In this document: positions 1-64,000 of the stretch, in pieces
How positions within the stretch are numbered: position 1 is the stretch's first letter
How the letters are laid out: every line of letters starts with the position of its first letter
Position numbers and translations under genes: made by a program
Notes under the pieces: model-generated
Told to the model about the DNA's origin: nothing
Database searches by the model: none
The model's input: the letters and a program-made list of their open reading frames with translations, nothing else
Assembly (NCBI GenBank): GCA_938015595.1
Contig: CALLPI010000006.1
Location: 62,001-126,000 of the forward strand
Source of the DNA: an uncultured Saprospiraceae bacterium
GTDB taxonomy: Bacteria; Bacteroidota; Bacteroidia; Chitinophagales; Saprospiraceae
Reading direction: 5' to 3'
DNA length: 64,000 nucleotides

Positions 1-77
1 GAGAAGGCGTTCTCTACGCTTGGCAAGCAACCCCGACGCAAAAGCAGCCCGGCTCTTCAATGCCAAGCGGGAGCCCA

Positions 78-782
78 CTATTTCCTAGCCGTGATGATGT
101 ATTGATAGTCCAGCGCAGTATCATTGGTGACAATGTCTTGATAGCCTGCTTCATAGAGTTCTTCTTCGGCCTGAAAGAGGGGTACTCGGATGTCTTGCGG
201 TGGCCCCAGAGGCATGCGTTTCTTTTTGAAGTCAATGATGAGGAGTGTACCGCCGTCGGCTATACCGTTTTTGAGATTGCGCAAGTAGTTGACGCGATCT
301 TTGATGTACATGTAAGTATTGACGATGATGATGACGTCGGCTTCGCCGGGGCGCAGGCGGGCATCACTGGGGGTAGCCAGGCGGGTTTCCAGGCGGGGCT
401 GAAGATGCTCGGCTAGTTCTAGTACTTTTACGCTGTCCAGGTAATTGATGAACCGGCGGTCAATGTCAATGGCAATGACTTTATTAGCTTTGGGTACGAG
501 TCGCAGTGAAAAGAATCCCGTGCCCGCGCCGATGTCAGCAACGGTTTTGTTGCTCAGGTTGCCCAGCAAGTCCAGTATCAAGTCAGGCTTTTGCCAAATG
601 ACGCGGTTGGTATTGATATAGTCGTCGGCTATACCGGGGCGTCGCACAATGTTTTCTGCTTGGGCAGTATCAGCGCCTTGAGAGAGTTGTTCGACGGAGC
701 GGCCAGTGTTAGGGCCGCAAGCACTGGTAGTTATGGCCAGCCCAGCCAAGGCAAATATGATCAGGATTGTACTAAAACGCAT
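78..782 (-). CDS. Exported class I SAM-dependent methyltransferase
   Basis: The 234-residue product starts with a hydrophobic signal segment ending at Cys22, so it is probably an exported lipoprotein, although the residues before the cysteine (TSA) fit the lipobox poorly. A Rossmann methyltransferase domain follows. Motif I, VADIGAGTG, lies near residues 81-89 and is followed by an acidic loop (AIDID) that would bind the SAM ribose. This is the family seen in periplasmic or envelope-linked methyltransferases of Bacteroidota and Proteobacteria. The substrate cannot be read from the sequence. The gene stands alone and diverges from pdxJ. The 77 bases between the window edge and its stop codon hold nothing recognisable apart from a 5-bp inverted repeat at 1-14. 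Confidence 0.8.
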   Translation of the reverse strand: MRFSTILIIFALAGLAITTSACGPNTGRSVEQLSQGADTAQAENIVRRPGIADDYINTNRVIWQKPDLILDLLGNLSNKTVADIGAGTGFFSLRLVPKANKVIAIDIDRRFINYLDSVKVLELAEHLQPRLETRLATPSDARLRPGEADVIIIVNTYMYIKDRVNYLRNLKNGIADGGTLLIIDFKKKRMPLGPPQDIRVPLFQAEEELYEAGYQDIVTNDTALDYQYIITARK

Positions 783-850
783 ATAAAGAGGACAAATGCT
801 TGAGCGATGTGCATATCGCCAGGTAAAGGTATATTAATATGAGGTATTAT

Positions 851-858
851 TACTTTTG
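851..858 (+). promoter_or_regulatory. Possible -7 promoter box for pdxJ
   Basis: TACTTTTG matches the Bacteroidota -7 consensus TAnnTTTG and lies about 90 bases before the pdxJ start. No TTG is seen at the expected -33 spacing, so the call is weak. Confidence 0.3.
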
Positions 859-946
859 TGGGATGATTTTTAACAGCAGTCAACACTGCAGCAGCAGTCG
901 CCTGGCAAGTACTTTCAAAAAGTCGTGTTAAATTAACCTGCACATT

Positions 947-1660
947 ATGACTAAATTAAGTGTAAATATAAACAAAATAGCACTTATTCGCAACGCGCGC
1001 GGCGGCAACCTACCCAACCTAGAGCAGGTAGCCAAAGATTGTGAGGCTTTCGGTGCACAAGGTATTACGGTGCATCCGCGCCCCGACCAGCGGCACATCC
1101 GCTTTGCCGACATTCCTGTGTTGAAAGCTGTAGTGACTACAGAGCTAAACATTGAGGGAAACCCCACTGAAGATTTTATGAAACTGGTACTGGACAACCG
1201 CCCGCACCAGTGCACACTGGTGCCCGACGCGCCCTCCGCCCTGACCTCAGATGCTGGATGGGATACCCTAACGCACGCCTGTTTTCTGCGCGATATCTGC
1301 ACCTGCTTGCGCGAAGCCGGCATACGCAGTTCCATTTTCATTAATGCCGAAGAGCGGTATGTAGAAGGCGCCAGAGCCGTGGGTGCCGACCGAGTAGAAC
1401 TCTACACCGGCCCCTATGCCCAGCAATACCCTCAAGACCCCGAAGCTGCCATAGCCCCACACCGCCGGTGCGCTCAACTGGCTGCCGATATAGGTATTGG
1501 CCTTAATGCTGGCCATGACCTCAACTTGGACAACCTGCGCTTTTATCATCAGCACGTACCCGACCTCCTGGAGGTATCCATCGGTCATGCACTGGTATGC
1601 GACGCTCTATACTACGGGTTGGCCAATACCATACGCATGTATCTGCGGCAATTGTCATAA
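947..1660 (+). CDS. pdxJ: Pyridoxine 5'-phosphate synthase
   Basis: PdxJ condenses 1-deoxy-D-xylulose 5-phosphate with 3-amino-2-oxopropyl phosphate to give pyridoxine 5'-phosphate, the ring-closing step of the DXP-dependent vitamin B6 pathway in the cytoplasm. The 237-residue protein matches the family length and starts with the typical strand LSVNINKIALIRNARG. The phosphate and substrate motifs GITVHPRPDQRHI (about residues 38-50) and GLNAGHDLN (about 184-192) are both present, as is the end motif EVSIGHALVCDALYYG. The gene is monocistronic: the upstream gene diverges, and about 310 bases separate it from the next gene. There is no Shine-Dalgarno sequence before the ATG, as is usual in Bacteroidota. 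Confidence 0.95.
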   Translation: MTKLSVNINKIALIRNARGGNLPNLEQVAKDCEAFGAQGITVHPRPDQRHIRFADIPVLKAVVTTELNIEGNPTEDFMKLVLDNRPHQCTLVPDAPSALTSDAGWDTLTHACFLRDICTCLREAGIRSSIFINAEERYVEGARAVGADRVELYTGPYAQQYPQDPEAAIAPHRRCAQLAADIGIGLNAGHDLNLDNLRFYHQHVPDLLEVSIGHALVCDALYYGLANTIRMYLRQLS

Positions 1661-1970
1661 GTAGAAAAAAAAAGAAAAAATTTGCACATTTTTCAAATCG
1701 GCGCCAACTTTGCAGCACGATTTTCAAGATAAAGTTTCTCGCTTACCTAAAAAAGTATAGCTATAATAGCAATAATGAGGTACGTTGCTTAACTTTGCGT
1801 TAACAGGTTGCTTCATTTAAAAGCAACCCTCCAAAATCATTTGAAAACGAGCTAATTTTATAGAGACTGATGGCTATTTCGCTGGTCATGGTCACGCTAA
1901 AGATCCAGAGGCCAGGCCTCTTTTGAAGAAAGCATTTGATTTTTTTTTGTTCATTAAAACTCGAATTAGT
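1661..1970. other. Intergenic leader region before the first susC
   Basis: This 310-base gap holds the candidate promoter listed separately at 1682-1712 and then about 250 bases of AT-rich leader. A second perfect TAnnTTTG-type box, TAACTTTG, lies at 1790-1797 but has no TTG upstream. The last 30 bases before the ATG at 1971 closely resemble the leader of the second susC at 7785-7814. No ORF or terminator is recognised. Confidence 0.5.
1682..1712 (+). promoter_or_regulatory. Candidate promoter of the first Sus operon
   Basis: TTG at 1682-1684 is followed after 20 bases by CAACTTTG at 1705-1712, one mismatch from the Bacteroidota -7 box TAnnTTTG. The second Sus operon has the same layout (TTG, 20 bases, AACCTTTG), which supports both. 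Confidence 0.5.
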
Positions 1971-4900
1971 ATGAAAAAATTCTCACTGGTTCTCGCGCTG
2001 GTGATGTTCGCCTTAGGTGCCCTGCATGCACAGCGAACCATCTCCGGCACAGTTACCGATACCAAGAAGGAGCCGCTTATTGGCGCCAGCGTCTTGGTAA
2101 AAGGCACGGTAACAGGCACAGTCACTGACTTCGACGGCAAGTACTCCATCGCCGTACCGGCAGGAGCCACTACGCTCGTGATCAGTTACACCGGCTTCGT
2201 CACCAAAGAGGTAGCTATTGGCGCCTCCAACACCGTGGACGTCACGTTGGAGGAATCTGCCGAACAACTCTCTGAGGTGGTAGTCACTGCCCAGGGGCTA
2301 CGGCGCGAAAAGAAAGCCCTGGGCTACGCCGTTTCCACGGTGGATGAAAAACTCATTGCCGACCGTCCGCAGGCTGATGTAGGCCGCGTATTACAAGGCA
2401 AAGTACCTGGGGTAAACATCACCCAAACCTCCGGGGTATCGGGCACGGGCACCAATATCATTATCCGGGGGTATTCCTCCATCAGCGGTTCCAACCAGCC
2501 GCTCTTTGTGGTAGATGGAGTGCCGTTCAACTCCAGCACTAACAACTCTCGGGGTTTCACCCAGGGCGGCCAACAGGTGTCCAGCCGCTTCCTCGACCTG
2601 GATCCCAACAACATTGAAAGCGTGAGTGTGCTCAAAGGCCTGGCAGCTACTGTAACCTACGGCGACCAGGGCCGCAACGGCGTAATACTGATAACGACCA
2701 AGAGCGGTAGCCGGCAGCAGCGCAATGCACAGATCCAACTCTCCCAGTCGTACTTCACCAACCAGGCTCACCTGCCGCGCTACCAGAACGACTACGTGGG
2801 CGGTTTCCAACAAAACCTGGGCTACTTCTTCTCCAACTGGGGCCCTACGCTGCAGGAAGCACGTACCTACCCGTCTCAAAAATCCAACCCAGCACTGACC
2901 AACCACCCGTACGCTTTCTTGTCCAATATGGCATTACGCCAAGCTATGGCGCCTTACGTGCAGTCAGTCAGCCCCTATGAGATGCGGGTATTCCCCAACA
3001 ACGTGCGCGACTTCTTCCGCACGGGCAACATCTGGAATACCTCGCTCAATATTACAGGGGGTGCTCAGGGCATGAGCTACAGCGTGACTGCCGGCTACCT
3101 CAATGAGGAAGGCTATTTGCCTAACATGGGGCTCAAGAAGTTCAACCTGGGTGCAGGCATCAATGCCCAACTGAGCAAGAGATTGTCGGTGAACAGCTCT
3201 TTCACCTTTGCCAACACCGACCAATTCTCACCACCCATTAGTTCTGGTACGGGCAATAACGCTAATGACTTCCCCTCCGTGTTTGCCAACGTATTCTTCA
3301 CACCACGTCAGGTAGACCTCATGGGCTGGCCATTTGAAAGCCCTGTAGACGGCAGTACGGTGTACTTCCGCGGCCCAAACGACATTCCCAACCCGCGCTG
3401 GATTCTCAAGAACTACCGCACCAATGGCCTGGTAAACCGCATATTCTCTGCCACTACGCTCAATTACCAACTGGCCAAAGGGCTGAACCTGCTCTACAAA
3501 CTGGGTATGGATACCTACAGCGAGCAGCAGGAATTTAAGTACAACAAAGGCGGTACGGTATTCGTCACTGGTCGTATGGAAACCTTCGACATTCGCAACA
3601 CTATCTGGGACAACAGCGCCATCTTGCTATATGAAAAGCAGTTCAGCAGTAAAATTGCTGCTACGGCCAAGTTGGGTGGCAACATGCGCTACGACGACTA
3701 CCGCAACCTGCGCAACGAAAGCCTCAATCAGTTGGCCCGTAACCTGTTCCGCCACAACAACTTCATTGACAACATCTCCAGCGACTTCATCGAGCAGCAA
3801 ACCCGTATGGGTATCTTCGGCGAAGTGACCTTCGACTATAGTAACTTCCTGTACCTGAACGTAGCTGGCCGCAACGACTGGACCTCCACTGTGGAGAAAG
3901 AAAATCGCCGCATTTTCTATCCTTCGGCCAGTATATCCTTCTTGCCGGTATCGGCTTTCTCCAGCCTGGAAGGCGGCTTAATCAGCTATATGAAAATCCG
4001 TGCTGGCGTAGGTACTTCGGCCGGCTTCCCCAGCCCGTACTCTACGCGCAACGTCTTGGCGCAGAATGCCCGCGCATGGCTCAACGCTGCTGGTGCTACT
4101 CTGCAAACTCATGCCGTGGACAACTTCCTGGGCAACCCCAACCTGCGCCCCGAGTTGCACACCGAGTATGAAGCTGGCTTGGAGAGCAAGTTCTTCCGCA
4201 ACCGCTTAGGTATTGACCTGACGTTGTATCAGCGCGATACCCGCGACTTGATCACCAACTCTCCGCTGGATCCCTCTACTGGTTTTACCTCCACGACTAT
4301 TAACATCGGTAAGATTCGCAACCGCGGTATCGAATTGAGTGCTACAGTACGCCCGGTACAGTCCTCCAGTTTGAGTTGGGACATGACCCTCAACTACAGC
4401 CGCAACGTACCTACAGTAGTAGACTTAGGTGCCGACCTGGATGAAGTACAGATTACTGGCTTTGTAGGCTTGGGCAACTTCGCCGTGCCTGGCAAACCCT
4501 TCGGGATCATCAAAGGCACAGGCTATCGCCGCAACGAACAAGGCCAGCCCCTGATTGACGGCGGCGGTTATCTCATCTCTACGCCGACCCCCATTATATT
4601 GGGCAACCCCAACCCCGCCTTCCTCAGCTCCTTGATCAATGAGTTCAATTATAAGGGCCTTACCCTCAACTTCATGATCTCCTACCGCCATGGCGGTGCT
4701 TTGTACAGCAGTACGGCTGGCGCACTTCTGGGCCGGGGTCTGACTATTGATACCGAAAAGGCTGTGTATGACCGCGCCCAAACGTGGATTATCCCTGGTG
4801 TGCGTTCGTCCGATGGCATGCCTAATACCACCCAGGTAACGGCCGCCGACATTGGCTTTAACAACCTATACTTCTTCGGCGACGAAGGCCGTATCTTCGA

Positions 4901-5156
4901 CGGCACCACCATCCGCATCCAGGAGGTGTCGCTCGGCTACAGCATCCCGCAGAAGATAGTGAGCAAGACACCGTTCAAAGGCATCAACTTCTCGGTACAG
5001 GGCAACAACCTGTGGTACCGCGCCATCAACATGCCTAAGGGCCTCAACTTCGACACCGACAACCTCGGTCTGGGCGTAGGCAACGGCCAGGGCTTTGAGT
5101 TTCTCACCGGCCCGAGCGCTCGCCGTATTGGCGGTACGTTGAAACTTACTTTCTAA
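1971..5156 (+). CDS. SusC/RagA-type TonB-dependent outer-membrane transporter 1
   Basis: This 1061-residue protein is a TonB-linked outer-membrane transporter that imports a bound oligomer together with the SusD-type lipoprotein encoded next. In order it has a signal peptide ending LHAQ near residue 20, a carboxypeptidase-regulatory-like domain (about 21-100, with PLIGASVLVKGT and SYTGF), a plug domain (about 115-230, with QPLFVVDGVPF and DPNNIESVSVLKG) and a long beta-barrel ending in phenylalanine (TLKLTF). I chose the ATG at 1971 rather than an upstream in-frame ATG at 1923 because the signal peptide starts there. The plug motif reads LAATVTYGDQGRNGV, unlike the more usual ASALYGSRAANGV of the second copy. 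The substrate is unknown, since no glycosidase or peptidase lies nearby. Confidence 0.93.
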   Translation: MKKFSLVLALVMFALGALHAQRTISGTVTDTKKEPLIGASVLVKGTVTGTVTDFDGKYSIAVPAGATTLVISYTGFVTKEVAIGASNTVDVTLEESAEQLSEVVVTAQGLRREKKALGYAVSTVDEKLIADRPQADVGRVLQGKVPGVNITQTSGVSGTGTNIIIRGYSSISGSNQPLFVVDGVPFNSSTNNSRGFTQGGQQVSSRFLDLDPNNIESVSVLKGLAATVTYGDQGRNGVILITTKSGSRQQRNAQIQLSQSYFTNQAHLPRYQNDYVGGFQQNLGYFFSNWGPTLQEARTYPSQKSNPALTNHPYAFLSNMALRQAMAPYVQSVSPYEMRVFPNNVRDFFRTGNIWNTSLNITGGAQGMSYSVTAGYLNEEGYLPNMGLKKFNLGAGINAQLSKRLSVNSSFTFANTDQFSPPISSGTGNNANDFPSVFANVFFTPRQVDLMGWPFESPVDGSTVYFRGPNDIPNPRWILKNYRTNGLVNRIFSATTLNYQLAKGLNLLYKLGMDTYSEQQEFKYNKGGTVFVTGRMETFDIRNTIWDNSAILLYEKQFSSKIAATAKLGGNMRYDDYRNLRNESLNQLARNLFRHNNFIDNISSDFIEQQTRMGIFGEVTFDYSNFLYLNVAGRNDWTSTVEKENRRIFYPSASISFLPVSAFSSLEGGLISYMKIRAGVGTSAGFPSPYSTRNVLAQNARAWLNAAGATLQTHAVDNFLGNPNLRPELHTEYEAGLESKFFRNRLGIDLTLYQRDTRDLITNSPLDPSTGFTSTTINIGKIRNRGIELSATVRPVQSSSLSWDMTLNYSRNVPTVVDLGADLDEVQITGFVGLGNFAVPGKPFGIIKGTGYRRNEQGQPLIDGGGYLISTPTPIILGNPNPAFLSSLINEFNYKGLTLNFMISYRHGGALYSSTAGALLGRGLTIDTEKAVYDRAQTWIIPGVRSSDGMPNTTQVTAADIGFNNLYFFGDEGRIFDGTTIRIQEVSLGYSIPQKIVSKTPFKGINFSVQGNNLWYRAINMPKGLNFDTDNLGLGVGNGQGFEFLTGPSARRIGGTLKLTF

Positions 5157-5212
5157 ATAATGATTCTGACAGGAAACCACTGTTTCTTTTGGTTCATCAA
5201 AAAAACTTGAAA

Positions 5213-6856
5213 ATGATTCGCAAAATCAAAATATTTGCTCTTCTGTGCGTGGCTTTCGTAGCCGGCTCCTGCGAGTTGGACTTGCTGGAAAACCCCAACC
5301 GGGTACCGGTAGCCGGCGGTGATGTAAACTTCTTCCTCAACCGTATTGCGCTAGACTTCGCCACGCACTTCAACCAATTCAGCGACCCTGCTATGCGCTT
5401 GACCCGCATGCTCAACCAGGGGGCCGCTATCTATGACAATGCCGTGACGCCGGATGGCTCTAATGCCCGCTGGTCCACGGCTTATGCAGGCTTGCTACCC
5501 GACATCAAGACCACCATTGACATTGCTGAAAAATCCAACCTGTTCACACATGCAGCTATTGCACGCACTATCCGCGCCATGGTGCTGATGAACCTGGTGG
5601 ATGCCTTTGGCGATGTACCTTACACTGAGGCTTTGGATGCCAGTAACTTCAATCCTAAGGTAGACGGTGGCGCTACAGTATATGCCGTAGCCCTGGCTGA
5701 CCTTGACAAGGCTATCGAAGACTTTGGCAAAACGGCTCCAACTCCTACCAGTGACCTGTTCTATGGTGGTAACAAAGACAACTGGATTCGCTTGTGCAAC
5801 TCACTCAAGCTCAAATACCACCTCAACCGCAAGCTCATAGACCGCGCCGGTGCTACTGCGGCCATCAATGCGCTGATCACACAGAACCAGATGATTTCTA
5901 CTACCGCGCAGAACTTCCAGTTCAAGTTTGGTTCTAACCTGGCCAACCCAGATACCCGTCACCCGCGCTATGCTAGCCAGTACGGCCCCACAGGGGGTGG
6001 CGACTACCAGTCCAACTCTTACATGGCTCACATGTATGCCTCCAAAGGCTTCCAGGATCCGCGCATTCGCATGTACTTCTATCGCCAGCGCGTGCGCAAC
6101 ACTACTGATGTGAACGAACTGCGCTGCATCACCAACCCGCGCCCAGCACACTACTCCGACACAGATGTGTTTTGCGTGCCCACGCCAGTAGGCTACTGGG
6201 GCCGTGACCACCTCAGCAATGAAGGTATTCCACCAGACGGCTTAGCTCGTACAGCTTGGGGGCTATACCCTGCCGGTGGGCTGTATGACCGTGGCCTGGG
6301 CGGCGGTGTATCATTAGGCGCTGGTGCTGGTGGAGCAGGCATTCACCCTATTATGATGCGCTCTTTTGTGGACTTTATGCTGGCCGAAGCTGCTCTTACC
6401 TTAGGTACTGCAGGCAACCCCCGCGAATTGCTCAAGACAGCCGTAGAAAAATCCTTTGCTGATGTACGCGCCTTTGCCATGGCTTCCACCGAGGCCTCCC
6501 GCATCACGCAATGGGAAGCCGACTCCAGCTACAACTGGAATGCCGAGGTAACCCGCTACGTAGATAAAGTACTGGAGGACTACGACGCTGCTACCACCGA
6601 TGACCAACGCATGAACATCATCGCCTTTGAATACTGGGTAGCCGCTAGAGGCAACGGTATGGAGATCTACAACCTCTACCGCCGCACGGGCAAGCCGTCG
6701 CCGCAGCAACCTGCACTAGAAGCCAACCCAGGGCCATTTGTGCGCTCATTCTACTATCCGACCAACTTCATTGTAAACAACCGCAATGCAGTGCAGAAAC
6801 AGAATATGACAGTCAAGGTGTTCTGGGACACCAATCCCGACAACTTCATTCGATAA
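5213..6856 (+). CDS. SusD/RagB-family nutrient-binding lipoprotein 1
   Basis: The 547-residue protein is the surface lipoprotein that caps the SusC barrel and binds the substrate. The signal peptide ends in a good lipobox (VAGSC, about residues 16-20). The motif NLVDAFGDVPYTEAL near residue 128 is typical of the SusD-like_2 branch. The TPR-like helical core and an RRTGKPSPQQP segment close to the C-terminus also fit. The ATG at 5213 is chosen over an upstream start at 5189 because the signal sequence MIRKIKIFALL begins there. The gene lies 56 bases after susC 1 and 29 bases before a small lipoprotein gene, so the three are probably co-transcribed. Confidence 0.92.
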   Translation: MIRKIKIFALLCVAFVAGSCELDLLENPNRVPVAGGDVNFFLNRIALDFATHFNQFSDPAMRLTRMLNQGAAIYDNAVTPDGSNARWSTAYAGLLPDIKTTIDIAEKSNLFTHAAIARTIRAMVLMNLVDAFGDVPYTEALDASNFNPKVDGGATVYAVALADLDKAIEDFGKTAPTPTSDLFYGGNKDNWIRLCNSLKLKYHLNRKLIDRAGATAAINALITQNQMISTTAQNFQFKFGSNLANPDTRHPRYASQYGPTGGGDYQSNSYMAHMYASKGFQDPRIRMYFYRQRVRNTTDVNELRCITNPRPAHYSDTDVFCVPTPVGYWGRDHLSNEGIPPDGLARTAWGLYPAGGLYDRGLGGGVSLGAGAGGAGIHPIMMRSFVDFMLAEAALTLGTAGNPRELLKTAVEKSFADVRAFAMASTEASRITQWEADSSYNWNAEVTRYVDKVLEDYDAATTDDQRMNIIAFEYWVAARGNGMEIYNLYRRTGKPSPQQPALEANPGPFVRSFYYPTNFIVNNRNAVQKQNMTVKVFWDTNPDNFIR

Positions 6857-6885
6857 TTTTCACTGACTTAAAAAGCAAACCATAT

Positions 6886-7476
6886 ATGAAAAATCTTTTT
6901 AAATTCGGATTTTTTGTGCTGCTGGCCTTTGCCTTCGCTGCCTGCGAAACCGAAATGATCGAGCGCTTCGATATTTACAGTTTCGAGCAAGGCGGCTACA
7001 TGCGCACAGTGTCTTCTAATGGTACGGGAAGCTGTGCTCCTATTTGCAATGCTTTCAATGTGAGCAAGGCTAATATGGCCGGTTCGCGCGTGGAGATGGT
7101 ATGGGAAGCTGTGACGCCCAACTTTGGTGCCAACTTCGACCGCTACGAAACCGTCATTCGTTTTGTGGACAATACGGCTGCCAACGGCAACAACAGCAAG
7201 CCTGACCAGGCCTTCCGCACTTACAATTCGTCACAGTTTTCACCAGATGCAGATACCAAATACCCGCGCCTGACAGTGTCGTTCACTGGCAAAGAATTGC
7301 AAGATGCCCTAGGGCTGCAGGACGATCAGATTTCGGCTACTGACCGCTTTGAGATCCGCGCCAAGATGTTCCTCAAAGACGGCAAAGTGTTTGATGCTAC
7401 CAACACGGGAGCCAACATTACGGGTGGTGCTTTCTATAATTCGCCGTTCTTGTATCGCGTCACGATACAAAACTAG
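6886..7476 (+). CDS. Sus-locus accessory lipoprotein 1, function unknown
   Basis: This 196-residue lipoprotein has a signal peptide with lipobox FAAC (about residues 17-20). The rest reads as a beta-rich, immunoglobulin-like domain. A stretch of the form FEIRAKMFLKDGKVFDATN near the C-terminus resembles the middle of the lipoprotein in the second locus (FTVTWAFTTADGRYFDS), so the two look like distant paralogues. Surface lipoproteins at this third position in Sus-type loci often help bind substrate, but here that is inference from position. The gene is last in the operon and is followed 24 bases later by a strong hairpin terminator. Confidence 0.8.
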   Translation: MKNLFKFGFFVLLAFAFAACETEMIERFDIYSFEQGGYMRTVSSNGTGSCAPICNAFNVSKANMAGSRVEMVWEAVTPNFGANFDRYETVIRFVDNTAANGNNSKPDQAFRTYNSSQFSPDADTKYPRLTVSFTGKELQDALGLQDDQISATDRFEIRAKMFLKDGKVFDATNTGANITGGAFYNSPFLYRVTIQN

Positions 7477-7500
7477 TAGAACTCAATAATGCTCAAATCT

Positions 7501-7538
7501 GGGGTGCCGGCAAAAATTGCCGGCACCCCAATTTTTTT
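7501..7538 (+). terminator. Rho-independent terminator of Sus operon 1
   Basis: A perfect 13-bp stem (GGGGTGCCGGCAA pairing with TTGCCGGCACCCC) with a 3-base loop is followed by AA and seven T residues. It lies 24 bases after the lipoprotein stop codon. Confidence 0.93.
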
Positions 7539-7814
7539 GCAGCGCTAATAACTTCCTTGGCGGCATGTTCCATACCCAGGCAGCGTATGATATTTTAAAT
7601 CGTTGTAAAAGGCGTGTTAAATTTTGTACACGCCGTTTGTAGGCGTAAGCCTCATAAAGCCAAGCAAATAATTTTAAATTACGGAGCAGCCATAGCCTGT
7701 GCACTAAATCGAAGAATATTGGTCATTACCAAAAAATGAGCAACCTTTGCAAGGCGCTTTCTATAAAAGTCATAATTTCGATTTCATTTTTTGTTTCATC
7801 AAAACCGCATTAGT
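7539..7814. other. Intergenic region before the second susC
   Basis: The gap holds an imperfect AT-rich stretch with a 7-bp inverted repeat (GGCGTGT at 7611-7617 and ACACGCC at 7628-7634), then the candidate promoter at 7719-7749 and a leader of about 60 bases. No ORF is convincing. Confidence 0.45.
7719..7749 (+). promoter_or_regulatory. Candidate promoter of the second Sus operon
   Basis: TTG at 7719-7721, a 20-base spacer and AACCTTTG at 7742-7749 resemble the Bacteroidota -33/-7 promoter with one mismatch in the -7 box. Confidence 0.5.
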
Positions 7815-10800
7815 ATGAAAAAACTCTCACTGGTTCTTGCACTGGCACTATTTGTGCTGGGCGCTGCCTCAGCACAGCGCACTGTCAGTGGTGTAGTGTC
7901 AGATACCAAGGGCGAGCCGCTCATTGGAGCGAGTGTACTCGCCAAGGGCACTACCATTGGCACCACTACGGATGTAGATGGCAAGTACAGCCTTACCGTG
8001 CCTGGCTCCGTCACTACCTTAGTGGTGTCTTACACTGGCTATGCCACCAAGGAGGTCGCCTTGGGCGTATCCAACGTGGTGGATGTAAGCCTAGAAGAAT
8101 CCTCCGAAACCCTAAAGGAGGTACTGGTTACGGCCATTGGCATTCAGCGCGAGAAGAAAGCACTAGGCTATGCAGTAGTAGAATTGAGTGCTGACCAGAT
8201 AGCGCAGCGCTCCGAGCCGGATGCCTTGCGTGCGCTGGCCGGCAAAACACCTGGGGTTATTATCCAGGGCGCTGGTGGTATTCCGGGGCAGTCCACTAAG
8301 ATCAATATCCGGGGCAACTCTTCGCTTCTGGGCAACACCCAGCCCTTGTTTGTAGTGGACGGCATCCCGTTTGACAACTCCGTCAACGCCTCTACAGGGG
8401 CCAACGGCGGCTCGCAGTACTCCAACCGCGCCTTCGACATTGACCCCAACAACATTGAGTCCATGACCATTCTCAAAGGTGCTGCTGCCTCAGCCTTGTA
8501 CGGCTCACGTGCAGCCAACGGCGTGGTGGTCATTACTACTAAAACTGGAGCAGGCAATAAGCGTAAAGGACTGGAAGTGACCTACAACTCGTCCTACCAG
8601 GCCGAGCAACTCTCGGGTATTCCTGATTACCAGAATGTGTATGGCCAAGGTGCCAACCAAATATACAACGGTGGCTTTATCGGCAACTGGGGCGCTCCTT
8701 TTGCCGAGCATGTAGACCGCCTGAATGCCCAATACGGCACATCATACTCCAAGGTGATTGTACCTGGTTATCCGGAGGGTACTGTACCGCATCCGTTAGT
8801 ATCTTTGGGCTACACCACGCCGCGCTACGCCAACGTATTCCCTGAATTCTGGGAAGACAAGAACAACAATGGTCGCTACGACAGTGGTGAGGCTATTCCT
8901 GTGCCTTACCGGCCTTACGATTTCATTAAAGAGTTCTTCAACCAGGGCAATCTTTGGGAAAACTCCTTGTCTATCAATGCAGGCGGCGACAAGTCTGCCA
9001 TCAGCACTACGGTATCGCGTATGGACAACCAGGGTATTGTACCCAACTCCAAGTCGTCGCGTACCACGCTCAGCTTTGGGGGCAACTCCCAACTCACCAA
9101 TGGCTTGGTGGTATCTGGCAATGTCAACTACGTGAATACCACCCAGGCTAACCCCCCCATAAACGGCTCTATATTTGAAAGCGCCTGGTATGGCGGGGCT
9201 GCCGAAGGCTCTATCTTCAGCCGCTTGTTTTACCTGCCACGCAACTACAACCTGATGGGCTATCCGTTTGAAAACCCGGTGAGCGGCGACAACGTCTTCT
9301 ACCGCGCACTAGACAACCCGCGCTGGCTGGCCAAGTACAACGGCTACGAATCTAACCTCAACCGCGTATTCGGCAACATTACGCTCAGCTATGACGTACT
9401 ACCCTGGCTCAACCTGACAGCCAAGGGCGGTGCCAATACCTACAGCGAAGCACGCCGCAACCGCGTGCGTCCTGGTGGCGTAGCCGATCCCAACGGTGGC
9501 GTATGGACGGACGACCTGACCAACACAGAGATTGACTTCAACTACATTGCTACAGCCAACTTCAAAGCAGGTAGCGATTTTGACATCCGGGTACTGGCTG
9601 GCCTCAACCAGAACCAGCGCTCCTTCAACCGCCGGTTTATCCAAGGCGACAACATCATTTCTACAGGCCTCTTTACCCTCAATGGCACCTCGACGCAGAT
9701 TGCCGGTGCTGACTTCCGCCGGCTGCAGCGCCTCTATGCACTGTACAGCGATATTCAGGTGGCCTACAAAAACTTCCTCTACGTGGGTATCGTAGGCCGC
9801 AACGACTGGTCTTCTACTCTGCCTCCGGGCAACAACAGCTACTTCTATGGCGGCGCCAATGCTTCTTTCGTACTGACTGATGCCTTTAATATTGCCAACA
9901 ATACATTCAGCTTTGCTAAGATACGTGCTGCCTGGCAGCAGGTGGGCAACGAAGCGCGCCCGTACGAAACCAGCACAGTGTACCGGCTCAATACGCCCTT
10001 TACGACGGCTGGCGGCACCATCCTCAACCGTGCTTCTCTGGACAACCGCCTGGGCAATGCCAACTTGCGCAACGAGCTGACCACTGAGTTGGAGTTCGGC
10101 GCCGATGTACGGTTTTTCCGCAATCGCCTGGGCATTGACTTCACCTGGTTCAAGCGCAACTCCACTGACCAGATCACTGCCGCCGAAACGCCTCGCTCCA
10201 GCGGCTTCAGCAGTGCCATTGTGAACGCCGGCGAAATTGAAAACAAGGGTATCGAAATTGGCATAGATATCACGCCCGTCAAAACCAAGAACTTCACCTG
10301 GAATACCTTCATCAACTTCACTCGGGTGCGCTCCTTGGTGCTGGACGTAGGCGAAGGCACGCAACTCTTCGTGGGCGGTGTAAGCTCTAGCTTGGGTACC
10401 ATCCACCGCGAGGGCAAACCCTACGGGCAGATATTTGGTATTCCAATTGCCCGTACCAACTCCTACGATGCTGACGGCAAATACCTGGGGCAAGGGCAGA
10501 TACTGATTGACAAATCTCTGGGCACTACCATCCTGCTGCCTACTTCAGAGATCATCGGCGACCCCAACCCAGACTTCATCGCTGGCTTTGTGAATACGTT
10601 CACACTGTTCAAGAATTTAACAATCAAGGCATTGATTGACTGGCGCCAGGGCGGTGATGTCTACACCATCACAGGGGGAGCATTGCTGGCACGTGGTCAA
10701 CTCAAGATTACAGAAGAGCGCGAAGCCCTGCGCATCATACCTGGCGTGTATGGCGACCCCGCCACACAGAAGCCCATCACCAACGAGCAGGGGCAGTTTA

Positions 10801-11147
10801 TTCGCAATACCACGCCGATTACTTCGTTCGACTACCACTTCTCCAATGGCTTTGGCCCGTACGGCGGCGACGATACCAATGTGTTCGATGCCACAGTAGT
10901 ACGCCTGCGCGAGGTGTCGCTGGCTTATGACTTCCCTAAAAAGGTGCTGCAAAAAACGCCGTTCGGCTCAGCGCGCGTTTCGCTCTCTGGCCGCAACCTG
11001 TGGTTCCGCGCTCCCAACTTCCTGAAAGGGCTGAACATGGACCCAGAAGTGCTGGCAGAGCCTGCTGACTCCAACGTACAGGGGTTTGAGTATGGCTCGG
11101 CGCCCACTACTCGCCGCTTTGGGGTAAACCTCTCTGTGACATTCTGA
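7815..11147 (+). CDS. SusC/RagA-type TonB-dependent outer-membrane transporter 2
   Basis: This 1110-residue protein is the second SusC-type transporter. It has a signal peptide ending ASAQ, a carboxypeptidase-like domain (about residues 21-100) and a plug with QPLFVVDGIPF and the classic LKGAAASALYGSRAANGV motif, then a barrel ending in phenylalanine (VNLSVTF). Its first 110 residues and its leader are much closer to transporter 1 than the rest is, as if the export and TonB-interaction part is shared while the barrel has diverged for a different ligand (inference). The ATG at 7815 is chosen because the signal peptide starts there, not at the in-frame ATG at 7791. It heads an operon with the SusD-like and lipoprotein genes that follow. 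Confidence 0.93.
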   Translation: MKKLSLVLALALFVLGAASAQRTVSGVVSDTKGEPLIGASVLAKGTTIGTTTDVDGKYSLTVPGSVTTLVVSYTGYATKEVALGVSNVVDVSLEESSETLKEVLVTAIGIQREKKALGYAVVELSADQIAQRSEPDALRALAGKTPGVIIQGAGGIPGQSTKINIRGNSSLLGNTQPLFVVDGIPFDNSVNASTGANGGSQYSNRAFDIDPNNIESMTILKGAAASALYGSRAANGVVVITTKTGAGNKRKGLEVTYNSSYQAEQLSGIPDYQNVYGQGANQIYNGGFIGNWGAPFAEHVDRLNAQYGTSYSKVIVPGYPEGTVPHPLVSLGYTTPRYANVFPEFWEDKNNNGRYDSGEAIPVPYRPYDFIKEFFNQGNLWENSLSINAGGDKSAISTTVSRMDNQGIVPNSKSSRTTLSFGGNSQLTNGLVVSGNVNYVNTTQANPPINGSIFESAWYGGAAEGSIFSRLFYLPRNYNLMGYPFENPVSGDNVFYRALDNPRWLAKYNGYESNLNRVFGNITLSYDVLPWLNLTAKGGANTYSEARRNRVRPGGVADPNGGVWTDDLTNTEIDFNYIATANFKAGSDFDIRVLAGLNQNQRSFNRRFIQGDNIISTGLFTLNGTSTQIAGADFRRLQRLYALYSDIQVAYKNFLYVGIVGRNDWSSTLPPGNNSYFYGGANASFVLTDAFNIANNTFSFAKIRAAWQQVGNEARPYETSTVYRLNTPFTTAGGTILNRASLDNRLGNANLRNELTTELEFGADVRFFRNRLGIDFTWFKRNSTDQITAAETPRSSGFSSAIVNAGEIENKGIEIGIDITPVKTKNFTWNTFINFTRVRSLVLDVGEGTQLFVGGVSSSLGTIHREGKPYGQIFGIPIARTNSYDADGKYLGQGQILIDKSLGTTILLPTSEIIGDPNPDFIAGFVNTFTLFKNLTIKALIDWRQGGDVYTITGGALLARGQLKITEEREALRIIPGVYGDPATQKPITNEQGQFIRNTTPITSFDYHFSNGFGPYGGDDTNVFDATVVRLREVSLAYDFPKKVLQKTPFGSARVSLSGRNLWFRAPNFLKGLNMDPEVLAEPADSNVQGFEYGSAPTTRRFGVNLSVTF

Positions 11148-11194
11148 TGGACTTTTCTGACAACCATGCGACTCACCAAAAATTTAATCACAAC

Positions 11195-12907
11195 ATGATG
11201 AACATAAATCGAGTAACCAAATTTGCCGCAGCCACTGTGCTGGTGTTCATGTTGAGCGCCTGTGATCTTTTTGATCTGGACATCAACACCGACCCCAACA
11301 ACCCGGCTCAGGCCAGCCCAGAACTACTGCTCACTAGTGCAGAGTATTCCATTGCGGCCAGTATGGCCGGAGGGGTCAACAATGCCCAAATGGGCTTCTG
11401 TGGCCTAATCTCTGACTTTGACAGCTGGAACTTGTTCAATACGACTTTCAACGGCTTTTGGAACAGCATATACGCCGGACCGCTCAAAGACCTGGAAGGT
11501 ATTATAGCCGCATCGGATGTAGACCGCAACAACGACGGACGCCCCGATAGCCCACATTACCTAGGCATTGCACAAACCCTTAAGGCGTATGTGTTTGCTA
11601 CACTGGTGGACTTGTTTGGCGATGTGCCATTCTCTGAAGCGCTTCAGGCCGACAACCCGGAGAAGCCCATCAAAAACCCGAAGTTTGACAAAGACTCCGA
11701 GGTGTATGCGGCTTGTATTGCACTGCTGGACAAGGCTATCGCTAACCTGGCGCTTGGCTCACCGGTGCCTGTGAGGGGAGATGCCATCTACAATGGTAAT
11801 GCAGCCCGTTGGTCTAAGGTGGCACACACACTCAAGTTGCGCATGTTGCTCAACACCCGTATTGTGAACCCCGGCGCAAAGGCGCAGATCGAGGCACTTC
11901 TAGCAGACCCATCTAAACTCATCAGTGCGCCAGCGGATGACTTCCAGTTCCAGTTTAGCAAACTGGTAACACCTGACAACCGCCACCCATGGTATCAGGA
12001 TGTGTATGCTGTGGATGAGAACGGCTTTGGCTACATATTGCACCAACTGATGGTGGAAATGCTCGAAGACCAAGACCCGCGCGTGCCCTTCTACTTCCGC
12101 CGCCAAACGACGACCGTACTGGACCAAACCGACCCCTCGCAACGCAACACTACGCCCTGCTCCATGACGGTGGGTTGCCAGTACGGCTACCTGGTGCTCA
12201 ATAACAACGTGCGCCAGCGCATCTTTGGCACCACAGACCTGAGCGCCTCCCAGATTGCCTACCTGGCTGGCTTTTTCGGCCGCGACCGCGCTGACCCCGC
12301 CGGTATTCCGCTCGACGGCGCGTTGCGTCTGACGCCGGGCGTATATCCTGCTGGCGGATTTTATGACAATCCGGCTAATGTAGGCTCATCGGTACGCCCT
12401 GCGACGCCTAATGCGGCTCCAGGCGGTGGTATCTTTCCCATCCTCATGAGCTACAACACGCTCTACTATCACATTGAGGCAATATTGGCCATGGGGTCTC
12501 CCGGCGATGCACGCGCCCTGTTTGAAACGGCCATACGCCGGCACATTGACAAGGTGGTGAGCTTCAGCCGCGCTGCAGATGCCAATGCCATAGCGCCCTC
12601 TACGGCGGCCATAGACGCTTACGTTGACAAGTGGCTGACGCGCTACGACAATGCTTCCGGCAACAACGCCAAACTCAACGTAGTGCTCAAGCAGTTGTGG
12701 ACGTCAAGCTGGGGCAATGGCTACGAGATCTACAACGCCATTCGCCGCACAGGCTTGCCCAACACTCTGCAAGAGCCGATCAACACCTTCTCGCGCAACT
12801 TCCCGCTGCGCTTGCCGTATCCGCAGGTGGAATTGACACTCAACCCGAATGCCGCCTCTTACAGCACCGTAGTATATGACCGCGACCCAATTTTCTGGGA
12901 TCGTTAA
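11195..12907 (+). CDS. SusD/RagB-family nutrient-binding lipoprotein 2
   Basis: The 570-residue partner of transporter 2 has a signal peptide with lipobox MLSAC (about residues 19-23, counting from the first of two adjacent ATGs at 11195 and 11198). It carries the motif TLVDLFGDVPFSEAL and the PxYNGNAARWSKVAHTLKLRM-type helical region of SusD-like_2 proteins. An in-frame ATG at 11147 overlaps the susC stop codon but would put 16 polar residues in front of the signal peptide, so it is rejected. The C-terminal part (YEIYNAIRRTGLPNTLQEP) aligns by eye with YNLYRRTGKPSPQQP of the first SusD-like protein. The two proteins are clear but distant paralogues. Confidence 0.92.
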   Translation: MMNINRVTKFAAATVLVFMLSACDLFDLDINTDPNNPAQASPELLLTSAEYSIAASMAGGVNNAQMGFCGLISDFDSWNLFNTTFNGFWNSIYAGPLKDLEGIIAASDVDRNNDGRPDSPHYLGIAQTLKAYVFATLVDLFGDVPFSEALQADNPEKPIKNPKFDKDSEVYAACIALLDKAIANLALGSPVPVRGDAIYNGNAARWSKVAHTLKLRMLLNTRIVNPGAKAQIEALLADPSKLISAPADDFQFQFSKLVTPDNRHPWYQDVYAVDENGFGYILHQLMVEMLEDQDPRVPFYFRRQTTTVLDQTDPSQRNTTPCSMTVGCQYGYLVLNNNVRQRIFGTTDLSASQIAYLAGFFGRDRADPAGIPLDGALRLTPGVYPAGGFYDNPANVGSSVRPATPNAAPGGGIFPILMSYNTLYYHIEAILAMGSPGDARALFETAIRRHIDKVVSFSRAADANAIAPSTAAIDAYVDKWLTRYDNASGNNAKLNVVLKQLWTSSWGNGYEIYNAIRRTGLPNTLQEPINTFSRNFPLRLPYPQVELTLNPNAASYSTVVYDRDPIFWDR

Positions 12908-12952
12908 TCAGCAAGTCTCAGGATTTAAACCATTTAAAAACTCTTTGCGCTT

Positions 12953-13963
12953 ATGAAAAATATCAAGCTCATCATCTATTCCGCCATTGTAGCACTGCTG
13001 TTGCCGGTGTACTCGTGTCGGGATGAGTCTTTGTATCCCATCCCTGAATACGAAACTGCTGTGCATGGCTTTGCACGCATCAAGCAGGGGTCGGCCACTA
13101 CCTTCTTCTTTGGCGAGAATACAGGCAAAATTGACATGGAACTTCAGTGGGTTTCCATTGACCAGAAGAATACGGTAACCAAGATAGAAGTCTTCATTAA
13201 CTTCCGCGAAAGCTACCTCGACCAGGAAGGCAACCCGCGCGTGGCCAACCACGGTACTAAAAAACTACTGACCATCGAAGGTAGTAATGTGCCAGCAAAC
13301 CGTACTTTCACTGGTTTTTCAGTGACTGCTGAGCAGATTTACAACTTGTACCGAGATGCACAGTTCAACTATGGCGATGGCAACGGCAGTGTACCGGTAT
13401 TCAACAACACGTTCAAACCTGACCGTACGCCCAATTCGCGCTTTACACCCGACGATACCTTCACCGTCACCTGGGCATTTACCACAGCGGATGGCCGCTA
13501 CTTTGATTCCTGGTCAGATTCGGTTTGTTCCGAATTTCCAGGCGCCAACTGCCAGATTCGCTGGGGTGTAGTATGTGTATCTGACCTTGCTGGCACATTC
13601 AACTACGTCTCTACGGAATTAGTTAGAGGCCCTGGCGGAACAGCCTGTGGCGGCCCCATTACTGGGCAAGTAACCTGGACGCTGGTATCTGCCGGCAAGT
13701 ACAGCACTACAGACGCCTCATTTGGTCAGTTTGGCGAATGCTGGGGCGATGATCCGGCCAATTCGCCAACCTTCCGCATTAATGACGTGTGCAATAAAAT
13801 CTCGACTGAAGGCCGCGACCAGTACGGCGATGCCTACACTTACACCATTCAGAACGTGGATGGACCCAATTTGACCATCCGCTGGCGCAATACCTACGGT
13901 GATGGTGGCTTAGTGGTACTGACCCGTACTGACGGGCGCAATTGGCCGCCACTGCGCAATTAA
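12953..13963 (+). CDS. Sus-locus accessory lipoprotein 2, function unknown
   Basis: This 336-residue lipoprotein begins with a signal peptide and a lipobox-like VYSC near residues 19-22. Residues from about 30 to 205 look like the domain that makes up the whole of accessory lipoprotein 1. A further C-terminal domain of about 125 residues follows, starting near LAGTFNYVSTE and holding several cysteines and a closing TIRWRNTYGDGGLVVLTR motif. Such C-terminal beta domains are common in unassigned proteins of Sus-type loci. It probably sits on the cell surface with SusC/D 2. The gene is last in its operon and is followed by a hairpin terminator. Confidence 0.8.
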   Translation: MKNIKLIIYSAIVALLLPVYSCRDESLYPIPEYETAVHGFARIKQGSATTFFFGENTGKIDMELQWVSIDQKNTVTKIEVFINFRESYLDQEGNPRVANHGTKKLLTIEGSNVPANRTFTGFSVTAEQIYNLYRDAQFNYGDGNGSVPVFNNTFKPDRTPNSRFTPDDTFTVTWAFTTADGRYFDSWSDSVCSEFPGANCQIRWGVVCVSDLAGTFNYVSTELVRGPGGTACGGPITGQVTWTLVSAGKYSTTDASFGQFGECWGDDPANSPTFRINDVCNKISTEGRDQYGDAYTYTIQNVDGPNLTIRWRNTYGDGGLVVLTRTDGRNWPPLRN

Positions 13964-13990
13964 AGGGTTGGCCAATTACTGACACAACTC

Positions 13991-14034
13991 GAGAGCATCC
14001 TCCGCCAGAGCATGGAGGGTGCTCTCCTTGTTTT
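13991..14034 (+). terminator. Rho-independent terminator of Sus operon 2
   Basis: GAGAGCATCCTCC pairs with GGAGGGTGCTCTC (13 bp with one G-T pair, about 10-base loop) and is followed by CTTGTTTT. It lies 27 bases after the lipoprotein stop and before the redoxin gene. Confidence 0.85.
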
Positions 14035-14051
14035 ATCAAAACAGAAATAGC

Positions 14052-14627
14052 ATGGGTAAAAAAGCTCTTATCGTATGTATGCTGTTATGTGGGGTTGGTG
14101 CATCCCTGCATGGGCAGCATATCGGCAGCCGATTTCGGCCACTTAGGTTACAGGATGCCACCGGCCAATTGGAGCTAGTAGCGCCGCGCTCCCATCACTA
14201 CAAGCTGACAATATTTGTCTTTCTGGATGCGGAATGCCCCATTGTACAGAAATATGCGGGGGTGTGGCGGCAACTGGCAGCTGATTTTCCGCAGGTACAG
14301 TACGTTGGTGTATTCACTCGATGGAATAGCAAATCAGACATAGCGCAGTTTGAGGCGACTTACTCAACCGGGCTACACTTGCTGCGCGACTGCAAAGGCC
14401 GGCTGCAGCGCCGGCTACAACCTCGCGTTACGCCGGAGGTCTTCCTATACGATACACAGGGACGACTGGCTTATCGAGGTGCAGTGGACAACTGGTTTTT
14501 TGGACTGGGACGTTACCGGCCCGCAGCAACAGATCACTACCTACGCGACGCCATAGAGGCCTGCCTGGCCAATAAACCGCCCGCCATACGGCATACAGAA
14601 GCTATTGGCTGCATGGTAGGGAAGTGA
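14052..14627 (+). CDS. Exported thioredoxin-fold (redoxin) protein
   Basis: The 191-residue protein has a signal peptide ending LHGQ and a thioredoxin-like core. The active-site region reads FLDAECPIVQKY, the pattern of a redoxin subfamily in which one cysteine replaces the usual CxxC. Further family marks are a later cysteine (LLRDCKGRL), the cis-proline strand RVTPEVFLYD, an LAYRGAVDNW segment and a closing TEAIGCMVGK. In relatives this domain often occurs beside cytochrome c or copper proteins. It is probably a periplasmic thiol oxidoreductase or peroxidase-like protein, with substrate unknown. The ATG at 14052 is chosen because the signal peptide begins there. Its leader (TTTTATCAAAACAGAAATAGC) resembles those of the two susC genes. 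Confidence 0.78.
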   Translation: MGKKALIVCMLLCGVGASLHGQHIGSRFRPLRLQDATGQLELVAPRSHHYKLTIFVFLDAECPIVQKYAGVWRQLAADFPQVQYVGVFTRWNSKSDIAQFEATYSTGLHLLRDCKGRLQRRLQPRVTPEVFLYDTQGRLAYRGAVDNWFFGLGRYRPAATDHYLRDAIEACLANKPPAIRHTEAIGCMVGK

Positions 14628-14860
14628 AAAAACTGCATTGGCTTTGGGGACACCAAGCGACGACATAAAGCCGCTAAAAATGCATGCCCCCCCATAGATC
14701 CGTACGAGATTCATACCGCACGAGCTACTAGGCAGGTTCTGACCTGCCCGCCGGTACTGCCTTTCTATCGTATTTTCTTTTTGCAGACAATACCTTCTAT
14801 GCTTGGGCACAGCACATGTTGCCCGAATGCCAAAACGCAGTAGCTATGTATGCGTTGTGC
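14628..14860. other. Convergent intergenic region with a small hairpin
   Basis: Between the redoxin stop and the minus-strand beta-CASP gene stop lies a gene-free 233 bases. The only structure seen is a 7-bp hairpin (GGCAGGT at 14731-14737, ACCTGCC at 14742-14748). It lacks a U-tract on either strand, so it is at best a weak bidirectional terminator. Confidence 0.4.
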
Positions 14861-16252
14861 TCACACCTCAAACACCTCGCCCAGCACAGGGATCTCTACA
14901 TCTTCAAATCCATTTTCGGTCAAGTAGGTGCGGAAGGCCTCCTGGCGGTTCTGTTCGCCGTGCACCAGGAAGATTTTGGGCTGACGTCGGCGCTGGCTAC
15001 GCAGGAAGTCGAGCATTTCAAGGCGGTCGGCGTGGGCACTGAAGGAGTCCATAACCTCTACTTTGGCGCGTACGGGCTTCACCTCGCCGAAGAGTTTGAT
15101 TTCCTTAGCCCCAGCCAGCAACATGCCACCTGGCGTGTCGGGCGCGCAATAGCCCACCAAGAGGATGGTATTACGGCTGTTGTCCATGCTGTTGAATAGG
15201 TGGTGGCGCGAACGGCCAGCATTGAGCATGCCCGCAGCGGAAATGATGATACAAGGCTCGGTAGTGTGGTTGAGCATTTTAGACTCCTCCAGCCCGCGAA
15301 TGTAGTGGAGGTTTTTAAAGCCGAAGGGATTGTCGTCAGTCAGTAAGTACTCGTGGAGGTTGTCGTCGTAGCATTCAGGGTGGGCGGCAAACACTTCAGT
15401 TGCATTCACGGCCATGGGGCTGTCCACATACACAGGGATATGCGGCAGGCGCCCGGCGTTTTCCATCTGGTCCAGAATATAGACCAACTCCTGAGTACGA
15501 CCTACACTGAAGGCCGGGATGAGTAGTTTGCCCCGACGCCGGAGGCAGGTATCCTTAATGATATACAGAAAGCGCTCAATTTCCTGGGGTTGCTCCAGAT
15601 GTTCTTTGTCGCCGTAAGTACTTTCGCAGATGAGATAGTCCACTTCAGGCATGGGCTGCGGATCGCGAAGAATAGGGCGATTCGGGCGGCCAATATCACC
15701 AGTGAAGCCCAAGTAGCAGGTGTGGCCGTTTTCGCGGATTTTGAGCGTTACGCTGGCGCTGCCCAGGATGTGGCCGGCGTCGCGAAAGAGGATTTCCACG
15801 TCATCGTGAATTTTTGCCCAGCGCCCGTAGTTGTAAGTCTGAAACAACTGCATGGCCACCTGCACGTCATTAGCGTTGTACAGGGGGGTGCGTTCGTCGC
15901 GGTGGCCACGGTGTTTGTTGAAGTATTCTACGTCGCGCTCCTGTATTTTGGCGCTATCCAACAGCATGAAGGCGCACAAGCTGCGCGTGGCGTGGGTGCT
16001 GTGTATCGTGCCAGAAAATCCGCACTTGACCAGGTAAGGAATACGCCCACTATGGTCAATATGGGCGTGGGAGAGAATAAGGCAGTCCACTTCCTCTGGT
16101 TTGAATAGCCAAGTCGTGTTGAAGTCTCTCATTTGTTGGGCCGCTCCTTGGTACAGGCCGCAGTCCAATAGTATTTTAAAGCCGCTGTTGAGGGTAAGCA
16201 AGTAGCAGGAGCCGGTGACTTCGCGCGCTGCACCGCAAAATTGTATGGTCAT
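14861..16252 (-). CDS. Metallo-beta-lactamase / beta-CASP nuclease-like protein
   Basis: The 463-residue protein has the layout of bacterial CPSF73-like proteins: a metallo-beta-lactamase core with the zinc motif SHAHIDHSG (about residues 59-67), a central beta-CASP domain, and an RMMBL tail with SFSAHADRLEML and KIFLVHGEQ. Further zinc-binding positions are recognisable at DAGHILGSA and LGFTGDIGRP. Related proteins act as RNA exo- or endonucleases in the cytoplasm, so an RNA-processing role is likely but not proven. The length is normal. A -7-like box on the minus strand at 16293-16300 would give a leader of about 35 bases. It is transcribed away from its neighbours and is probably monocistronic. 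Confidence 0.9.
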   Translation of the reverse strand: MTIQFCGAAREVTGSCYLLTLNSGFKILLDCGLYQGAAQQMRDFNTTWLFKPEEVDCLILSHAHIDHSGRIPYLVKCGFSGTIHSTHATRSLCAFMLLDSAKIQERDVEYFNKHRGHRDERTPLYNANDVQVAMQLFQTYNYGRWAKIHDDVEILFRDAGHILGSASVTLKIRENGHTCYLGFTGDIGRPNRPILRDPQPMPEVDYLICESTYGDKEHLEQPQEIERFLYIIKDTCLRRRGKLLIPAFSVGRTQELVYILDQMENAGRLPHIPVYVDSPMAVNATEVFAAHPECYDDNLHEYLLTDDNPFGFKNLHYIRGLEESKMLNHTTEPCIIISAAGMLNAGRSRHHLFNSMDNSRNTILLVGYCAPDTPGGMLLAGAKEIKLFGEVKPVRAKVEVMDSFSAHADRLEMLDFLRSQRRRQPKIFLVHGEQNRQEAFRTYLTENGFEDVEIPVLGEVFEV

Positions 16253-16626
16253 GCCCAGTGGTTTTGTTGATTAGCATAGGGGAAGCCCCCGACAAAGGTA
16301 TAAAACCCTGCTCTGACTGGGTTGAATGCCGAAAAATTCCTGTTCTGTACATTCTACCCTATGCAGCGATGTGCTATGTGGGCTATTCTTTCTTCAGGAA
16401 TCCTACCTGAAAATCAAGCAAGCCCAAATACAGTTTGCCACGCTTGCATTACTGAGTGCCCCCCTCTATAAAATTAACACCAACAGGTATGCCGTTGCAG
16501 AAAAGGAGAGGACCAAATTGCACTCAAACGCATTGCCCCCTATGACACCATTGTTCAAAGAGTTGAACTCTAAAGGCCAGGAGGAGAATCCCCCCCCCTC
16601 CCCCGAGCATCTGCTATCTATTTTCT
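16253..16626. other. Gene-free 374 bases with promoter box and poly-C tract
   Basis: The right part precedes nothing on the plus strand and follows the stop of the minus-strand gene at 16627. It contains the -7-like box for the beta-CASP gene at 16293-16300 and a run of nine C then T then five C at 16590-16604. The ORF 16326-16652 within it has no recognisable domain and looks spurious. Confidence 0.45.
16293..16300 (-). promoter_or_regulatory. Candidate -7 box of the beta-CASP gene
   Basis: Read on the minus strand this is TACCTTTG, a perfect TAnnTTTG match about 40 bases before the start codon. No TTG is found at the -33 position. Confidence 0.4.
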
Positions 16627-17880
16627 TTATTCCACCCGAAAAGTGCGAATGAGTACAGCGCCGCTCTCCTGGAGGTTGGAGCACAACACCACCACTTGTT
16701 CTTTTTTGCCATCGAATACAGATACAGCCACGGTGTTGGGCGGTACAGAGCCGATGCTCTCGGCATGGAGCAAAAGTATGTTATCAGTTTGGCTTAGTTT
16801 TACCGGAAGGGTGTAGCCGCTTTTGGTCACTCGGTGGCGATGTAGCAACTGCTTGCCATTGAGGAAGAGGGTGGCTACGTCACCGTCCACCACGCCATTG
16901 TCCCACACGCGAAGGCGAATTTGCGGCCCTGCCACCTGGATAATATGCCCGACGTGCACCTTGCGGCCTTGCTCGGCGAGGTAGGTATTGGCCTGGTTTT
17001 CCATAACTTGCGTCATCGGCGGCGATAGCATTGGCTTTTCGAGAAAGAGGGTACCTGGCGCACAGCGGCTGGCTTTGTCGCCACGGCCTTCGATGTAGCC
17101 CTCCCAGGCGCCTTTCAGTGTCCAGTGCAGATCTTCACGGAGCAGTGTCAGATCGGCCTGCTTGAGGCACCATTTCCACTGTGGGTCGGAGCGCTCTGTA
17201 ACCTCTACTTCTTTGATGCGTAGCATTTGTCCAGCGGAGTCAGCTGTCCATTGCAAGGCATGGCGGGCGCTGCCACCGTGGCCTTCTGAAATAATTTGAG
17301 AAAAGCCACTGCCGCCAGCCGACAGGTAGAGTTGGTAAGAAAAGCCATAGGGACGGTCGCTTTGCGATAGGTATCCGCTCCACTGCCCCAGGGGTAGCCA
17401 CGCCTCAGCTACGGACTTGGCTGGGGCAAACTTAGCCAGCCTAAGATACCCAGGTTTGCAGCCCTGGGCTGTCCAGGTCCCCTCCAGCAGGAGCGAGTCC
17501 GGATGCTCGTACAAGTTGAGCATGGCGTACTTGAGGCACCAACGCGGCTGGGTCGGAGTGTTTTGAGCTACGTCTTGCAAGATGACCTTGTCGGCTTTGA
17601 CCACACCTGCGAGGGTAAACGACGCCTGAAGCCTGCCATCGGTGCTGCGCACATGGGCTACACCTTGCAGAGCATCGGCTTGTTGGCTGAGGGTAACTTC
17701 GTAGTAGAAAGGCTGAGCCGTGCCCTCTTGTATGGAATACCCCTGCCATTGCCCACTGAGCGACTGGCCAGTTGTAGTTGCAGCCCATACAATCCAATAA
17801 CAGAAGGCCAGCGGCCTTTGTAGGATTTTAAACAGGGCGGCGCTCCGATAACCTGCTCTCAATACTTTTGTTGAACACAT
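16627..17880 (-). CDS. Secreted protein with two tandem repeat domains, unknown function
   Basis: The 417-residue product begins with a hydrophobic stretch (LAFCYWIVWAATTTGQS) that looks like a signal peptide. Two domains of about 110 residues follow. Each opens with GQWxGY and contains WCLK, a leucine-rich strand, L-GxW and a CxPGxLxLxK end, so they are internal duplicates (about residues 42-150 and 165-285). The C-terminal 110 residues carry the motif VWDNGVVDGDVATLFLNG, which recurs in secreted Bacteroidota proteins as a beta-sandwich module. The start lies 3 bases after the enoyl-CoA hydratase stop, which points to co-transcription, although no functional link is evident. I do not recognise a specific function. 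Confidence 0.78.
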   Translation of the reverse strand: MCSTKVLRAGYRSAALFKILQRPLAFCYWIVWAATTTGQSLSGQWQGYSIQEGTAQPFYYEVTLSQQADALQGVAHVRSTDGRLQASFTLAGVVKADKVILQDVAQNTPTQPRWCLKYAMLNLYEHPDSLLLEGTWTAQGCKPGYLRLAKFAPAKSVAEAWLPLGQWSGYLSQSDRPYGFSYQLYLSAGGSGFSQIISEGHGGSARHALQWTADSAGQMLRIKEVEVTERSDPQWKWCLKQADLTLLREDLHWTLKGAWEGYIEGRGDKASRCAPGTLFLEKPMLSPPMTQVMENQANTYLAEQGRKVHVGHIIQVAGPQIRLRVWDNGVVDGDVATLFLNGKQLLHRHRVTKSGYTLPVKLSQTDNILLLHAESIGSVPPNTVAVSVFDGKKEQVVVLCSNLQESGAVLIRTFRVE

Positions 17881-17883
17881 ACC

Positions 17884-18669
17884 TTACTTGCCTTTAAATA
17901 CCGGTGCCCGCTTCTGCAGGAATGCCGATGTGCCTTCGCGGAAGTCTTCCGTACCGGCAAGTTTGCCAAACTCAGCTACCTCGCGGGCAAAGCCGTCTTC
18001 GTCCAGCTGGAAATAAGCATTTACTGAGGCAATCACCCCGGCAATAGCCAGTGGCGCCTTGGTCGCTATTTTGCCAATTAACTCAGCGGCTTTATTAACT
18101 TCCTGCCCTGCAGGTACTACATGATTGACCAGCCCTAAGCGCAGGGCTTCCTGGGCGTCTATCATATCGCCGGTGAGTAGCAGTTCCATAGCTTTGGTCT
18201 TGCCCACGTACTGGACGAGCCTTTGTGTGCCGCCGTAGCCAGGTATCAGCCCTAGGTTGACTTCAGGCTGACCAAAGCGGGCTTTCTCTCCAGCTACGCG
18301 CAAGTGGCAGGCCATAGCCAGCTCGCAGCCACCGCCCAGTGCAAAGCCGTTTACTGCCGCTACCACTGGCTTGGGAAAGCACTCAATAAGAGCAAAAATA
18401 TCCTGACCGCGCTGGGCCATTTCCGCGCCTCGGGCTGCATCCAGCGCCACAAACTCGCTGATATCAGCGCCGGCTACAAAGGCGCGCTCACCCGACCCAG
18501 TTAGGATGACACCCCTGAGCGAAGACCGCTGAGGCACATCCTCCGAAAACAGGCGCTGCAGCTCCAGCATGGTTTGGGTATTGAGGGCGTTGAGCGCCTT
18601 TTCACGCTGGATGGTCACGAGCAGGATATTGCCGTCCAGCGTTTGCAAAGAGAGGTTTTCGTAATTCAT
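17884..18669 (-). CDS. Enoyl-CoA hydratase/isomerase family protein
   Basis: The 261-residue protein is a crotonase-fold enzyme. The oxyanion-hole motifs AFVAGADISEF (about residue 62) and NGFALGGGCELAMAC (about 100) are present, as is the catalytic-glutamate segment FGQPEVNLGLIPGYGGTQRL (about 125-145). With both glutamates in place it probably hydrates trans-2-enoyl-CoA to 3-hydroxyacyl-CoA in fatty-acid or amino-acid breakdown, in the cytoplasm. The ATG at 18669 gives the usual family length. The frame stays open for 400 bases upstream, but that stretch overlaps another gene and has no similarity to the family. It lies 53 bases after a small membrane-protein gene and 3 bases before the next gene. 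Confidence 0.92.
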   Translation of the reverse strand: MNYENLSLQTLDGNILLVTIQREKALNALNTQTMLELQRLFSEDVPQRSSLRGVILTGSGERAFVAGADISEFVALDAARGAEMAQRGQDIFALIECFPKPVVAAVNGFALGGGCELAMACHLRVAGEKARFGQPEVNLGLIPGYGGTQRLVQYVGKTKAMELLLTGDMIDAQEALRLGLVNHVVPAGQEVNKAAELIGKIATKAPLAIAGVIASVNAYFQLDEDGFAREVAEFGKLAGTEDFREGTSAFLQKRAPVFKGK

Positions 18670-18722
18670 AAAGCTTATGGCTATTGGTGGTATTGTAGCA
18701 AAAATAAGACAAGGGCAACGCG

Positions 18723-18944
18723 CTAATCGTCCAGTGGCTTGGGGCCCTCGTTGCCCGCACTGCGCCGCATGGCCGCCGACCACATCCAAACAAATAGCGT
18801 GGCCAGTACGATAAAAGGTATCCAACTGCCGATTTGCCGCCCCAGGCGATACTCGGCGGAGGTCGTATCCACAATGGCTTCTTGCGCTGTGAGCGCCACA
18901 GGCCATAGCACAGAAAAAACGACCCATAGAAGTTTGTATTTCAT
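18723..18944 (-). CDS. Small membrane protein, unknown function
   Basis: This 73-residue protein has a signal peptide (MKYKLLWVVFSVLWPVALTAQ), a short polar stretch and one membrane helix (about residues 41-58, WIPFIVLATLFVWMW). It ends with a basic then acidic tail. The order of signal peptide, membrane helix and Bacteroidota-like start makes a real gene likely. It lies just upstream of the enoyl-CoA hydratase in the same direction, with a -7-like box at 18996-19003. I recognise no family. Confidence 0.65.
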   Translation of the reverse strand: MKYKLLWVVFSVLWPVALTAQEAIVDTTSAEYRLGRQIGSWIPFIVLATLFVWMWSAAMRRSAGNEGPKPLDD

Positions 18945-18995
18945 ATTGCTTGCGGCATTTTGATGCAGCCCTTAACAGCAGGCAAACTGCAGGGG

Positions 18996-19003
18996 CAAAA
19001 TTA
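18996..19003 (-). promoter_or_regulatory. Candidate -7 box of the small membrane protein operon
   Basis: Read on the minus strand this is TAATTTTG, a perfect TAnnTTTG match about 52 bases before the start codon at 18944. No clear TTG at -33. Confidence 0.35.
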
Positions 19004-19288
19004 CGGTAAAAACTAAGGCATACTCCCCCTCCCTGACGAGTAGTTGCCTCGGCAACAAGTCGCCGCAAATGTACAGATGGCCATCAATCAATGCAGCCCC
19101 GAGGCACATTGAGATTTAGGCACTTATTTGGAGTGTGCTACGCATGATCAACACTGTTGCCAGCAGGCCAGCGCCGGATTCTCATCATCTTTATTGTGTC
19201 TCTTTTCTTGCTTCGCTCGCCAATGAGTTTTATCCTTAATTTAATTATACTATGCTGAGAAAGGCCTCCTGGCTGCAGCATAAAGCGT

Positions 19289-19296
19289 TACCTTTG
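19289..19296 (+). promoter_or_regulatory. Candidate -7 box of marC
   Basis: TACCTTTG matches TAnnTTTG and lies 24 bases before the chosen marC ATG. It falls inside the upstream open frame that starts at 19252, which supports the shorter start. No clear TTG at -33. Confidence 0.4.
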
Positions 19297-19320
19297 CTGC
19301 TACAAAAGCACTCAAAAGCC

Positions 19321-19947
19321 ATGGAACTCTTGCTCGCAACACTTTTCTCCCTGTTTTCCATAGTAGACCCACCCGGCGCGTTGCCAGTGTATGTGTCGCT
19401 AACTGCTGACCTGGACAAAAAGCAACGCAACAGACTTGCCCTGCACACCAGCCTATACTTCCTGCTCATTCTGGTGGGGTTTTTCCTGGCCGGTACGTAC
19501 ATACTGAGCTTCTTCGGACTTTCGGTATATGCCATGCGCATAGCCGGCGGCATGGTACTGCTGAGCACCGGCTTTGGGTTGATGGGCACCAACTTTTCCC
19601 GACACAGAGGCTACAACGAAGCCGTACAGGCCGATGCAGCCAGCCGCTCTGAAATAGCTTTCACGCCTATGGCCATGCCCTTGCTTTCGGGGCCGGGGTC
19701 TATCTCGTACCTGATCATGCAGTTCAAGCAGCATCCCGAGTGGTCGGAGCGTCTAATCATCTTGCTAGCCATACTGGCCATGGGTGGTTTGGTATGGCTC
19801 AGCCTGCGAACGGCACCTTTGCTGTTTCGCATTTTCGGCGCCGGTGGCTTGTCGGCCATTGCTCGTATCATGGGTTTCCTCGTGGTAGCCCTGGGTGTAC
19901 AGTTCATTGTGGATGGGTTGGTTCATCTGGTCGAAGTTATTGAATAA
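19321..19947 (+). CDS. MarC/UPF0056 family integral membrane protein
   Basis: The 208-residue protein has about six hydrophobic helices and the family marks SIVDPPGALPVYVSLT near the N-terminus, a GGMVLLSTGFGLM helix, and FTPMAMPLLSGPGSISYLI before the fourth helix. MarC proteins are inner-membrane proteins of unknown function; the name comes from an early link to antibiotic resistance that has not held up. I use the ATG at 19321 since the first membrane helix begins there and a -7 promoter box lies 24 bases upstream. The pseudogene that follows starts 9 bases after the stop, so it may once have been co-transcribed. Confidence 0.9.
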   Translation: MELLLATLFSLFSIVDPPGALPVYVSLTADLDKKQRNRLALHTSLYFLLILVGFFLAGTYILSFFGLSVYAMRIAGGMVLLSTGFGLMGTNFSRHRGYNEAVQADAASRSEIAFTPMAMPLLSGPGSISYLIMQFKQHPEWSERLIILLAILAMGGLVWLSLRTAPLLFRIFGAGGLSAIARIMGFLVVALGVQFIVDGLVHLVEVIE

Positions 19948-19955
19948 CGGCAAGT

Positions 19956-20863
19956 ATGCACCTGCACGATGTAGTTTTGCTTACGGAATCCTGTGCTACA
20001 CTGCTGCTGAGGCTGCTCCAGACGACTGGTATTTGCAACAAATTCTTGCCGAAGACCGCCTCCTGGCCGAAGCCCTACAGGCGCGTGGCCTGAAGGTAAT
20101 GCGCAAAGACCGGGCCGACCCCACCTTTGACTGGGCTAGCACCCGCCTGGCTGTGTTTCGCACTACCTGGGATTACTTCCATCGCTTTGCCGAGTTTTCC
20201 ACCTGGCTGGAACAGGTGGCGCCACTGACGCAATTGGTCAATGCTCTGGCGCACTCATCCACTGGAACATTGGCAAGCGCTACCTTCTGGTACTGGAGGG
20301 TGCGGCGTCCTCATTGTACCCATCTACCTCATCCGGCGTGGTGCGACAGCATCGCTGGCGCAATGGCACGAGCAGTGCGGCTGGGTCAAGTAAGAGATCG
20401 TGCTCAAGCCTGCCATTCCTGGCGGTGCTCGCCATACCTACCGCATCCGTCCAGGTCAATGGGCGCATTATGAGGCGGTATTTCAACAACTTGTAGCTGC
20501 CAAAGACATGCTCCCACAACCCTTCCAGCACACTGTGCTCACCCAAGGCGAAGTTTCCCTCATGGTCATCGGCGGGCACTACATCCATACCGTACAAAAA
20601 ATTAGCTAAGCCTGGAGACTTTCGCGTACAGAACGACTTTGGCGGCACAGTACATGCCTACACGCCCGATGCTGAGGCCCGAACGTGCCGTAGCGGCTTG
20701 CCCTGAGCCACCCTTGTATGCTCGCGTGAACCTAGTACTCACCAACGCCAGCAACCCAGCCGTAATGGAGCTGGAACTGATAGAACCTGAACTGTGGCTG
20801 CGTTTTCACCCACCGGCAGCCATGCAGATGACCGACGTACAGGCCAACCTGATAAGCATTTGA
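19956..20863 (+). pseudogene. Decayed ATP-grasp (RimK-like) protein gene
   Basis: Pieces of one protein are spread over all three plus frames in the correct order. They are MHLHDVVLLTES (from 19956), then WYLQQILAEDRLLAEALQ with VFRTTWDYFHRFAEF, then HWNIGKRYLLVLEG (about 20254), then LIVPIYLIRRGATASLAQW, then EIVLKPAIPGGARHTYRI (about 20394), then KPGDFRVQNDFGGTVHAYTP (about 20608), then ELELIEPELWLRFHP to the stop at 20861. The order fits an ATP-grasp protein of about 290 residues: the RTTWDYF segment, the WNxxKRYLL link, the KPAxGGGxxxT lysine strand, and the closing E-L-x-x-x-EPELW metal-binding motif. At least five frame changes and one in-frame TAA (20391-20393) separate the pieces, so no functional product can form. 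The genes on both sides are intact, which argues against general sequencing error. Confidence 0.85.
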
Positions 20864-20902
20864 AAAATAGTTTGTACTCTTACTTCTACCACATCACTTG
20901 CA

Positions 20903-20968
20903 CTAAGCAACGCTAAGTCTTGTGCATGATTTACAGATGCTGTACACAAAACTTGGCGAGTGGAAGTA
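20903..20968. repeat. Palindromic intergenic repeat, copy A
   Basis: CTAAGCAACGCTAAGTCTTG and then GTGCATGATTTACAGATGCTG lead into TGTACACAAAACTTGGCGAG and TGGAAGTA. The left and right arms pair imperfectly, with two left-arm changes compared with copy B. This copy lies between the ATP-grasp pseudogene and a minus-strand gene. Confidence 0.75.
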
Positions 20969-21027
20969 CAAGTCGCGCATTGATGCACTTTCTGCGCTTC
21001 GCAAAAACATCATTGGAATGACGCTGC

Positions 21028-21537
21028 TCACTGCACGGCATCCATAGCGTCAAAAAATAGGCGCAAACGCGCTTCATCGCCTGACTGGGGAAAGCCTGTA
21101 GCATCGCGTAGTTCCAAGTCATGTATGTAGCGCTTGCGCAGGTGCAGCAGCAGGCGCACCAAGGCAGCGTGAATCTCGGGGCCGGCCCATTGCGTTTCAG
21201 TGGATAGCCAGACTCTCTTGGGCGGGTATCGCTCTCCAGCATCCAAAGCCAGATGAAAGGGCGAACTAAGCGTGCCATCAGGGCGAAATACCAGCCACAG
21301 TGGCTCGGCTTGCGGGTGCGGATGTAAGCATATTCCCCGAAGCGCAGTATGCCCCACGATCTGTATGCCGGCACCGCGTATGCTCTCAAAGTGCGCATCC
21401 ATGGGGTAATTCCAGTCTTCGTTCCACAATTCATAGGGCCAGCCCATGATCCGAGCTATATCCTCTACCTCATCGGTGAGCTTGGCCACGTAGGCGCGGT
21501 CGAAGATACTACCCCTGTACTGAATGCTGATGCTCAT
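21028..21537 (-). CDS. Conserved hypothetical protein
   Basis: The 169-residue protein has no signal peptide or membrane helix and reads as a soluble mixed alpha/beta protein. A segment of the form LSTETQWAGPEIHAALVRLL and a later ELRDATGFPQSGDE stretch resemble, by memory, a group of unassigned bacterial proteins with STKTQFAGPExH motifs. No function is known to me. It is transcribed divergently from dnaN and has the palindromic repeat copy A about 60 bases beyond its stop. The window's codon style and the lack of overlapping genes support it as real. Confidence 0.75.
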   Translation of the reverse strand: MSISIQYRGSIFDRAYVAKLTDEVEDIARIMGWPYELWNEDWNYPMDAHFESIRGAGIQIVGHTALRGICLHPHPQAEPLWLVFRPDGTLSSPFHLALDAGERYPPKRVWLSTETQWAGPEIHAALVRLLLHLRKRYIHDLELRDATGFPQSGDEARLRLFFDAMDAVQ

Positions 21538-21626
21538 CTTCTCTTGCCGTCACTATGCAAAAGCGAATGTACAGGATGTTTGGCAAAAGCGCAAGTTTTT
21601 GGGCTTTTTTTAGCGCAAGCCCTTGG

Positions 21627-21648
21627 TTTTCCACAAAGTGTGGATGAA
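21627..21648. promoter_or_regulatory. Inverted pair of DnaA-box-like sites upstream of dnaN
   Basis: TTTTCCACA at 21627-21635 and its near inverse TGTGGATGA at 21639-21647 form a tight inverted repeat (TCCACA-AAG-TGTGGA). Each half differs by one base from the consensus DnaA box TTATCCACA. They lie about 70 bases before dnaN. Only one pair is seen. Confidence 0.35.
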
Positions 21649-21676
21649 TTAGTTTCCAAAAGTTTGCGGAGTATCG

Positions 21677-21684
21677 TAACTTTG
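21677..21684 (+). promoter_or_regulatory. Candidate -7 box of dnaN
   Basis: TAACTTTG matches TAnnTTTG and lies 33 bases before the dnaN ATG. The -33 region reads TTTCC, so that half is poor. Confidence 0.5.
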
Positions 21685-21717
21685 TCTCTTGTAACCACAC
21701 CAATCGAAAGCCGAATC

Positions 21718-22833
21718 ATGAAATTTAGCGTATCCTCCTCTGAACTGCTCAAACAACTCCAGGTGGCGGGTGGTGCCATAGGCTCCAACCCCGTTTTGCC
21801 TATCCTGGAGGACTTCCTCTTCTCTATCATCCACAATAAGCTAACCATCACTGCTTCTGACCTGGAAACCACTATCATCACCGAGATGGACGTCGTGGCT
21901 GATGCAGATGGTTCTGTGGCCGTACCAGCCAAGATATTGCTCGAGACGCTTAAAGCCCTGCCCCAGCAGCCCGTTACTTTCTCCGTCAATCCTGACAATC
22001 ACAGCATTGAAATTACTTCGGCTTACGGCAAGTATCGCCTGGCTGGCGAGAATGGCGATGACTTCCCCCAAGTACCTGAACCCGATGGCGTGGACAGTGC
22101 CACCCTGCCAGCTTCTGGCCTGCTCGATGGCATTTCCAAAACCATTTTTGCCACCAGCAATGACGAGCTACGCCCCGCTATGACGGGTGTGTACTTCCAG
22201 GTGGATTTCAACAAGCTCACCATGGTGGCCACCGACGCCCATAAATTGGTGAAATTCACCTTTGCCGATGTCGTCAGCGATGTATCCACTGCCTTCATCG
22301 TGCCCAAAAAAGCGCTCAACCTACTCAAAACCGCCTTCGCTGGCCAAGATAAAGTAACCCTGGCCTTCAACAAAGCCAATGCCTTCTTTACCGTAAACAA
22401 TACCCGTCTTATCTGCCGTCTTATTGATGCCCGCTACCCTGACTACAACGCCGTGATCCCTGTCGGTAACCCCAACATCCTTACCGTATCGCGCAATGAC
22501 TTCCAGAACTCCCTCAAGCGCATTGCCATCTACGCCAACAAAACTACCAACCAAGTTATTCTCAATATTAACGAAGGCAGCCTCACCATCTCCGCTCAAG
22601 ACCTCGACTTTTCCAACGAAGCTACCGAACAAATGACTTGTTCTTACCAAGGCGATCCGCTTATCATCGGCTTCAATGCCAAATTTCTCATTGAGATGCT
22701 GGGCGTACTGGAGTCTGATGAAGTCAAAATGGAATTGGCCAGCCCTTCGCGCGCCGGTATCCTGCTGCCTACAGAAGAAAAACCCGGCGAGCAGATACTC
22801 ATGCTGGTCATGCCGGTGATGCTTAGCAACTAG
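21718..22833 (+). CDS. dnaN: DNA polymerase III beta sliding clamp
   Basis: DnaN forms the ring-shaped dimer that tethers DNA polymerase III to DNA. The 371-residue length is normal. The start MKFSVSSSELLKQLQVAGGAI is typical, as are LEDFLFSI (about residue 30), the FPQVPEPD segment in the first domain, TATDAHKLV-type residues in the second domain (VATDAHKLVKF), ARYPDYNAVIP in the third, and the C-terminal MLVMPVML. I chose the ATG at 21718 over a much earlier open frame because it fits the family and the promoter box 33 bases upstream. It heads a likely operon with the lipoprotein gene and nadD. dnaA is not in this window. Confidence 0.96.
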   Translation: MKFSVSSSELLKQLQVAGGAIGSNPVLPILEDFLFSIIHNKLTITASDLETTIITEMDVVADADGSVAVPAKILLETLKALPQQPVTFSVNPDNHSIEITSAYGKYRLAGENGDDFPQVPEPDGVDSATLPASGLLDGISKTIFATSNDELRPAMTGVYFQVDFNKLTMVATDAHKLVKFTFADVVSDVSTAFIVPKKALNLLKTAFAGQDKVTLAFNKANAFFTVNNTRLICRLIDARYPDYNAVIPVGNPNILTVSRNDFQNSLKRIAIYANKTTNQVILNINEGSLTISAQDLDFSNEATEQMTCSYQGDPLIIGFNAKFLIEMLGVLESDEVKMELASPSRAGILLPTEEKPGEQILMLVMPVMLSN

Positions 22834-22844
22834 CGCTATTGCGT

Positions 22845-23303
22845 ATGAAAACAGCTTTTTATTATCTACTTGTCGGCTACGCAGCTACTGCTACCTTGGC
22901 CTGCAAAAGCGATAAAGGGCAGGGGCTCCCGCCGGAAGAAGTCATCCGGCAGTACCAGAGTTTTATAGACCTTAACCGCTTTGACGATGCCAAGAAACTC
23001 AGTACGCCAGCAGAGCAAAAAAGACTGGACGAGGAAGCTACTCTCATAGCTATGCTCCCAGCAGACTCCACCGTCTTGCACACAGTATTCCACAAAATTC
23101 AGTGCAGGGAAATCAACAACCACCTCGTGGTGTGCGATTGCCTCTTGGAAGACGAAGAGGCCGGCGAGTACGAGGCCACCTTCCATCTCGTTAAGGCACA
23201 CGGTACCTGGCTCATAGACTTCCCCCACTTCGATGAGGAGGAACCCGTAGCCCCGGCGGCCCAGCCGCAAAGCAAGCCCATGGCGCTCCCGCAAAAGCTC
23301 TGA
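22845..23303 (+). CDS. Small lipoprotein, possibly NTF2-like
   Basis: This 152-residue protein has a signal peptide with lipobox TLAC (Cys20). The mature part starts with a charged linker and a helix VIRQYQSFIDLNRFDDAKKL. Strands then alternate, ending in a strand with GTWLIDFPHF. Helix, then cone-like strands, then a WLID strand is the pattern of small NTF2-like/DUF4878-type lipoproteins in Bacteroidota, but this is only a resemblance. A proline/glutamine-rich tail follows. It lies 11 bases after dnaN and 5 bases before nadD, so the three are probably one transcript. Confidence 0.75.
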   Translation: MKTAFYYLLVGYAATATLACKSDKGQGLPPEEVIRQYQSFIDLNRFDDAKKLSTPAEQKRLDEEATLIAMLPADSTVLHTVFHKIQCREINNHLVVCDCLLEDEEAGEYEATFHLVKAHGTWLIDFPHFDEEEPVAPAAQPQSKPMALPQKL

Positions 23304-23308
23304 ATACC

Positions 23309-23887
23309 ATGCCTGACAAAACCGGCCTGTTCTTCGGCTCGTTCAACCCCGTGCACATCGGGCACCTCATCATCGCCAATTTCATGGCCACCCAAACCGA
23401 CCTGCGCCAGGTGTGGTTTATTGTATCGCCGCACAATCCGCTCAAAGCCAAAGCCTCCTTGGCCCGCGATCGCGACCGCCTGCACCTGGTGCGCCTGGCC
23501 ATCGGCGACAACCCTCGCCTGCGTGCCTCCGACGTGGAGTTCCATCTACCCCAGCCCTCCTACACCATTGACACCCTCACCCACCTGGGCGAAAAATACC
23601 CTGAGCGCCGCTTTGTGCTCATCATGGGTAGCGACAACCTGGCCACCTTCCACAAATGGAAACACTACGAGCGCATCCTGGCCGATTACGAACTCTACGT
23701 ATATCGCCGGCCCGACGCACCGCCTGCCGAACTGGAGCAGCATCCGCGCGTGCGCTCCTTCGACGCACCTATGATGTACCTCTCAGCCAGCTACATCCGC
23801 GACTGCCTCAAAGCTGGCAAGTCAGTACAGTATCTTGTGCCAGAGGCTGTATATGAATACTTGGAAAGCAGCGGATTGTATCGCTGA
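23309..23887 (+). CDS. nadD: Nicotinate-nucleotide adenylyltransferase
   Basis: NadD transfers AMP from ATP to nicotinate mononucleotide to make deamido-NAD, in NAD biosynthesis in the cytoplasm. The 192-residue protein has the nucleotidyltransferase signature GLFFGSFNPVHIGHLIIA (about residues 6-23, with the H-x-G-H motif). It also has the substrate loop WFIVSPHNPLK, the SYTIDTL segment, the LIMGSDNLATFHKWK motif, and the second nucleotide motif LSASYIRDCLKAG (an ISxTxIR-type site). It lies 5 bases after the lipoprotein gene and ends 9 bases before the convergent gtrA. Confidence 0.95.
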   Translation: MPDKTGLFFGSFNPVHIGHLIIANFMATQTDLRQVWFIVSPHNPLKAKASLARDRDRLHLVRLAIGDNPRLRASDVEFHLPQPSYTIDTLTHLGEKYPERRFVLIMGSDNLATFHKWKHYERILADYELYVYRRPDAPPAELEQHPRVRSFDAPMMYLSASYIRDCLKAGKSVQYLVPEAVYEYLESSGLYR

Positions 23888-23896
23888 GGTGCTGGT

Positions 23897-24277
23897 TCAG
23901 TGCCGGAAAGTAAACTGGTAGTTGGCTGTAAAATTCCACGCCAGCACCACAGCAGTGGCCATGAGTTTGGACAGGTAGAAGGGCAGGCGCCACTTGTTGA
24001 TGCACACAAATACCACCCCATTGTTGAGCAGCAATCCGGCTGTAGAAATCGCCAAAAAAAGGGCAAGCTGCCAACCCACCTCGCGGCTAGGATCGTGAAA
24101 CGTCCAGTACTTGTTCCAGAAAAAGTTGTTGACCACTGCTACGGAAAATCCGATGGAGTTAGCCGCGTACTTGTTGAAGCACCATTTTTCCTTACACAGC
24201 CAGGTAAGCCCAAAATCTACCGCCATGCCGCTGAACCCTACTATGCAAAACTTGAGAAATTGGAACAGCGTGCTCAT
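23897..24277 (-). CDS. GtrA-family membrane protein
   Basis: The 126-residue protein has four membrane helices and the family marks [16 protein letters not shown] in helix 1, [21 protein letters not shown] in the middle, and [10 protein letters not shown] at the end. GtrA-like proteins are thought to move lipid-linked sugars across the inner membrane or to assist O-antigen and teichoic-acid glycosylation. I chose the ATG at 24277 to match the family N-terminus, since the frame stays open upstream over the L31 promoter. The gene stands alone, convergent with nadD and divergent from L31, so its glycan partner is not evident. Confidence 0.88.
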
Positions 24278-24332
24278 GGCTGCAAAGATGTGGCTTACAC
24301 CGTAAAATCTGTGCAAAAAACCAGGCCAAAAC

Positions 24333-24362
24333 TTGTGCGTTTGCCGAAAAAGCGTATCTTTG
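24333..24362 (+). promoter_or_regulatory. Promoter of the L31 gene
   Basis: TTG at 24333-24335, a 19-base spacer and TATCTTTG at 24355-24362 match the full Bacteroidota promoter (TTG, 19-21 bases, TAnnTTTG). The start codon lies 32 bases downstream. Confidence 0.7.
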
Positions 24363-24394
24363 CACCCTGTTTTGAAAAAAGATCTTCTGTAGCC

Positions 24395-24664
24395 ATGAAA
24401 AAAGGTATCCACCCGGAGAATTACCGCCTCGTTGTATTCAAAGACTTCTCTTGCGACGAAGCCTGGCTGTCGCGTTCGTGCGCGCCCACCAGAGACACCA
24501 TCGTATGGGAAGACGGCAATGAATATCCACTAATCAAGCTGGAGATTTCTAATATGTCGCACCCCTTCTTCACCGGCAAGATGAAATTCGTGGATACCGC
24601 CGGCCGCATTGACAAATTCAATAAGAAATTTGCCAACTCGCGCTTTTCTAAGCAAAATCAATAG
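24395..24664 (+). CDS. rpmE2: 50S ribosomal protein L31 type B
   Basis: This 89-residue protein is the zinc-free form of large-subunit protein L31. It begins [17 protein letters not shown], carries the type B segment [21 protein letters not shown], and ends with basic residues ([13 protein letters not shown]). The CxxC zinc motifs of type A are missing, and only single cysteines remain. The ATG at 24395 lies 32 bases after a full Bacteroidota promoter. It was hidden in a longer open frame starting at 23900. It is followed 98 bases later by the GlmU-like gene. Confidence 0.96.
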
Positions 24665-24762
24665 CTCGCACCACCAGCGTGCCGCTTAGAGCAGCACCGG
24701 CAAAAAACTCCTTGCCTGCCATACCAAACTATACACCCGCCTCGTTTGAGCACTCGGATATT

Positions 24763-25968
24763 ATGAATATCATCTTATTCGATAGTGAAGTACGAGGCGA
24801 GCTCTTGCCTTTTACCTACCTGCGCCCCGTGTGCGAATTGAGGGTGGGCATCCTCACCATTCGGGAAAAGTGGGAGCGCCGCACCGGTATCAAGCCTGCC
24901 TTTATCACCCAGGATTACCTGGCCGGCAAATACCCCATCGAGACTGGCTCCGTAAATTACCTTGTCAACGGCTCTGTTTGCCCTTCCGACCAACTACTCA
25001 AACTCATGGAAGAAATGGAGTTTGGTCAGGTCTATTTACAGGGCGACGAACTGATCGTGGCCAAACTCGACGGAGACCAGATAGACCGCCTGGTGCGAGA
25101 CGAAGACATCAGCGAGCTAAGCGGAATCGATATAGCTGACACTAGCTTTCTGAAAATCAATCATCTGTGGGATATATTTGCCCTCAATGGCCAAGCTATT
25201 GAAGAGGATTTTCAACTGCTCACCGCTGGTAGGCAGTCCGAACCACTTAGCGATACCAACCGTGTACTGGGTGCCGAACACATTTTTGTGGAAAAAGGTG
25301 CCAACGTGGAGTTTGCTACCATCAACGCTACTTTAGGCCCTGTGTATATCGGCCAGGATGCGCTCATCATGGAAGGATGCCTTATTCGGGGGCCATTTGC
25401 CATGGGGCGGGAGTCCGTGCTGAAAATGGGCGCTAAAATATACGGCCCCACTACACTTGGCCCAGGCTGCAAGGTAGGCGGCGAGGTGAACAACAGTGTG
25501 TTCTTGGCCAATGCCAACAAGTCACACGATGGTTACCTTGGCAACTCTGTCATTGGTGAGTGGTGCAACATCGGCGCTGATACCAATTGCTCCAACCTCA
25601 AGAATACCTACGAGGAGGTCAAGCTCTGGAACTACCCCAAGCAGCGATTTTTACCCACTGGTAGGCAGTTCTGTGGCCTTTTCATGGGCGACTACTCGCG
25701 CTCGGGCATCAACACCATGTTCAATACTGGCACAGTAGTGGGCATCTCGGCTAATATTTATGGTGAGGGCTTCCCGCGCAATTTCATCCCTTCCTTTGCC
25801 TGGGGTGGAGCCTCCGGCTTCCAGACCTTCCGCCTAGAGAAAGCCTTTGAATCGGCAGAGCGCATCATGCAACGTCGCAACCAAATACTCGAAATTCAAG
25901 ACCGACTCATCTTGCTGCGGGTGTATGAAGAAAGCGCCCCCTTCCGCGTGTGGGAAAAGCGAGTCTGA
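24763..25968 (+). CDS. GlmU-like sugar-1-phosphate nucleotidyl-/acyltransferase
   Basis: The 401-residue protein looks like the Bacteroidota GlmU alternative (TIGR03991-type), predicted to make UDP-N-acetylglucosamine. The start MNIILFDSEVRGELLPFTYLRP is the family's altered nucleotide-binding segment in place of LAAGxGxRM. A left-handed beta-helix follows from about residue 195, with hexapeptide turns such as NATLGPVYIGQDALI and GAKIYGPTTLGPGCKVGGEV. The segment NSVIGEWCNIGADTNCSNLKNTY carries the catalytic-type region of the acyltransferase. The ATG at 24763 matches the family start, though the frame opens at 24679. Neighbouring genes do not help assign a specific sugar. Confidence 0.88.
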   Translation: MNIILFDSEVRGELLPFTYLRPVCELRVGILTIREKWERRTGIKPAFITQDYLAGKYPIETGSVNYLVNGSVCPSDQLLKLMEEMEFGQVYLQGDELIVAKLDGDQIDRLVRDEDISELSGIDIADTSFLKINHLWDIFALNGQAIEEDFQLLTAGRQSEPLSDTNRVLGAEHIFVEKGANVEFATINATLGPVYIGQDALIMEGCLIRGPFAMGRESVLKMGAKIYGPTTLGPGCKVGGEVNNSVFLANANKSHDGYLGNSVIGEWCNIGADTNCSNLKNTYEEVKLWNYPKQRFLPTGRQFCGLFMGDYSRSGINTMFNTGTVVGISANIYGEGFPRNFIPSFAWGGASGFQTFRLEKAFESAERIMQRRNQILEIQDRLILLRVYEESAPFRVWEKRV

Positions 25969-26020
25969 CCTCCTCCCTACTTGCGTTTACCCAGTCTCCA
26001 AGTTTCACAATACCACATAC

Positions 26021-28105
26021 TTACAGCCTCACCTCTGGATACTCAATGCGCTGATGATGTACAGAGCGCATGGTTTTGCGGAAGGACTGGCGGCAGACTT
26101 CCAGTTCCTGGAAGCTCAGGTCGGATTCTTGCATTTGACCCATTCGGATTTTGCCGTCAATGATTTTGTCAATCAGTTCAAAAATGGCTTGCTCAGTAGG
26201 GTTTTTCAGACTTCGGCAGGCGGCTTCGATAGAGTCGGCCATCATCATGATAGTTTGTTCTTTGGTGCGTGGTTTGGGCCCTGGGTAGCGGTAGTCGGCG
26301 TCGGGGATGTCGGCATTGGGCCACTCATTGAGCATTTTGTGATAGAAGTATTCCACGCGAGTAGTGCCGTGGTGGGTTTCAATAAAGTCAATGATATTTT
26401 TGGGCAGCCGGTGTCTTTTGGCCATTTGCACGCCCTCGGTCACGTGGCTGATGATGATCTGGGCGCTTTCCTGGGGTGATTTACCCACATGAGGGCTTTC
26501 CTGGCCGGTTTGGTTTTCCACAAAAAACTCTGGGTTGATCATTTTGCCGATATCGTGGTAAAGAGCACCCACTTTGACGAGCAGAGCGTCGGCGCCGATT
26601 TCACGGGCAGCGGCCTCGCAGAGGTTACCTACCTGAATGGAGTGTTGGAGAGTGCCTGGCGCCTTGAGTGCCAGTTGCTGCAGCAGGGGGCGGTTCAGAT
26701 CGCTGAGGTCGCGCAGGCGCAAGGGCGACACAAATCCAAAGATGCGCTCCAGCAACGGTACCAGCGGCAAGGCCAGCAAGGTCAGGAACGCCGAGAGGAA
26801 AATCCAGATGAGCGCCGTCCAGCTCCAGCCAGCCAAGTTGCCGTGCTCTACCAGTGCGAGTGCAACGAAGGACAACAACATCACAGCTAGCATGGCTGAA
26901 ATAGACAGGAAGAACCTGGACCAACTGTTCACATCCACATTGGTAAGCAAAATGACGACACCAGCCAATATTTGCAGGAAGGTAAAGTCCCAGCCCAGGG
27001 AGGAGATGAAACCCGCTACTAGTACCGTAATGAGATGAGTAAAAAGCGCCAGTCGCTTATTGTAAAAAGTTTGAATGACGATGGGGCCAATGCAGAACGG
27101 GATGAAGTATGCATTGATCGGGCTGCTTTGCTCGGCCCAGTACACCAAGCCGGCATATACAGCCATCCAAGTCAACAAAAAAATTAGCCTTGGGAAACTC
27201 TGCAGATCTGCGGGGTCTCGATTTCTAAGGTAAAAATAATACACAAAAGCCAGCAGCAAGGCCAGTAGCAGGTAGCCGAGTTGAATACGACTGGCAGCGG
27301 AACGACCAGCTATCTCATCCTCGTAGTGCTCTTGCATAGAGCTAATTTTTTGCCACACATCCTCGGTGACTAGCCCGTTGCGGGGCACAATCAGTTCGCC
27401 TTTACGCACCATATCTCGGTATTGCGGCACAGTCTTGAGGGTTTCTTGCCGAAAGTTCTCCGACACCACGGCGTCGTACTCTACATTGGGCGCAATGCTT
27501 TTTTCCAGCAGAGGATACAGAAAGTCGGGTTCGGCAAGGTTGCTGGCGGGCAAAGAGTCTACCAGAGCAGCCTGGGCTGTTTGCACGGTATAGAAATACT
27601 CGAGGGTGCGTTGTCGGGAGGTATTACCATCTATAACATTGATGACAAAGGTTTTACCCTTTTGGGCGTGCTCTGGGATGGGGTTGAGGATGCCACGCTC
27701 AAAGAGGTGGCGCAGCAGACGCTTTCCATAGGTGAGGTAAGCGTCGGGGTGCTGGAGCACATCTGGAAAGTCGCTGGGCTCTTTGAGTTGGACTACCTGC
27801 GCGCGGAAGTTTTGCTCAAATAGCGCGATGCGTTCGTCCTGCACACGAGAATTTACCCGGTAGTAAGGCGAGAAGTCCTGTAACACTTTTTGCTGTGCTT
27901 GTTCGAGCTCGGCAGCCGAGCGACGTACAGCAAAATCAAAAGGCGCTATCAAGTCATCGAATCGCCAAGTTTGCCCAGGGCGAATGTCAAAGTGCAACTT
28001 AGCTTGCGAGGGGAACAGCAATACCCAATACAGCGCCAGTGCCAGGAATAGCACCAGGCGAACAAGCGCCGGCACGCGGCGGGCTATGTCCATCAGCCGG
28101 TTCAT
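26021..28105 (-). CDS. 7TM HD-domain phosphodiesterase (PgpH type)
   Basis: The 694-residue protein has the PgpH layout. An N-terminal membrane helix (about residues 13-30) precedes an extracytoplasmic domain (about 31-285) with a QKGKTFVINVIDG-like core, then seven membrane helices (about 285-465), then a cytoplasmic HD domain. The HD motif ALYHDIGKM places His517-Asp518 (counted from the ATG), with further metal ligands at ISHVTEGV and THHGTTRVEYFY, and a closing MMADSIEAACRSL. Members of this family hydrolyse cyclic di-AMP, so a c-di-AMP signalling role is likely but inferred. The start overlaps the stop of the PduO-type gene by four bases (ATGA), so the two are translationally coupled. 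Confidence 0.92.
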   Translation of the reverse strand: MNRLMDIARRVPALVRLVLFLALALYWVLLFPSQAKLHFDIRPGQTWRFDDLIAPFDFAVRRSAAELEQAQQKVLQDFSPYYRVNSRVQDERIALFEQNFRAQVVQLKEPSDFPDVLQHPDAYLTYGKRLLRHLFERGILNPIPEHAQKGKTFVINVIDGNTSRQRTLEYFYTVQTAQAALVDSLPASNLAEPDFLYPLLEKSIAPNVEYDAVVSENFRQETLKTVPQYRDMVRKGELIVPRNGLVTEDVWQKISSMQEHYEDEIAGRSAASRIQLGYLLLALLLAFVYYFYLRNRDPADLQSFPRLIFLLTWMAVYAGLVYWAEQSSPINAYFIPFCIGPIVIQTFYNKRLALFTHLITVLVAGFISSLGWDFTFLQILAGVVILLTNVDVNSWSRFFLSISAMLAVMLLSFVALALVEHGNLAGWSWTALIWIFLSAFLTLLALPLVPLLERIFGFVSPLRLRDLSDLNRPLLQQLALKAPGTLQHSIQVGNLCEAAAREIGADALLVKVGALYHDIGKMINPEFFVENQTGQESPHVGKSPQESAQIIISHVTEGVQMAKRHRLPKNIIDFIETHHGTTRVEYFYHKMLNEWPNADIPDADYRYPGPKPRTKEQTIMMMADSIEAACRSLKNPTEQAIFELIDKIIDGKIRMGQMQESDLSFQELEVCRQSFRKTMRSVHHQRIEYPEVRL

Positions 28106-28665
28106 GAAGCGGTATCTTTGACAGGCGCCCAGATGACTTCATGTGCTTCGAGGTCTTGCGCTAGTTTTCGAGACAGCACAAAAAGGTAGTCGGACAAGCG
28201 ATTTAGATACGGAATGATAAGCTCATGCACGGGTTCTTCAGCAGCCAGTGCCACTACTTGTCGCTCGGCTCTACGGCACACACAACGGGCAATATGGCAA
28301 AACGACACCGTAGGATGCCCCCCCGGCAAAATGAAGTTGCGCAATGGAGGGAGTTGGGCGTCCATATCGTCCATAAGGCGCTCCAACAAGACGATGTGCT
28401 CCTCCTCCACAGCGGGTACCACAGCGGGTTGGCCTGGCTCGGTAGCCAGCGCAGCACCAATGTTGAAAAGCAGGTTCTGGATGGCTTCCAGGCGCATTTT
28501 CACTGCGGGGTTCTCGCAAGCATCGCGCAGCAAGCCCATGAAACTATTGAGTTCGTCCACAGTGCCATAAGCCTCAATGCGCAGGTGGCTTTTGGGCAAC
28601 CGCTTGCCCCCAAACAAGGACGTAGAGCCGGCATCGCCGGTTTTGGTGTATATTTTTAAGGACAT
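28102..28665 (-). CDS. Cob(I)alamin adenosyltransferase, PduO type
   Basis: This enzyme moves the adenosyl group of ATP onto cobalamin to make the B12 coenzyme. The 187-residue protein starts with the P-loop-like family motif IYTKTGDAGSTSLFGGKRL (about residues 4-22). The motif AYGTVDELNSFMGL follows. FILPGG (about 110-115), CRRAERQV (about 132-139) and YLNRLSDYLFVLSR near the C-terminus complete the family marks. I chose the ATG at 28665 to match the family start, but an in-frame ATG at 28692 would add nine basic residues. It overlaps the HD phosphodiesterase by four bases. No cobalamin riboswitch or B12-dependent enzyme lies nearby. Confidence 0.93.
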   Translation of the reverse strand: MSLKIYTKTGDAGSTSLFGGKRLPKSHLRIEAYGTVDELNSFMGLLRDACENPAVKMRLEAIQNLLFNIGAALATEPGQPAVVPAVEEEHIVLLERLMDDMDAQLPPLRNFILPGGHPTVSFCHIARCVCRRAERQVVALAAEEPVHELIIPYLNRLSDYLFVLSRKLAQDLEAHEVIWAPVKDTAS

Positions 28666-28732
28666 GGCGCTTTTATCTTTTTTACCGGCCATCCAGGAGC
28701 GGCTTCACTGCGCACCGCCCTAACGACTCAGG

Positions 28733-28740
28733 CAAATATA
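28733..28740 (-). promoter_or_regulatory. Candidate -7 box of the adenosyltransferase operon
   Basis: Read on the minus strand this is TATATTTG, a perfect TAnnTTTG match 68 bases before the chosen start and 41 before the alternative ATG at 28692. The -33 region has GGTTTC, not TTG. Confidence 0.4.
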
Positions 28741-28915
28741 GATAAACCTGTTGAAACCGATACTTCTTGTTTGCCATCGTACTATGCTTCGACTCGCCAA
28801 GATTGACAGAGGCTGTGCTCGCTTTTGCCCACTATGCATGAGTTCTCGCAAAGGGCAGTAAAGGCCTGTACATGCCTGCGCTATGCCCTGCACCCACTGA
28901 CTGCCCCCCCCTCCT

Positions 28916-29563
28916 TCACACCTCCGGCGGAATAATATTCCTGAAGTGTCCGTTCATTCGCGCCTTACGCTTGATCTCTTCGGTTTCGCGCACTATGGGC
29001 AGCAGGCGCTCCAGGTGAGCAATGAGGTATTCGCGGCGTTCGCTTTCGTCTGTGAGGCAGAGCAGCTCGTACTCTTGCTGCGCCGACAAGCCCACATGAT
29101 GTCCTATATCGTAAGCAGAGAAGCGGTCGGGGTCGGCAGGGAGTTCTTTGTCAATATGCAGCAAATGAAACAGTGAGCGCACCATGCTAAGCAGGTGGCC
29201 ACCGAGTTTTCGATCACCCTCCATAACAATGCCTACACGAACCACATGGCCACCTGGATACAGTTTGTCTGGTGCTTGCCGAAAAAACTCCTCCAGATGA
29301 AATAGCCCCACGCCCTGGGTGCGCACGTCCAGTTCGCCATTGGCGTAGCGTTTCTCTACTTGCCGGAGCGCTACCTCCGTGCCGAAGCTCATGACCCTGC
29401 CGTTGATGTAGGGAGGAATTCCAAAGGTAAGCCCTTGATTTTCGCAGTCCTGCATCAACTGTTTATAGCGCGGCTCGAAGATATGTAGATTGAGCATTTC
29501 GCCTGGGAACACCACAATCTGAAGCGGGAAGAGGGGAAACATTAGCACTGAATTTTTTTTCAT
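28916..29563 (-). CDS. LON peptidase N-terminal (substrate-binding) domain protein
   Basis: The 215-residue protein is a stand-alone Lon N-domain: the substrate-binding domain of Lon protease without ATPase or peptidase parts. Its marks are MFPLFPLQIVVFPGEMLNLHIFEPRYKQL in order (about residues 8-36), a GVGLFHLEEFF strand and a helical C-terminal half with ERREYLIAHLERLLPIV. Function is unknown; related proteins may bind unfolded proteins. The ATG at 29563 is chosen since a minus-strand TATCTTTG box sits 13 bases upstream. The frame opens further upstream but has no family match there. It diverges from the alpha-2-macroglobulin gene. Confidence 0.88.
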   Translation of the reverse strand: MKKNSVLMFPLFPLQIVVFPGEMLNLHIFEPRYKQLMQDCENQGLTFGIPPYINGRVMSFGTEVALRQVEKRYANGELDVRTQGVGLFHLEEFFRQAPDKLYPGGHVVRVGIVMEGDRKLGGHLLSMVRSLFHLLHIDKELPADPDRFSAYDIGHHVGLSAQQEYELLCLTDESERREYLIAHLERLLPIVRETEEIKRKARMNGHFRNIIPPEV

Positions 29564-29575
29564 AAATACTAACGC

Positions 29576-29583
29576 CAAAGATA
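29576..29583 (-). promoter_or_regulatory. Candidate -7 box of the LON-domain gene
   Basis: Read on the minus strand this is TATCTTTG, the most common Bacteroidota -7 form. It lies only 13 bases before the ATG, so the leader would be very short. No TTG at -33. Confidence 0.45.
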
Positions 29584-29698
29584 AGAAAATGCTTACCTTC
29601 CCCCTTGATTTCAGGGCTCGTGGACAAATTACCTGCGTGCCCCAAGGTTGGGTTGCACTTTCGTTTCCCAAAAACAAATATTCAAAAAACACCATGCC

Positions 29699-32600
29699 AT
29701 GCGAAGAATGCTTGCACCAAGTAGCGCTTTGTTTCTGATAAGCGCCGTAGTTCTGCTTGTCTTTACCGTACCGTCATGCAGCAAGAAAAACCGGTCGGCC
29801 AGTCGTTTCACTCCCGAAAGCATAGGCGCCTACGTGTACAGTTTCACGTCGGGCGTTATCTCGAAGGTCTCACCCATCAAAGTGCAGTTTGCTGCCGACG
29901 CCGTACCCGCAGCTAATGTAGGGAAAGATGCTTCGGGTATTATTTCCTTTAGCCCGACCATCAAAGGCAAAGCCACGTGGGAGAGCGAGCGCATGTTGGT
30001 ATTCCAGCCAGAGATGCCTCTGCCTTCCCGTACTGCCTACACTGCCACGCTGCACCTCAAAAGAGTATTCAAAGGATTGCCTCAGGAAGCCGAAACCTTT
30101 ACTTTCGACTTCCAGACCCGTGAGCAATACTTTGAAGTAGAAGCCGACGGCATCAGTGCTACCGACCCCGCCGACCTCAGCAAGCAGGAAATTACAGGTA
30201 CAGTGATCACGGCTGATGTGGCTACTGAAAAAGATATAGAAAACCTACTCACCGCCCGCCAGAAAGGTAGAGCCTTGCCGGTAAAGTGGACGCAAAGCGG
30301 CGACCAACTCTCACACTACTTCATCATTGACAATGTGATCCGCTCTGGCAAGGACACCGAGGTGGAACTCTCCTGGAATGGCAAAACCCTCAATACCAGC
30401 ATCAAAGGTAGCAAAAAACTGCCTGTACCCGCTCTGGGCACCTTCAAAGAAGTAAGCGTAAGAGCTGTGCAAGGGCAAGAGCAGTATATCATGGTGCACT
30501 TCTCTGACCCCCTACAAGCCACCCAGAACCTGGACGGCCTCGTGCGGCTACAAAATTACAGCGGCAACCTGCGCTACATCGTCCAGGGCAACCAATTGCG
30601 CATCTATCCCTCCTCGCGGCTCAGCGGCACCTACACACTGCAGATCAGTTCGGCGGTGCGCAACATCTCTGGGCAGGCCATGCAAAACTCCAGCAACTGG
30701 TCGGTACACTTCAACAACCCTCAACCCGAAGTGCGCCTGGTCGGCAGGGGGGTCATCGTGCCTAATTCCGACGGGCTGCTCTTCCCCTTTGAGGCCATTG
30801 GCCTGCGCGCTGTGGAGGTGGAGATTTTCAAAATTTACAACAACAACATCCTCCAGTTTCTACAAAACAACACCCTCGAATCGGAATCCGACTACGAGAT
30901 GCACCGCGTAGGTCGGGTGATACTGCGCAAAAAAGTTGCCTTAGACGACCTTGCCACGCAAAACCGCCTGCAAGAGTGGACGCGCTACAACTTCGACCTC
31001 GGCCCTATGATTGGCAAAGACCCCATGGCCATCTACCAGGTGCGCATCGGCTTTCGCAAGGAGTATGCCGCTATTGCCTGCCTTAACCAGAGCAATGACG
31101 ACCAAAGCAACATGAGCACGCTGGAAGTTGCCCCTGATGAAAACGGCGAGATTCCCAGCATAATGGACAGTTGGTACGGCCTCGACGGCTACTACGAAGA
31201 CTACGAGTGGAGCGACCGCGAAAACCCCTGCAAGGGCGCATACTACAATACCGAGCGCTTTGTGAGCCGCAACGTACTAGCCTCCAATCTAGGCATCATT
31301 GCCAAGCTGGGCAAGGACAACTCCTGCATGGTCACCGTCACCGACTTGCGCAACGCCAGCCCAGTCAGTGGTGCTGCTGTGGAGTTCTTTGACTACCCGC
31401 TCCAGCAAATTCAAAAAGCTGTTACCGACGCTCAGGGCAATGCCATGGTTATGCTACCCCGCAAGGCATTTTTTGTAGTTGTCAGCCACAACAACCAGGC
31501 TGGCTACCTACGCATTGACGACGGCAGCTCGCTCTCCTTGAGCCGCTTTGATGTAGCCGGCTCCGAGCCGCAAAAAGGCCTCAAGGGCTTCATATATGCC
31601 GACCGCGGCGTGTGGCGCCCCGGCGACTCCATCTTCCTGCACTTTATGCTCGAAGACCGCCTCAACCAACTACCGCCCAACTACCCTATTGCGCTGGAAG
31701 TGTATGACCCCCGCGGCCAGCTCTTCCTCAAGCGCACCGCCACCCAGAACGTCAGTGGCTTGTACCCCCTGCACCTTAAAACCAATACCGACGCCCCCAC
31801 TGGCAACTGGATGGCCAAAGTGAAAGTAGGTGGTGCCACATTCGAACGCATTCTCAAGGTGGAAACCGTAAAGCCCAATCGCATCAAAATCAATCTCAGC
31901 CCAGGTAAGGAGATACTTACTGGCGAAGATAATCCCGCGCGATTTGACCTCCAGGCTGCCTGGCTGCACGGCGCGCCCGCTAAAAACCTACGTGCAGTAG
32001 TGGACCTGCAATATACCCCACAAAAAATCAGCTTCCCCAAGTTCGGACAGTTTGTGTTTGATTTACCCGGCAGCAGCCTAAATAACGAACCTGCCACTGT
32101 GTTCGAGGGCAACCTTGACGCCGACGGCCGCGCACAATTTGAGCTAACTCTGTACAACTCCAGCGATCTACCCGGCAAACTCATGGCCAGCTTCCGCACT
32201 CGCGTATTTGAAAAAGGCGGCGACTTCAGCACCGATGTGCTCAACGTTCCCTACATGCCTTATCCTTACCTGGCTGGCGTACGGCTACCCTCCAACAAGT
32301 ACAAAGAGAAGCGCTTTGACCTGCGCAAAAGCAGCACAGTGCTCCTCGCTTCAGTGGATACCAACGGAATACCCCAGGCCAACCGCAAACTCGACGCCGC
32401 CATATACAAGGTGAACAACGACTGGTGGTGGGATGTGAACGAAAGCAATGTCAGCTATTACAACAACGCCCAAAATATATCGCTCGAAATGCGCTCTCAA
32501 TTCACCACCGACAACCGCGGCGAAGCCGAATGGACGCTCACTTTCGAGCGCTGGGGCTACTACTTCATCCGTGTGTGCGACAGCGAGAGCGGCCACTGCA

Positions 32601-35317
32601 CCGGCGACTACTTCTGGGCAGGATACTCCTGGGACAGCGAAGACAACAAACAAGCTAAACGCGAAGCTGCCGCCATGCTGGCTGTATCTTCCAGCAAGCC
32701 TACCTATAACGTAGGTGAAAAAATCAAAATCAACATCCCCTCTTCGCAAACCGGCGGCAAAGCGCTCGTCTCTATCGAAAACGGCTCGCGCGTGCTGCAA
32801 ACACACTGGGTCAATACTTCCAAAGGCGATAACTCGCTTACCATAGAAGCTACTGCCGACATGGCGCCAAACATCTACGCCCATGTGACGCTCATGCAGC
32901 CGCATGCCCAAACCCAAAATGACCTACCCATACGCATGTACGGCGTTGTACCCATTGGTGTAGAAAACCCTGCCAGCCGCCTGGCACCCAGAATCAAAAT
33001 GCCCGACGAACTCAAACCGGAGACTGCAGTCAACATTGAAGTGTCGGAAGAAAAAGGAAAGCCTATGGCTTACACCATTGCCATAGTAGACGAAGGCTTA
33101 CTGGGCCTGACCCGATTCAAAACACCTAACCCCTGGGAAACCTTCTACGCACGCGAGGCGCTAGGCGTCACTACCTGGGACGTCTTTGATATGGTGCTTG
33201 GTGCCTACGGCGGGCAGCTTGGACGCATCCTTAGCATTGGCGGTGATGCTGCCCTCATACTCGGCGCTCAACCCCAGGCACTGCGCTTCAAGCCAGTAGT
33301 TATACACCTGGGGCCTTTCTACCTGAAAAAAGGCGAAAAAGCCCAACATACCATCCAGATGCCCAACTACATAGGTTCAGTACGCACTATGGTGGTGGCT
33401 ATGGAAGAAAATGGCGCCTATGGCAGCACGGAAAAAACTACCCCCGTGAAAAAACCACTCATGGTACTGGCTACTGTGCCACGCGTGCTCAGCCCCGGAG
33501 AAACCTTTACCCTGCCAGTCAACGTCTTTGCCATGGACAAAAAGGTCAAATACGTGCGCGTATCGCTTCAGGAGAACAGCAAACTGACAGACATCACCGG
33601 AAGCGCCACCAAAAACATTTCCTTTGCCAAGCCCGGCGATGGCCTGGTGGAGTTTGAAGTCAAAATACGCGAGGCCATAGGCGTAGCCAAATTCAAAATC
33701 ATTGCCGAAGGCAGCGGCGAAAAAGCTACTCAGGAAATAGAAGTACAAGTGCGCAACCCCAATCCCTACATCACCAAGGTACTGGCACAAATCATTGAAG
33801 CCGGCAAGGAATGGCGCGAAACCTTTGAGGCCGTGGGTATGAACGGCACCAACACTGGTGTGCTAGAGTTGTCGTCCATACCGCCTATAAACCTCGGCGA
33901 GCACCTGGAGTACCTCCTCCAGTACCCCTATGGATGCCTGGAGCAAACCCTCTCCAGCGGCTTCCCGCAACTCTACGTCAGTCGCCTCATGGAGCTCAAC
34001 GAGCAGCAAAAGCGGGCCATCCCCGAAAATATCAAAGCCACTGTAGAGCGCCTCAAGAAATTCCAGACCACCAATGGCGGCTTTGCCTACTGGCCAGGCC
34101 AAGCCACCCCCGACCAGTGGTCAAGCTCTTATGCAGGGCACTTTTTGTTAGAAGCCAAGGCCTTAGGCTATACCGTACCCGACAACCTAATAGACAACTG
34201 GCTCAAGTTTCAGAAAAAAGCAGCCAAGATGTGGGACCCCCGCCAGAGCGAATATGGCTTTGGCAACGAAAGCAGCAACGAACTCGGGCAAGCATATCGC
34301 CTCTATACCCTGGCACTAGCCAATGCACCCGACATATCGGCCATGAACCGCCTGCGCGAAACGCCTAAACTGGCTCTGCAGGCGCGCTGGTGCCTAGCGC
34401 TGGCCTACACCGCAGCTGGCAAAAAGGAAATTGCCAAAGACCTCATCAAGAATCAGAGCCGCAATATCGAATCCTACCAGGAGCTATCCTACACCTATGG
34501 TTCTGACCTGCGCGACAAGGCCATCATTTTGGAAGTGCTCCTGCAACTTGGCGATAAGACTGCCGCAGCAGAGGCCGTTAAGTACATCTCCGAAAAACTC
34601 AGTAGCCGTGGCTGGCACAGCACCCAAACTCTGGCATGGACGCTCACGTCGGTGGGCAAGTACGTAGGGCAGGCCGGTGTGAGCAACTCACTCCAGTTTA
34701 GCTACCAACTGGGCGGTGGGGCTGTGGTCAACGCTGGCTCCAATACCCCCATGAAGCAGATCAAAGTACCTGTGGACGGCGCCCAGAGAGCCGTAGCTGT
34801 GAAAAACACCGGCAAGGCCCCGCTCTTTGCACGGCTCATCCTGCGCGGTCAGCCTGCTACCGGCAGCACGGCGGTCTTTGCCAACGACCTTCATGTTGCC
34901 GTGGCTTACAAGCAAATGAATGGTTCGCCGCTTGATGTGAAATCCATTCCGCAAGGTACGGACTTCTTTGCCGAGGTAAAAATCACGCACCCTGGCAAGC
35001 GCCCGCTGCCGTACAAGGAGCTAGCGCTGGCACAGGTATTCCCTTCTGGCTGGGAGATTATAAACGCTCGCCTGCACGACCTCGAAGGCTTGCCCTCGCC
35101 CAGCGAAGCTGACTACATTGACACCCGCGACGACCGTGTCAATACCTTCTTCGACCTGCGAGAACGCGAAACTAAAACCTTCCGGGTACAACTCAATGCC
35201 GCCTACACTGGGCAGTTTTACTTGCCAGGAGCAAGTTGCGAAGCCATGTACGACGGTTCTATTGCCGCCCGCAGCGCTGGGCAGTGGGTGATGGTCAGAA
35301 GGCCAGATGATTCGTAG
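29699..35317 (+). CDS. Alpha-2-macroglobulin family lipoprotein
   Basis: This 1872-residue protein is a bacterial alpha-2-macroglobulin: a periplasmic or surface trap that uses conformational change and a thioester to catch foreign proteases. The signal peptide has lipobox VPSC (about residues 25-28). Many macroglobulin-like beta domains fill the N-terminal two thirds; an MG2-like segment includes FIYADRGVWRPGDSIFLH near residue 630. The alpha-2-macroglobulin core follows, and the thioester motif YGCLEQ has its cysteine at residue 1413. A helical thioester domain (GGFAYWPGQ) and a final beta domain (FFDLRERETKTFRVQL) complete it. The usual partner, penicillin-binding protein 1C, is not next to it. 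The ATG at 29699 is chosen because the signal peptide starts there. Confidence 0.93.
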   Translation: MRRMLAPSSALFLISAVVLLVFTVPSCSKKNRSASRFTPESIGAYVYSFTSGVISKVSPIKVQFAADAVPAANVGKDASGIISFSPTIKGKATWESERMLVFQPEMPLPSRTAYTATLHLKRVFKGLPQEAETFTFDFQTREQYFEVEADGISATDPADLSKQEITGTVITADVATEKDIENLLTARQKGRALPVKWTQSGDQLSHYFIIDNVIRSGKDTEVELSWNGKTLNTSIKGSKKLPVPALGTFKEVSVRAVQGQEQYIMVHFSDPLQATQNLDGLVRLQNYSGNLRYIVQGNQLRIYPSSRLSGTYTLQISSAVRNISGQAMQNSSNWSVHFNNPQPEVRLVGRGVIVPNSDGLLFPFEAIGLRAVEVEIFKIYNNNILQFLQNNTLESESDYEMHRVGRVILRKKVALDDLATQNRLQEWTRYNFDLGPMIGKDPMAIYQVRIGFRKEYAAIACLNQSNDDQSNMSTLEVAPDENGEIPSIMDSWYGLDGYYEDYEWSDRENPCKGAYYNTERFVSRNVLASNLGIIAKLGKDNSCMVTVTDLRNASPVSGAAVEFFDYPLQQIQKAVTDAQGNAMVMLPRKAFFVVVSHNNQAGYLRIDDGSSLSLSRFDVAGSEPQKGLKGFIYADRGVWRPGDSIFLHFMLEDRLNQLPPNYPIALEVYDPRGQLFLKRTATQNVSGLYPLHLKTNTDAPTGNWMAKVKVGGATFERILKVETVKPNRIKINLSPGKEILTGEDNPARFDLQAAWLHGAPAKNLRAVVDLQYTPQKISFPKFGQFVFDLPGSSLNNEPATVFEGNLDADGRAQFELTLYNSSDLPGKLMASFRTRVFEKGGDFSTDVLNVPYMPYPYLAGVRLPSNKYKEKRFDLRKSSTVLLASVDTNGIPQANRKLDAAIYKVNNDWWWDVNESNVSYYNNAQNISLEMRSQFTTDNRGEAEWTLTFERWGYYFIRVCDSESGHCTGDYFWAGYSWDSEDNKQAKREAAAMLAVSSSKPTYNVGEKIKINIPSSQTGGKALVSIENGSRVLQTHWVNTSKGDNSLTIEATADMAPNIYAHVTLMQPHAQTQNDLPIRMYGVVPIGVENPASRLAPRIKMPDELKPETAVNIEVSEEKGKPMAYTIAIVDEGLLGLTRFKTPNPWETFYAREALGVTTWDVFDMVLGAYGGQLGRILSIGGDAALILGAQPQALRFKPVVIHLGPFYLKKGEKAQHTIQMPNYIGSVRTMVVAMEENGAYGSTEKTTPVKKPLMVLATVPRVLSPGETFTLPVNVFAMDKKVKYVRVSLQENSKLTDITGSATKNISFAKPGDGLVEFEVKIREAIGVAKFKIIAEGSGEKATQEIEVQVRNPNPYITKVLAQIIEAGKEWRETFEAVGMNGTNTGVLELSSIPPINLGEHLEYLLQYPYGCLEQTLSSGFPQLYVSRLMELNEQQKRAIPENIKATVERLKKFQTTNGGFAYWPGQATPDQWSSSYAGHFLLEAKALGYTVPDNLIDNWLKFQKKAAKMWDPRQSEYGFGNESSNELGQAYRLYTLALANAPDISAMNRLRETPKLALQARWCLALAYTAAGKKEIAKDLIKNQSRNIESYQELSYTYGSDLRDKAIILEVLLQLGDKTAAAEAVKYISEKLSSRGWHSTQTLAWTLTSVGKYVGQAGVSNSLQFSYQLGGGAVVNAGSNTPMKQIKVPVDGAQRAVAVKNTGKAPLFARLILRGQPATGSTAVFANDLHVAVAYKQMNGSPLDVKSIPQGTDFFAEVKITHPGKRPLPYKELALAQVFPSGWEIINARLHDLEGLPSPSEADYIDTRDDRVNTFFDLRERETKTFRVQLNAAYTGQFYLPGASCEAMYDGSIAARSAGQWVMVRRPDDS

Positions 35318-35344
35318 ATCTGACACACCCTCCACAAATTGCAA

Positions 35345-35373
35345 CCCCCTGCAAAAAAATTATTTGCAGGGGG
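35345..35373. terminator. Hairpin between alpha-2-macroglobulin gene and tRNA-Arg
   Basis: CCCCCTGCAAA pairs with TTTGCAGGGGG (11 bp, 7-base loop) 27 bases after the plus-strand stop and just beyond the minus-strand tRNA 3' end. It has no long T run on either side but could end both transcripts. Confidence 0.6.
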
Positions 35374-35389
35374 CCTTAACTTATTGTTG

Positions 35390-35463
35390 TGATCCCGACT
35401 GGATTCGAACCAGTGACCGTCTGCTTAGAAGGCAGATGCTCTATCCAGCTGAGCTACGGGACC
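35390..35463 (-). tRNA. tRNA-Arg (anticodon TCT)
   Basis: Read on the minus strand the 74 bases fold as a full cloverleaf. The acceptor GGTCCCG pairs with CGGGATC (one G-T pair), and the D arm is GCTC/GAGC. The anticodon stem TCTGC/GCAGA holds the loop CTTCTAA, giving anticodon TCT, which reads AGA. The T arm is ACTGG-TTCGAAT-CCAGT, and the discriminator base is A. CCA is not encoded. A complete Bacteroidota promoter lies 40 bases upstream. Confidence 0.96.
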
Positions 35464-35502
35464 ATACCTGCCCGTCATTGCGACTTGTTTTTAAGAGCAG
35501 TG

Positions 35503-35533
35503 CAAAGATATCGCTTTTTGTGTGCTATATCAA
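35503..35533 (-). promoter_or_regulatory. Promoter of tRNA-Arg
   Basis: On the minus strand TTG (plus 35531-35533), a 20-base spacer and TATCTTTG (plus 35503-35510) match the Bacteroidota promoter exactly. The tRNA begins 40 bases downstream. Confidence 0.75.
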
Positions 35534-35573
35534 CAATTTGCCGCGCGAAAATCGTTCCGGGCTGTTATATATT

Positions 35574-35638
35574 GAGCAACGCCAAGTTTTGCACATGATT
35601 TGCGGATGTTGTGCACAAAACTTGGCGAGTCGGAGTAT
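35574..35638. repeat. Palindromic intergenic repeat, copy B (truA leader)
   Basis: CGCCAAGTTTTG at 35580-35591 pairs perfectly with CAAAACTTGGCG at 35616-35627. GCAC and GTGC extend the stem, around a loop holding GATTTGCGGATG. The flanks GAGCAA on the left and AGTCGGAGTA on the right are shared with copies A and C. It ends about 15 bases before the truA start codon. Confidence 0.85.
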
Positions 35639-35653
35639 ATTTCTGCCAAAAAC

Positions 35654-36424
35654 ATGGCTCGCTACAAACTCATCCTGGAATACGACGGATCTCGCTACAA
35701 TGGCTGGCAATTCCAGAAGGATGCCCGCAGCATACAAGGCGCCTGCATGGATGCTTGCCGTATGGTATTTCAAACGGAGCGCTTCGAGTTCTACGGCGCC
35801 GGCCGTACTGATGCAGGCGTACATGCCTTGGGGCAAGTAGCTCACCTGGATGTAGCAGTAGAAATGCCGCCTATGCAAATTCGCATCAAGCTCAACGACC
35901 AACTACCCGCCGACATCAACATCCTGCACGTAGAGAAAACCCATGCCCGATTTCACGCCCGCCACGACGCCGTAGCCCGCAGCTATGTGTATCAGATTTC
36001 GCGCCGGCGCAATGCCTTTGGCAAGAAATACCTCTGGTGGGTCAAAGACCACCTGGACGTTGAAGCCATGCGCAAGGCCGCCGCTGCCCTGACGGGGCTG
36101 CGCGATTTCCGCTCGTTCTCCCATGACAAAGACGAAGATAACTCCTCGCTGGTCAAAATCGAAAAGTTGGACGTTCTGGAACAAGGCGATCTCATTTTGA
36201 TCCACATCATTGGATCACACTTCCTTTGGAAGATGGTGCGCCGCATCGCCGGCATACTAGTGGAGACTGGTCGGGGCAAAATGACCCAAGCCCAAGTGCG
36301 TTCTTTCCTGGAGGAGCGCTCCGATGTGCCAGCTCAATATACTGCCCCGCCATCGGGCTTGTTTCTGGAGCGGGTTTATTATGCTGGCGAGCAACGGGTA
36401 CCCTGCAGGTGTTTGTTTCGTTGA
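35654..36424 (+). CDS. truA: tRNA pseudouridine(38-40) synthase
   Basis: TruA converts uridines at positions 38-40 of the tRNA anticodon arm to pseudouridine in the cytoplasm. The 256-residue protein begins ARYKLILEYDGSRYNGWQ, and the catalytic aspartate is Asp53 in YGAGRTDAGVHALGQVAHLD. RFHARHDAVARSYVY and the closing IIGSHFLWKMVRRIAGILVE segment are also typical. I chose the ATG at 35654, which matches the family start; an open frame from 35600 runs through the palindromic repeat. The repeat would therefore be in the 5' leader of the mRNA, if transcription starts upstream of it. The gene ends 8 bases before the convergent nicotinamidase-like gene. Confidence 0.95.
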   Translation: MARYKLILEYDGSRYNGWQFQKDARSIQGACMDACRMVFQTERFEFYGAGRTDAGVHALGQVAHLDVAVEMPPMQIRIKLNDQLPADINILHVEKTHARFHARHDAVARSYVYQISRRRNAFGKKYLWWVKDHLDVEAMRKAAAALTGLRDFRSFSHDKDEDNSSLVKIEKLDVLEQGDLILIHIIGSHFLWKMVRRIAGILVETGRGKMTQAQVRSFLEERSDVPAQYTAPPSGLFLERVYYAGEQRVPCRCLFR

Positions 36425-36432
36425 AGCCGAGC

Positions 36433-37017
36433 CTATGCCAAGCTCACACCATGTGCCTGCATGTCTTCCAGTGCACGCGCTGTATCACCAGGCTGCAAGT
36501 CTAGGCTGGCACAGGCCTGCAGCAATACCGTAACGGGGAATCCCAGGCGCGTCAGGTCAATAGCCGACTGCCGCACGCTGTACTCTAATAATGTACCTGC
36601 CATATACACATGCGTAATACCCGTGGCAATCAGCCACGATACCAAGCCCTCTGATTCTACCGCGCTCATGCCGGAAGCATCCACTGACGTCCCCTTTAGA
36701 AACACGCGCTGGATAGACGCTGCGTCCAACCCCGGCGCCCACTCCGCCCCAAAACTGCCAGCTACACAGTGCATAGGCCAAAGCAACTGCGCCTGCTGTC
36801 CTTCGCGTTGCAATATCTGCCACGGACGTCGCCATAAATGATTGGCAGCAAAAGATACGTGATTAGCTGGGTGGGCATCGCAAAGCGCCGCTACTTGGTC
36901 GAACAACGGCATGAACTGGTTCACCCGTTGTACAAGCTGTGCATCCGCACCTTTGGCTTCAACTGTGCCTAGTGGGAAGAAGTCGTTCTGGAAATCTATG
37001 AGCAGAAAGAGTTTCAT
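36433..37017 (-). CDS. Nicotinamidase/isochorismatase-family protein lacking the catalytic cysteine
   Basis: The 194-residue protein follows the PncA pattern. The catalytic-type aspartate is Asp8 in LLIDFQNDF. The metal ligands are Asp47 and His49 in CDAHPANHVSFAANH and His83 in LWPMHCVAGSFGAEW. The catalytic-type lysine is Lys108 in FLKGTSVDASG. The nucleophilic cysteine of the family (usually in TDYCV) is replaced by Ser147 in LEYSVRQSA. The codon is AGC at plus 36577-36579, one base from TGC. It may be a non-hydrolytic relative or use serine. If active it would turn nicotinamide into nicotinate for the NadD route. It is convergent with truA. Confidence 0.85.
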   Translation of the reverse strand: MKLFLLIDFQNDFFPLGTVEAKGADAQLVQRVNQFMPLFDQVAALCDAHPANHVSFAANHLWRRPWQILQREGQQAQLLWPMHCVAGSFGAEWAPGLDAASIQRVFLKGTSVDASGMSAVESEGLVSWLIATGITHVYMAGTLLEYSVRQSAIDLTRLGFPVTVLLQACASLDLQPGDTARALEDMQAHGVSLA

Positions 37018-37166
37018 TTTACGACAAAGGGATTTTTCCGGCTGTACAAAACTTATCTCCCAGGCGTATAGGCAAGGCATACTCTGTATTTGGCTGATGC
37101 AGGCATCCTATGTGCTACACCCATACCCTGCACTTGACCATTGCCACTGGATTGGCGATGAAGTGC

Positions 37167-37817
37167 TCAGACAAACACACCATCGCGCATGTCAAGGCGG
37201 CGGTCGCTCATGGCGGCGAGTTCCAGGTTGTGCGTAACCACTACAAACGTCTGTTGGAAGGCGTCGCGTAGTTGGAAGATGAGTTGGTGTAACTCCTGGG
37301 AAGATGCGGTGTCGAGGTTGCCAGAGGGTTCGTCGGCAAAGACCACTACAGGTTCGTTCATGAGCGCACGCGCCACGGCTACGCGTTGCTGTTCGCCGCC
37401 GGAAAGCTGGCCTGGCTTATGCTGGAGCCGCTCCGAAAGCCCGAGGTAGTCGAGCAGTTCTGCGGCGCGCTTTCGGGCCCGAATTTCAGGTGTTCGGGCT
37501 ATGAAGGCGGGAATGCACACGTTTTCCAGCGCAGTGAACTCCGGCAAGAGGTGATGAAACTGAAGTACAAAGCCAATATGGCGGTTGCGAAACTCGGAGA
37601 GTTGCCGGGCATTGAGATGAGCAGGATTTACGCCATTGATGATGACCTCGCCGGCATCGGGTTTGTCCAGTGTGCCCAGTATGTGCAGGAGCGTGCTCTT
37701 ACCAGCACCCGACTTGCCTGTAATGGCTACTACTTCGGCTTTGTTGATTTCGATATCCACGCCTTTGAGCACGTGCAGCGTATCGTAGGATTTGTGTATG
37801 CCTTTGCCCTGGATCAC
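37167..37817 (-). CDS. LolD-type ABC transporter ATP-binding protein
   Basis: This ATPase belongs to the MacB/LolD group, which powers extraction of lipoproteins or other substrates from the inner membrane. Walker A is GKSGAGKST (about residues 34-42), and the Q-loop lies in [18 protein letters not shown]. The signature [16 protein letters not shown], Walker [14 protein letters not shown] and the switch histidine VVVTHNLEL follow. I prefer the GTG at 37817, which gives the family-like start [11 protein letters not shown]. An ATG at 37877 would add 20 residues with no family match. No LolC/LolE-type permease lies nearby. It follows a zinc-ribbon gene in the same direction. Confidence 0.88.
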
Positions 37818-37915
37818 GAGTGTGTATATTGTTGAGTAAGCTACAAAATTGGAGGAAAAAACGCAATTAGAGGGCAAGTTTGTATGTGAAAGTGCATCTT
37901 GGCCTAAACGGGCTT

Positions 37916-38275
37916 TTACTCTACATACTCTTGGCGCACTACCAACGCGTAGTAGTTATTGTCGAGCGCGATGTAGCCCTGGTCGTAGCAAAAGCGATAT
38001 ACACCGCCATTGCGGGTGATGTACTCATTGGTAAAGTAACTGAATTTGAAGCCGCGCTCCAGCAGTCGGTCTCGATGCACTTTGGTTTTGCCTTCGGGGT
38101 TGAGTTCAGCCAGGATACGGCGGTTTTTGCGCAGGATGTAATTGATGTTGCGCATGAAATTGGTCTCATCGCTGTTTTGCCGGTTGTGGAAATTGCTCCG
38201 ACACTGATCGGAACAGAAGCGCTTGTCTGCTCGTCCTTTGACTTCTTCGCCACATTCTACGCAGGTATTTTTCAT
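37916..38275 (-). CDS. Small zinc-ribbon protein
   Basis: The 119-residue protein begins with a four-cysteine zinc ribbon ([21 protein letters not shown], spacing CxxC then CxxxC) followed by NFHNRQN, a pattern seen in small zinc-binding proteins of Bacteroidota. The rest is a helix ([16 protein letters not shown]) and a beta-rich tail with many aromatic residues that starts [16 protein letters not shown]. The role is unknown; a nucleic-acid-binding or regulatory function would be a guess. The ATG at 38275 is chosen because the ribbon begins there. It lies 41 bases after the cytochrome c gene and is likely co-transcribed with it. Confidence 0.8.
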
Positions 38276-38316
38276 GTGGTGGCGTGCTTGATGGCTAAAG
38301 ATGAACTTTGCCCACT

Positions 38317-38673
38317 TCAATTGGGCTTCAACTCGAAGGTGTACTCTGCCACGAGTTTGATCTTCTCGGGCGAGAGGAGGTTTTTAAAGCCGATCATTGT
38401 ATTACGCCCGATGGTGATGACTTCGATGCGTTCTTCAAGGGTCAGCTGGGAGGTCTGGAGGTTGTACGCACCGGAGGCGCCCATATCGCCGTATAGCCCG
38501 TGGCAAGTGATGCAGTGCAGCTTATAGAGCTTGGCACCTTCATTGGCATTGTCGGTGATGGGGGCGGATGATGCAACTGTGACTTCACTGGAGGAGGAGC
38601 CTGAAGTGGCGTTTCCGCAGGCTATGACTACCGCGCCAACGCACAAAACAATGAGGATCTGCTTCATAAACAT
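38317..38673 (-). CDS. c-type cytochrome lipoprotein
   Basis: The 118-residue protein has a signal peptide with lipobox VIAC (about residues 16-19) and a serine-rich linker. One haem-binding motif, CITCH, follows near residue 54, and a methionine in NTMIGFKNLLSPEKI could be the sixth haem ligand. This is a small class I cytochrome c anchored to a membrane, probably carrying electrons in the periplasm. Two ATG codons (38673 and 38667) are possible and differ by two residues. It lies 24 bases after the OmpH gene in the same direction. Confidence 0.9.
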   Translation of the reverse strand: MFMKQILIVLCVGAVVIACGNATSGSSSSEVTVASSAPITDNANEGAKLYKLHCITCHGLYGDMGASGAYNLQTSQLTLEERIEVITIGRNTMIGFKNLLSPEKIKLVAEYTFELKPN

Positions 38674-38697
38674 TTGAGGTGTAAGATCTTAATTTAT

Positions 38698-39300
38698 CTA
38701 ATTAACTTTTTTTTCCTCTTTTTTGTTGAGGCGCTCCAACACTATTTGGGTAATATCGAGGCTATCGTTGACCATGAGTACGCCAGTGCCGGGGCCGTAG
38801 CTGAGGATGTAGTCGTAGCCTTTTTCCCGTCGGATATCAGCCAGGAGGTCCTTGATGGCTTTGTTGAGCTCTTCTTGCAATTGCTTGCCTTCTTCCAGGA
38901 GCTGTTTGGTTATGCGTTCCTGATCGGCCATAAGCGCTTGTTGTTTTTGTATGAGGCGCTGCTCTTCAGCAGCTACCTGGTTGGGAGCCAGCAGCCCCTT
39001 TTGCACTTTTTCCTGGGCGGCGGCAAACTCGCGCTCCAGCGCCCGACCACGTGCTTTGAGTTCAGCATCAGCTTTTTCTTCGCGCTTGGCAAATTCCTCC
39101 TGCTTTTGGTTCATGTATTCGTAGTTGTTCAGCAGGGTATCGGCATTGACAAATACGATTTTGGGGGCGTCGGGCATGCTCGTTGACAAGTCGCTGCTAG
39201 CAGAGGAGCCGGCCTGAGTACGGCTAAAGTGCATAAACAATAGGGATGCTACTGCGGCAGCCCAAAGCAAATGGAGGAGTGTATTGATTTTGGCGTTCAT
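38698..39300 (-). CDS. OmpH/Skp-family periplasmic chaperone
   Basis: The 200-residue protein has an N-terminal membrane helix or uncleaved signal (INTLLHLLWAAAVASLLF), a linker, and the Skp start strand KIVFVNADTLLNNYEYM. A long coiled coil rich in E, K, Q and A follows (about residues 75-160). A closing segment GYDYILSYGPGTGVLMVNDSLDIT is typical of the family. Skp proteins hold unfolded outer-membrane proteins in the periplasm, although here the anchor suggests it stays on the inner membrane. The ATG at 39300 is chosen over an open frame from 39393, which runs into the heptamer-repeat region. It lies downstream of the SerA-like gene. Confidence 0.88.
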   Translation of the reverse strand: MNAKINTLLHLLWAAAVASLLFMHFSRTQAGSSASSDLSTSMPDAPKIVFVNADTLLNNYEYMNQKQEEFAKREEKADAELKARGRALEREFAAAQEKVQKGLLAPNQVAAEEQRLIQKQQALMADQERITKQLLEEGKQLQEELNKAIKDLLADIRREKGYDYILSYGPGTGVLMVNDSLDITQIVLERLNKKEEKKVN

Positions 39301-39337
39301 GTCAGTTGTTGATTGGTGGACGGCAAAGTGGTTAGGG

Positions 39338-39379
39338 GCTATGAGCCACGAGCTATAAGCTGTAGGCTGTGAGTTGTGA
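39338..39379. repeat. Degenerate tandem heptamer repeat
   Basis: Six 7-base units follow each other: GCTATGA, GCCACGA, GCTATAA, GCTGTAG, GCTGTGA, GTTGTGA. They share the pattern G-Y-Y-R-Y-R-R. The array lies between the ompH-like gene and the SerA-like gene, both on the minus strand. Confidence 0.6.
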
Positions 39380-39459
39380 AGTACGTAGAGCAAGCGAAAA
39401 ACAAGGGCGCAGAAGGGAGAAAAGGCGATGTGCGGACGTGCGTGAGTATGAAGAAACTG

Positions 39460-40425
39460 CTACTTGTCGTCGCCAAAGAAAGCGAGAATCTTGTCGGCCA
39501 ATTCAAGGCTGATGAGCGATTGCGCTTCCTGAGTAGAGGCGCCGATATGTGGCGTCATGGAGATCTTAGGATGCTGAAGAATTTCTGGGCGCGGGCTAGG
39601 CTCAAAATCGAAGACGTCAAGTCCTGCACCACCCAACTTGCCCGAATCAAGCGCAGCCAGCATGGCTTCTTCATCCACTACACCCCCGCGGGAGGTATTG
39701 ATGAGGATGGCGCCATCTTTCATCTTGGCCAGTTCGTCAGCACCAATGATGGGCGAACCGCCACCAAAGGGTACATGCAGGGTGATGAAGTCAGCTTTGG
39801 GCAACACTTCGTCGAGGTCATAAGTGCGCATGCGCACCGAGAGGCGCACGTTATCAGAATCGGGGATAGCGATGGCGATATCCGCTTCGTCAATCATAAC
39901 GTCCACTGGCATGACTTTCATACCCAGGGCAATGCCTATGCGAGCTGCTTCCTGCCCAATACGGCCAAACCCAATGATGCCAAGGGTTTTGCCGCGCATC
40001 TGAAAGCCATCGGAGTAGGCCTCTTTGAGTTTTTTAAACTCGGTGTCGCCCTTAGTAGGCATAGTGCGGTTGGCCAGGTGTAGGGAGCGCGATAAGGAGA
40101 ACATGTGGGCGAAGGCCAGCTCTGCCACCGACTGCGAAGAAGCCGCCGGCGTAGTGATAACCTCAATGCCCTTGCTGCGGGCGTAGTCGGCGTCAATATT
40201 GTCAATGCCTACGCCTCCACGACCAATGATTTTAAGGTTGGGGCACAGGTCAATGAGGTCTTTGCGCACCTTAGTAGCGCTACGCACCAGAATAACATCG
40301 TAGTTGGGTAGTTCTTTGGGCAGTTCGCTCTGTGGTATGTGCCGGATATCGAGGTGGTAGCCGGCTTCTTCCAAAAGGGTTTGGCCATCGGGGTGAATGC
40401 CGTCGTTGACTAAGATTTTGACCAT
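39460..40425 (-). CDS. D-3-phosphoglycerate dehydrogenase-like 2-hydroxyacid dehydrogenase
   Basis: The 321-residue protein is a D-2-hydroxyacid dehydrogenase without a C-terminal ACT domain. The NAD-binding motif GIIGFGRIGQEAARIG sits near residue 150. The catalytic residues are recognisable as arginine in INTSRGGVVDEEA, a glutamate-containing loop near DVFDFEP, and histidine in MTPHIGASTQEA. The N-terminal VRSATKV and GRGGVGIDNID segments point to the SerA branch, which oxidises 3-phosphoglycerate in serine synthesis. The specificity is inferred, since serC and serB are not in this window. It is transcribed ahead of the OmpH gene with the heptamer repeat between them. Confidence 0.9.
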   Translation of the reverse strand: MVKILVNDGIHPDGQTLLEEAGYHLDIRHIPQSELPKELPNYDVILVRSATKVRKDLIDLCPNLKIIGRGGVGIDNIDADYARSKGIEVITTPAASSQSVAELAFAHMFSLSRSLHLANRTMPTKGDTEFKKLKEAYSDGFQMRGKTLGIIGFGRIGQEAARIGIALGMKVMPVDVMIDEADIAIAIPDSDNVRLSVRMRTYDLDEVLPKADFITLHVPFGGGSPIIGADELAKMKDGAILINTSRGGVVDEEAMLAALDSGKLGGAGLDVFDFEPSPRPEILQHPKISMTPHIGASTQEAQSLISLELADKILAFFGDDK

Positions 40426-40541
40426 GATTAGAGAAAGGTTGTGTAAGAAGAACTCAAGTTGGTAATCCGCTTCTTGGCCTCTTCACAGAGAGGCGTTTGA
40501 AATGGCGCTGCAAAGAAAAGCAATTCCTGGCAAGCTGTGTT

Positions 40542-41015
40542 TTACTTTTCCAACCTTTCTACAAAAGTGGGAAAGGTGACCCCCACGTAGTGCGCATATT
40601 TAGTACTGTGCGTCAAGGGTAGTTTGTACTTGCCCATGAAGCTGACTAGAAAAGCGGCCAGCTCTTCCTGACGTACGTTGCGGGAGTCGGGGCGCAGGCG
40701 GAAGCCAATATGCTTGATGGCGCCGTCTGTATCCCAGAAGACGTGCATCCATAGCTTAATACCGCGCAGTTCGTAGCGGATTTTTTTGGCGTAAGCCTCC
40801 ATTTCCTGCATCATACCCAGCCATTTTTCCACGGCGAGTTCCATATTGCCATCGCAGGCAGAGAGCAGGGTTTCGCTGTAGGTTTTGGTGAGCGTTTCGT
40901 ACAGTTTTTCTTCTTCGCCCAGTATGAAAACCTTGGGCAAAGCCTGTGCATTGTCTTGCGCAAAAACAGGGCTGGTCAATGCCGCCAGCAGGCAAACGAT
41001 GAGTACGGTTCTCAT
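40542..41015 (-). CDS. Secreted protein of unknown function
   Basis: The 157-residue protein has a clear signal peptide ending FAQ (about residues 1-19) and no further membrane helix. The mature part contains a helix-rich region (ETLLSACDGNMELAVEKWLGMM) and a strand-rich end with GIKLWMHVFWDTDGAIKHIGF, a pattern I recall from small Bacteroidota secreted proteins but cannot name. A perfect -7 box lies 27 bases upstream of the ATG. It is probably monocistronic. Confidence 0.75.
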   Translation of the reverse strand: MRTVLIVCLLAALTSPVFAQDNAQALPKVFILGEEEKLYETLTKTYSETLLSACDGNMELAVEKWLGMMQEMEAYAKKIRYELRGIKLWMHVFWDTDGAIKHIGFRLRPDSRNVRQEELAAFLVSFMGKYKLPLTHSTKYAHYVGVTFPTFVERLEK

Positions 41016-41041
41016 GAGTGAAGCGGTTGTTTTTTCGAAAT

Positions 41042-41049
41042 CAAAGATA
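41042..41049 (-). promoter_or_regulatory. Candidate -7 box of the secreted protein gene
   Basis: Read on the minus strand this is TATCTTTG, 27 bases before the start codon at 41015. No TTG is seen at -33. Confidence 0.5.
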
Positions 41050-41113
41050 GAGCAAAAACGGGAAAGGAGGGGATATTATTTCTCAAGTGGGGCAATGAGG
41101 CGGTCTTCCGTGT

Positions 41114-41992
41114 TCAAGGTAACAGCAGGAGAAGTTCGTTGCGCACCAGGTCGTGATTGGCCCAGGGTATGAAGTGGCCGCCCCCCGGGATGACGACCAT
41201 TTTGAGCCAGGTATCGGGAATGTGACGGCGGCTAAAGGCAATGTTGGCTTCGGGCGGCGCCAGGAAGTCGGATTCACCATGGAGGTGTACTACTGGGATG
41301 CGCAAGTCTTTCCAGCGGGGCTGCAAGAGCCGGAGCTGGGCTTGGTGGGCAAATTTTTCATCGCCGGACACACACCAAGCCTTCGACATCATCCAGCGGG
41401 TGGCGCGCCACCGCGCCAGGTGGGCATACCAGGGCAGAGGTTCGCTATCGGGGTCGTTTACGGGGGCCAGCATCATTAGGGCGTCTACAGCGTCGGGGTA
41501 GTCCAGGGCGGTTTGGGCTGCAATAGGCCCACCAAAAGAGTGGCCCACCAATATGCGATACACGGCCAGCGGGTATTGATCAAGCACAGCTTTGACGGCG
41601 GCTGCTTGCCCGGCCAGGCGCGGCTCGCTGCGGCCATAGTGCGAGTAGCCATACCCAGGGCGGTCCAAAGTAATGAGCCGCGCACGGTGCAGCAGCATGC
41701 TGTCCGACAGGTAGGCGTAGTCGGCATTGCCAGAGCCGGGAGCGCCATGCACCCACATCACCACAGGCGCGGTATCGGCACGCAGGCCGGTTGTTATGTA
41801 CCTGAGCGTGCCGCCAGCGTAGTCAATGTAATGAATATCCACCTGAACGCTACGCTTAGCAAAGTAGCGCTGTGTGGCTTCATCAGAGCTACGGAAAGAC
41901 ATATTGGCCGTGTAAACGACAAAGCCCAGGAGCATAAGAAATGTGGCCAGGAGGGAGTATTGCCACCAGCGGCGTTTGTGAGGTTTGTGCAT
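41114..41992 (-). CDS. Membrane-anchored alpha/beta hydrolase
   Basis: The 292-residue protein starts with a membrane helix (about residues 12-32, YSLLATFLMLLGFVVY) and then an alpha/beta hydrolase fold. The oxyanion region is WVHGAPGSGNADY (about 79-91). The nucleophile is the serine in LVGHSFGGPIA, the acid is probably the aspartate in HGESDFLAPP, and the histidine is in PGGGHFIPW near the end. The substrate is unknown; the fold covers esterases, lipases and peptidases. It would face the periplasm if the anchor is type II. It lies 38 bases after lgt in the same direction, so the two may share a transcript. Confidence 0.88.
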   Translation of the reverse strand: MHKPHKRRWWQYSLLATFLMLLGFVVYTANMSFRSSDEATQRYFAKRSVQVDIHYIDYAGGTLRYITTGLRADTAPVVMWVHGAPGSGNADYAYLSDSMLLHRARLITLDRPGYGYSHYGRSEPRLAGQAAAVKAVLDQYPLAVYRILVGHSFGGPIAAQTALDYPDAVDALMMLAPVNDPDSEPLPWYAHLARWRATRWMMSKAWCVSGDEKFAHQAQLRLLQPRWKDLRIPVVHLHGESDFLAPPEANIAFSRRHIPDTWLKMVVIPGGGHFIPWANHDLVRNELLLLLP

Positions 41993-42030
41993 GGCAAATG
42001 GATTTTGGCCAACAGTGGTAATGTACCGGC

Positions 42031-42915
42031 TTAACCTTTTTTGACTGGTCGGAACATGAAATACAAGCCAATGAGCACAAAGGGGATGCTCAATAATTGG
42101 CCTGTGCTGAGCACATTGCCAAACGCTTTTTCAAAACCGCCCTGGCTCATTTTGAAATACTCCCACACTATGCGCACGCCCCATATCAGCACCATAAACA
42201 GGCCAAAGAGGTAGCCCTGCTTGTGGCGTTTGTTAGTATGCCAATACGTATAGTACAGTATGCCGAAAATGGCGAAGTAGCTGAAGGCTTCGTAAAGTTG
42301 CACCGGGTGGCGAGGAACCATGCACATCTCATCGCCCAGGTAATTGACCTGGGCTTTGACGCAGACTTGCACCATTTCGGCGCATTCGGAGCACTTGACC
42401 CAGGTGTCGCGGGCGGCATTCTTAAACAGGAATCCAATTGAGCTGTCGGTAGGTTTGCCTACGATTTCGGAGTTCATAAGGTTGCCCAAGCGGATGAAAC
42501 CTCCCGCTAGAGCAGTGGGCACTACAATTTTGTCCAAAATCCAGAGGATAGACTTTTTGGACACTGTGAGCGAAAAAATCCACATGGCCAGAATAATACC
42601 GATGGCGCCACCGTGGCTGGCTAGCCCACCCTCCCAGATGCGGGGTATTTCGGCGAGATGTGCCGAGTAGTATTCCCAATCGTAAAAGAATACGTGCCCG
42701 AGCCGGGCGCCAATCACTGCGCCGCCTACCACAAAGAGAAAGCACTTGTCGAGCCATGCCTCCGGCGCTTTCTCTGCCAGAAACATGCGGCGCACCATAA
42801 ATAGGCCAATCAGGAAGCCGGCGGCGAAGAGCAGTCCATACCAGCGCAAGGTGAACGGGCCGAGCTGGGCAATTTCGGGCGAGGCGTTCCAGGTAATGTA
42901 TGTGAGTATGGTCAT
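42031..42915 (-). CDS. lgt: Prolipoprotein diacylglyceryl transferase
   Basis: Lgt transfers diacylglycerol from phosphatidylglycerol to the lipobox cysteine of prolipoproteins, the first step in lipoprotein maturation, in the inner membrane. The 294-residue protein has about seven membrane helices. Family marks are LRWYGLLFAAGFL (about residue 24), the conserved histidine in GGLASHGGAIGI (about residues 100-111), and MVPRHPVQLYEA. The latter is preceded by an extra cysteine-rich loop (WVKCSECAEMVQVCVKAQ) that I recall from Bacteroidota members. ATG codons at 42930 and 42915 are both possible; the second matches the family better. The many lipoproteins in this window are its likely clients. 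Confidence 0.94.
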   Translation of the reverse strand: MTILTYITWNASPEIAQLGPFTLRWYGLLFAAGFLIGLFMVRRMFLAEKAPEAWLDKCFLFVVGGAVIGARLGHVFFYDWEYYSAHLAEIPRIWEGGLASHGGAIGIILAMWIFSLTVSKKSILWILDKIVVPTALAGGFIRLGNLMNSEIVGKPTDSSIGFLFKNAARDTWVKCSECAEMVQVCVKAQVNYLGDEMCMVPRHPVQLYEAFSYFAIFGILYYTYWHTNKRHKQGYLFGLFMVLIWGVRIVWEYFKMSQGGFEKAFGNVLSTGQLLSIPFVLIGLYFMFRPVKKG

Positions 42916-42971
42916 GTCAGTTGGTAGCATATTTCTGGTTTCACATTATTACTTACTGCTCAATGCCGTTT

Positions 42972-43008
42972 CACAAAGATGAGGCAAAGCACTGCAAAGG
43001 ACGCAAAG
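42972..43008. repeat. Short CAAAG repeat with about 10-base period
   Basis: CAAAG recurs at about 42974, 42985, 42995 and 43004 with roughly 10-base spacing. Read on the minus strand it is CTTTGC followed by short variable gaps. It lies upstream of lgt, overlapping the place where the lgt promoter would be (CATCTTTG on the minus strand). Confidence 0.5.
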
Positions 43009-43160
43009 TTTCCAGTAATAAGCTACCAATCCATAACTGTTTCGCGCAAAGAATAGTAAAGGAAGCCGCAAGAACTGCTCGCCGCTGCTGCCCATTAGTT
43101 GAGCGCTGGTTCAGATGGCTGCAAAGGCCACGTGCCAGTGGCAGGCCCCACACTCTATAC

Positions 43161-44042
43161 TCAGAGATTAAAACCCAGCGACAAATACCACACCAGGTTG
43201 CGATCTTTGTGATTTAGGGTGGCGTAGCTTAGATCGGGATTAAGCGCAAATTTGAGAAGGTCTTGCTGTTCGTTAGTCACATCAGATAGACTGTGGTAAA
43301 TACGCCCGCCCACAAATAGCGATTTGCTCAGGTAAAACGACAAGCCGCCTGTAAGCCCGAAGTCGAGTTTGTGGTAGAGTTTTTCCCCATTGTCAATGGC
43401 CTCATAGTAGGCGCCTATGGTTTGAGGAATGGCCACCTGGCGGCCTCCTACTGTGCGGCTGATGGTTTGGTTGCCCATGGTTTGGAGATATCCATTTTTC
43501 AGGTAGTCGAACTCCAGGTTGACGGTAAACGGCTCAATGGGCGCGCCGGGCACGTTCTGCCGGCCAAAGGTCAGTTCGCCAAAAGCACGCGACCCCACCA
43601 GCAGCCCGCCGGATGCTCCTGCCGATAGTTCCAAGCGGTCTATTTTCAGAAATATGCTAAGCGGTACTTCCAGGTAGGAGTTAGTCACATCCATACGCAT
43701 GGTACGCGTGCCGCCTGCCACAACCGGTGCGCTAGTAGCAGCACTGAATATCCAGTAAGAAGGGCCTTCGTACTCGTAGTTCATTCCCCTTTGGGCGTAG
43801 AGTATCTCGCCACGCACGCCCATCATGCTAGTCAATTTGTAGTTGAACGTAGCGCCTACGTGCAACCCGGTGGAGTAGGCAAACTTTTCCAGGTCTTTGC
43901 CCTGAGCATCTTTTTCTGAAGGGCCTTTGATGGTGCCAAAAGTCATACCTGCACGAAAGCCCCCAGAAAAAGCCGGCTGTGCTTGCAAGCGAAGACCGAA
44001 GGCAAGCCCCAGTGCAGCAATGGTGATGATGTGTTTGATCAT
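43161..44042 (-). CDS. PorT-like outer-membrane beta-barrel protein
   Basis: The 293-residue protein has a signal peptide ending LQAQ and a beta-barrel pattern of alternating strands that ends in a membrane-facing strand (LVWYLSLGFNL). The start FSGGFRAGMTFGTIKG and a central VPLSIFLKIDRLELSAGASGGLLV resemble the outer-membrane beta-barrel group that includes PorT. A role in envelope biogenesis or transport cannot be read out. It is last of a minus-strand group, and a hairpin that could end the upstream lipoprotein transcript lies in its leader. Confidence 0.82.
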   Translation of the reverse strand: MIKHIITIAALGLAFGLRLQAQPAFSGGFRAGMTFGTIKGPSEKDAQGKDLEKFAYSTGLHVGATFNYKLTSMMGVRGEILYAQRGMNYEYEGPSYWIFSAATSAPVVAGGTRTMRMDVTNSYLEVPLSIFLKIDRLELSAGASGGLLVGSRAFGELTFGRQNVPGAPIEPFTVNLEFDYLKNGYLQTMGNQTISRTVGGRQVAIPQTIGAYYEAIDNGEKLYHKLDFGLTGGLSFYLSKSLFVGGRIYHSLSDVTNEQQDLLKFALNPDLSYATLNHKDRNLVWYLSLGFNL

Positions 44043-44105
44043 GTCATTTTTTTAATTTTACCTTCTAAAGACTCCTCGATAGCGCAAAAGTTCGTCCAGA
44101 AAGCG

Positions 44106-44136
44106 AAAGGTGAGCCTCTATGAGGGCCTCACCTTT
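44106..44136 (-). terminator. Hairpin after the minus-strand lipoprotein gene
   Basis: AAAGGTGAG pairs perfectly with CTCACCTTT (9 bp). On the minus strand it lies 30 bases after the lipoprotein stop at 44166 and before the PorT-like gene. The U-tract is poor (TTTCGCTTT), so strength is uncertain. Confidence 0.5.
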
Positions 44137-44165
44137 TACACATTTTGCCGATGGATTTGGCCGGC

Positions 44166-44714
44166 TCAGTTGCTTACCTTTCCGCGGATATTCCAGTTCA
44201 CGCTTTCGCCGGTGCGTTGGATGTAGGTTCGCCACTGGTTGTCGAGTGTGAACAGCCAGTCGCCGCCGGCACGGTTGGGGCCTGCGTCGCAGCCTATGGT
44301 TTGGCCGCGCTCAGCATGGGTGAAGGCAATGGCAATCCACAACTCCTGGTCAGTGATCGCAATAGGCACGTCCAGCCTATGTACATTCCAGTTGAAAGGT
44401 CGCACTGAACTGGACACATCCTTGGAGTAAAGCAGGGGGCCAGGGGCATTGCCAGGGCCAGGCCCGTACACCTTTACCTGGGCGGCAGCGGGTCGGGGGC
44501 CGGTGTACCAATGCACTTCAGTGAGTTGCCTGCCACTGAACTGGCGGGTGCGGTCGGAGGTAAAGCGCACGGCAGTTTCGTGCTGGCCGGCTTCTAACAG
44601 GGGGCCAGTGGCATTGTCACCGTCTAATTGCAGAAAAAAATTGTCGTTGTCTTTATTACAGGAGCCCCAAAACAGCACCGCGCTTAAGGCAATTATAAGG
44701 TACTTGATCTTCAT
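44166..44714 (-). CDS. Lipoprotein with beta-rich domain, unknown function
   Basis: The 182-residue protein has a signal peptide with lipobox WGSC (about residues 16-19). The mature part is one beta-rich domain with an HETAVRFTSDRTRQFSGRQL segment, a QVKVYGPG strand and an ELWIAIAFTHA strand. An aspartate-cysteine loop (GCDAGPNRAGG) follows. The same order of motifs occurs in domains of large Bacteroidota adhesins and secreted proteases, so a surface binding role is plausible. The function is not known. A TAACTTTG box lies 18 bases upstream on the minus strand. Confidence 0.75.
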   Translation of the reverse strand: MKIKYLIIALSAVLFWGSCNKDNDNFFLQLDGDNATGPLLEAGQHETAVRFTSDRTRQFSGRQLTEVHWYTGPRPAAAQVKVYGPGPGNAPGPLLYSKDVSSSVRPFNWNVHRLDVPIAITDQELWIAIAFTHAERGQTIGCDAGPNRAGGDWLFTLDNQWRTYIQRTGESVNWNIRGKVSN

Positions 44715-44731
44715 GACTCAATGATTTTGAG

Positions 44732-44739
44732 CAAAGTTA
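44732..44739 (-). promoter_or_regulatory. Candidate -7 box of the lipoprotein gene
   Basis: Read on the minus strand this is TAACTTTG, 18 bases before the ATG at 44714. TTG lies 16 bases further upstream, somewhat short of the usual spacing. Confidence 0.45.
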
Positions 44740-44799
44740 GGCCTTGAGGTGTTAACAAGCTTTTAATAACTGGTTAAACAAACCATAAACCTACACTGT

Positions 44800-45249
44800 T
44801 CATCGCCGGGGTTTTTGCCGAATTCGGGGGTGGTTCCATTCTTCCCGCTGCGCAAACTCCACAATTAGGCGGGCAATGTTCATAATGGATACAAATACTA
44901 AGTAGCCAAAAGTGAGCACTATGAAAATCCAGCGATAAGACCCAGCCTCCGATATACTGAGATGTGAAAATGCCCAGGCCATCAGACCAGAAAGCAAGGC
45001 TAGCCCTACAAAACTGTACATGGAGCGACCCCAATATTTGGCCCGATTGGGCGAAAATATGGAGCCGATCGCATTGAATACGGAAAAAATGAGCAAAAAG
45101 GAGGCCGCTGACATCCACGGAAACTTGACCGACACCTCCGTTAAGCCGGCGAGCGCCACCAACTTGGCCAATAAGACGGCTCCAAGGCTGCCCCCCAGGC
45201 ATGCCAAAGCTTGCAAAAATGGATTTGCCGCTTTTTCGTATGCAGACAT
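44800..45249 (-). CDS. Four-helix membrane protein, unknown function
   Basis: The 149-residue protein has four hydrophobic helices (LGGSLGAVLLAKLVALAGL; ASFLLIFSVFNAIGSIF; SMYSFVGLALLSGLMAWAF; WIFIVLTFGYLVFVSIM) and a basic, arginine-rich tail. Short charged loops with SPNRAKYWGRSM lie between helices. I recognise no specific family, although such proteins are common and unassigned in Bacteroidota. The ATG at 45249 is chosen so that the protein begins shortly before the first helix; the frame opens upstream to 45423 over the lipB leader. Confidence 0.7.
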   Translation of the reverse strand: MSAYEKAANPFLQALACLGGSLGAVLLAKLVALAGLTEVSVKFPWMSAASFLLIFSVFNAIGSIFSPNRAKYWGRSMYSFVGLALLSGLMAWAFSHLSISEAGSYRWIFIVLTFGYLVFVSIMNIARLIVEFAQREEWNHPRIRQKPRR

Positions 45250-45388
45250 GCGTTTTGGTTCAGCTAGTTTTACCAGGCGCGATCGCGTCGCCCCACTGCT
45301 GCAACTGAACAGGCAATGAAACATCCGAGAGCGCATTTTGTTAAATATTGGCGGCGTTTTTAGTCTCTGTGTCGCCTTTGTTGTCAGT

Positions 45389-46105
45389 ATGGAGTTGGTT
45401 AAATATCTCAACCTGGGGCGCATACCCTACCGCCAAGCCTGGAGCTTGCAAGAACAACTACTGCGCGAACTGGTGGACCGAAAACTAGCTAATCGCCAAC
45501 GCCTGGGAGCCGGCCTGCCGGCCCTGCCGCAAACCCACTATCTGTTGTTTTGCGAGCACCCGCCCGTATATACCCTCGGCAAAAGTGGCGCCATGACCAA
45601 TCTGCTGCTAAGCGAGGCAGAGTTGGAAGCCAACGGCTTTGAGTTTTTTCGCATCAACCGCGGCGGCGACATTACCTACCACGGCCCAGGGCAAATCGTA
45701 GGCTATCCCATATTCGACCTGGACAACTTCTTCACCGATGTGCACCGCTATGTGCGCTACCTGGAAGAAGCCGTCATCCGGACCCTGGCCGAATACGGCC
45801 TCCAGGCTGGCCGCGAGCAAGGCTACACTGGCGTATGGCTCGACGCCGACCACAACCGCCCCAAGCGCAAAATCTGCGCCATTGGCGTGCATCTGAGCCG
45901 GTGGGTTACTATGCACGGCTTTGCTTTTAATGTGAATACCAATCTGATGCACTTCCGCTACATCATACCCTGCGGCATTGCCGACAACGACAAAACCGTG
46001 ACTTCCCTACAGCAGGAACTCGGCCATCCGCTCGACATGGACGAAGTACGCGAAAAACTAAGGGCACATTTTTCCCGTTTATTTAATTTTCAGTGGGCAA
46101 ATTGA
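45389..46105 (+). CDS. lipB: Lipoyl(octanoyl) transferase
   Basis: LipB moves the octanoyl group from acyl-carrier protein to lipoate-dependent enzymes, the first step of lipoate synthesis in the cytoplasm. The 238-residue protein has the family motifs FCEHPPVYTLGKSG (about residue 50), RGGDITYHGPGQIVGYPIFDL (about 90-110), and the catalytic lysine region KRKICAIGVHLSRWVTMHGFA. The catalytic cysteine is in YIIPCGI (about residue 197). I chose the ATG at 45389 because the family start lies there. It begins a plus-strand run of four genes with short gaps (73, 26 and 13 bases). The lipoyl synthase gene lipA is not in the window. Confidence 0.95.
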   Translation: MELVKYLNLGRIPYRQAWSLQEQLLRELVDRKLANRQRLGAGLPALPQTHYLLFCEHPPVYTLGKSGAMTNLLLSEAELEANGFEFFRINRGGDITYHGPGQIVGYPIFDLDNFFTDVHRYVRYLEEAVIRTLAEYGLQAGREQGYTGVWLDADHNRPKRKICAIGVHLSRWVTMHGFAFNVNTNLMHFRYIIPCGIADNDKTVTSLQQELGHPLDMDEVREKLRAHFSRLFNFQWAN

Positions 46106-46178
46106 CTGACTTTTGCCGCATCATTGGTTCGCTTTTTTTCAATTCAACGCTGAACAACAGCTACTTATCAGAACGCTC

Positions 46179-46592
46179 ATGCTAAAAGACATCCCTGTAC
46201 ATAAAGTGGAGGACTTGGTCATTGCCATTGTGCCACGCACCGAGAATGACCCCGAGCAAGACGAACTCTGGGACGTAATCCTGCTCAACCTCAAAGAAGA
46301 ACCCATCACCTGCGTGCTGGTCAACTCCACCGGGTATGGCGAGCGCAGAGCCGGTGAAAATCTACGTACCACTACGCTGCGCCATTTTTTTGAGGAAATC
46401 GGCCCTATGGCCACCGTACACATCGAACCTATTCAGACCCAACTGTTTGACCTGACCAACGAATACTGGGTTAGCTTCCTGCACGACAACTACATGTACG
46501 ACAAAAAATATGTATTTGTGCGCGGCAGCATCACACCGGCGCACTTCACCAACATTCCCTTCATTAACCGCAAGGGCGTGATGATTCGTTAA
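46179..46592 (+). CDS. Conserved hypothetical protein
   Basis: The 137-residue protein has no signal peptide or membrane helix. Its alternating strands and helices begin MLKDIPVHKVEDLVIAIVP and include a WDVILLNLKEEPI strand and a closing KKYVFVRGSITPAHFTNIPFI segment. Its place between lipB and the thioesterase gene is probably within one operon. I recognise it as a soluble Bacteroidota-type protein without a known role. An upstream in-frame TTG at 46113 is possible but the ATG at 46179 is more likely. Confidence 0.7.
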   Translation: MLKDIPVHKVEDLVIAIVPRTENDPEQDELWDVILLNLKEEPITCVLVNSTGYGERRAGENLRTTTLRHFFEEIGPMATVHIEPIQTQLFDLTNEYWVSFLHDNYMYDKKYVFVRGSITPAHFTNIPFINRKGVMIR

Positions 46593-46618
46593 GTACTCAA
46601 AAACCCTGACAAAACAAA

Positions 46619-47206
46619 ATGGAACAAATACTACTCATGAACGAACAAGTCCCAACTGCCGTGCCCAGCACAGACGCGCCCGCTGCTCCTGCGCTCAAGC
46701 CCAAGAAGGTGAGCGAATCGGCCACTACTATGACTCAAATGGTCATGCCCAACGACACCAACCCCATGGGTAACCTCATGGGTGGCAACCTGTTGTGCTG
46801 GATGGATATCGCATGCGCTATCTGCGCCGGCAAGCACTGCGAGACGCATGTCGTCACTGCTTCAGTAGACCACGTATCCTTTCAGAAGCCCATTCGCGTG
46901 GGCGAAGTCGTCACGCTGGAGGCTCACGTCACACGTGCCTTCAATACCTCGGTAGAAGTCATTGTGGAAGTGTTTGCCTGTGACATCAAAGGGCATAACG
47001 TCCGGCGTTGCAACTCGGCCTTCTTCACCTTTGTGGCACTTGATGGCCACAACGGCAGCCCCGTACCTGTACCCCCCGTGTTGCCGCTGACCGAAATTGA
47101 GCAACAGCGCTACGAATCGGCGCCACGCCGCCGCGAGCTACGCCTACTGCTCGGCGGCAGAATTAAGCCGGAAGACGCACTGGAAATTCGTCATCTCTTT
47201 ACCTGA
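46619..47206 (+). CDS. Acyl-CoA thioesterase (YciA-type hotdog)
   Basis: The 195-residue protein is a hotdog-fold thioesterase. The core motifs are MVMPNDTNPMGNLMGGNLLCWMDIACAI in order (the N-terminal active-site loop and long helix, about residues 41-68). VTASVDHVSFQKPIRVGEVVTLEAHV follows (about 84-109). It probably hydrolyses acyl-CoA in the cytoplasm, but chain-length preference cannot be read. An unusual first 30 residues rich in A, P, T and V precede the fold, and a helical tail follows it. It sits 26 bases after the unknown gene and 13 bases before the mobA fusion. Confidence 0.9.
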   Translation: MEQILLMNEQVPTAVPSTDAPAAPALKPKKVSESATTMTQMVMPNDTNPMGNLMGGNLLCWMDIACAICAGKHCETHVVTASVDHVSFQKPIRVGEVVTLEAHVTRAFNTSVEVIVEVFACDIKGHNVRRCNSAFFTFVALDGHNGSPVPVPPVLPLTEIEQQRYESAPRRRELRLLLGGRIKPEDALEIRHLFT

Positions 47207-47219
47207 AAATTTCGCTGCC

Positions 47220-48359
47220 ATGCCTACCCAGCCGCACGTCAAGCACGGCACCACCGTAAAGCCCAGTATGGGGCAGTATGCCCGCCAGGAGTGGGCCATC
47301 ATAGGTGCGTCTTGCAGCGTCATTCAGCAATTGGCCGAAGCGCTGAGCGCACACTTGGCTGGCCAATGGGACATAGCCTATCTCGATGCCGATCACGCCG
47401 CCGAAACCAAAGTGCCCAAGCCAGCGTTTGCCTTGCGCTATACTGACCAGATCAAAGGCCACCGGCTGGAGCAAGCTGGTGCACTCAGCAATTTTGACCT
47501 CCGACACTGGCTGCACCGCGCAGATGCAGTGCTCATCAATGGTAATCATTTCAGCGGGCAGCGCCAAATCGTCATTATAGACCCCGCTAAGCGGGAATCA
47601 CTCTCCCGAAAACTCGACCGCCTCACAGATATTTCCGCTGTGCTGCTGCAAGAAGGGCAACAAAGCCCCTGGCCTTTCCTCACAGAGCGCCTGCAGGGCA
47701 AAACAACGACTATACTGCCCTTCCGCCACACAGAAGCCATAGCCCAATGGCTGGCCGACCAACTGCAAGCTGCCACACCACCCCTTCGAGGGCTGGTACT
47801 GGCTGGCGGGCGCAGCACCCGCATGGGGTGCGACAAAGGCCTGATACGATACCACCACAAGCCCCATCGCGAATACATGGCCGACCTGCTGGCACCACTG
47901 TGCAAGGAGGTGTTCATCAGTTGCCGCCCCGAACAAGCCGCCGAAATCCAGGCGCCCTACCGCCCCCTACCCGACTCCTTCCATGACCTGGGGCCATATG
48001 GGGCTTTGCTATCGGCGTTTCGGGCATACCCTGATTCTGCCTGGATGGTAACAGCTTGCGACCTGCCCTTGCTAGATGCCGATAGCCTGCAGTTTTTAGC
48101 TGCACGCCGCAATCCCTCTTGTACAGCTACGGCTTTTCAAAGCCCAGAGGATGCCTTTCCCGAACCACTCATTGCCGTGTGGGAGCCCAAGGCTTATCCT
48201 ACCCTACTGGAGTTTTTGGCTCAGGGCTACTCCTGCCCCCGTAAGGTGCTCATCCAGTGCCATGCCCAACTGCTGACCGCACCTAACCCAAAAGCGCTGA
48301 CCAATGTGAATACGCCGGAAGAGTGGGCAGCACTGGTCGGATCTGGCCACACTGAGTAG
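47220..48359 (+). CDS. MobA-type nucleotidyltransferase fused to a P-loop-less domain
   Basis: The 379-residue protein has a C-terminal half (about residues 190-379) with the MobA marks LVLAGGRSTRMGCDKGLI, FISCRPEQ, DLGPYGALLSAF and the CDLPLL motif. MobA attaches GMP to molybdopterin to make the guanine dinucleotide cofactor. The N-terminal 185 residues look like a MobB-type GTPase fold (IIGASCSVIQQLAEALSAHL, then YLDADH) but lack the GKT of the P-loop. The LAGGxSxRMGxDK loop is intact, so transferase activity is likely. It is the last gene of the lipB run; other molybdenum cofactor genes are not seen. I chose the ATG at 47220, since the frame opens upstream inside the thioesterase gene. Confidence 0.85.
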   Translation: MPTQPHVKHGTTVKPSMGQYARQEWAIIGASCSVIQQLAEALSAHLAGQWDIAYLDADHAAETKVPKPAFALRYTDQIKGHRLEQAGALSNFDLRHWLHRADAVLINGNHFSGQRQIVIIDPAKRESLSRKLDRLTDISAVLLQEGQQSPWPFLTERLQGKTTTILPFRHTEAIAQWLADQLQAATPPLRGLVLAGGRSTRMGCDKGLIRYHHKPHREYMADLLAPLCKEVFISCRPEQAAEIQAPYRPLPDSFHDLGPYGALLSAFRAYPDSAWMVTACDLPLLDADSLQFLAARRNPSCTATAFQSPEDAFPEPLIAVWEPKAYPTLLEFLAQGYSCPRKVLIQCHAQLLTAPNPKALTNVNTPEEWAALVGSGHTE

Positions 48360-48389
48360 TAGGGGGTGTAGAATCGCAGGTATTGTACT

Positions 48390-48440
48390 GAGCAACGCCA
48401 AGTTTTGTGCATGATCTGCGGATGACACTCACACAAAGTC
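48390..48440. repeat. Palindromic intergenic repeat, copy C (partly eroded)
   Basis: GAGCAACGCCAAGTTTTGTG and CATGATCTGCGGATG match the left half of copies A and B nearly base for base. The right arm is eroded to CACACAAAGTCTAGG. It lies between the mobA fusion and the decarboxylase gene. Confidence 0.7.
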
Positions 48441-48499
48441 TAGGATTATAGTGCTCATGATCTTTTTTGGGGTTGTCAAAGAACTTTTTGATTTACCCA

Positions 48500-48507
48500 T
48501 ACCTTTG
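48500..48507 (+). promoter_or_regulatory. Candidate -7 box of the decarboxylase gene
   Basis: TACCTTTG matches TAnnTTTG and lies 42 bases before the start codon at 48550. No well-spaced TTG is seen. Confidence 0.45.
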
Positions 48508-48549
48508 CGCAGCTATGCTTGCATTCATCCAACGAACGCTTTGAGGCTC

Positions 48550-49968
48550 ATGACCCACGCTGAATTTCGCGCCCGCGCACACCAACTAGCCGACTGGATG
48601 GCCGACTACTTTGAGCAAGTGGCTCAATACCCAGTAAAGCCCGCTGTAAAACCCGGCGAGATCAAAGCCCGACTACCCGATGCTGCACCTGCTCAGGGCG
48701 AACCTTTCGAAGCGCTCATGGCTGACTTCGAACGTATTATCTTGCCGGGCATGACCCATTGGCAACACCCACAGTTTTTTGCCTACTTTCCTGCCAGCCG
48801 AAGCGCACCCTCTGTACTGGCCGAAATGCTCACTGCTGCCCTGGGCGCGCAGTGCATGATATGGCAAACCTCGCCCGCCGCCGAAGAACTGGAGGAGCGC
48901 GTCATGGAATGGCTTCGTCAAATGTTGGGCTTACCCGAACACTGGACGGGCGTCATACAAGACACCGCCTCTACTGCCACCCTGGCCGCCCTGCTTACCG
49001 CCCGCGAGAAAGCCACTGACTGGCAAGTACTTCGGCAAGGTTTTTACCAGACCCCCCGGCTGCGGGTATATGCCTCTAACCAGGCACACTCTTCCATACT
49101 CAAAGACGTGCGCTTGGCCGGCTTCGGCGAAGACAACCTCGTGCACATCCCCGTGGATAACAACTATGCCATGATACCCCAAGCTCTGGAGCAAGCCATC
49201 CAGCAAGACCTAGCCAAGGGATACAAGCCGACTTGTGCAGTAGCCTGCCTGGGTACAACCAGTTCTACAGCTATAGACCCACTACAGCCCATCGGCGAAA
49301 TTTGCCGCCGCTACAACGTCTTCCTTCACGTGGATGCTGCCTATGCTGGTACCGCCTTGCTACTACCCGAAATGCGCTGGATGAGTCAGGGTATAGAGCT
49401 AGCCGACAGCTTCGTGTGCAATCCGCACAAGTGGATGTTCACTAACTTTGACTGCACGGCTTACTACGTACGCGACAAACAAGCCCTGCTGCGAACCTTC
49501 AGCATACTGCCCGAATACCTAAAAACCCCTGAAGACCACCTGGTAAATAACTACCGCGACTGGGGCATACCTTTGGGGCGACGCTTCCGAGCGCTTAAGC
49601 TCTGGTTTGTCATTCGCACCTACGGCATAGAGGGACTGCAGCAAAAAATCCGCAACCATATTGCCTGGGGGCAGCGCATGGCGCGCATTATTGATGAAGA
49701 CCCCGACTTTGAACGCATGGCCCCCACACCGCTTAACCTGGTATGCTTTCGATACCATCCCACCGATGTACACGACGAGCCAACCCTTGACCGCCTCAAC
49801 GAAGACCTGCTGCTACGCCTCAACGCTAGCGGGCGCATTTTACTGACGCAAACCCGACTAAACGGCCGCTACGTCATTCGCATGGTGGCTGGCCAAACCG
49901 AAACAACCTGGGAAAACTGGGTACAGGGGTGGGGGGAGTTGAAGCGAGCAGCAGGAAGCAGGCGCTAG
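48550..49968 (+). CDS. PLP-dependent aromatic-L-amino-acid-type decarboxylase
   Basis: The 472-residue protein belongs to the group II pyridoxal-phosphate decarboxylases. The marks are HWQHPQFFAYFPA (about residue 78), a conserved histidine in SNQAHSSI, the HVDAAYAGTALL aspartate that binds the PLP ring, and the Schiff-base lysine in CNPHKWMFTNFDC. The C-terminal LVCFRYHP strand is also typical. Aromatic amino acids such as tryptophan, tyrosine or DOPA are the usual substrates, but specificity is inferred. The ATG at 48550 fits the family start, although the frame opens at 48451. A -7 box and the palindromic repeat copy C lie upstream. Confidence 0.92.
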   Translation: MTHAEFRARAHQLADWMADYFEQVAQYPVKPAVKPGEIKARLPDAAPAQGEPFEALMADFERIILPGMTHWQHPQFFAYFPASRSAPSVLAEMLTAALGAQCMIWQTSPAAEELEERVMEWLRQMLGLPEHWTGVIQDTASTATLAALLTAREKATDWQVLRQGFYQTPRLRVYASNQAHSSILKDVRLAGFGEDNLVHIPVDNNYAMIPQALEQAIQQDLAKGYKPTCAVACLGTTSSTAIDPLQPIGEICRRYNVFLHVDAAYAGTALLLPEMRWMSQGIELADSFVCNPHKWMFTNFDCTAYYVRDKQALLRTFSILPEYLKTPEDHLVNNYRDWGIPLGRRFRALKLWFVIRTYGIEGLQQKIRNHIAWGQRMARIIDEDPDFERMAPTPLNLVCFRYHPTDVHDEPTLDRLNEDLLLRLNASGRILLTQTRLNGRYVIRMVAGQTETTWENWVQGWGELKRAAGSRR

Positions 49969-50193
49969 GCAGTGGCTTTATTACTTGGAGCAGTTGAGCA
50001 AGGGAGCTCAATGCTGGTCTTAGCGTTTCCTTCTTGCAGTCGGGCTTGACCATCAAAGTATTGTGATGTGCGCCAGCGCTTCAGGCCAGCGCTTGCGTTT
50101 GTATAGTTGCACTACCATGCACAGAGGCTAGTTTTTAAGGGCGCAACGTACACTAACTGCGCAACTCGTGGCTTGTCGTCGCGCTCAAGTATG

Positions 50194-50212
50194 TTCGCGC
50201 GAAGAGCGCGAA
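50194..50212. other. 7-bp hairpin after the phosphatase gene
   Basis: TTCGCGC pairs with GCGCGAA around a 5-base loop in the gene-free 274 bases between the decarboxylase and the minus-strand phosphatase stop. It has no T run, so it is a weak terminator at best. The same gap holds a 10-bp direct repeat GCCAGCGCTT near 50081-50103. Confidence 0.4.
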
Positions 50213-50242
50213 GGCTGTCCTTTCCACTGCCCACCGGTGCCA

Positions 50243-50701
50243 CTATGTGGTATGCGCTTCTACTACCTTCTCGCAGGCCTCGTCGAGCATTTGAAACACG
50301 GGCTCAAAGCCGTTGTCATTCCAGTAGGGGTCGGGAACGCTCTGATTTTGATCAGGGTGCAAGTAGTTGAGAATCATTTGCACTTTGGCTTCGTCAGCAC
50401 TGTACTGGCGGGCCATTTGGAGTACGTGGTTGTGGTTGTTAGCGTCCATGGTGAGTATGAGGTCGAAGTTGCGCAGATCAGCGGGCTGTATTTGCCGGGC
50501 GCGCTGGTAGCTGATGTCAATACCGTGTTGCCGCGCTACCTTAATGGCGCGCTTGTCAGGTTTTTCTCCGGTATGCCAACTACCGGTGCCGGCAGAGTCT
50601 ACCTGCCAGGGAAGGCCTTTTTTCTGGATTTTGTCTTTGAGAATACCTTCTGCGAGCGGAGAGCGGCAGATATTGCCAAGGCATACCATAAGAATTTTCA
50701 T
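50243..50701 (-). CDS. Low-molecular-weight protein-tyrosine phosphatase
   Basis: The 152-residue protein has the CX5R signature CLGNICRS (Cys7 to Arg13) right at the start, the family DSAGTGSWHTGEKPD segment, and the general acid aspartate in VPDPYWNDNGFEPVF. It removes phosphate from phosphotyrosine proteins or, in some relatives, from phosphoarginine; the real substrate cannot be read. The ATG at 50701 gives the usual length. The frame opens upstream for 42 codons with no family match. It diverges from trkA. Confidence 0.93.
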   Translation of the reverse strand: MKILMVCLGNICRSPLAEGILKDKIQKKGLPWQVDSAGTGSWHTGEKPDKRAIKVARQHGIDISYQRARQIQPADLRNFDLILTMDANNHNHVLQMARQYSADEAKVQMILNYLHPDQNQSVPDPYWNDNGFEPVFQMLDEACEKVVEAHTT

Positions 50702-50848
50702 ACCAGCGTTAGATTTTTGCTGTAAAGGACGCGATATTTGCAGCCTGAAACGGGTATTCATTTTACTTGAGCGTAGCAACAACTGCTCGGTCAGAATTGT
50801 TGGCACGCCGGTAGAAAGTAATACCACTTGAAGTAAACATTATTTTCC

Positions 50849-52189
50849 ATGAAAATCGTGATTGCCGGAGCAGGCGACGTGGGCTTCCACCTGGCCGAAC
50901 TGCTGGCATACGAGGACAAAGACATCGTCCTCATTGACACGGACCAAGACGTACTAGACTACGCCTCTACTCATCTTGACGTGCTGACCATCAAAGGAGA
51001 CTCCGGCTCGCCTACGGTGCTGGAGCGTGCAGATGTAGAGCGCGCCAATCTTTTTCTGGCCGTTACCACTTCGGAGAAAACCAACTTGATGTCAGCCATT
51101 TTGGCCAAAAAACTAGGCGCCCGCCAGACCATAGCGCGCGTCAATAGCGTGGAATACCTCTCGGAGGAGAACAAGGAAATGTTCCGAGAGTTGGGTATTG
51201 ACACCCTCATCTCTCCGCAGGAACTGGCCGCCGCTGAGATCACTCGTCTGGTGCAGCAGTGCTCGTTCACCGACATCTTCGAGTTTGAAAACGGCAAGAT
51301 CGCCCTGGCCGGCATCACGCTTGAGGAAGGCTCGCGCTTGGTCAACGTGCCGCTGAGCAACTTCAAGCAATTTTGCACCGTGGACAACGTGCGCCCCATT
51401 GCCGTGCTACGCGGGCACCAAACCATCATTCCGCATGGTGATACGGTACTGCGCCGAGGCGACCATGTCTATTTCATTACCAAGCGCGCCAATATTAACG
51501 AGCTCAACGAACTCGTAGGCAAACGCAAGGTGAAGCTCAAAAACGTGATGATTATAGGCGGCACATCCTTGGCTTTGGCCACCGCTAAACGCCTGGAAAA
51601 CGACTATAACGTCACCTTGATTGAAAAGGACAAGGACGTGTGCAAGGAACTGGCCGACACCCTCAAGAACACGCTCATCATTCATGGCGACCCTAGCAAC
51701 ATCAACCTCATGGAGGAAGAAGGCCTCAGCCGAATGGATGCCTTCATAGCCCTAACCCCCAACTCGGAGACCAACATCATTGCCAGCCTCACGGCCAAGA
51801 ACTTCGGTGTGTACAAAACCATTGCTCAAGTAGAAAACAAGGAATACACCCACATCTCGCAAAACATAGGAGTGGATACGCTCATTAACAAAAAACTCAT
51901 TGCTGCCAACAACATCTTCCGCTTTGTACGCAAGGGGCGTATCGAAGCCATTACCAGCCTGCATGGTGTGGATGCCGAGGTCATCGAGTTTGTTGTCACC
52001 AAGTCTAATCAACTGACTCGCAAGAATCTGCGCGAACTACACTTCCCCCAGACGGCGCTCATCGGCGGGGTGATACGCGGCGAAGAAAGCCTAATTCCCA
52101 ACGGAGATTTTCGCTTGGAAATCAACGATAGGGTTATCGTATTTGCCATGCCGGAAGCCATCGCAAAGGTGGAGCAACTGTTTCGCTAA
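50849..52189 (+). CDS. trkA: Trk potassium uptake regulatory subunit TrkA
   Basis: TrkA is the cytoplasmic, nucleotide-binding part of a Trk potassium channel. The 446-residue protein has two RCK units. The first Rossmann fold is KIVIAGAGDVGFHLAELL (residues 2-19), ending in LIDTD. The second starts NVMIIGGTSLALATAKRL near residue 231 and ends LIEKD; its glycine motif is altered to GGTSLA. Each is followed by an RCK-C domain. This gating subunit binds NAD(H) or ATP. It lies 14 bases before trkH, and the pair forms one potassium uptake operon. Confidence 0.95.
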   Translation: MKIVIAGAGDVGFHLAELLAYEDKDIVLIDTDQDVLDYASTHLDVLTIKGDSGSPTVLERADVERANLFLAVTTSEKTNLMSAILAKKLGARQTIARVNSVEYLSEENKEMFRELGIDTLISPQELAAAEITRLVQQCSFTDIFEFENGKIALAGITLEEGSRLVNVPLSNFKQFCTVDNVRPIAVLRGHQTIIPHGDTVLRRGDHVYFITKRANINELNELVGKRKVKLKNVMIIGGTSLALATAKRLENDYNVTLIEKDKDVCKELADTLKNTLIIHGDPSNINLMEEEGLSRMDAFIALTPNSETNIIASLTAKNFGVYKTIAQVENKEYTHISQNIGVDTLINKKLIAANNIFRFVRKGRIEAITSLHGVDAEVIEFVVTKSNQLTRKNLRELHFPQTALIGGVIRGEESLIPNGDFRLEINDRVIVFAMPEAIAKVEQLFR

Positions 52190-52203
52190 AGCCTGTGGGG
52201 GGT

Positions 52204-53658
52204 ATGATCAATTTCAGGCCAATCATCCGCTTCAACGGCATTTTGCTGCTCATCATTAGCGCTTTCATGCTTACGGCGCTACCGGTGTCGTGGTATCATG
52301 GGGGAGAAGATTTTGCTCCATTATGCTGGTCGGCGTTGTGCTGTATGGGCGCTGGGTTGCCAGGGTGGCTTTTGTTGCGTGGCAAGAGCGGCGGGCAAAT
52401 TGGCAAGCGCGAGGGGTATTTGATTGTAGCCTTGGGTTGGTTTGTCATGGCGGCGTTCGGCATGTTGCCTTATCTGTTCAGCGGCGTATTGCCAGCCTGG
52501 CACGACGCTTTTTTTGAAACAGCTTCGGGGATCACCACCACTGGTGCCAGTGTACTGACCAATATTGAATCGGTACCTGCAGGCTTGCTGTACTGGCGTA
52601 GCCTTACCCAGTGGATCGGCGGTATGGGCATCATCGTGCTTACAGTAGCCCTGATGCCCCTGTTAGGTATTGGCGGTATTGAGCTGTTCGTGGCCGAAGC
52701 CCCTGGCCCTACCTCCGACAAGGTGCATCCGCGTATCCGGGAAACAGCCAAGCGCTTGTGGCTCATCTATGTGGGGCTTACCGTGCTGTTGGCAGTACTG
52801 CTCTGGGCTGGCGGCATGAGCGGATTTGATGCCGTCAACCATGCGCTGACCACCATGGCCACCGGCGGCTTCTCGACCAAGAATGCGAGTATGGCGCATT
52901 TTAACAGCCCGTTTTTGCAGTATGTGGTTATTGTTTTTATGATTGCTGCTGGCACGAACTTCACCATACATTACTACCTGCTAAAGCGGCGCTTCAGCAA
53001 CATGTGGCGCAACGAAGAGTTCAGGACGTTTCTCATCATGCTGGCCTCTTTGACGGCAGTGGTCAGCCTGGCCTTGTTGCTAAACAAGGGCTACCCCTGG
53101 GAGAGGGCTTTTCGGGAGGGTTTTTTCCAGGTGGTGTCTATCGTTACTACCACTGGATTTGTATCGGCAGACTACGCGCAGTGGGGTTCGGGCGTGGTCA
53201 TGCTGCTTTTTTTGTGCCTGTTCTTGGGCGGGTGTGCTGGCTCTACGGCAGGTGGTATCAAAATTATACGGCACTTGGTGTTTATCAAAAATTCTTACCT
53301 GGAGTTCAAGCGCATTCTGCACCCCAGGGCTATCGTGCCGCTTAAAATCAGCGGCGAAGTAGTAGCGCCTAGGGTTATGACGCACATTATTATTTTCCTT
53401 TTGTTGTATTTGTTGCTTACTTTGCTGGGCAGTTTGGCGCTGTCTATCATGGGCATTGATTTTGCTACGGCCATTGGCGCTACGGCCACCTCGGTGGGCA
53501 ATGTAGGACCGGCTATTGGCAAGGTAGGCCCCACTGACAACTTTGCCTGGATGCCGCCAGCGGCTAAGTGGGTGCTTTCAGTGCTCATGATTATGGGGCG
53601 GCTAGAGATATTCACTATTGTGGTGCTGCTCACGCCGTTCTTTTGGAAATCAAACTGA
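52204..53658 (+). CDS. trkH: Trk/Ktr potassium transporter membrane subunit
   Basis: TrkH is the membrane channel-like subunit that imports potassium. The 484-residue protein has about ten to twelve membrane helices and four pore-loop motifs in order: ASGITTTGASVL, TTMATGGFSTKN, SIVTTTGFVSAD and TATSVGNVGPAIG, which form the selectivity filter. The gene starts 14 bases after trkA. The ATG at 52204 is used, although a GTG at 52195 would also be in frame. The next gene starts 75 bases downstream and is not an obvious partner. Confidence 0.94.
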   Translation: MINFRPIIRFNGILLLIISAFMLTALPVSWYHGGEDFAPLCWSALCCMGAGLPGWLLLRGKSGGQIGKREGYLIVALGWFVMAAFGMLPYLFSGVLPAWHDAFFETASGITTTGASVLTNIESVPAGLLYWRSLTQWIGGMGIIVLTVALMPLLGIGGIELFVAEAPGPTSDKVHPRIRETAKRLWLIYVGLTVLLAVLLWAGGMSGFDAVNHALTTMATGGFSTKNASMAHFNSPFLQYVVIVFMIAAGTNFTIHYYLLKRRFSNMWRNEEFRTFLIMLASLTAVVSLALLLNKGYPWERAFREGFFQVVSIVTTTGFVSADYAQWGSGVVMLLFLCLFLGGCAGSTAGGIKIIRHLVFIKNSYLEFKRILHPRAIVPLKISGEVVAPRVMTHIIIFLLLYLLLTLLGSLALSIMGIDFATAIGATATSVGNVGPAIGKVGPTDNFAWMPPAAKWVLSVLMIMGRLEIFTIVVLLTPFFWKSN

Positions 53659-53733
53659 GCGCTACATATTTGTGATTTAATAAATGAACCGTCAAGGCGT
53701 TCAAGCCAGTCAAAAAAACGTAAAATACCCAAC

Positions 53734-54507
53734 ATGGATACACCCATCCGTACCATGGCCGAAATGGCCGCTGCTGGCCAAGCGCCAGAAATTCTCTTTT
53801 GGGTAGGCTGCGCCGGCAGCTACGACGCTCGCGCCCAAAAGGTGACGCGGGCTTTTGCCGAAATCCTGCATCGGGCGAGTATTTCCTTCGCCATTTTGGG
53901 CAATGAAGAGCGCTGCACCGGCGACCCCGCCCGCCGAGCTGGCAACGAGTTTCTCTTTCAGATGCTGGCACTGCAAAATGTAGAAACACTGAACATGTAC
54001 AGCGTCAAAAAAATAGTGACAGCCTGCCCACACTGCTTCAATACCCTCAAAAACGAATATCCTGCACTAGGAGGCCATTACGAGGTAATACACCACACCC
54101 AGCTGCTGCAACAGCTCATCCAGGAGGGTCGCATCAAGATCAAGGAAGGCGGCGCACTTAAGGGCAAGTGCATTACCTATCATGACTCCTGCTATCTCGG
54201 GCGCGTCAATGGGGTGTATGAAGCGCCGCGTGCTGTGCTGGAAGCCCTGGATGCCAACCTGGCAGAGATGAAGCGCTCGCGTAGCAACGGCCTGTGCTGC
54301 GGCGCTGGCGGCGCGCAGATGTTCAAGGAAGACGAGCCAGGGCGCACACGCATCAACATAGAGCGCACTGAAGAAGCTCTTGCCACTGGCGCTACTGTCA
54401 TTGCTGTAAACTGCCCCTTCTGCCTCACCATGATGAGCGACGGCGTCAAAGCCAAAGACAAGCAAGACGAAGTGATGGTATATGACCTGAGCGAGTTGAT
54501 CCTGTGA
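53734..54507 (+). CDS. CCG-domain (HdrB/LldE-like) iron-sulfur protein
   Basis: The 257-residue protein has two cysteine-rich CCG domains. The first starts ILFWVGCAGSYDARA, with later cysteines in EERCTGDPAR and TACPHCFNTLKNEYP. The second has ITYHDSCYLGRVNGVYEAPR, LCCGAGGAQMF and VNCPFCLTMM. Such domains bind an iron-sulfur cluster in heterodisulfide reductase subunit B, glycolate oxidase GlcF and lactate utilisation LldE. The usual partner with a ferredoxin domain does not adjoin it here, so its redox partner is unknown. It stands 75 bases after trkH. Confidence 0.88.
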   Translation: MDTPIRTMAEMAAAGQAPEILFWVGCAGSYDARAQKVTRAFAEILHRASISFAILGNEERCTGDPARRAGNEFLFQMLALQNVETLNMYSVKKIVTACPHCFNTLKNEYPALGGHYEVIHHTQLLQQLIQEGRIKIKEGGALKGKCITYHDSCYLGRVNGVYEAPRAVLEALDANLAEMKRSRSNGLCCGAGGAQMFKEDEPGRTRINIERTEEALATGATVIAVNCPFCLTMMSDGVKAKDKQDEVMVYDLSELIL

Positions 54508-54567
54508 GCGCGGGCGTTCGTCGCCGCTACCGCCCAGCTAATTAACATCTCATTTGCAAAACAGTAC

Positions 54568-54599
54568 TTGCGCATTCTACAAAGTGTGGTTTATCTTTG
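54568..54599 (+). promoter_or_regulatory. Promoter of the small secreted protein gene
   Basis: TTG at 54568-54570, a 21-base spacer and TATCTTTG at 54592-54599 match the Bacteroidota promoter. The first usable start codon after it is the GTG at 54630. Confidence 0.65.
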
Positions 54600-54629
54600 T
54601 GGCCGTTTGGTAGTCAATCAACTGTACCA

Positions 54630-55013
54630 GTGGAAAAATTGCTGCATTGGTTTTTGTTGTTCGCCTTGGTTTCGTTTTTTGAGACCAACCACTGCGCTAT
54701 ACCTCTCCCCCAGGCCGACAATTACCCTCTGGACACCGAGGAAATAGAAAAAGCTTGCTGCCTTGAACTGGAGGAGACGAGCAAGCTATTGGAAGGCTTC
54801 CAGACGCGTCTCTGCTCCGGCGGCAATTCACCGGCTTTCCAGGGCGGTCTGCCCCATTCGAGCTGTGGGCTGTCTGGGCGCACCTACCTTTTGTCGTTGT
54901 ACGAGCGGCAATATACTGGCGCCAAAAGCTATGCTGCTCGCAAGCGGCAAAAACTCGGTAAACTACCCCTGTATATTCTCTACTGCGACCTCAAGGGATT
55001 TCTGCCTGCCTAA
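54630..55013 (+). CDS. Small cysteine-containing secreted protein, unknown function
   Basis: The 127-residue product begins at a GTG with a clear signal peptide (EKLLHWFLLFALVSFFE, residues 2-18). The mature part has six cysteines among charged residues (two in EIEKACCLELEE) and ends with a KLPLYILYCDLKGF strand. No family is recognised. The in-frame start at 54597 would lie within the promoter at 54568-54599, so the GTG at 54630 is favoured. It stands between the iron-sulfur protein and the SulP operon. Confidence 0.6.
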   Translation: MEKLLHWFLLFALVSFFETNHCAIPLPQADNYPLDTEEIEKACCLELEETSKLLEGFQTRLCSGGNSPAFQGGLPHSSCGLSGRTYLLSLYERQYTGAKSYAARKRQKLGKLPLYILYCDLKGFLPA

Positions 55014-55044
55014 GTCCGCTTCTCCGGTGGCAAGGGGCTGATAA

Positions 55045-55111
55045 CCAGGCTTTTTGAACAGCCTGGATGACTGCCCTGCGCGCCTGCGCCGCAGCCTGCA
55101 TGGCTGCGCGC
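55045..55111. other. Two hairpins upstream of the sulP gene
   Basis: CCAGGCT (55045-55051) pairs with AGCCTGG (55060-55066). A second, stronger stem CGCAGCC (55090-55096) pairs with GGCTGCG (55102-55108) around TGCAT, inside GC-rich sequence. Neither has a T run. They may end the secreted-protein transcript or form part of the sulP leader. Confidence 0.45.
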
Positions 55112-55165
55112 TGCAAGCTGTGTTGAGTTGTATTTTTTCAAAGGTGCACTTTATTAAAATTTTTG

Positions 55166-56782
55166 ATGGCTATGGAAAAGCCTTCTCAAAACCAGCCTAT
55201 ACTCACCGATGGTTGGGCAGGGCTCAAAGCACATGGCATAACAGACGCTATATCGGGATTCATTGTATTTCTATTGGCATTGCCGCTGAGCCTGGGTATT
55301 GCCAAGGCTTCCGATTTTCCGCCTATTACGGGTTTGCTCACAGCCATCATTGGCGGCATCGTGGTCAGTTTCCTGGCGGGGTCCAGGCTTACCATCAAGG
55401 GGCCGGCTGCCGGGTTGATCGTGATTGTGGCCGGGGCAGTGGCCGATTTTGGCGGAGGCGAAACCGGGTGGAAACTCGCCCTGGGCGCCATCGTAGCAGC
55501 CGGCGTGATGCAGCTATTGTTTGGCGTATTCAAACTGGGCAAACTAGCAGACGTTTTTCCGCTTTCAGCCATACACGGTATGTTGGCAGCCATAGGCATC
55601 ATCATCATAGCCAAGCAAATACCTGTTTTGCTGGACATTGATCCCACCCTAACCAAGGGCAAAGAACCGCTGGAACTCATCCGCGATATCCCCATGTTCC
55701 TTACCAGGCTTGACCCCAAGGCTACGCTGATTGGGGTTATCAGTTTGTGGGTCATGATGAGTTGGCATCAAAATCGCAGCAAGTTTTTAAAGTTGATTCC
55801 GGCGCCACTGGTTGTGCTGCTGATTGCTGTGCCGGCGCAGGTACTCATGGATTTTCAGCACACTGAGCCTACCTACGCGCTGGTGCATATTGGCAACCTG
55901 TTGGAGGTAGTGAAAATAAACGTGAGTTTTGCCGGAGTGGCGCAACTGGGCATGTTCGTCAAGTACGTGATCATGTTTGCGCTAGTGGGCACGCTGGAAT
56001 CCTTACTTACGGTGAAAGCCATTGACATGATGGACCCCTACAAGCGCAAATCTAATGCCAACCAGGATCTCATTGCTATTGGCATAGGCAATGTGCTGGC
56101 TGGCATCCTGGGCGGGCTGCCCATGATTTCGGAGGTAGCGCGTAGCTCCAACAATGTGAACAACGGCGCTAAAACCCGTTGGGCCAACTTCTTCCACGGT
56201 TTTTTCATCCTGGTGTTTGTGTTGTTTGCCTCTCATCTCATCGAAATGATTCCCAACACTGCCCTGGCGGCCATGCTCATCACGGTGGGTATCAAGTTGG
56301 CGCATCCCAAGGAGTTTGTCCACATGTTTCGTATCGGCACAGAGCAGTTGGCCATCTTCCTGACCACCATTTTCTTTACGCTGTATGAAGACTTGCTGGT
56401 GGGCATTGCAGCCGGTATGTTGCTCAAGATCGTTATTCACCTGGTGAATGGCGCGCCCTGGAAAAACCTGTTCAAAGCGCCGGTCAGTGTATCTTTCGAC
56501 AACGGTCATTACCTGGTGGAGATAAGCCAGGCTGCCGTGTTTACCAACTGGATAGGTATCAAAAGCCAGTTGGAATCCATTCCTCAAGGCATGGAAGTAA
56601 CGATTGACCTGTCGAAAACCCAACTGGTGGACCACTCCGTGATAGAAAATCTGCACCATTTTGAACACGATTACATGACATCTGGTGGGCGCGTCTTCAT
56701 CCAGGGGTTGGATAACCACAAGCCGCTTTCTCCGCACAAACTCGCCGCGCATAAAAAAGCCAAAAATGGCATACATGGATAA
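55166..56782 (+). CDS. SulP-family anion transporter with STAS domain
   Basis: The 538-residue protein has the SLC26/SulP layout. Helix 1 begins with ITDAISGFIVFLLALPLSLGIA. SFLAGSRLTIKGPAAGLIVIVAGA (helix 3, about residues 72-95) shows the family's substrate region. Ten or more further membrane helices follow, and a C-terminal STAS domain contains VTIDLSKTQLVDHSVIENL (about 475-495). Members carry sulfate, bicarbonate or other anions. Its place 29 bases before dabA suggests bicarbonate (inference). The ATG at 55166 or at 55172 could start it; the difference is two residues. Two hairpins lie upstream. Confidence 0.9.
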   Translation: MAMEKPSQNQPILTDGWAGLKAHGITDAISGFIVFLLALPLSLGIAKASDFPPITGLLTAIIGGIVVSFLAGSRLTIKGPAAGLIVIVAGAVADFGGGETGWKLALGAIVAAGVMQLLFGVFKLGKLADVFPLSAIHGMLAAIGIIIIAKQIPVLLDIDPTLTKGKEPLELIRDIPMFLTRLDPKATLIGVISLWVMMSWHQNRSKFLKLIPAPLVVLLIAVPAQVLMDFQHTEPTYALVHIGNLLEVVKINVSFAGVAQLGMFVKYVIMFALVGTLESLLTVKAIDMMDPYKRKSNANQDLIAIGIGNVLAGILGGLPMISEVARSSNNVNNGAKTRWANFFHGFFILVFVLFASHLIEMIPNTALAAMLITVGIKLAHPKEFVHMFRIGTEQLAIFLTTIFFTLYEDLLVGIAAGMLLKIVIHLVNGAPWKNLFKAPVSVSFDNGHYLVEISQAAVFTNWIGIKSQLESIPQGMEVTIDLSKTQLVDHSVIENLHHFEHDYMTSGGRVFIQGLDNHKPLSPHKLAAHKKAKNGIHG

Positions 56783-56811
56783 TTTCGCAGAACCGAAACT
56801 AAACTAAAGCT

Positions 56812-59385
56812 ATGACCATCCATAAATCATCCCTGAACACCTCATCAAAGGGATTCCAAGAGGAGCAGGTACTGCACCGCTTGGCGCATTACCTGCCCTC
56901 GCAAACCCCGCTCAAGGACTTCATCCACCACAATTCGCTCCATGCATTTCAGGACATGAAGTTCTACGACGCCATTTTCAAGGCTTCCAAGATGTTTGGC
57001 TACCAGGTGACTTTGCAACTTAATGAGTATCGCAAGTTGTTCAAGATTGGTCGCATTCGTCGCGACATTTTGGAGAAACTCATTGTAGAGCGCAAGGGCG
57101 CCGCTCATCTGGAGCATTGGCTGTTTAAAACCCTGAACCAACGGCACGACTACAACATAGACCCCCGTATCGGACGGCTGCGCGCTTGCTGGAAAGAGGC
57201 CTACCACATAGACCTGGACAATCTGGTACAGCCTCTGCTGTTTCGCATGGTGGTCAGTTATCTGGACCAAGGCATTGCGCTTTGGCACTTCCCCTTTGAA
57301 GACAAGGGGCTACTGGCGGCAGTACGGGAGTTGGAAAAACGGAGTTTGGTCAGTTTCTTTAGAACCCGATACGCCCGCACTCTGCTGATGGACGAAACGC
57401 TCACTTTGAAGCAGTTGCTAAATGTAGTGGTGGGCGAAGAATCCTTCTATGAGCAATATCTTTTTGACCAAGCCTTTGCCCATCGCGGCTGGTCGGGCAT
57501 GGTTGCTACACTGGAGCAGCGCCCCGACACCCTGCTGTACCGAAAGCGCATCACGCTCAGGGAATTCATTATGCTGGAGTTGCTCATGGAGATAGACGCG
57601 CTTGACCATGAGTTGGGCAAGGGGCGCTGGCGGCCGTTAGTGAAGGCTGCTCAGCCGGCATCGCTGGACTTGTTTGCCGATGTACCGCTTACGGAGTTTC
57701 ACGAAGTACTTATGATTTGGCAAGATGCTTTTGAATGGAGCTATTACGATGAGGTACTAGCAGGCTTGCAGCAGCTCAAGGGTTTCAAGACGCAAAAAGA
57801 CCCAGATACCACAGAAGAGAGGGTATTCCAGGCTATCTTTTGCATAGATGAGCGAGAGGACTCGCTGCGGCGGCATATTGAAATGACCCAACCCCGCTGC
57901 GAAACCCTGGGTGCGCCTGGTTTTTTTGGCGTAGAGTTTTTCTTTCAGCCTGCCGGCGGAAAGTTTTACGAAAAGCTATGCCCGGTGTCCGTGACGCCCA
58001 AATACCTGATTAAGGAAAAGGAAGCCAAGGGGCATCGCAAGCGCGAGTTACTCTACACCAAGCGTTCGTACACCTTCATACAGGGCTTTTTATTATCGTT
58101 GTCTTTGGGTTTGTGGGCTGCCGTCAAGTTGTTTTTGGACCTGTTTCGGCCCAAGATGAGCCCGGCCATATCCAACGCCTTTGCACACATGCAAATGGAT
58201 GCGGAGTTAATTATTGAAAACCCCGGACCAGATGCTGTGGAAAACGGGCTGCAAATCGGCTTTACCGTGCCCGAAATGGCTGAGCGGGTAGAGCGCTTGC
58301 TGCGCGGCATTGGATTGGTGCAGCATTTTGCTCCGTTGGTATACGTAGTGGGGCATGGCTCCAGCAGCGCCAACAACCCCCATCACGGGGCGCACGATTG
58401 TGGCGCTTGTAGCGGCCGGCCGGGTTCGGTCAATGCCAGAGTGTTTGCCTTCATGGCCAATCATCCTGAAGTGCGTAATACCCTGTACAGCAGAGGTTTG
58501 CACATTCCAGATACTACGCGATTTGTGGGCGCGTTGCACGATACTGCCGCCGATCAGATAGCCTTCTACGACACGCACTTGCTGCCAGAGGCGTTGCTAC
58601 AATTGCACAAGCGCTGTGCTGATGACTTTGAACGTGCCCTGGACCTCAACGCCAAAGAACGCTCGCGGCGCTTTGCCTCTATCAACACCCGTGCCGACAT
58701 CCGAAAGGTGCGCGAGGCCATCCGGCGCCGCTCAGTGTCTTACTTTGAACCGCGCCCGGAGCTGGGGCACGGCACCAACGCCTTGTGCTTTGTGGGGCAC
58801 CGCAGCCTTACCAAGGGCTTGTTTTTGGACCGCCGCGCCTTTATGAACTCCTATGACTATCGCACCGACCCCGACGGCAAATTCTTGTTGGAAGTAATGA
58901 AACCACTACCGCCAGTGTGTGGAGGTATCAACCTGGAATATTACTTCTCCAGGGTGGACAACTACAAGCTGGGCGCTGGCACTAAACTACCGCACAACGT
59001 GATGGGCCTCATTGGCGTGGCCAACAGCAGCGATGGCGACCTGCGCCCCGGGTTGCCGTTGCAAATGATTGAAGTACACGACCCCATTCGACTGCTTATC
59101 CTGGTAGAGCACTACCCAGAAGTTGTGTTGCGCACCATTCGCCAACAACCCGAGTTGTATAATTGGTTCAAGGATGAGTGGGTGCATCTGGTAGCCATTC
59201 ACCCAGATGACAACACTTTCTATTACTTCACAAACGAGCGCTTCGAACTTTACACGCCACTGAAAGACCGCATAGATACTACGCCTGATATATACGCGCT
59301 CATCGAGCAGGCGCAAGAAATGGAGAGCAACTATATCGTGGACGCCACCAAGGAAAACCTTCCGGTACACATTATCACACATTGA
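56812..59385 (+). CDS. dabA: DabA inorganic-carbon accumulation subunit (UPF0753)
   Basis: DabA is the beta-carbonic-anhydrase-like cytoplasmic subunit of the DAB complex, which hydrates CO2 one way and so accumulates bicarbonate using cation flux through DabB. The 857-residue protein fits family length. The zinc ligands expected from the Halothiobacillus protein (two cysteines, Asp and His) correspond to Cys344 and Asp346 in FCIDERED, His515 in VVGHGSSSANNP, and Cys530 in GAHDCGACSGRPG. Their spacing matches that protein (Asp+2, His to Cys 15). The start HNSLHAFQDMKFYDA is also conserved. It lies 29 bases after sulP and 13 bases before dabB. Confidence 0.93.
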   Translation: MTIHKSSLNTSSKGFQEEQVLHRLAHYLPSQTPLKDFIHHNSLHAFQDMKFYDAIFKASKMFGYQVTLQLNEYRKLFKIGRIRRDILEKLIVERKGAAHLEHWLFKTLNQRHDYNIDPRIGRLRACWKEAYHIDLDNLVQPLLFRMVVSYLDQGIALWHFPFEDKGLLAAVRELEKRSLVSFFRTRYARTLLMDETLTLKQLLNVVVGEESFYEQYLFDQAFAHRGWSGMVATLEQRPDTLLYRKRITLREFIMLELLMEIDALDHELGKGRWRPLVKAAQPASLDLFADVPLTEFHEVLMIWQDAFEWSYYDEVLAGLQQLKGFKTQKDPDTTEERVFQAIFCIDEREDSLRRHIEMTQPRCETLGAPGFFGVEFFFQPAGGKFYEKLCPVSVTPKYLIKEKEAKGHRKRELLYTKRSYTFIQGFLLSLSLGLWAAVKLFLDLFRPKMSPAISNAFAHMQMDAELIIENPGPDAVENGLQIGFTVPEMAERVERLLRGIGLVQHFAPLVYVVGHGSSSANNPHHGAHDCGACSGRPGSVNARVFAFMANHPEVRNTLYSRGLHIPDTTRFVGALHDTAADQIAFYDTHLLPEALLQLHKRCADDFERALDLNAKERSRRFASINTRADIRKVREAIRRRSVSYFEPRPELGHGTNALCFVGHRSLTKGLFLDRRAFMNSYDYRTDPDGKFLLEVMKPLPPVCGGINLEYYFSRVDNYKLGAGTKLPHNVMGLIGVANSSDGDLRPGLPLQMIEVHDPIRLLILVEHYPEVVLRTIRQQPELYNWFKDEWVHLVAIHPDDNTFYYFTNERFELYTPLKDRIDTTPDIYALIEQAQEMESNYIVDATKENLPVHIITH

Positions 59386-59398
59386 AACACTCAATTCC

Positions 59399-61267
59399 AT
59401 GAATCAACTGCTTGCCGTCATTGCCGTATGGCCTTTGCTGGGCTTTGTACTGAGCCTGTTGCCTGGTCACAGGCAGGAGAAGGCCATTTTTGCTGCTGCT
59501 ATTGGCACGGTTATTGTGCACTTCGGATTGCTGATTGTTTGGCTGGTATTTTGGGCCGCCCAGGGATTTGCCCATGCCTATTGGAAGGGATTTGACCTGT
59601 ATGCTACTCGTAGTGCGCACTTCACCATTGACTTTTACTTTGACACCTACACGGCGGTATATCTGTTGGTGACGGTGCTGCTCACTTTTGTCATCATGAT
59701 GTTTAGCCGGTACTACATCCACCGGGAAAAGGGTTACAAGCGCTTTTTCAATAACATCCTGTTCTTTTATTTTGGACTGACCATGGTATTGATAGCTGGC
59801 AACCTGGAGACGCTGCTTATCGGCTGGGAGTTTATCGGGGTTACTTCGTTTTTTCTCATCGCCTTTTATCGGGATCGCTACCTGCCTGTGAAGAATGCCT
59901 TGAAGGTAGTGTCTTTGTACCGTATAGCTGACATATTCATGCTACTGGGCATTTGGCTTTACCACCACTACTTTGAGCACAACGTGAGTTTTTTTGAGTT
60001 GCACAACCTGATGCCCAAGGGCGAGCCTTTGGTGCACGACCATTTTTTTGCAGTGGGCATACCTGCGGCTTTCCTGGTGGCGGCACTGGTCAAGTCGGCC
60101 CAGTTGCCGTTTTCGTCGTGGTTGCCCCGCGCTATGGAAGGGCCAACCTCTTCATCGGCTATTTTCTATAGCTCTTTATCGGTGCACATTGGGGTATTTT
60201 TGCTCATTCGTACCTATCCGCTGTGGCAGGAGCAGGCTTGGTTTGAATATGCGCTTATTGTCATTGGCTTGGCTACCAGCATAGTAACTACCCTTATAGC
60301 GCGGGTGCAAAGCACCGTGAAAACCCAGATAGCCTACTCCTCGATTGCGCAAATAGGCCTAATGATGGTAGAGGTGGCGCTAGGCTGGCACACTTTTGCC
60401 TTGATTCATTTTGCTGGCAACGCCTTTTTGCGCACCTACCAACTGTTGGTATCGCCGTCAGTGCTGAGCTACATGATCCATGACCAGTTCTTTCATTTTT
60501 CGCCGCCGCAGCACCACCTTCGCCCTGGCTTCTGGAACCGAGTGTATTGGTCGATATTTGTATTGAGCATCCGGGAGTGGAACCTGGACAGCATCATGTA
60601 CCGATTGTTGTGGATGCCCCTCAAGCGCTTGGGCAACAGCCTGAACTTCATGACGGCCAGGTATGCCGTATATGTATTTTTGCCATTGTACATATTGGGG
60701 TTAGCAGGGGTAGTATTTAGCCTGGCTATGCCTGGCGTGTTGCTCGCCTGGATGCCTGTTTTGTTAGCGCTCATTAGCCTGCTAATGGTAATCAAGGCTT
60801 TTGTTAAGCGCGAAGAGGCCCACAATGCCTGGGTGTTGGTCATTGTGAGCCAGCTGTTTCTGGCACTGGCTATTGCCTACAACGGGCAGTTCGACCCTGT
60901 GCAGATGATCATGTTTTACAGTGGCATCCTGGTATCGGGCGCGCTGGGGTTCCTGGTTTTCTACTATTTGCGGAAAGCTAAAGAGTCATTAAGTTTAAAG
61001 CGTTTTCAGGGGCATTCCTATGAGCGGCCTCGCTTGTCGGTGGTTTTTCTGATTGCCAGTCTTGGGCTGATAGGTTTCCCCATTACCCCCACTTTTATAG
61101 GCGAAGATCTCATGCTGGGGCATATACACAAAAACCAATATTTGCTCACATTTCTCATCGCTTTGACGCTGATTGTGGCCGGGCTGGCCGTCTTGCGCAT
61201 TTATGCGCGCTTGTTCCTGGGGCCGCATCAGGAAACTTACCATGAGATTGCCTATCGGTCGTCATGA
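59399..61267 (+). CDS. dabB: DabB membrane subunit (NuoL/MrpA-like)
   Basis: DabB is the membrane partner of DabA and resembles the proton-pumping NuoL subunit of complex I; it provides the cation coupling. The 622-residue protein has about 14-16 membrane helices. NuoL-type marks are GWEFIGVTSFFLIAFY (about residues 141-156), KSAQLPFSSWLPRAMEGPTSSSAIFYS (about 235-260) and HFAGNAFLRTYQLLVSPSVL. The last helices end with IVAGLAVLRIYARLFLGPHQ. It starts 13 bases after dabA. No other Nuo gene is nearby, which supports DabB over an Nuo subunit. Confidence 0.93.
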   Translation: MNQLLAVIAVWPLLGFVLSLLPGHRQEKAIFAAAIGTVIVHFGLLIVWLVFWAAQGFAHAYWKGFDLYATRSAHFTIDFYFDTYTAVYLLVTVLLTFVIMMFSRYYIHREKGYKRFFNNILFFYFGLTMVLIAGNLETLLIGWEFIGVTSFFLIAFYRDRYLPVKNALKVVSLYRIADIFMLLGIWLYHHYFEHNVSFFELHNLMPKGEPLVHDHFFAVGIPAAFLVAALVKSAQLPFSSWLPRAMEGPTSSSAIFYSSLSVHIGVFLLIRTYPLWQEQAWFEYALIVIGLATSIVTTLIARVQSTVKTQIAYSSIAQIGLMMVEVALGWHTFALIHFAGNAFLRTYQLLVSPSVLSYMIHDQFFHFSPPQHHLRPGFWNRVYWSIFVLSIREWNLDSIMYRLLWMPLKRLGNSLNFMTARYAVYVFLPLYILGLAGVVFSLAMPGVLLAWMPVLLALISLLMVIKAFVKREEAHNAWVLVIVSQLFLALAIAYNGQFDPVQMIMFYSGILVSGALGFLVFYYLRKAKESLSLKRFQGHSYERPRLSVVFLIASLGLIGFPITPTFIGEDLMLGHIHKNQYLLTFLIALTLIVAGLAVLRIYARLFLGPHQETYHEIAYRSS

Positions 61268-61381
61268 CGACCCAGGGCAGTAGCAGATAAATGCGCTTGT
61301 AGTGAGCTCCCCCGCCTTTTGTCAGCAAACTTTTTGCTGCACTGGTTGTTCTGCTTGCTTAATTTATTTGCCACAAAAGCG

Positions 61382-61822
61382 ATGATAAATTGGAACAAAG
61401 TACTGCAACTGGCCGAGACCGGCAACCTGACCCCGCCGCGTCGCTTGGAAAAGACCGACGCCGAGTGGCGCGCCCAACTCTCTATGGAACAGTATCGCAT
61501 TACCCGTGCGCATGGTACCGAGCGCCCCTGGAGCGGCGAGTACTGCGAAGCTCACGACCCCGGCCTATACGCGTGCGTGTGCTGCGGGGTCGAGTTGTTC
61601 GATTCACGCCAGAAGTTTGACAGTGGTACCGGCTGGCCCTCCTTCAGCCAACCAGCAGCTGAAAATGTCATTCAATACCGCGTGGATACCAGTTTTGGGA
61701 TGAAGCGCGTAGAAGTGTGCTGCAACGTATGCGACGCCCACCTGGGGCATGTCTTTCCTGATGGGCCACCGCCCACGCGGCTCAGGTACTGCATCAACTC
61801 CGCGGCTTTAAAGAAACTTTAA
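61382..61822 (+). CDS. msrB: Peptide-methionine (R)-S-oxide reductase
   Basis: MsrB reduces methionine-R-sulfoxide in proteins. The 146-residue protein has the SelR pattern with two CxxC zinc-binding pairs, [13 protein letters not shown] (about residue 65) and [13 protein letters not shown] (about 108). The core [13 protein letters not shown] and the catalytic cysteine in [13 protein letters not shown] near the C-terminus complete it. No signal peptide is seen, so it is cytoplasmic. The ATG at 61382 fits the family start; the frame opens 63 bases earlier. It begins 114 bases after dabB and is probably a separate transcript. Confidence 0.95.
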
Positions 61823-61915
61823 CTCTGCCAATGGCGGCCTTGCTTCAATATTCGTCTGATTTTGTACGTTGATTACGTGCCTTTTAAAAGGCGATTCAAA
61901 AACTCAAACCACACT

Positions 61916-62614
61916 ATGCCGAAATACAGCATCTTCCTCTTGACTTTGGCCTTGTGCACCAGCCTCTGGACGCAAGCGCAAACTCCCAAAACAAAAGGCC
62001 AACTGACTACCGCCCAGGAATCGGACCCTCAGGCCAAGGCCATTCTGGATAAGCTACGCAAAAAATACCAGGGCTACCAGTCTTTAGAGCAGGCCTTTAC
62101 CCTCGAAATTGAACTACCCGAACAGAAAAAGGAGGTGCAGCAAGGCAAAATGGCCAAGCAAGGCAAAAAATACCGCGTGGACCTAGCCTCTCAATCTATC
62201 ATCTGCGATGGCGCCTCCCTATGGCTGGTGTTGCATCAAAACAAAGAGGTGCAGATCAACAACCTACCTGACCCCGCTGACGACGAAACCGTTCTGTCGC
62301 CCGAAGCGCTATTCAACTTTTACGAAAAGGGCAAGTTTGTTTATTTTCTGGTCAATGAAACTACGGCGGCCGGAAAAGTCGTGCAGGAGATTGAGTTCAA
62401 ACCCTTAGACAAAAACTCCGAGTACAGCAAGTTCAGACTTACCGTGGAGAAAGCAACCCTCAACGTGCTCAGCATGAAGGCTTTTGGCAAGGACGGCTCG
62501 CGTTATACCCTCAATCTGGGCACGCTCACCCCCAACAAGGCCTTTGCTGCCCAGCACTTCAGTTTCGATAAAGCCAAATACCCTGGCTATCGGGTGGAAG
62601 ACCTGCGTGATTGA
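61916..62614 (+). CDS. LolA-like outer-membrane lipoprotein carrier protein
   Basis: LolA carries lipoproteins across the periplasm from the inner membrane to the outer-membrane receptor. The 232-residue protein has a signal peptide ending QAQT. An N-terminal helix AILDKLRKKYQGYQSLEQAFTLEI follows (about residues 43-65). The LolA-type open barrel shows KKYRVDLASQSIICDGASLWLVLHQNKEVQIN in order. The low similarity to proteobacterial LolA is usual for Bacteroidota. The ATG at 61916 is chosen because the signal peptide begins there. It lies between msrB and the AAA+ gene. Confidence 0.85.
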   Translation: MPKYSIFLLTLALCTSLWTQAQTPKTKGQLTTAQESDPQAKAILDKLRKKYQGYQSLEQAFTLEIELPEQKKEVQQGKMAKQGKKYRVDLASQSIICDGASLWLVLHQNKEVQINNLPDPADDETVLSPEALFNFYEKGKFVYFLVNETTAAGKVVQEIEFKPLDKNSEYSKFRLTVEKATLNVLSMKAFGKDGSRYTLNLGTLTPNKAFAAQHFSFDKAKYPGYRVEDLRD

Positions 62615-62656
62615 GCCGCCCACAAGAAGACTTTTGTAAAAAAATACCCGAGGTAC

Positions 62657-62686
62657 TTGCCAATTGCTGAAACCTGCCTATCTTTA
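62657..62686 (+). promoter_or_regulatory. Promoter of the AAA+ gene
   Basis: TTG at 62657-62659, a 19-base spacer and TATCTTTA at 62679-62686 fit the Bacteroidota promoter with one mismatch at the last base. The ATG lies 24 bases downstream. Confidence 0.5.
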
Positions 62687-62709
62687 TTCTCCATTGTGAA
62701 TGACAGTCT

Positions 62710-64000
62710 ATGGAATTTGAAGAAGGCCTGGGAGCGCCCTCTACCCACAAGTACAAATTTCGCGAACTCAAGGTCTACGCCTCTACCGAGTGGTTGGCTG
62801 ACAATAAGAAAAAGTACCGGCAGGTGTTCGACCGGTATGAGACCAGCTACATCTATGCCGAGTTGTCCTTGTACAACAAGCTCTTTGATGTACAAGACTG
62901 GGAAGCCGACATCCAGCTCAAGTGCTACTCCCTCAAGCGAGGCCGCCGCGAAGTTTGCACCCTTGACCTCAAAAACAAAAAAATTAGCAAGCTCGACCCC
63001 ATTGTATATATCCGCGAAGGCTGGGGCAACAAAACCGAAGGCGCTTTCTGGAAGCGCGGCACCTACTTGTGGGAAGCCTGGGTGGACGGCCAGAAACTCG
63101 GCACCAAGTACTTCTACATCGAAGATGCCGGACGCGAGTTCTTCCAGAGCGGCTCTATGTATGCTGACGTACACACCTTGCGCCTGTACGAAGGCCCCTA
63201 CGACGATGTGCCCGAGTTTGAGCGCACCTATCTCAAACGATTCAGCAGCGAAGAAACCCGCTATGTCTATCTCGAAATCGTGCTGCTTAACGAACTCCTA
63301 GGCCGCCCTTGGCAGTGCGAGCTGTTCGTCAAATTCTACAACGATGCCCGCGAACTCAAAGGCCAGGTAGTGCGCTTGCAGCAAATTGGCAAAAACGACG
63401 AGTACATCCGCCTCACTGCCGGGTGGGGGTCCAACGTCAAAGGCTCCTGGCGCAAAGATCGCTATACCGCCGAACTCGTATTCATGGACCGCCTCATGGC
63501 CGTAGTACCCTTTGAAGTCAGCGACGATATTGAGCCAGGCATCGCCCCAGCCATACTGCCCGACCAGCCGGCGCCTGTAGTGCTGGGTGAGGAAGAGGAT
63601 AACTCCGAAAAGTTTGAAGATGTCATGGCCAAACTGGATTCCCTCATCGGCCTGCACGAAGTCAAAACTCAGGTGCGCAACCATGCTCGCTACATCCAGT
63701 TCTTGCAACTACGCAAGGAAAAAGGCTTCGAAGAACGCGACCAGATCAACGTGCACTCTGTATTCATTGGTAACCCCGGCACCGGTAAAACCACTGTGGC
63801 CAGTATGATGGGCAAGCTCTACAAGAAAATGGGGCTATTGTCCAAAGGCCATGTCACTGAGGTAGACCGCGTAGATCTCGTGGGCGAATACATCGGCCAA
63901 ACTGCCCCCAAAGTCAAAGACGTGATCGAAAAAGCCCGCGGCGGCGTACTCTTCATTGACGAAGCCTACGCCCTGGCTCGCTCCAATGATGACAGCAAGG
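62710..64000 (+). CDS. AAA+ ATPase of the CbbX/SpoVK group, cut by the window end
   Basis: The frame stays open from the ATG at 62710 to the window end, so at least 430 residues are present and the C-terminus is missing. The AAA+ module begins near residue 315 ([21 protein letters not shown]). Walker A is GNPGTGKTT (about residues 354-362), and Walker B is [10 protein letters not shown] (about residues 411-420, Asp417). [23 protein letters not shown] segment between them is typical of the CbbX/SpoVK branch. The N-terminal 300 residues are beta-rich, with many aromatic and charged residues. Two repeated-looking units are seen: [25 protein letters not shown] sequence, and [21 protein letters not shown]. 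No known domain is recognised there. Its cellular role is unknown. Confidence 0.85.

Follow-up and report, generated by a model that had tools for sequence, protein, structure and literature searches.

The broken gene and its pieces

In the window (the whole stretch of 64,000 nucleotides that was analysed), the gene of a MarC-family membrane protein is followed by a region that very probably represents a unitary pseudogene of a DcsG-like ATP-grasp ligase. Downstream lie a gene on the minus strand and dnaN. The features of this region are listed below.

19252..19947, plus strand: gene of a MarC-family membrane protein, intact (Pfam PF01914, E 1.3e-52; unbroken relative to the congeners)
19956..20863, plus strand: putative unitary pseudogene, derived from a DcsG-like ATP-grasp ligase gene (supported by frame-aware alignment with three intact orthologues and by shuffle and window controls)
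19956, plus strand: start ATG of the pseudogene, 8 bases past the stop of the MarC-family gene
19956..19991, plus strand: N-terminal piece, frame 0, MHLHDVVLLTES (three-frame translation and frame-aware alignment)
19994..20245, plus strand: second piece, frame 2, with the TTWDYF region (frame-aware alignment and fragment search)
20248..20301, plus strand: third piece, frame 1, IHWNIGKRYLL (frame-aware alignment; borders within a few bases)
20303..20604, plus strand: fourth piece, frame 0, KPAIPGGARHTYR, holding the in-frame stop (translation and alignment; borders within a few bases)
20391..20393, plus strand: in-frame TAA stop (three-frame translation and frame-aware alignment)
20605..20678, plus strand: fifth piece, frame 1, AKPGDFRVQNDFGGTVHAYTPDAE (translation and alignment)
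20681..20863, plus strand: C-terminal piece, frame 2, running from ERAVAAC through RVN to EPELW and up to the stop (translation and alignment)
20861-20863, plus strand: TGA at the end of the pseudogene
21028..21537, minus strand: intact flanking gene, without a Pfam match, with unbroken orthologues in both congeners
21718..22833, plus strand: dnaN, encoding the DNA polymerase III beta clamp, intact (Pfam; unbroken relative to the congeners)

The original prediction had read the region as fragments of one ATP-grasp protein, placed in correct order in plus frames 0, 2, 1, 0, 1, and 2 and interrupted by an in-frame TAA at 20391. Translation and frame-aware alignment agreed on this succession of frames, counted from the ATG at 19956, the stop was present in both, and alignment to intact orthologues assigned all pieces to a single protein. 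The references were the proteins of the two congeners, G134 and G031, and that of a further family member, G001. With these three orthologues, the frame changes were located near 19992, 20245-20251, 20299-20302, 20605, and 20676-20681. The first four correspond, in order, to net length changes of +2, +2, -1, and +1 bases. The fifth is a net loss, which amounted to three residues plus two bases with one reference and to four residues with one extra base with the other two.

The frame-aware protein-to-DNA aligner was purpose-written for the present analysis; a MAFFT alignment of the DNA, which included one locus reversed relative to the others, was discarded in its favour. Identical residues numbered 175 of 295 aligned with G031, 178 of 289 with G134, and 168 of 288 with G001, and the second piece alone was 73% identical to G134 and 70% to G031. 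The frameshift-aware protein search, which had been proposed beforehand, recovered a single protein across the frame jumps: the alignment of the G031 protein over 19956-20863 reached a score of 858 with six breaks. Sixty shuffled versions of this DNA peaked at 44, and 60 stretches from elsewhere in the window at 40; thus, the homology of the region to the G031 protein is not due to chance. Applied to 77 relatives (80 loci minus L053, L056, and L101, which had no match from a simple ORF caller at 1e-30 and are also absent from the neighbour-group and conserved-residue counts), the same aligner found no break in any of them, which indicates that it does not create false breaks. Of the three loci left out, L053 is on a contig equal in length to that of L008, whose copy is open. 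A Pfam search with three separate pieces of the pseudogene gave no match above a cut-off.

Family identity and distribution of the ligase

The original prediction had assigned the protein to the RimK-like ATP-grasp enzymes. This was roughly right, and the nearest named family proved to be DcsG. Intact orthologues showed weak matches to RimK-like and glutathione-synthetase-like ATP-grasp domains; the G134 orthologue matched the RimK-like domain PF08443 with 24.1 bits (cut-off 21), over part of the protein only and much more weakly than it matched DcsG. At the genome level, scanning G031 with PF08443 yielded nothing at E ≤ 0.001, which makes assignment to this domain family marginal. By comparison, all eight aligned intact orthologues matched D-cycloserine synthetase, DcsG (NF058666), with a best E value of 4.1e-55. 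The best solved-structure match of the orthologue profile was likewise the DcsG structure (PDB 6jil), with an E value of 1.5e-38 over most of the length. However, the G134 orthologue scored 186.9 bits against the curated cut-off of 360 for NF058666, which places it outside the DcsG equivalog. As judged by these profile matches, the predicted enzyme is a DcsG-like ATP-grasp ligase outside the DcsG equivalog and, unlike DcsG, the copy in the window is broken. A literature search on DcsG, cycloserine, and ATP-grasp returned nothing on the subject, as judged from the listing.

Searches with the G031 protein revealed one open copy each in G031 and G134, the two other genomes of the genus. In the genome of the window (G000; 3,770,988 bases in 27 contigs), the same search gave only the four fragment matches and no second copy. 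A PF08443 scan of G000 yielded nothing above the family cut-off, the weak match observed (20.3 bits) lying within a 947-codon frame elsewhere. With the best-preserved piece as a query, matches were found in 20 of the 199 genomes of the family, the window's own included, and in 15 of its 112 genera, a short query that divergent family copies may escape. This patchy spread indicates that the gene is accessory. In the wider family, at least 559 relatives were confirmed among 588 stretches obtained from genome contigs with two peptide patterns. The best 80 of them were used here, and the taxa listed among these are Bacteroidota, Balneolaceae, Planctomycetota, Chlorobiota, Ignavibacteriales, Eisenbacteria, Polyangiaceae, and a Pleionea.

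None of the neighbouring genes qualified as a constant operon partner: the commonest neighbour groups occurred in 18 of the 77 relatives, and within 20-kb stretches around the copies in G134, G031, and G001 no window gene other than the ATP-grasp gene was present. In both congeners, the ATP-grasp gene is located on different contigs from the MarC gene, the gene at 21028, and dnaN; gene order is reshuffled generally, so these separate contigs say nothing special about the ATP-grasp gene.

Relaxed constraint and the reality of the breaks

Branch-specific dN of the ATP-grasp gene (291 codons) was 0.188 for the window, 0.116 for G031, and 0.106 for G134, so that non-synonymous change on the window branch was about 1.7 times that of its sisters. 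The flanking genes displayed no consistent dN excess in the window: the values for window, G031, and G134 were 0.066, 0.032, and 0.070 in the MarC gene, 0.123, 0.128, and 0.116 in the gene at 21028, and 0.041, 0.035, and 0.037 in dnaN. The dN excess of the ATP-grasp gene, about 0.08 per site, suggests that the putative gene death came late on the branch, within a small final portion of it, although pS values of 0.62-0.75 in this comparison are near saturation and make the dating crude.

Conserved residues were compared at 59 positions that are at least 97% conserved among 78 intact sequences (L036 and L037, duplicates of G001 and G031, were also removed). Six of them are altered in the pseudogene, namely W51R, D104G, E181K, D224N, D260N, and A294T in G031 numbering. 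Intact members carried on average 0.49 altered positions, with none in either congener and a maximum of five in L085; the count of the pseudogene is therefore high, but not far past the worst intact case. D260 belongs to the RVD motif and, from ATP-grasp enzymes generally, we take it to be a metal ligand. It was also claimed initially that every motif could still be read. The quoted pieces were indeed found, but where the pseudogene has KRYLL both congeners have KHYLL, and RVD has become RVN. The suggested rebuilding of the ancestral enzyme would be of little use, since living orthologues exist at about 60% identity.

The same changes bear on whether the breaks are real. The genome is a 27-contig draft, and errors of sequencing or assembly could have introduced artefactual indels into an intact gene. 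We regard this as very improbable, because indel artefacts would explain neither the substitutions at conserved residues nor the raised dN, and the length changes vary in size and direction. Moreover, the flanking genes are intact, as originally stated: the MarC gene, the gene at 21028, and dnaN are without breaks relative to the congeners, as are the gene at 22839 and nadD against both congeners, and two genes at 44-45 kb against G134 only, one of them covered over 153 of 208 residues. This makes widespread error in the assembly unlikely.

Still less probable is that the pieces remain functional, either through programmed frameshifts or as small proteins encoded by the open pieces. Third positions do differ more (0.53-0.61) than first and second positions (0.21-0.30), but such an excess is expected in any recently coding sequence. 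Five differently sized shifts plus a stop, with no break of any kind in the 77 relatives, argue against both versions, as do the arbitrary places at which the protein is cut and the replacement of the Asp of the RVD motif by Asn.

We consider it highly probable that the region is a recent unitary pseudogene, in which a DcsG-like, single-copy accessory gene behind the MarC-family gene has lost its function in this lineage. The initial call of a recent pseudogene is borne out by the breaks, the open orthologues of the congeners, the failure to find any other copy in the genome, the relaxed constraint, and the clean flanks. Homology extends across the frame breaks, no intact copy was found elsewhere in the genome, and constraint is relaxed; indels, a stop, relaxed constraint, and the lack of a second copy are shared with bacterial unitary pseudogenes generally, and nothing is unusual here. 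The pseudogene is a genuine yet ordinary case of recent gene loss.

Probable gene loss in the genus

Having ceased to be needed, the gene very probably gathered the five frame-changing indels, the stop, and the substitutions at otherwise conserved residues, and the locus would now yield no enzyme. Such a loss would be tolerated if the gene is dispensable, as its patchy distribution in the family suggests.

G000 (3.77 Mb) is about 1.7 Mb smaller than the congeners (5.4 and 5.6 Mb). Genome-wide decay in G000 was considered and set aside: sampled coding density was 0.873 in G000 (244 kb; the window plus nine stretches) and 0.890 in G134 (140 kb) with a crude gene caller, and long gaps were also similar. 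Coding density close to that of G134 offers no hint of a general wave of decay to account for the gene loss.

The loci of the congeners differ from each other. In G134, the ATP-grasp orthologue (L116:9998-11653, minus strand) is part of a 552-codon open frame, fused with an upstream transposase-like frame. The latter carries an NHFH motif and presumably resembles REP-associated transposases; Pfam gave no transposase match for this part at 0.001, and two distant relatives of it occur elsewhere in G134, with none in G000 or G031. At the junction (10895-10965), two 35-base arms separated by one base form a perfect inverted repeat, and the ATP-grasp part is without its usual start region. In G031 (locus L117), the upstream part of the open frame 9165-10430 runs through short repeats, translated as KPQATSGKLQAASYKRQATSGK, which probably represent non-coding repeats lying ahead of the true start.

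A tentative and rather doubtful reading is that the DcsG-like ligase has been repeatedly lost or rewired in this small genus, being decayed in the window, joined to a transposase-like frame in G134, and normal in G031. If so, its substrate or product would be needed in some niches only. The loss of this gene changes no view of biology; it is a clean case in which an accessory enzyme gene was lost recently and can be compared with open copies in both sister genomes. It could provide a test case for pseudogene callers and a natural contrast for the function of the DcsG-like family.

What the first reader, a model, noticed from the sequence alone, without database searches (positions are those of the whole stretch)
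55166..61267. SulP, DabA and DabB in one tight operon
The DAB carbon-uptake pair is known from autotrophs and some heterotrophs. Here a SulP anion transporter precedes it with gaps of only 29 and 13 bases. DabA keeps the expected zinc ligands Cys344, Asp346, His515 and Cys530. A three-part inorganic carbon system in this lineage suggests strong need for bicarbonate, perhaps for anaplerotic carboxylases, or coupling of bicarbonate movement through two transporters.
Basis: partly seen in the sequence, partly recalled or inferred. Interest (0 to 1): 0.7.

Follow-up and report, generated by a model that had tools for sequence, protein, structure and literature searches.

The report
Bicarbonate transporter joined to CO2-trapping complex
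In this heterotrophic bacterium a SulP anion transporter gene sits directly before the two genes of a CO2-trapping (DAB) complex, and the same partnership recurs across Bacteroidota, sometimes as one fused protein, which points to a combined CO2 and bicarbonate uptake machine whose proton path appears to be built differently from the studied DAB complex.

Summary
SulP (55166-56782), DabA (56812-59385) and DabB (59399-61267) lie on one strand with gaps of 29 and 13 bases. Asp346 is probably not a zinc ligand but part of the Asp-Arg dyad.

The adjacency is conserved and specific to one kind of DAB. Bacteroidota carry two DAB clades. In clade I (DabB-DabA order) none of 19 distinct loci has a SulP nearby. 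In clade II (DabA-DabB order, the window's kind) 69 of 75 distinct loci with enough flanking sequence have a SulP within 2.5 kb or fused. Five loci encode SulP-DabA as one protein, one in a single-contig genome. In 28 loci a beta-carbonic anhydrase lies between SulP and DabA.

Clade II keeps the DabA zinc site but lacks the DabA Glu444 and DabB His260/Lys347 that DAB2 needs. Its DabB keeps NuoL-type Glu144 and Lys229 and a C-terminal TM11-13-like segment with a conserved Asp.

Best reading: SulP imports bicarbonate while DabAB hydrates CO2. No activity was tested; the SulP substrate is inferred. SulP beside this gene pair was noted in 2017; I found no report of the fusions, clade specificity or altered proton path.

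The parts
54630..55013 (+). Small predicted secreted or membrane-anchored protein (127 aa from GTG 54630; the longest ORF starts at TTG 54597) with C-terminal motif PLYILYCDLKGF; probable leader gene of the locus
   Evidence: a motif model built from 15 such tails (the window's own among them) matches ORFs upstream of clade II operons in 29 loci at score >=16 and 0 of 6287 ORFs elsewhere; codons vary while amino acids are kept. No Pfam or NCBIfam match.
55166..56782 (+). SulP (SLC26) family anion transporter, type 'd', with a weakly recognisable C-terminal STAS-like region
   Evidence: PF00916 E=7e-68; its group is a supported clade separate from CA-paired SulPs (98); STAS_2 only E=0.003; E278, K284, E323, R326 invariant in its group.
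56812..59385 (+). DabA, clade II: beta-carbonic-anhydrase-like zinc subunit
   Evidence: PF10070 E=2e-218; zinc site and Asp-Arg dyad in 91/91 clade II proteins; the DAB2 Glu444 position is Leu430 here.
59399..61267 (+). DabB, clade II: NuoL/Mrp-like membrane subunit with about 170 residues inserted before a C-terminal TM11-13-like segment
   Evidence: PF00361 E=3e-41; E144, R175, D178, K232, Y257, N341, R345, D570; residues about 536-611 match TM11-13 of Mrp/ND4 proteins; AlphaFold2 model pLDDT 83.

Best explanation
The locus encodes one dissolved-inorganic-carbon uptake system. DabA and DabB form a membrane-energy-driven, one-way carbonic anhydrase that turns CO2 into cytoplasmic bicarbonate. 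SulP imports bicarbonate directly, probably coupled to Na+ or H+. Together they take up both forms and re-trap leaked CO2 for carboxylases of a heterotroph. SulP is probably physically tied to DabA at its cytoplasmic C-terminal (STAS) side. Compared with DAB2, the ion path seems rebuilt: the acidic residue that DAB2 takes from the DabA finger (Glu444) is missing, and a conserved Asp in DabB's own TM12-like segment (Asp570) may take its place. Shown here: gene order, conservation, fusions, residues. Inferred: substrates, direction, coupling ion, physical contact, the Asp570 role.
For: Adjacency or fusion in 69/75 clade II loci against 0/19 clade I loci; in the evenly drawn phylum sample 9/11 against 0/20 loci. 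Five SulP-DabA fusions, one in a single-contig genome. Beta-CA between SulP and DabA in 28 loci. SulP type changed at least 5 times and fusion state 3 times on the DabA tree while linkage stayed. SulP and DabA distances correlate (r=0.45 for the window's type, permutation maximum 0.27). Group-d SulPs are specific: of 11 with >=650 bits in 395 genomes, 9 lie in clade II DabA genomes and 8 are adjacent. DabA zinc site 91/91. A SulP encoded near a carboxysome locus rescues CA-less E. coli, an unlinked one does not (PMC12628692).
Against: No assay. The SulP does not keep most of BicA's ligand positions and belongs to a group without a characterised member that I know of. Residues essential in DAB2 (E444, H260, K347; H343 in most) are replaced in clade II, so energy coupling, even activity, cannot be assumed. 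A neighbouring reversible CA would tend to dissipate a bicarbonate gradient. Six clade II loci lack a nearby SulP. The genome also has a SulP/beta-CA pair elsewhere, so need is not obvious.
Confidence: 0.58

Rival explanations
1. SulP is an anion exchanger that sends bicarbonate out: DabAB (and beta-CA where present) make bicarbonate, and SulP trades it for an external anion such as chloride or sulfate, for anion import or pH control.
For: SulP/SLC26 proteins include exchangers (family knowledge). Group-d SulP carries a TM10 arginine (R326) where BicA has Gly, matching my memory of SLC26 exchangers. Beta-CA next to SulP also suits an exchange cycle.
Against: Spending membrane energy to make bicarbonate and then export it is costly; the SLC26-like Arg is present in all own-genome SulPs examined, so it is not diagnostic.
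Confidence: 0.18
2. Clade II DabAB is not a CO2 hydrator but a cation-coupled bicarbonate or ion transporter, as proposed for MpsAB of Staphylococcus aureus, and SulP supplies or balances the anion.
For: Residues that DAB2 needs for proton transfer are changed in clade II. MpsAB was proposed as a Na+/HCO3- cotransporter and no CA activity was detected (PMC6689103).
Against: Complete conservation of the zinc site and the Asp-Arg dyad in 91 proteins argues for hydration chemistry.
Confidence: 0.13
3. The genes are only co-regulated: an ordinary bicarbonate importer and an ordinary DAB complex expressed together, with no physical or energetic coupling. (This competes with the physical-contact part of the best explanation, not with its function.)
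For: Gene order and strand vary: A-B-S in 11 and divergent in 4 of 69 loci; two unlike SulP types fill the slot.
Against: Five fused proteins; SulP-DabA overlaps or gaps under 30 nt in 12 loci.
Confidence: 0.3
4. SulP moves sulfate or another unrelated anion and its position is accidental.
For: The family is broad in substrate; BicA-type ligands are largely absent.
Against: 69/75 against 0/19, fusions, CA in the same slot.
Confidence: 0.05

Closest known systems
DAB2 (DabA2-DabB2) of Halothiobacillus neapolitanus, PDB 9rd0, PMC13144422
   Same: PF10070 plus PF00361 pair; same zinc site and Asp-Arg dyad; DabB K310, H339, S256 kept
   Different: Distant relative; gene order DabA-DabB instead of the DabB-DabA order of clade I; no finger Glu444; H260 to Tyr, H343 to Asn, K347 to Arg; NuoL-type E144 present; C-terminal TM11-13-like segment; SulP partner
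MpsAB of Staphylococcus aureus, PMC6689103
   Same: Same two protein families in a heterotroph
   Different: No SulP partner reported in the passages read; S. aureus has no CA, this genome has two beta-CAs
COGNAT 'clade C' ybcC operons, PMC5700660 (2017)
   Same: Notes sulfate permease (COG0659) near ybcC when ybcC is upstream of the nuoL homologue; very likely the same arrangement
   Different: Function was unknown then; no fusions, CA, clade statistics or residue comparison in the text read; also mentions NuoM, not seen here
BicA of Synechocystis (PDB 6ki1)
   Same: Same SulP family, E=1e-22 match; acidic TM8 residue and Thr262 kept
   Different: Thr69, Ala301, Gly300, Thr302 not kept; Arg326 in place of Gly; far below the NCBIfam BicA cut-off (140 against 880 bits)
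SulP paired with carbonic anhydrase, and cyanobacterial NDH-1MS plus BicA toolkits
   Same: Combines a bicarbonate carrier with a CO2 hydrator
   Different: Here the hydrator is DabAB and can be fused to the carrier; no RuBisCO in the genome

Membership tests
DAB/DAC family (PF10070 + PF00361 pair) | DabA of PF10070 with adjacent NuoL-like DabB | tested here: met
DAB/DAC family (PF10070 + PF00361 pair) | Zinc site Cys2His and Asp-Arg dyad | tested here: met
   C344, H515, C530, D346, R348; 91/91 clade II
DAB/DAC family (PF10070 + PF00361 pair) | Restores growth of carbonic-anhydrase-less E. coli in air | not testable with these tools
   No experiment
DAB2-type proton path | Glu in the DabA transmembrane finger (E444) | tested here: not met
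   Leu430 in the window; the five commonest residues in 91 clade II proteins are L, I, Q, F, Y; Glu in 16/19 clade I. The local alignment of the finger is less certain than that of the zinc site
DAB2-type proton path | DabB H260, H343, K347 | tested here: not met
   Tyr257, Asn341, Arg345; 83/83, 78/83, 83/83
DAB2-type proton path | DabB K310, H339, S256 | tested here: met
   K308, H337, S253
SulP/SLC26 family | PF00916 membrane domain | tested here: met
   E=7e-68
SulP/SLC26 family | C-terminal STAS domain | tested here: inconclusive
   STAS_2 E=0.003, below curated cut-off
BicA bicarbonate transporter | Thr69, Asp258, Thr262, Gly300, Ala301, Thr302 | tested here: not met
   Ala81, Glu278, Thr282, Ser322, Glu323, Val324; NCBIfam NF050096 140 of 880 bits needed
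MpsAB Na+/HCO3- cotransporter | Na+ dependence | not testable with these tools
   No transport assay
SulP-carbonic anhydrase pair or fusion | Beta-CA next to or fused with SulP | tested here: not met
   None in the window operon; present in 28 related loci and at another locus of the same genome

The most novel reading that the evidence does not exclude
SulP is a true third subunit: SulP-DabA-DabB is one complex that takes up CO2 and bicarbonate together, in which DabA of clade II receives its driving ions through DabB's own NuoL-like second half-channel (Asp570) instead of through a DabA finger glutamate, and SulP transport is energetically or conformationally linked to DabA.
Probability: 0.3. 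Interest if true: 0.82.

Novelty: new variant of a known kind. Interest (0 to 1): 0.62.

Why it matters
DAB complexes are the non-cyanobacterial CO2 pumps and their coupling mechanism was proposed in 2026 from one structure. A large sister clade that keeps the catalytic site but replaces the residues thought to carry the protons is a natural test of that mechanism. The fused SulP-DabA proteins make a direct test of contact between bicarbonate import and CO2 hydration possible. It would also help explain how heterotrophic Bacteroidota secure bicarbonate.

Tried and rejected
Fused beta-CA in long SulPs (734 aa, L030 and L031): rejected, no CA domain in the C-terminal extension. A permuted NuoL order in DabB (middle segment equal to the NuoL C-terminus): not supported; only the C-terminal segment matches TM11-13. 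A structured RNA between the small gene and SulP: z=-1.4, no Rfam match. AlphaFold2 of DabA: low confidence in the finger (pLDDT <50 at 410-457), not used. Structure search placed DabB with NuoL-type chains: about 350 residues at 2-3 A against some chains, over 15 A in full-length alignments. Other phyla could not be sampled evenly; five plasmid DABs from Pseudomonadota, Actinomycetota and Haloarcula all have DabB-DabA order without SulP.

Full report
OBSERVATION. Cys344, Asp346, His515 and Cys530 match the H. neapolitanus DabA2 active site in PDB 9rd0.

SURROUNDINGS. Upstream lie TrkA, TrkH and a CCG-domain protein, downstream MsrB and a LolA-like protein; none has an evident tie. A small ORF before SulP (54630-55013) ends in PLYILYCDLKGF plus four residues. 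A motif model of such tails (15 seeds, the window included, so not independent) matches 29 ORFs just upstream of clade II operons and none of 6287 other ORFs at the same score, and the codons vary under kept amino acids. It has no Pfam or NCBIfam family. A weaker match elsewhere is a HYC_CC_PP family protein. I treat it as a fourth member of the locus, function unknown, perhaps a regulatory leader.

HOST. Locus L042 is a Saprospiraceae UBA2329 contig of 93,513 bases, and genome G571, listed as the same genus as the window's genome, holds DabA on a contig of exactly that length; the two loci are near-identical. The window is therefore most likely from Saprospiraceae. The genome has four SulP genes and two beta-CAs, one SulP/CA pair side by side, no RuBisCO, no PEP carboxylase, and one rhodopsin.

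DISTRIBUTION. In an even draw of 395 Bacteroidota genomes, 30 have DabA. Their loci fall into two kinds. Clade I has DabB before DabA, is about 28% identical to the window and has no SulP within the roughly 16-20 kb read. Clade II has DabA before DabB, is 47-61% identical, and 9 of 11 (window included) have SulP beside it. Hand calculation for 8/10 without the window against 0/20: p about 8e-6, ignoring shared ancestry. A scan of GTDB genomes gave 80 named relatives, nearest first, so biased; an order-level draw added more. After merging near-identical loci, 75 clade II loci have enough flank or are fused; 69 have SulP within 2.5 kb or fused: 28 with SulP upstream and a CA between, 21 with SulP upstream and no CA between, 11 DabA-DabB-SulP, 4 divergent, 5 fused. 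Clade I: 0 of 19. Exceptions are L026, L036, L081, L086, L141 and L148; in the genomes of L026 and L036 a related SulP sits elsewhere.

FUSIONS. L103, L105, L107, L157 and L158 each encode one open frame of about 1380-1410 aa with full SulP and DabA; the junctions printed for the first three show a short linker. L158 is in a 7.5 Mb single-contig genome, so assembly error is unlikely. On the DabA tree fusion state changes three times; parsimony does not say whether these are three gains or gain plus losses. The fusion joins SulP's C-terminal end, cytoplasmic in SulP proteins, to cytoplasmic DabA, which is consistent in topology (family knowledge).

SULP. The window SulP belongs to a supported group ('d') distinct from the CA-paired group. 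In 395 genomes 11 group-d SulPs reach 650 bits; 9 are in genomes with clade II DabA and 8 adjacent. SulP type changes at least five times on the DabA tree: the slot is kept though its occupant changes. BicA ligands (PMC13249358) are mostly not kept: T69 to A81, D258 to E278, T262 kept as T282, G300 to S322, A301 to E323, T302 to V324 (numbering here from the ATG, one less than in that output). So it is SulP, not BicA, and its substrate is inferred from its partners.

ION PATH. DabA zinc site and dyad are kept in 91/91 clade II and 19/19 clade I proteins. The finger Glu444, essential in DAB2 (PMC13144422), is replaced in clade II (mostly Leu, Ile, Gln, Phe, Tyr) and present in 16/19 clade I. 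In DabB, clade II keeps NuoL E144, R175, D178 and K229 in 83/83, which clade I mostly lost, while H254, H338 and K342 (NuoL numbers) become Tyr (83/83), Asn (78/83) and Arg (83/83). Clade II DabB also carries, after about 170 extra residues, a C-terminal segment that matches TM11-13 of Mrp and ND4 proteins (E about 1e-5) with Asp570 kept in 75 of 77 (Glu in the other two); the motif is not found in clade I DabB. In DAB2, Glu444 is described as standing in for the NuoL TM12 charged pair. The pattern fits a swap: acid on DabA's finger in clade I, acid in DabB's own helix in clade II. This is an inference from alignments; the DabA model was poor there.

PRIOR WORK. COGNAT (PMC5700660) already noted a sulfate permease near ybcC when it precedes the nuoL homologue. 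SulP and DAC are treated as separate items of the DIC toolkit in PMC10880623. In the open library searched I found no report of SulP-DabA fusions, of the clade I/II contrast or of the residue swap; most subscription papers were not searchable.

LIMITS. Operon transcription, activity, substrate and contact are untested. Many loci are MAGs. SulP calls use HMMs built here (E below 1e-10, score above 100). Counts are of related genomes, not independent events.

Noticed in passing
window 54630-55013; L027 8209-8649, L049 3606-3962, L120 9569-9934, L148 5626-5982 and others: Small secreted-looking proteins with variable middle and a conserved C-terminal motif ([LR]Y-x-L-[FY]-[HC]-x-[LW]-K) upstream of clade II operons; a similar tail occurs in a HYC_CC_PP protein (L035 14511-14918). 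A short C-terminal motif after a signal-like start could mean a regulatory leader peptide; untested.
   Followed up: partly
L081 10016-14391, L086 9977-14386, L094 9989-14399 (with L071): Clade II DabA-DabB in records named Candidatus Saccharibacteria (one a complete chromosome, CP025011) and Kaiserbacteria, forming one supported DabA group; no SulP nearby in L081, L086 and L094 (L071 has too little flank): possible transfer into Patescibacteria.
   Followed up: partly
L165 7293-17392 (genome G101): A group-d SulP without DabA at the end of a complex-I-like cluster (NuoL/M-like proteins, a NuoC/D-like protein, a ferredoxin/NuoB-like protein), followed by a porin-like protein.
   Followed up: partly
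L032 14974-16320, L035 3819-5147, L047 4548-5843, L116 8636-9988, L117 8605-9978: Outer-membrane-type proteins of about 430-460 aa recur beside SulP; the two scanned with NCBIfam (L032, L035) have a weak match to the porin ExtI. DUF2490 proteins also recur (L045, L027).
   Followed up: partly
L030 5850-8054, L031 12415-14619: SulP proteins of 734 aa with a C-terminal extension of about 200 residues without a Pfam match.
   Followed up: no
L038 5935-8190 (own genome, contig C5): A second SulP directly followed by a beta-carbonic anhydrase in the same genome.
   Followed up: partly
L014 and L032 (genome G076): One genome carries both DAB clades, so they are not simple replacements of each other.
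   Followed up: no
SulP alignments, window K284 and E323: Group-d SulPs have Lys and Glu where CA-paired SulPs have Glu and Val next to the substrate helices (37/37 and 43/43): candidate specificity or coupling difference.
   Followed up: no
L037 9215-10051: A DabA fragment of about 280 aa covering only the C-terminal part of the family, no DabB nearby: likely a decayed copy.
   Followed up: no
own genome G000:C1:26348-27004: A microbial rhodopsin gene, which could supply proton motive force to bicarbonate uptake in the light.
   Followed up: no
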